Source of the DNA: Promethearchaeota archaeon
GTDB lineage: Archaea > Asgardarchaeota > Lokiarchaeia > Sigynarchaeales > SOKP01
Length of the DNA: 6,410 bases
Direction: 5' to 3'
Assembly (NCBI GenBank): GCA_030668025.1
Contig: DAOUUT010000218.1
Coordinates: forward strand, 1 to 6,410
Positions 1-6,410 of this stretch are shown in pieces. Numbering within the stretch: position 1 is the first letter of the stretch; every line of letters begins with the position of its first letter. The notes beneath the pieces were generated by a model. It saw nothing but the letters and a program-made list of their open reading frames with translations. It made no database searches and was not told the DNA's origin. Both the position numbers and the translations under genes were made by a program.

Positions 1-684
1 GGCTTCAATATGTAAATCCAGCTTCAACAAATCCTTTAAAATTTCGTTCATGCTGGAAGGAGGAGGAATTTTTTCTTCTGGTTTTTTTTGAATAGCTTGC
101 TTTTGTTTTTTAATAGATTTTAAGGGCTTTACTGTTATTTTTTTAGATAAAAATGACAATACATCTGTCATATCTTCTTCTAATTGTTTTTGCTTCAAAA
201 GCACAGACTCCTTTTCAGATAGGGATACGGTTGATTTTTGAGCGCTCCGTGGTTTCGTATCAGCACGTCTCCTAACTTGTCGGGGCGGTCCGAAAACTCC
301 TTTATCCGAAATAATTGAACCTTTATAAGGTTGAGGCGCAATTTCTTCTAAAACATCTGTATCCTCTTCATCTTCCAGGTCGCCCTCTACGAACTCTTCG
401 GCATCTTCGTATTCAAAGGGGGTTTGAGTTTCAATAAGATCATCCTCAATTTCGTTTATTTCTTCGGGTTTTGGGATCTCTTGTAGGTCTAAATGATGTG
501 GTTTAGACACTTTTTTCTCATCAAGAATTCTATTTTGAGGTTTAACTTCTTTTTTCTCCTTTTTACTAGGTGCCATTCTAATTCTTGGAGGCCTACGGGA
601 AGTGGGAAGTAGAGCCCCACACTTTCGGCAAATCTGACCGCTCACTTCACTATTAGTCGCACCACAATTAGAACAAATGATCAT
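1..684 (-). CDS. Zinc-ribbon protein with acidic linker and probable roadblock/LC7 domain (C-terminus cut off)
   Basis: I translated this reading frame by hand. It starts at ATG (682-684) and stays open for 228 codons to the window edge, so the C-terminus is missing. Residues 4-22 form a zinc ribbon with two CxxCG knuckles (CSNCG and CRKCG). Residues about 69-115 are very rich in Glu and Asp, and about 183-207 are rich in Lys and Gln; both look disordered. The last visible residues (about 212-228, MNEILKDLLKLDLHIEA) resemble helix 1 and the start of strand 1 of archaeal roadblock/LC7 domains, which usually begin with a similar (I/L)LK-L- -IEA pattern. The roadblock call is an inference because the diagnostic DG strand lies outside the window. 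It lies downstream of a Rag-like GTPase on the same strand after a 129-base gap, so a role as scaffold or partner of that GTPase is plausible. It could instead be just a zinc-ribbon protein with a coiled tail. Confidence 0.8.
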   Translation of the reverse strand, partial: MIICSNCGATNSEVSGQICRKCGALLPTSRRPPRIRMAPSKKEKKEVKPQNRILDEKKVSKPHHLDLQEIPKPEEINEIEDDLIETQTPFEYEDAEEFVEGDLEDEEDTDVLEEIAPQPYKGSIISDKGVFGPPRQVRRRADTKPRSAQKSTVSLSEKESVLLKQKQLEEDMTDVLSFLSKKITVKPLKSIKKQKQAIQKKPEEKIPPPSSMNEILKDLLKLDLHIEA

Positions 685-699
685 TGGGATTATCTCTTT

Positions 700-757
700 T
701 ATCAGTTTTTAAAATCAGAAATAATATCGCATAAATAAAGTTTTTATATATATTATA
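700..757 (-). promoter_or_regulatory. Candidate TATA elements for the zinc-ribbon gene
   Basis: Read on the minus strand, the gap holds two AT blocks: a TATATATAAAAA-like stretch near 741-752 and a GATTTTAAAAAC stretch near 704-716. The second is centred about 25 bases before the ATG at 684 and would give a leaderless transcript; the first would give a leader of roughly 30 bases. No Shine-Dalgarno motif is seen before the ATG. The gap is AT-rich throughout, so the exact box is uncertain. Confidence 0.35.
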
Positions 758-784
758 AGTATAAAAATTCAATTTTATTAATGT

Positions 785-820
785 TAGCTAAAGCAAATTA
801 AAAATAAAAAGAGTTAGCTA
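785..820 (-). terminator. Possible hairpin at the 3' end of the Rag-like GTPase gene
   Basis: GTTAGCTA occurs twice, at 783-790 and 813-820, the second copy overlapping the stop codon (814-816). Because TAGCTA is self-complementary, the copies can pair as a 7-base stem (785-791 with 814-820) around an AT-rich loop. On the minus strand a short T5 run follows about 15 bases later. This might be a terminator or an RNA-processing signal, but the stem is weak and may be chance. Confidence 0.25.
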
Positions 821-1785
821 TATAGGATTTCTGTTAATAAATTAGCAAAACAATCAAATTCCTCTTTGTTAATATTTGGATCTTGTTTAAGCATAAGTAA
901 ATAGTACGGAGTAGAATCTTCTTTTAAAGCAAGTTGCTTGAAAATGAAATTCTTTCCAAATCTTTGCACAACCATGTGATTTTCCTCTTCTTCGCGGCTA
1001 GGCTGAGCTTCAGTAAAAACAAAAGAATCATTAAGTGTCAAAAAATACGGCGTTGAAGCTGAAAGCAGATTCTTTGTTTCCTCATCTTTGTAATAACTAC
1101 CTATGATAAGACTATTGTCGTCTAATAAAACCACACCTTCAGAATAAGTCTTTTTGCCAAATTCTACTATTGTTTTTTCAATTAATTCCGATTTTGGGTA
1201 AAGAGCCAAAAGAATTTCAGACATGGCTTTAATAATAGAGGGTAAATCGTAGATTGAAGTATTGTAATAAAAAACTTTCTTATAATCTACCACACTTTTT
1301 ATCTTTTCCTTTAAATCTATTTCAAGGGCCTTCATTTCGTTTAAAGCGTTACGTCTTAACGCCGGATCGTATTTGTGGAAGAAAATATAGATGCTCGGCT
1401 CTATTTCCAGCTTATTAAATTGCTCTACTACATCTTTAAAATAGCTGATAGCTTCGGGTATTCTTGCGTGATTTTGAACATCTATAACATAAACAGCAAT
1501 CTCAGTGTCGTCGAAATACTTTCCCGGATTCTTTAAATAAGCTATTCTATAACTAAATTGACCCCCAAGGTCCCATTCCGCTATTTCACGCCCTAAAAAC
1601 TCAAATATCCTTCTTTGGGCTCCTCTTGTTGGCTTTAGAAATGCGATTTTCGAGAATTCCCTCTGAATTGCGTAAATAATTGTAGTCTTGCCTGCGTTAT
1701 CGAGGCCCGTAAATAAAATTTTACTAGGTGACGCTATAGTTTCCTTTTTTTCTTTTTTATCTTTGGACAAAAATTGAATTGACAA
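814..1785 (-). CDS. Rag/Gtr-like small GTPase with C-terminal roadblock-like domain
   Basis: This 323-residue protein has a short Lys/Glu-rich tail (1-21) and then a Ras-superfamily GTPase domain. The motifs are G1 GLDNAGKT (27-34), G2 Thr53 in LKPTRGA, G3 WDLGGQ (71-76), G4 HKYD (137-140) and G5 TSIYD (176-180). PTxG plus WDxGGQ is Arf-like, whereas HKxD and TSI(Y/W)D are hallmarks of eukaryotic Rag/Gtr GTPases, as is VIDVQ (100-104). Residues about 200-323 hold a second alpha/beta domain with a strand-turn-strand such as GVVLLDDNSLIIGSYY, placed like the roadblock domain of Rag proteins, which drives dimerisation. There is no signal peptide or membrane segment, so it is cytosolic or recruited through partners. 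The start is TTG: an in-frame TGA lies four codons upstream (1795-1797), no ATG is near, and GAGG sits 7 bases before it. The gene precedes the zinc-ribbon/roadblock-like gene on the same strand. Fold family is quite sure; the nutrient-sensing role known for Rag is only an analogy. Confidence 0.9.
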   Translation of the reverse strand: MSIQFLSKDKKEKKETIASPSKILFTGLDNAGKTTIIYAIQREFSKIAFLKPTRGAQRRIFEFLGREIAEWDLGGQFSYRIAYLKNPGKYFDDTEIAVYVIDVQNHARIPEAISYFKDVVEQFNKLEIEPSIYIFFHKYDPALRRNALNEMKALEIDLKEKIKSVVDYKKVFYYNTSIYDLPSIIKAMSEILLALYPKSELIEKTIVEFGKKTYSEGVVLLDDNSLIIGSYYKDEETKNLLSASTPYFLTLNDSFVFTEAQPSREEEENHMVVQRFGKNFIFKQLALKEDSTPYYLLMLKQDPNINKEEFDCFANLLTEILYS

Positions 1786-1792
1786 TTGAATT

Positions 1793-1797
1793 CCTCA
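1793..1797 (-). promoter_or_regulatory. Shine-Dalgarno site supporting the TTG start
   Basis: On the minus strand the bases read GTGAGGAATTCAATTG. GAGGA lies 7 bases before the TTG at 1785 and is a good match to an archaeal anti-Shine-Dalgarno sequence. It is the only clear ribosome binding site I see in the window, and it settles the choice of start for the Rag-like GTPase. Confidence 0.55.
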
Positions 1798-1804
1798 CAA
1801 CCAT

Positions 1805-1843
1805 ATTCTTATAAAAATAATAATAACAAACATTCTTATAAAA
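1805..1843 (-). promoter_or_regulatory. Tandem TATA boxes in a 12-base direct repeat
   Basis: ATTCTTATAAAA (plus-strand reading) occurs exactly at 1805-1816 and 1832-1843, 27 bases apart. On the minus strand each reads TTTTATAAGAAT, a good archaeal TATA box. The distal copy is preceded by purine-rich AAGGA, like a BRE, and would start transcription near 1814, giving a leader of nearly 30 bases that carries the GAGGA site. The proximal copy would start transcription at or next to the TTG codon. Confidence 0.45.
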
Positions 1844-1920
1844 TTATCCTTAACTTTAATATTAAAATCTTTAGGATATTTTTTCATTAATAAGGGATAT
1901 GGAAAATTTTTCGCTTTATA

Positions 1921-2187
1921 TTAAAATTCAAATCCTTTTCCGAAAAAATCTGTAATATCGAAATATAAAGTAATTTCTCGACCATCTTCCAATTTCAATT
2001 CCAAGACATCGTACATTCTATCACCTTGGTTTTGTAAACTCTGCCTAATTAATTGATAATTACCAAGCCTTTCTCGAACTTCAATATATTCCTGTTCTAC
2101 ACCTTCGAGACTACTGCAATCTGAGATTATTATAGCTTCTTCAAAAGAAAAGCCATCTCCTCCACTAATTTTTACTATTATTAACAC
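1921..2187 (-). CDS. Small conserved-looking protein of unknown function
   Basis: This is an 88-residue acidic protein starting at GTG (2185-2187); no ATG is available near the N-terminus. I do not recognise a named family with confidence. The N-terminus MLIIVKISGGDGFSFEEA looks like a beta strand followed by a glycine loop. The middle (about 28-60) is a predicted helix pair, and the C-terminus alternates hydrophobic residues (VLELKLEDGREITLYFDITDFFGKG) as two more strands, suggesting a compact alpha/beta fold. It has no cysteine pair, membrane segment or signal peptide. The regular amphipathic pattern and the lack of an overlapping better ORF argue that it is real. It begins 46 bases after the SLOG-family gene on the same strand and could be cotranscribed with it. 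Confidence 0.7.
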   Translation of the reverse strand: MLIIVKISGGDGFSFEEAIIISDCSSLEGVEQEYIEVRERLGNYQLIRQSLQNQGDRMYDVLELKLEDGREITLYFDITDFFGKGFEF

Positions 2188-2192
2188 CTTAA

Positions 2193-2215
2193 AAATATTT
2201 TATCAAATATTTTAT
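2193..2215 (-). promoter_or_regulatory. Tandem AT repeat, candidate promoter of the 88-residue gene
   Basis: AAATATTTTAT is repeated exactly at 2193-2203 and 2205-2215, a 12-base period close to one helical turn. On the minus strand the distal copy reads ATAAAATATTT and is centred about 23 bases before the GTG at 2187, as expected for the TATA box of a leaderless gene. Low sequence complexity makes this tentative. Confidence 0.3.
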
Positions 2216-2233
2216 TCAAATTTTTAACTTATT

Positions 2234-2794
2234 TTAAAACTCATTTGGCATGCCGTACTTATTTTTAAGTCCTTTTTCAAAAAGTTCGTTCAATTTATCA
2301 ACCGCTTCTTGAGCCGTTTTTGCTCCGTGTATGGTATCACTTCTTCTATCGTCGATTTTTTTGCCTGCCATTTTAGAGGACCACCCTTCTACCACGCCAG
2401 TTAGCGCAACGATTGGTTTCTCGTATATCCAAGCGAAGCATATTTCTGATAAGGTGCCTGCTTTCCCCCCTATCGCGACTACTGCGTCACCACTAAGCAC
2501 CACAACAATATTTCGCGCTTGAGAAAATGGAACTGGAATTACAACATCAACATATTTATTCGCTAAATTTTTATCTTTAAAAGGAATTATTCCTATCGTG
2601 AATCCCCCTTCTTGTTTCGCTCCTTTGCAAACAGCTTCCATAACTCCAGAAAGCCCTCCGCACGCAACAGCAAAATTGTTTCTAGCGAGCAATCCTCCCA
2701 ATTCATTAGCTAATTTCTCCGTTTTTGAATCGATTTGGCTAGTGCCAATTACAGAAACAGTTCCCTTAAATTTATTTTTGAAATTAAAACTCAT
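2234..2794 (-). CDS. SLOG-superfamily Rossmann nucleotide-binding protein (TIGR00725 / LOG-like)
   Basis: This 186-residue protein opens with a beta strand TVSVIGTSQ (12-20), followed by GGLSGVMEA (46-54), where LOG proteins have GGGxxGLMGA, and GGFTIGIIP (63-71). ARN (93-95) and IGGKAGTLSE (108-117) match the conserved RN and the PGGxGTxxE nucleotide-binding/catalytic motif. Pro is replaced by Ile and an Ala is present, the pattern of the TIGR00725 / SLOG cluster 4 group, which includes molybdenum-cofactor carrier-like proteins, rather than of true cytokinin-activating LOG phosphoribohydrolases. Arg94 and Glu117 are retained, so nucleotide binding is likely; hydrolysis of a nucleoside 5'-monophosphate is possible but not shown. 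The protein is cytosolic and close to the family's usual length. ATG at 2792-2794 is the natural start, just ahead of the first strand. It is divergent from the small zinc-ribbon gene. Confidence 0.88.
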   Translation of the reverse strand: MSFNFKNKFKGTVSVIGTSQIDSKTEKLANELGGLLARNNFAVACGGLSGVMEAVCKGAKQEGGFTIGIIPFKDKNLANKYVDVVIPVPFSQARNIVVVLSGDAVVAIGGKAGTLSEICFAWIYEKPIVALTGVVEGWSSKMAGKKIDDRRSDTIHGAKTAQEAVDKLNELFEKGLKNKYGMPNEF

Positions 2795-2903
2795 TGTATT
2801 TCAATATCTTATTTTTTAATAATTCCTAATATTGCTCGAATATTTTTATTTGTTTAGAATTATTGATATCTAATTAAATATTTTTTTTCAAAATGAGTTT
2901 ATT

Positions 2904-2939
2904 GATCATCGAATGTTGCAGAATGCCCATCAGATGATC
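2904..2939. promoter_or_regulatory. Inverted repeat, candidate operator in the divergent gap
   Basis: GATCATC (2904-2910) is exactly complementary to GATGATC (2933-2939), with a 22-base interior. The interior is less AT-rich than its surroundings and contains GAATG twice (2911-2915, 2921-2925). It ends about 11 bases before the TATA-like box of the zinc-ribbon gene at 2981, a position suited to a regulator binding site. A function is inferred only from placement. Confidence 0.3.
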
Positions 2940-2944
2940 GAAAG

Positions 2945-2967
2945 CAAAAACTTAAATGTTTAAAATC
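2945..2967 (+). promoter_or_regulatory. Promoter of the small zinc-ribbon gene, probably leaderless
   Basis: CAAAAACTTAAATGTTTAAAA contains a purine-rich BRE-like stretch and a TATA-like CTTAAATG (2951-2958). Its centre is about 26 bases before the ATG at 2981, so transcription would begin at or next to the start codon. No Shine-Dalgarno motif lies in the ten bases before the ATG, which fits a leaderless mRNA. Confidence 0.5.
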
Positions 2968-2980
2968 ATATTATTATTAT

Positions 2981-3175
2981 ATGGAAACAAAACATAGATT
3001 AAAACCAAGTAGTTTCATTGCCCCGTATCAAAAGGGCTCTTCAATTTACTGCCCAGCTTGTGGACATATCATGGAACAAGTTCCTCATATACCTAAAGAG
3101 ATAAAACAAATTTATCAATGTCCGAGATGTAATACCTTTATTCCGAAACAGATTTTTAGCCTGTTAGATCTTTAA
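2981..3175 (+). CDS. Small two-CxxC zinc-ribbon protein
   Basis: This 64-residue protein has CPACGH (24-29) and CPRCNT (47-52), four cysteines that would bind one zinc in a rubredoxin-like ribbon. The 19-residue spacing between the pairs is typical of treble-clef or zinc-ribbon domains. There is no other domain, so it may act as a small nucleic-acid-binding or protein-binding adaptor; the specific role is unknown. Support for a real gene comes from the paired cysteine knuckles, a well-placed TATA-like box, and a tandem TAATAA stop at the end. It stands alone on the plus strand between two minus-strand genes. The N-terminal HRLKPSSFIAPYQKG is basic and without a recognisable motif. Confidence 0.75.
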   Translation: METKHRLKPSSFIAPYQKGSSIYCPACGHIMEQVPHIPKEIKQIYQCPRCNTFIPKQIFSLLDL

Positions 3176-3187
3176 TAAAGGTTAATA

Positions 3188-3229
3188 ACGAGAATTATCA
3201 TTTAATATGGGGTAGAGAGAGTTTCTCGT
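3188..3229 (+). other. Inverted repeat downstream of the small zinc-ribbon gene
   Basis: ACGAGAA (3188-3194) is complementary to TTCTCGT (3223-3229) across a 28-base loop that contains the purine-rich stretch GGGGTAGAGAGAG (3209-3221). It starts 12 bases after the stop codon and may be a 3'-UTR hairpin or part of a terminator; no strong T run follows. The rest of the 3176-3379 gap is AT-rich with no credible gene or RNA. Confidence 0.25.
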
Positions 3230-3379
3230 AGCTTATTTCTTATCGATTAGATTAAACCTTAAGGACAACATTCTCAATGACATTTAGATTGAAAATAAAT
3301 AATGTTTAAAAAACAGTTTTATTTGTATTATAACTTAAAAATTAGTAAATACGAGTCCCACAGTCAGGAAATTAAATCT

Positions 3380-4336
3380 TTAATAATCCATAACATCTAA
3401 AGATTCTCTACCATTGTTTATTTTTAATCCCGCTTTTTCTGTAATTTTTCCAATCAAATTTGCTGACATATTATGGTCTTTAAAAATTTTGATTATTTGT
3501 TGAGATTTTTCTTCAGGTGCAGTAAGTATATATGAAGTGGTTAAAAACATTTTAATGTAAGTCTCCAAATTATACCCATTCTCTAATAATTTTGGAGGAA
3601 TGACAATCCTTTCAATATTTACATCCGCGCCAATTTTAGAATATTGCATTAGTTGTAAAATAGTTCCAAACACGCCTCCGTTAGAAATATCCTTTGACGA
3701 ATTGGCAAGATGTTCTTGAGCAATAACATTCATAGATTTTCTTTTATTTAAAACTTTTTCAGATTCCTTAAACGTAGTTGTATCCCAATGTAAAACATTT
3801 GCTTTTCCTATTTTTCCGTCAAAATCAACTGCTAAAATGATGTCATCGTTTGGTTGTGCATTTTTTGCAGATATATAATCTTCTTTTTTGATTTCTCCTA
3901 TTAACGCAGTACTTAGTTCGTAATAATTTTTCATATTCGTGTGACCCCGAATTATCGGAACATTAAACTTTTTCGAGCCAGCACACACCCCTTCAACAAT
4001 TTTTTGCCCAATCTTTTGTTCTTTAAAGGAGATTATCAAACTTGCCGCTAACGGCGTCCCTCCACAAGCGTAAATATCATCTACTCCAACCAAGATGGAA
4101 CTAAAGCCAGCGCCAAATGGAAACTTTTCTATAAAAGTAGTTTTAATACGATCGGTTGTTACTAACGTGTACATTCCATTATCGTTCTTAACTGCGGCAG
4201 AATCTTCTCCTATGTCTGAAAAAATACGAGAACTTTTAAAAGAATTTAAATTTATGAATTGAACTATAGGATCAATGCTTTTTTTTTCAATTATGTTGCT
4301 ATTATTCTTAATACTTTCAGCAATTTTTTTTAACAT
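3380..4336 (-). CDS. AIR-synthase-related (PurM-fold) protein, methanogenesis-marker-2 / sll0787-like
   Basis: This 318-residue protein belongs to the PurM/SelD/ThiL/HypE superfamily of ATP-binding enzymes. The N-terminal half has GEDSAAV (43-49), the counterpart of GDDAAV, and GVDDIYACGGTP (84-95), the Asp-rich metal/ATP strand. RGHTN (130-134) stands where relatives have GGHT. The C-terminal half has WDTTTFK (184-190) and KDISNGG (215-221) followed by GT, the pattern seen in methanogenesis marker protein 2 and the sll0787 group of AIR-synthase-related proteins, and unlike true PurM. Length fits that group. The substrate is unknown for these relatives, so I give no reaction beyond probable ATP-dependent phosphoryl chemistry. 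Two changes stand out: Glu44 for the usual first Asp and Arg130 for Gly. The ATG at 4334-4336 has a TATA-like TATTTAATA about 30 bases upstream and no Shine-Dalgarno. It is divergent from the longin-GTPase gene with an 89-base gap. Confidence 0.85.
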   Translation of the reverse strand: MLKKIAESIKNNSNIIEKKSIDPIVQFINLNSFKSSRIFSDIGEDSAAVKNDNGMYTLVTTDRIKTTFIEKFPFGAGFSSILVGVDDIYACGGTPLAASLIISFKEQKIGQKIVEGVCAGSKKFNVPIIRGHTNMKNYYELSTALIGEIKKEDYISAKNAQPNDDIILAVDFDGKIGKANVLHWDTTTFKESEKVLNKRKSMNVIAQEHLANSSKDISNGGVFGTILQLMQYSKIGADVNIERIVIPPKLLENGYNLETYIKMFLTTSYILTAPEEKSQQIIKIFKDHNMSANLIGKITEKAGLKINNGRESLDVMDY

Positions 4337-4362
4337 TACTGTTCTAGTAAAAAATCTATTAT

Positions 4363-4371
4363 TATTAAATA
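4363..4371 (-). promoter_or_regulatory. TATA-like box of the AIR-synthase-related gene
   Basis: On the minus strand TATTTAATA is centred about 31 bases before the ATG at 4336, so the transcript would have a leader of only a few bases. It sits back to back with the TATA-like box of the divergent gene, so both promoters are packed into 89 bases. Confidence 0.4.
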
Positions 4372-4386
4372 ATTAACTTTCCTACC

Positions 4387-4398
4387 TTTATTATTAAA
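4387..4398 (+). promoter_or_regulatory. TATA-like box of the longin-GTPase gene
   Basis: TTTATTATTAAA is centred about 34 bases before the ATG at 4426, predicting a start of transcription near 4417 and a leader under 10 bases. That short leader shows no Shine-Dalgarno motif. It does contain ATGTAATGG, in which a two-codon ATG-TAA overlaps the real start. Confidence 0.35.
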
Positions 4399-4425
4399 AA
4401 ATAATAATACAGAAAGTTCTATGTA

Positions 4426-5934
4426 ATGGATGATTTAATTGAATCTTCTATAGTCGAAGGACTAGTGTTTTGCGCCTATGATAAATTAGGTCCTCAACCA
4501 ATTTATATGTTTCCTAAACCAATTAAGGGGAAAGATACAGGACCTGAAAACAGAGAAAGGTTAGTTGGAAAAGGGCTTAAATTGTCTTTAAGAGATTATA
4601 TGCAAATCTCAATTAAAACCTTAAGCCTACTCCTCGGAAATGGGATGTTAATTAATAAAGACTCAGCTATGTTAAAGCAATACCAATACTTTGGAGTTAT
4701 TCCCTTTCCAGATTTTCATTTAACAGCACTTACATTTTTTCATTTTGTTGAAAAATTTGATGAAGCTCCTTTAGCAAGTGCTTTCTGCATATTAGTAGAC
4801 GAGAATCAACGAGGCTTTTTATATAACAACATCAATCGACTAAAAAATATTGTTCTCGATTTCTTTAACCATTTTGATAAAATAATTGCTGAAAAGTTCC
4901 AACCACAGGAGCAAGTAGAACGTTATTTTAAGAGCTTATTAAAAAAAATAATCACAATTGAAAAAACACCATCAACACCTACTACCTCGCAAAGAAAAAT
5001 GAAAATTTTATTCGCGGGTCTTGACGATAGCGGGAAGACGAGCTTTTTGCTTTCAATAGATAGAAAATTTTCAAAGTTGATTGGATTAAAACCTACTAGA
5101 GGGGCAGATGTAAGTTCAATAGAAGCACTAGGGGCTACGATCTTTCTTTGGGATTTAGGTGGTCAAAAAGCATACCACGAAAAATATCTTAATAAAGCCC
5201 AGATCTATTTGTTCGAAGCAGATTTGCTTTTCTATTTCATTGATATAAGAAACGAAGCCCGCTTTGAAGAAAGTATTGAATACCTTAAAAATATGAAAAA
5301 AGCATTAGCACATCTAGATCAGGCAACTCCAATTATCTACATTTTTTCGAAAGGAGACCCCGACATAATTGACTCTAAAGAAATTAATAACAACTTTAAA
5401 GTAATAAAAAAGAAGTTAGCTAAAATCTCTTTAGATAAAAAACCTGAAATTTACGTAACAAGCGTATTTCAAATCTTTACCATATTAAGAGCATTTTCAT
5501 CAGGTATAGCCAAATTAAGTCCAAATAGAGACTTGATCAAACATAACCTTCACATATTTTCGTCTAAATCTGATGTATATTTGGCTCTCTTGTTAAGCAA
5601 CGATGGATTAGTATTAGCTGAATATTATACCCCTGAGGCAATGGAAATCACAAAAATGCAAAAATCTGACGACTTATTAAATGTATTCGAGGTTGTAGCA
5701 CCACAATTTGCCATATTGTTTAAAATATTTTCGAAATATAAGGCTGCAGAGAAAGACGAAGCCATATTTAAAGTTTCAAACTCAGTTATTTTGTTTAAGA
5801 AAATTAAGGTTTTGCATTACGAAATGTTCATTCTTTTCTTATTAGACAACGAGAACACAAAAGAAAAAATTAACAAAAATATTCAAGATTTCCTCGATCG
5901 TACACAAGATTTACTAATAAGGTATATCTCTTAA
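4426..5934 (+). CDS. Three-domain protein: longin-like, Rag/Arf-like GTPase, roadblock-like
   Basis: This 502-residue protein has three parts. Residues about 8-155 look like a longin-type domain: strand GLVFCAYD, then GPQPIYMFP (22-30), a GP-x-x-x-Y-x-x-P turn also seen in the first hairpin of Nprl2 and DENN-type longins, with later strands near 86-125 and helices to 157. A Pro/Thr-rich linker (180-189) follows. The GTPase domain has G1 GLDDSGKT (198-205), G2 Thr224 in LKPTRGA, G3 WDLGGQ (242-247), G4 SKGD (308-311) and G5 TSV (345-347). RAFSSGIAKLSP (355-366) and the stretch to IF (378) parallel the linker from GTPase to roadblock domain in Rag proteins. Residues about 383-502 form a roadblock-like domain (YLALLLSNDGLVLAEYY). 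It is soluble, with no membrane segment. In G4, Ser replaces the usual Asn (His in Rag), so guanine specificity may be altered. It is a paralogue of the GTPase at 814-1785. GTPase call is firm; the longin and roadblock folds are inferred from pattern and position. Confidence 0.88.
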   Translation: MDDLIESSIVEGLVFCAYDKLGPQPIYMFPKPIKGKDTGPENRERLVGKGLKLSLRDYMQISIKTLSLLLGNGMLINKDSAMLKQYQYFGVIPFPDFHLTALTFFHFVEKFDEAPLASAFCILVDENQRGFLYNNINRLKNIVLDFFNHFDKIIAEKFQPQEQVERYFKSLLKKIITIEKTPSTPTTSQRKMKILFAGLDDSGKTSFLLSIDRKFSKLIGLKPTRGADVSSIEALGATIFLWDLGGQKAYHEKYLNKAQIYLFEADLLFYFIDIRNEARFEESIEYLKNMKKALAHLDQATPIIYIFSKGDPDIIDSKEINNNFKVIKKKLAKISLDKKPEIYVTSVFQIFTILRAFSSGIAKLSPNRDLIKHNLHIFSSKSDVYLALLLSNDGLVLAEYYTPEAMEITKMQKSDDLLNVFEVVAPQFAILFKIFSKYKAAEKDEAIFKVSNSVILFKKIKVLHYEMFILFLLDNENTKEKINKNIQDFLDRTQDLLIRYIS

Positions 5935-6410
5935 AATATGTGCTTAAGTGGAGTCCGATCTGAAATCTTTTTTCGTAGAATTCTTTTTCGATAATACGAA
6001 TTAATTCCAGAAATGAGAGACATGGCGGGAATAATACACTTAGCAAACTTGACCGGCCCAAATAGCACAAAATCGCTTCCAGCGTTAACGCAATATGCCA
6101 TTAACGATGCAATACCACCACATCTAGACGAATCGCCGTATTTTTTAACGAAGTCCCATCCATAAATTGCGTTGGCGGGAGCGAAACCTGTGGGTAATCC
6201 TAATTCCGATTTTACTAACCTCGTTGTCTCAACATTAATCGCAATCGAAGGTAAGTCTAATACTGCTGTATCAATCATGATATTTTCAATGTTAGCTCTT
6301 TGAGCCTTTGATATTAATTCGTTCTTAAGAAAATCTAATTTTGCCTGAGGAAATATGTATCTGTTTCCAAAAGTTAATAAAACCGCGTGCTTTACGCCAA
6401 TTTCTTTCAA
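5931..6410 (-). CDS. MtrH-family methyltransferase, C-terminal half (N-terminus outside window)
   Basis: The 159 visible codons are the C-terminal part of a protein continuing beyond 6410; the first visible codon is TTG and is almost certainly internal. MtrH landmarks are clear: IMIDTAVLDLPS (visible residues 44-55), GLPTGFAPANA (71-81) followed by W85, and SDFVLFGPVK in place of the usual GADFVLYGPI. MtrH transfers a methyl group between tetrahydromethanopterin (or tetrahydrofolate) and a corrinoid protein. It is a TIM-barrel pterin-binding enzyme of about 310-330 residues, so roughly half is missing. In non-methanogens, including Asgard archaea, stand-alone MtrH homologues usually serve corrinoid methyltransferase systems rather than the Mtr membrane complex. 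No corrinoid protein or other Mtr subunit is visible here. The C-terminal tail is basic (YYRKRILRKK). It ends tail to tail with the three-domain GTPase gene, sharing TTAA. Confidence 0.88.
   Translation of the reverse strand: MKEIGVKHAVLLTFGNRYIFPQAKLDFLKNELISKAQRANIENIMIDTAVLDLPSIAINVETTRLVKSELGLPTGFAPANAIYGWDFVKKYGDSSRCGGIASLMAYCVNAGSDFVLFGPVKFAKCIIPAMSLISGINSYYRKRILRKKISDRTPLKHIF

Follow-up and report, generated by a model that had tools for sequence, protein, structure and literature searches.

Gene content of the window

The window, a stretch of 6,410 nt (positions 1-6,410), carries eight main genes by open reading frame coordinates, two of which encode Rag-type GTPases. GTP1 (814..1785, minus strand) encodes 323 aa with a C-terminal roadblock domain (about residues 198-323; 817..1194, minus strand), and GTP2 (4426..5934, plus strand) encodes 502 aa, in which a longin domain, a Rag-type GTPase domain and a roadblock domain follow one another. 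An earlier note on this DNA had placed two GTPases here, and both belong to the Pfam family Gtr1_RagA above its curated cut-off (1.1e-24 for GTP1, 1.2e-20 for GTP2), with Arf as the second match (1.3e-18 and 5.1e-16). The Arf-like PTxG (as PTRG) and WDLGGQ that the note had read in both proteins are present, as are HKYD and TSIYD in GTP1, which also has GLDNAGKT; its G3 motif WDLGGQ (residues 71-76; 1558..1575, minus strand) is invariant across 18 and across 32 rows. PDB entry 8yl2, entitled ‘Homo Tetrameric RagA-like small GTPase from Asgard Lokiarchaeota (LokiRagO) in complex with GTP’, matches GTP1 at 1.7e-90 across residues 11-320, nearly full-length and collinear, including the roadblock tail. 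In a 54-row tree it falls inside the GTP1 clade at 100/100, as sister to the GTP1 of genome G099 with end branches of ~0.02. To judge from these comparisons, GTP1 is an orthologue of LokiRagO, whose homo-tetrameric state we take from the entry title alone; the literature searched yielded no papers on LokiRagO, LokiRagM or their entries.

The G domain of GTP2 (about residues 190-365; 4993..5520, plus strand) carries GLDDSGKT, PTRG, WDLGGQ and, as G4, SKGD (G1 at 5017-5040, G3 at 5149-5166, G4 at 5347-5358); S308, K309 and D311 of G4 are invariant in 18 rows. A structure model of the protein (m4963e771db01; pLDDT 76.6) matches the folds of 8yl2, RagA and RagC to about residue 497, which places a roadblock domain at the C-terminus (about residues 368-501; 5527..5928, plus strand). 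A roadblock tail, which the note had read in one of the two, is found in both GTPases, through collinearity with 8yl2 in GTP1 and through the fold match of the model in GTP2. The N-terminal domain of GTP2 (residues 5-184; 4438..4977, plus strand) is a predicted longin, with fold comparison as its sole support; when this part was run as a profile against the PDB, longins were absent from the matches at E <= 10.

GTP2 has a sister, GTP3, a longin-Rag-roadblock paralogue of 470-490 aa if complete, which in Lokiarchaeia loci lies past ZnRRB on the strand of GTP1, beyond the window's left edge. It is visible at 19 of the 39 Lokiarchaeia loci, most of the remainder ending before its position, and groups with GTP2 at 100/98 in the 54-row tree. 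Both GTP3 and the missing part of ZnRRB are known from relatives only. A Folliculin link for the longin part was considered and dropped: Pfam Folliculin matched 7 of 46 members at E <= 0.1 (best 0.0014; below cut-off as far as shown), one match (0.0064) mapping to the longin part of a GTP3, and the PDB profile search gave no longin. The longin start of GTP2, the sister GTP3 and the LokiRagO orthology all go beyond the earlier note.

Downstream of GTP1, ZnRRB (1..684, minus strand) is truncated by the window edge at residue 228, after a zinc ribbon (matching Zn_ribbon_3 at 2.4e-4, short of the curated cut-off), a low-complexity linker and the first ~17 roadblock residues. Its earlier description as a zinc-ribbon protein that ends in a roadblock-like start is borne out by relatives with an intact start, which are 313-361 aa long and carry the roadblock domain C-terminally. 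In the model of one relative (L034), weak overall (pLDDT 60.8, pTM 0.36), the roadblock occupies residues 207-338 and superposes on MglB; by sequence the family resembles Robl_LC7 weakly, 9 of 16 members matching at E <= 1 with 0.0012 as the best value and L034 under the curated cut-off. Within the locus, ZnRRB is the one stand-alone roadblock gene that was found.

The GTP1 gene run also includes an 88-aa protein (1921..2187, minus strand; no Pfam match) and a conserved neighbour, a SLOG/LDcluster4 protein (2234..2794, minus strand; PF18306, 1.9e-41), the spacers between SLOG, the 88-aa gene, GTP1 and ZnRRB measuring 46-135 nt. Next come a 64-aa zinc-ribbon protein (2981..3175, plus strand), which like the 88-aa protein is present at few loci, and AIRS, a conserved AIR-synthase-related neighbour (3380..4336, minus strand; PF00586, PF02769) with a methanogenesis-marker-2-like match under that model's cut-off. 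AIRS and GTP2 diverge from a spacer of 89 nt by gene coordinates (4337..4425). The flanking gene for an MtrH-family methyltransferase (5931..6410, minus strand; PF02007, 1.4e-17) is truncated by the right edge. Among named records the closest loci are those of Lokiarchaeota MAGs, with GTP2 identity of 89-90%.

Linkage across Asgard genomes

Across 227 Asgard genomes, GTP1 is present in 67 (E <= 1e-60) and ZnRRB in 64 (E <= 1e-12). A joint search with a GTP3 alignment gave matches in 70 (E <= 1e-60), which were split by hand, by E-value, into GTP3 in 62 genomes and GTP2 in at least 55; this search scores no more than 7 candidates per genome, so that GTP2 is possibly undercounted. At least one of the four genes occurs in 74 genomes and all four in 43; the pairs GTP1-GTP2, GTP1-GTP3, GTP2-GTP3 and GTP1-ZnRRB are each present together in 48-59 genomes. 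The note had asked for co-occurrence in related genomes, and the homologues of each gene in many Asgard genomes show that these genes are no chance finding.

When both genes lie on one contig, GTP1 and ZnRRB are at most 2.4 kb apart and on the same strand in 52 of 52 genomes. In the raw counts, GTP1 and GTP3 are within 15 kb in 43 of 44 genomes, those 43 on the same strand, and GTP1 and GTP2 in 44 of 45. One gene first counted as GTP2 (G094, C11:29826-30923) has GTP3 as its best match; moving it gives 44 of 45 for GTP1-GTP3, all 44 on the same strand by hand count, and 43 of 44 for GTP1-GTP2, all 43 on opposite strands and no more than 10 kb apart. The genomes are related, so these pair counts are non-independent, and the closest paralogue was taken where a genome has several. 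Left out of them were G158:C45 and G159:C15 (GTP1-model rows with long frames), G088:C286 (1.5e-64 in the joint search) and the second piece of a split ZnRRB in G148, none of which lies on a partner's contig so as to alter the counts. The exception to GTP1-GTP2 linkage, G002, is no clean counter-example because ZnRRB-GTP1-SLOG-AIRS is kept there and the GTP2 start that follows runs into N. Seen locus by locus, GTP1 at 60% identity or more lies opposite in strand to GTP2 in 32 of 39 Lokiarchaeia loci; the other seven comprise L037, the case with the run of N just described, and six available pieces that carry no GTP1.

Gene order is largely kept over about 20 kb in the 39 Lokiarchaeal loci, and the conserved flanks include RNR-like (22 loci), NERD-nuclease-like (25), YkgJ-like (28), macro-domain-like (26) and PEP-synthase-like (22) genes, names assigned partly by eye. 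Because these flanks are equally conserved, linkage of the GTPases within Lokiarchaeia says little alone; synteny there is weakened as proof of function, and a deep branch was examined instead. Three of its genomes, G097-G099, stand near MK-D1, with 96-98% identity over 90 residues of the MK-D1 roadblock 7yh1. G098 and G099 (L048, L049), in which GTP1 has about 50% and GTP2 35% identity to the Lokiarchaeal set, keep the order f19, f13, GTP3, NUC8, GTP1, SLOG, AIRS, GTP2, and none of the RNR, ZnRRB, MtrH, macro-domain and PEP-synthase genes is found in their stretches of 18 and 11 kb. In these two, and in G096 as well, AIRS, SLOG and GTP1 still follow one another in this order on a single strand. 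G095-G099 retain GTP1 and GTP2/GTP3 with no ZnRRB match at E <= 1e-12, so GTP1 can do without ZnRRB in those genomes. G094 has GTP1, ZnRRB and a GTP3-type gene one after another on the same strand; L014 and L065 are among the relatives in which an extra ORF separates GTP1 from ZnRRB. On the three chromosome-sized contigs scored for clustering of Rag-like matches, G001 has 3 of 8 within 10 kb (random-placement P 0.0034), G095 clusters weakly (2 pairs within 10 kb among 14; P 0.06), its GTP3 lying about 80-87 kb away, and G002 shows 0 pairs among 13.

The locus of the relatives holds three Rag-type GTPases, GTP1 and the sister pair GTP2/GTP3, together with a separate ZnRRB. Two non-equivalent Rag-family paralogues beside a roadblock protein, as the note had described them, are supported by this linkage in related genomes; the link looks real and old, that of a Lokiarchaeal Rag/roadblock/longin locus.

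Relation to eukaryotic Rags and other roadblock systems

How do these proteins stand to the eukaryotic pair? Eukaryotic Rag GTPases, which signal nutrients, are obligate heterodimers formed through their tails, and Ragulator consists of two roadblock heterodimers held by LAMTOR1. GTP1 and GTP2 have the G domain and roadblock tail of RagA/RagC (Gtr1/Gtr2), with a fold match across both; GTP2 and GTP3 differ by the longin domain in cis, and the GTPases of the locus are without a visible A/C-type split. The G3 motif of RagC, WDFPGQ, is absent from both window GTPases, each of which has WDLGGQ. Compared with Ragulator, the locus offers a single stand-alone roadblock gene. Similar to MglA/MglB, a GTPase gene adjoins a separate roadblock gene; MglA is not known to have a roadblock tail, whereas GTP1 is of the Gtr1_RagA family with a fused roadblock.

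All three trees, in which long branches and odd composition were flagged, unite RagA with S. pombe Gtr1 and RagC (96/85, 99/98, 97/93), apart from GTP1 and GTP2/3. Forcing GTP2/3 together with RagA or RagC gave AU p values of 0.0105 and 0.030, and on these sequences a pairing by descent with either appears disfavoured; the values for GTP1, 0.061 with RagA and 0.062 with RagC, are borderline. A scheme in which GTP1 would be the counterpart of RagA and GTP2 that of RagC was set aside, there being no RagC-type G3 and no such pairing in the trees, with constraint tests partly borderline. In the third tree, to which 18 more members of the pan-Asgard family RX were added, the eukaryotic Rags stand beside RX at 90/95; the RX member L076 matches 104 of 227 genomes at E <= 1e-20, weaker matches including other families. 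Constraints on this tree that united the eukaryotic Rags with GTP1-3 (p 0.068), GTP1 (0.132) or GTP2/3 (0.070) were not rejected.

LokiRagO resembles GTP1 in its sequence clade and near full-length collinearity, and in its nearest relatives (G097-G099) the gene adjoins SLOG and AIRS with GTP2 divergent, as in the window. Its branch differs in a longer N-terminus and in having no ZnRRB match; moreover, LokiRagO is a homo-tetramer by title, whereas the GTP1 of the window is known here from sequence.

A working model and its alternatives

Based on the observed families, domain order, orthology and linkage, we propose a model to which, as a whole, we give about an even chance. GTP1 would most likely act as a GTP switch whose own roadblock tail brings it together in homo-oligomers, in line with the state of its orthologue in a crystal. 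ZnRRB, its constant same-strand downstream neighbour, would be the roadblock partner or regulator of GTP1, acting either by roadblock-to-roadblock docking or by an MglB-like effect on the nucleotide, and GTP2 and GTP3 would work as switches of their own, each with a longin regulator in cis. From constant same-strand proximity, we infer GTP1 and ZnRRB as the strongest candidate partners; GTP1-GTP3 would rank next, and GTP1-GTP2 are linked yet on opposite strands. Several observations weigh against this model. A single-protein crystal is compatible with a heteromeric state in the cell, the branch with LokiRagO-like genes has no ZnRRB match, an ORF can intervene between GTP1 and ZnRRB, and the structure model and Robl_LC7 match of ZnRRB are weak.

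The earlier note had instead suggested a complete dimer-plus-scaffold unit, that is, a Rag-like GTP1:GTP2 pair joined through the roadblock tails, with ZnRRB as its Ragulator-like docking scaffold. Both proteins do combine a Rag-type G domain with a roadblock tail, and their linkage is almost without exception and survives in the deep branch. However, the PDB title of the GTP1 orthologue names a homo-tetramer, the two genes lie on opposite strands wherever they are linked, no RagA-like/RagC-like split is seen in motifs or, borderline GTP1 tests aside, in trees, and ZnRRB, the one stand-alone roadblock gene seen in the locus, gives no match in a branch retaining both GTPases. GTP3, close by and on the strand of GTP1, is an equal or better candidate. 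A heterodimer on Ragulator is therefore not favoured, and we consider it unlikely. Somewhat less improbable, though still a minority reading, is that the GTPases act separately and that their proximity reflects conserved Lokiarchaeia gene order: the order that is kept includes genes with no obvious tie, the Rag-like matches of G002 are unclustered and GTP3 of G095 is distant. Against this stand G098 and G099, where the core from GTP3 to GTP2 persists and the RNR, ZnRRB, MtrH, macro-domain and PEP-synthase genes are unseen in the stretches covered, and the clustering in G001.

Could the switch serve metabolism? GTP1 and ZnRRB might form the tail of an AIRS-SLOG-GTP1-ZnRRB operon and read or control enzyme chemistry rather than membranes. 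The order retained in the deep branch and the short spacers of the window speak for such an operon, and several relatives (L014, L033) with other genes in the run speak against it; we regard it as distinctly doubtful, although it is not exclusive of the other readings, nor are the odds of the readings mutually exclusive in general. As to biological input, the run may hint at a metabolic one, which is a guess. A broader picture, to our minds improbable, is a Lokiarchaeia multi-Rag signalling locus that took shape independently of the RagA/RagC split in eukaryotes, its asymmetry arising from architecture: GTP1 would pair via its tail with ZnRRB where present and form homo-tetramers where ZnRRB was lost, as in the LokiRagO branch, alongside two longin-Rag-roadblock proteins with a FLCN/NPRL2-like longin regulator in cis.

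Dey et al. (2016, PMC4917890) pose it as an open question whether the targets of Loki small GTPases can be revealed with the help of putative operons. The present locus, whose GTP1 is found in 67 of 227 Asgard genomes, ties Rag-type GTPases to a roadblock protein and two metabolic genes, supplies named protein pairs for co-expression and makes a distinction between being built like a Rag and being ancestral to RagA/RagC. The accessible portions of PMC10933270, PMC4917890 and PMC9834061 contain no description of it that we found. For MK-D1, the accessible text of Tran et al. (2024, PMC10933270) states that GTPase genes are not generally in operons with roadblock or longin genes, and reports a ‘pair of Rag-like GTPase genes in an operon’, whose products are proposed to form a heterodimer linked by roadblocks. 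Like that pair, as described in this text, our locus has two Rag-like genes; the MK-D1-like G098 and G099 additionally carry a tandem same-strand Rag-like pair (L087, L088) of another family than GTP1/GTP2, and this type of pair is probably the one published for MK-D1. We also correlated distance matrices: GTPase pairs rank high, yet GTP3-RNR (n = 8) exceeds them, and since with lengths equalised GTP1-SLOG (0.816) equals GTP1-GTP2 (0.817), with no preference for the latter pair, we take the measure as uninformative about partners.

A Rag-like family as a candidate nearest relative of the eukaryotic Rags

RX is a pan-Asgard family of Rag-like proteins of ~305 aa bearing the motif DFGGQ, with one member at L076:999-1919 (G003:C22) and further members at L104-L121; some genomes harbor two copies (G101, G105 and G059). 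In the tree the family adjoins eukaryotic RagA/Gtr1/RagC with support of 90/95, and constraint tests do not reject alternative placements. We propose RX as a candidate nearest relative of the eukaryotic Rags.

Rag-like pairs and the G4 motif

MK-D1-like genomes encode two Rag-like genes in tandem on the same strand (L087:1245-2141 and 2163-3083; L088:1183-2094 and 2108-3028), possibly the operon pair noted by Tran et al. (PMC10933270). By eye, the pair resembles LokiRagM. Tandem duplicates of the LokiRagO orthologue GTP1 are observed in some genomes near the zinc-ribbon/roadblock gene ZnRRB (L064:13904-15933, L065:815-2812 and L056:14987-17097), and a GTP1a:GTP1b pair is possible. At window positions 5347-5358 the G4 motif reads SKGD in the longin-bearing GTPase GTP2 in contrast to HKYD in GTP1, a difference that might alter nucleotide affinity; residues S, K and D are invariant across 18 relatives.

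Neighboring genes

At the far end of the syntenic region containing the GTP1/GTP2/GTP3 locus lies GTP4 (L039:19795-20838), whose Ras/Rab-type GTPase domain (PF00071, 1.2e-46) is preceded by a fused N-terminal extension, putatively longin-like by eye. Near GTP3, the sister paralogue of GTP2, are found f19 (L048:5322-5933), which matches Longin and winged-helix families weakly and under the cut-off, and a transglutaminase-core protein (f13, L053:16364-17650).
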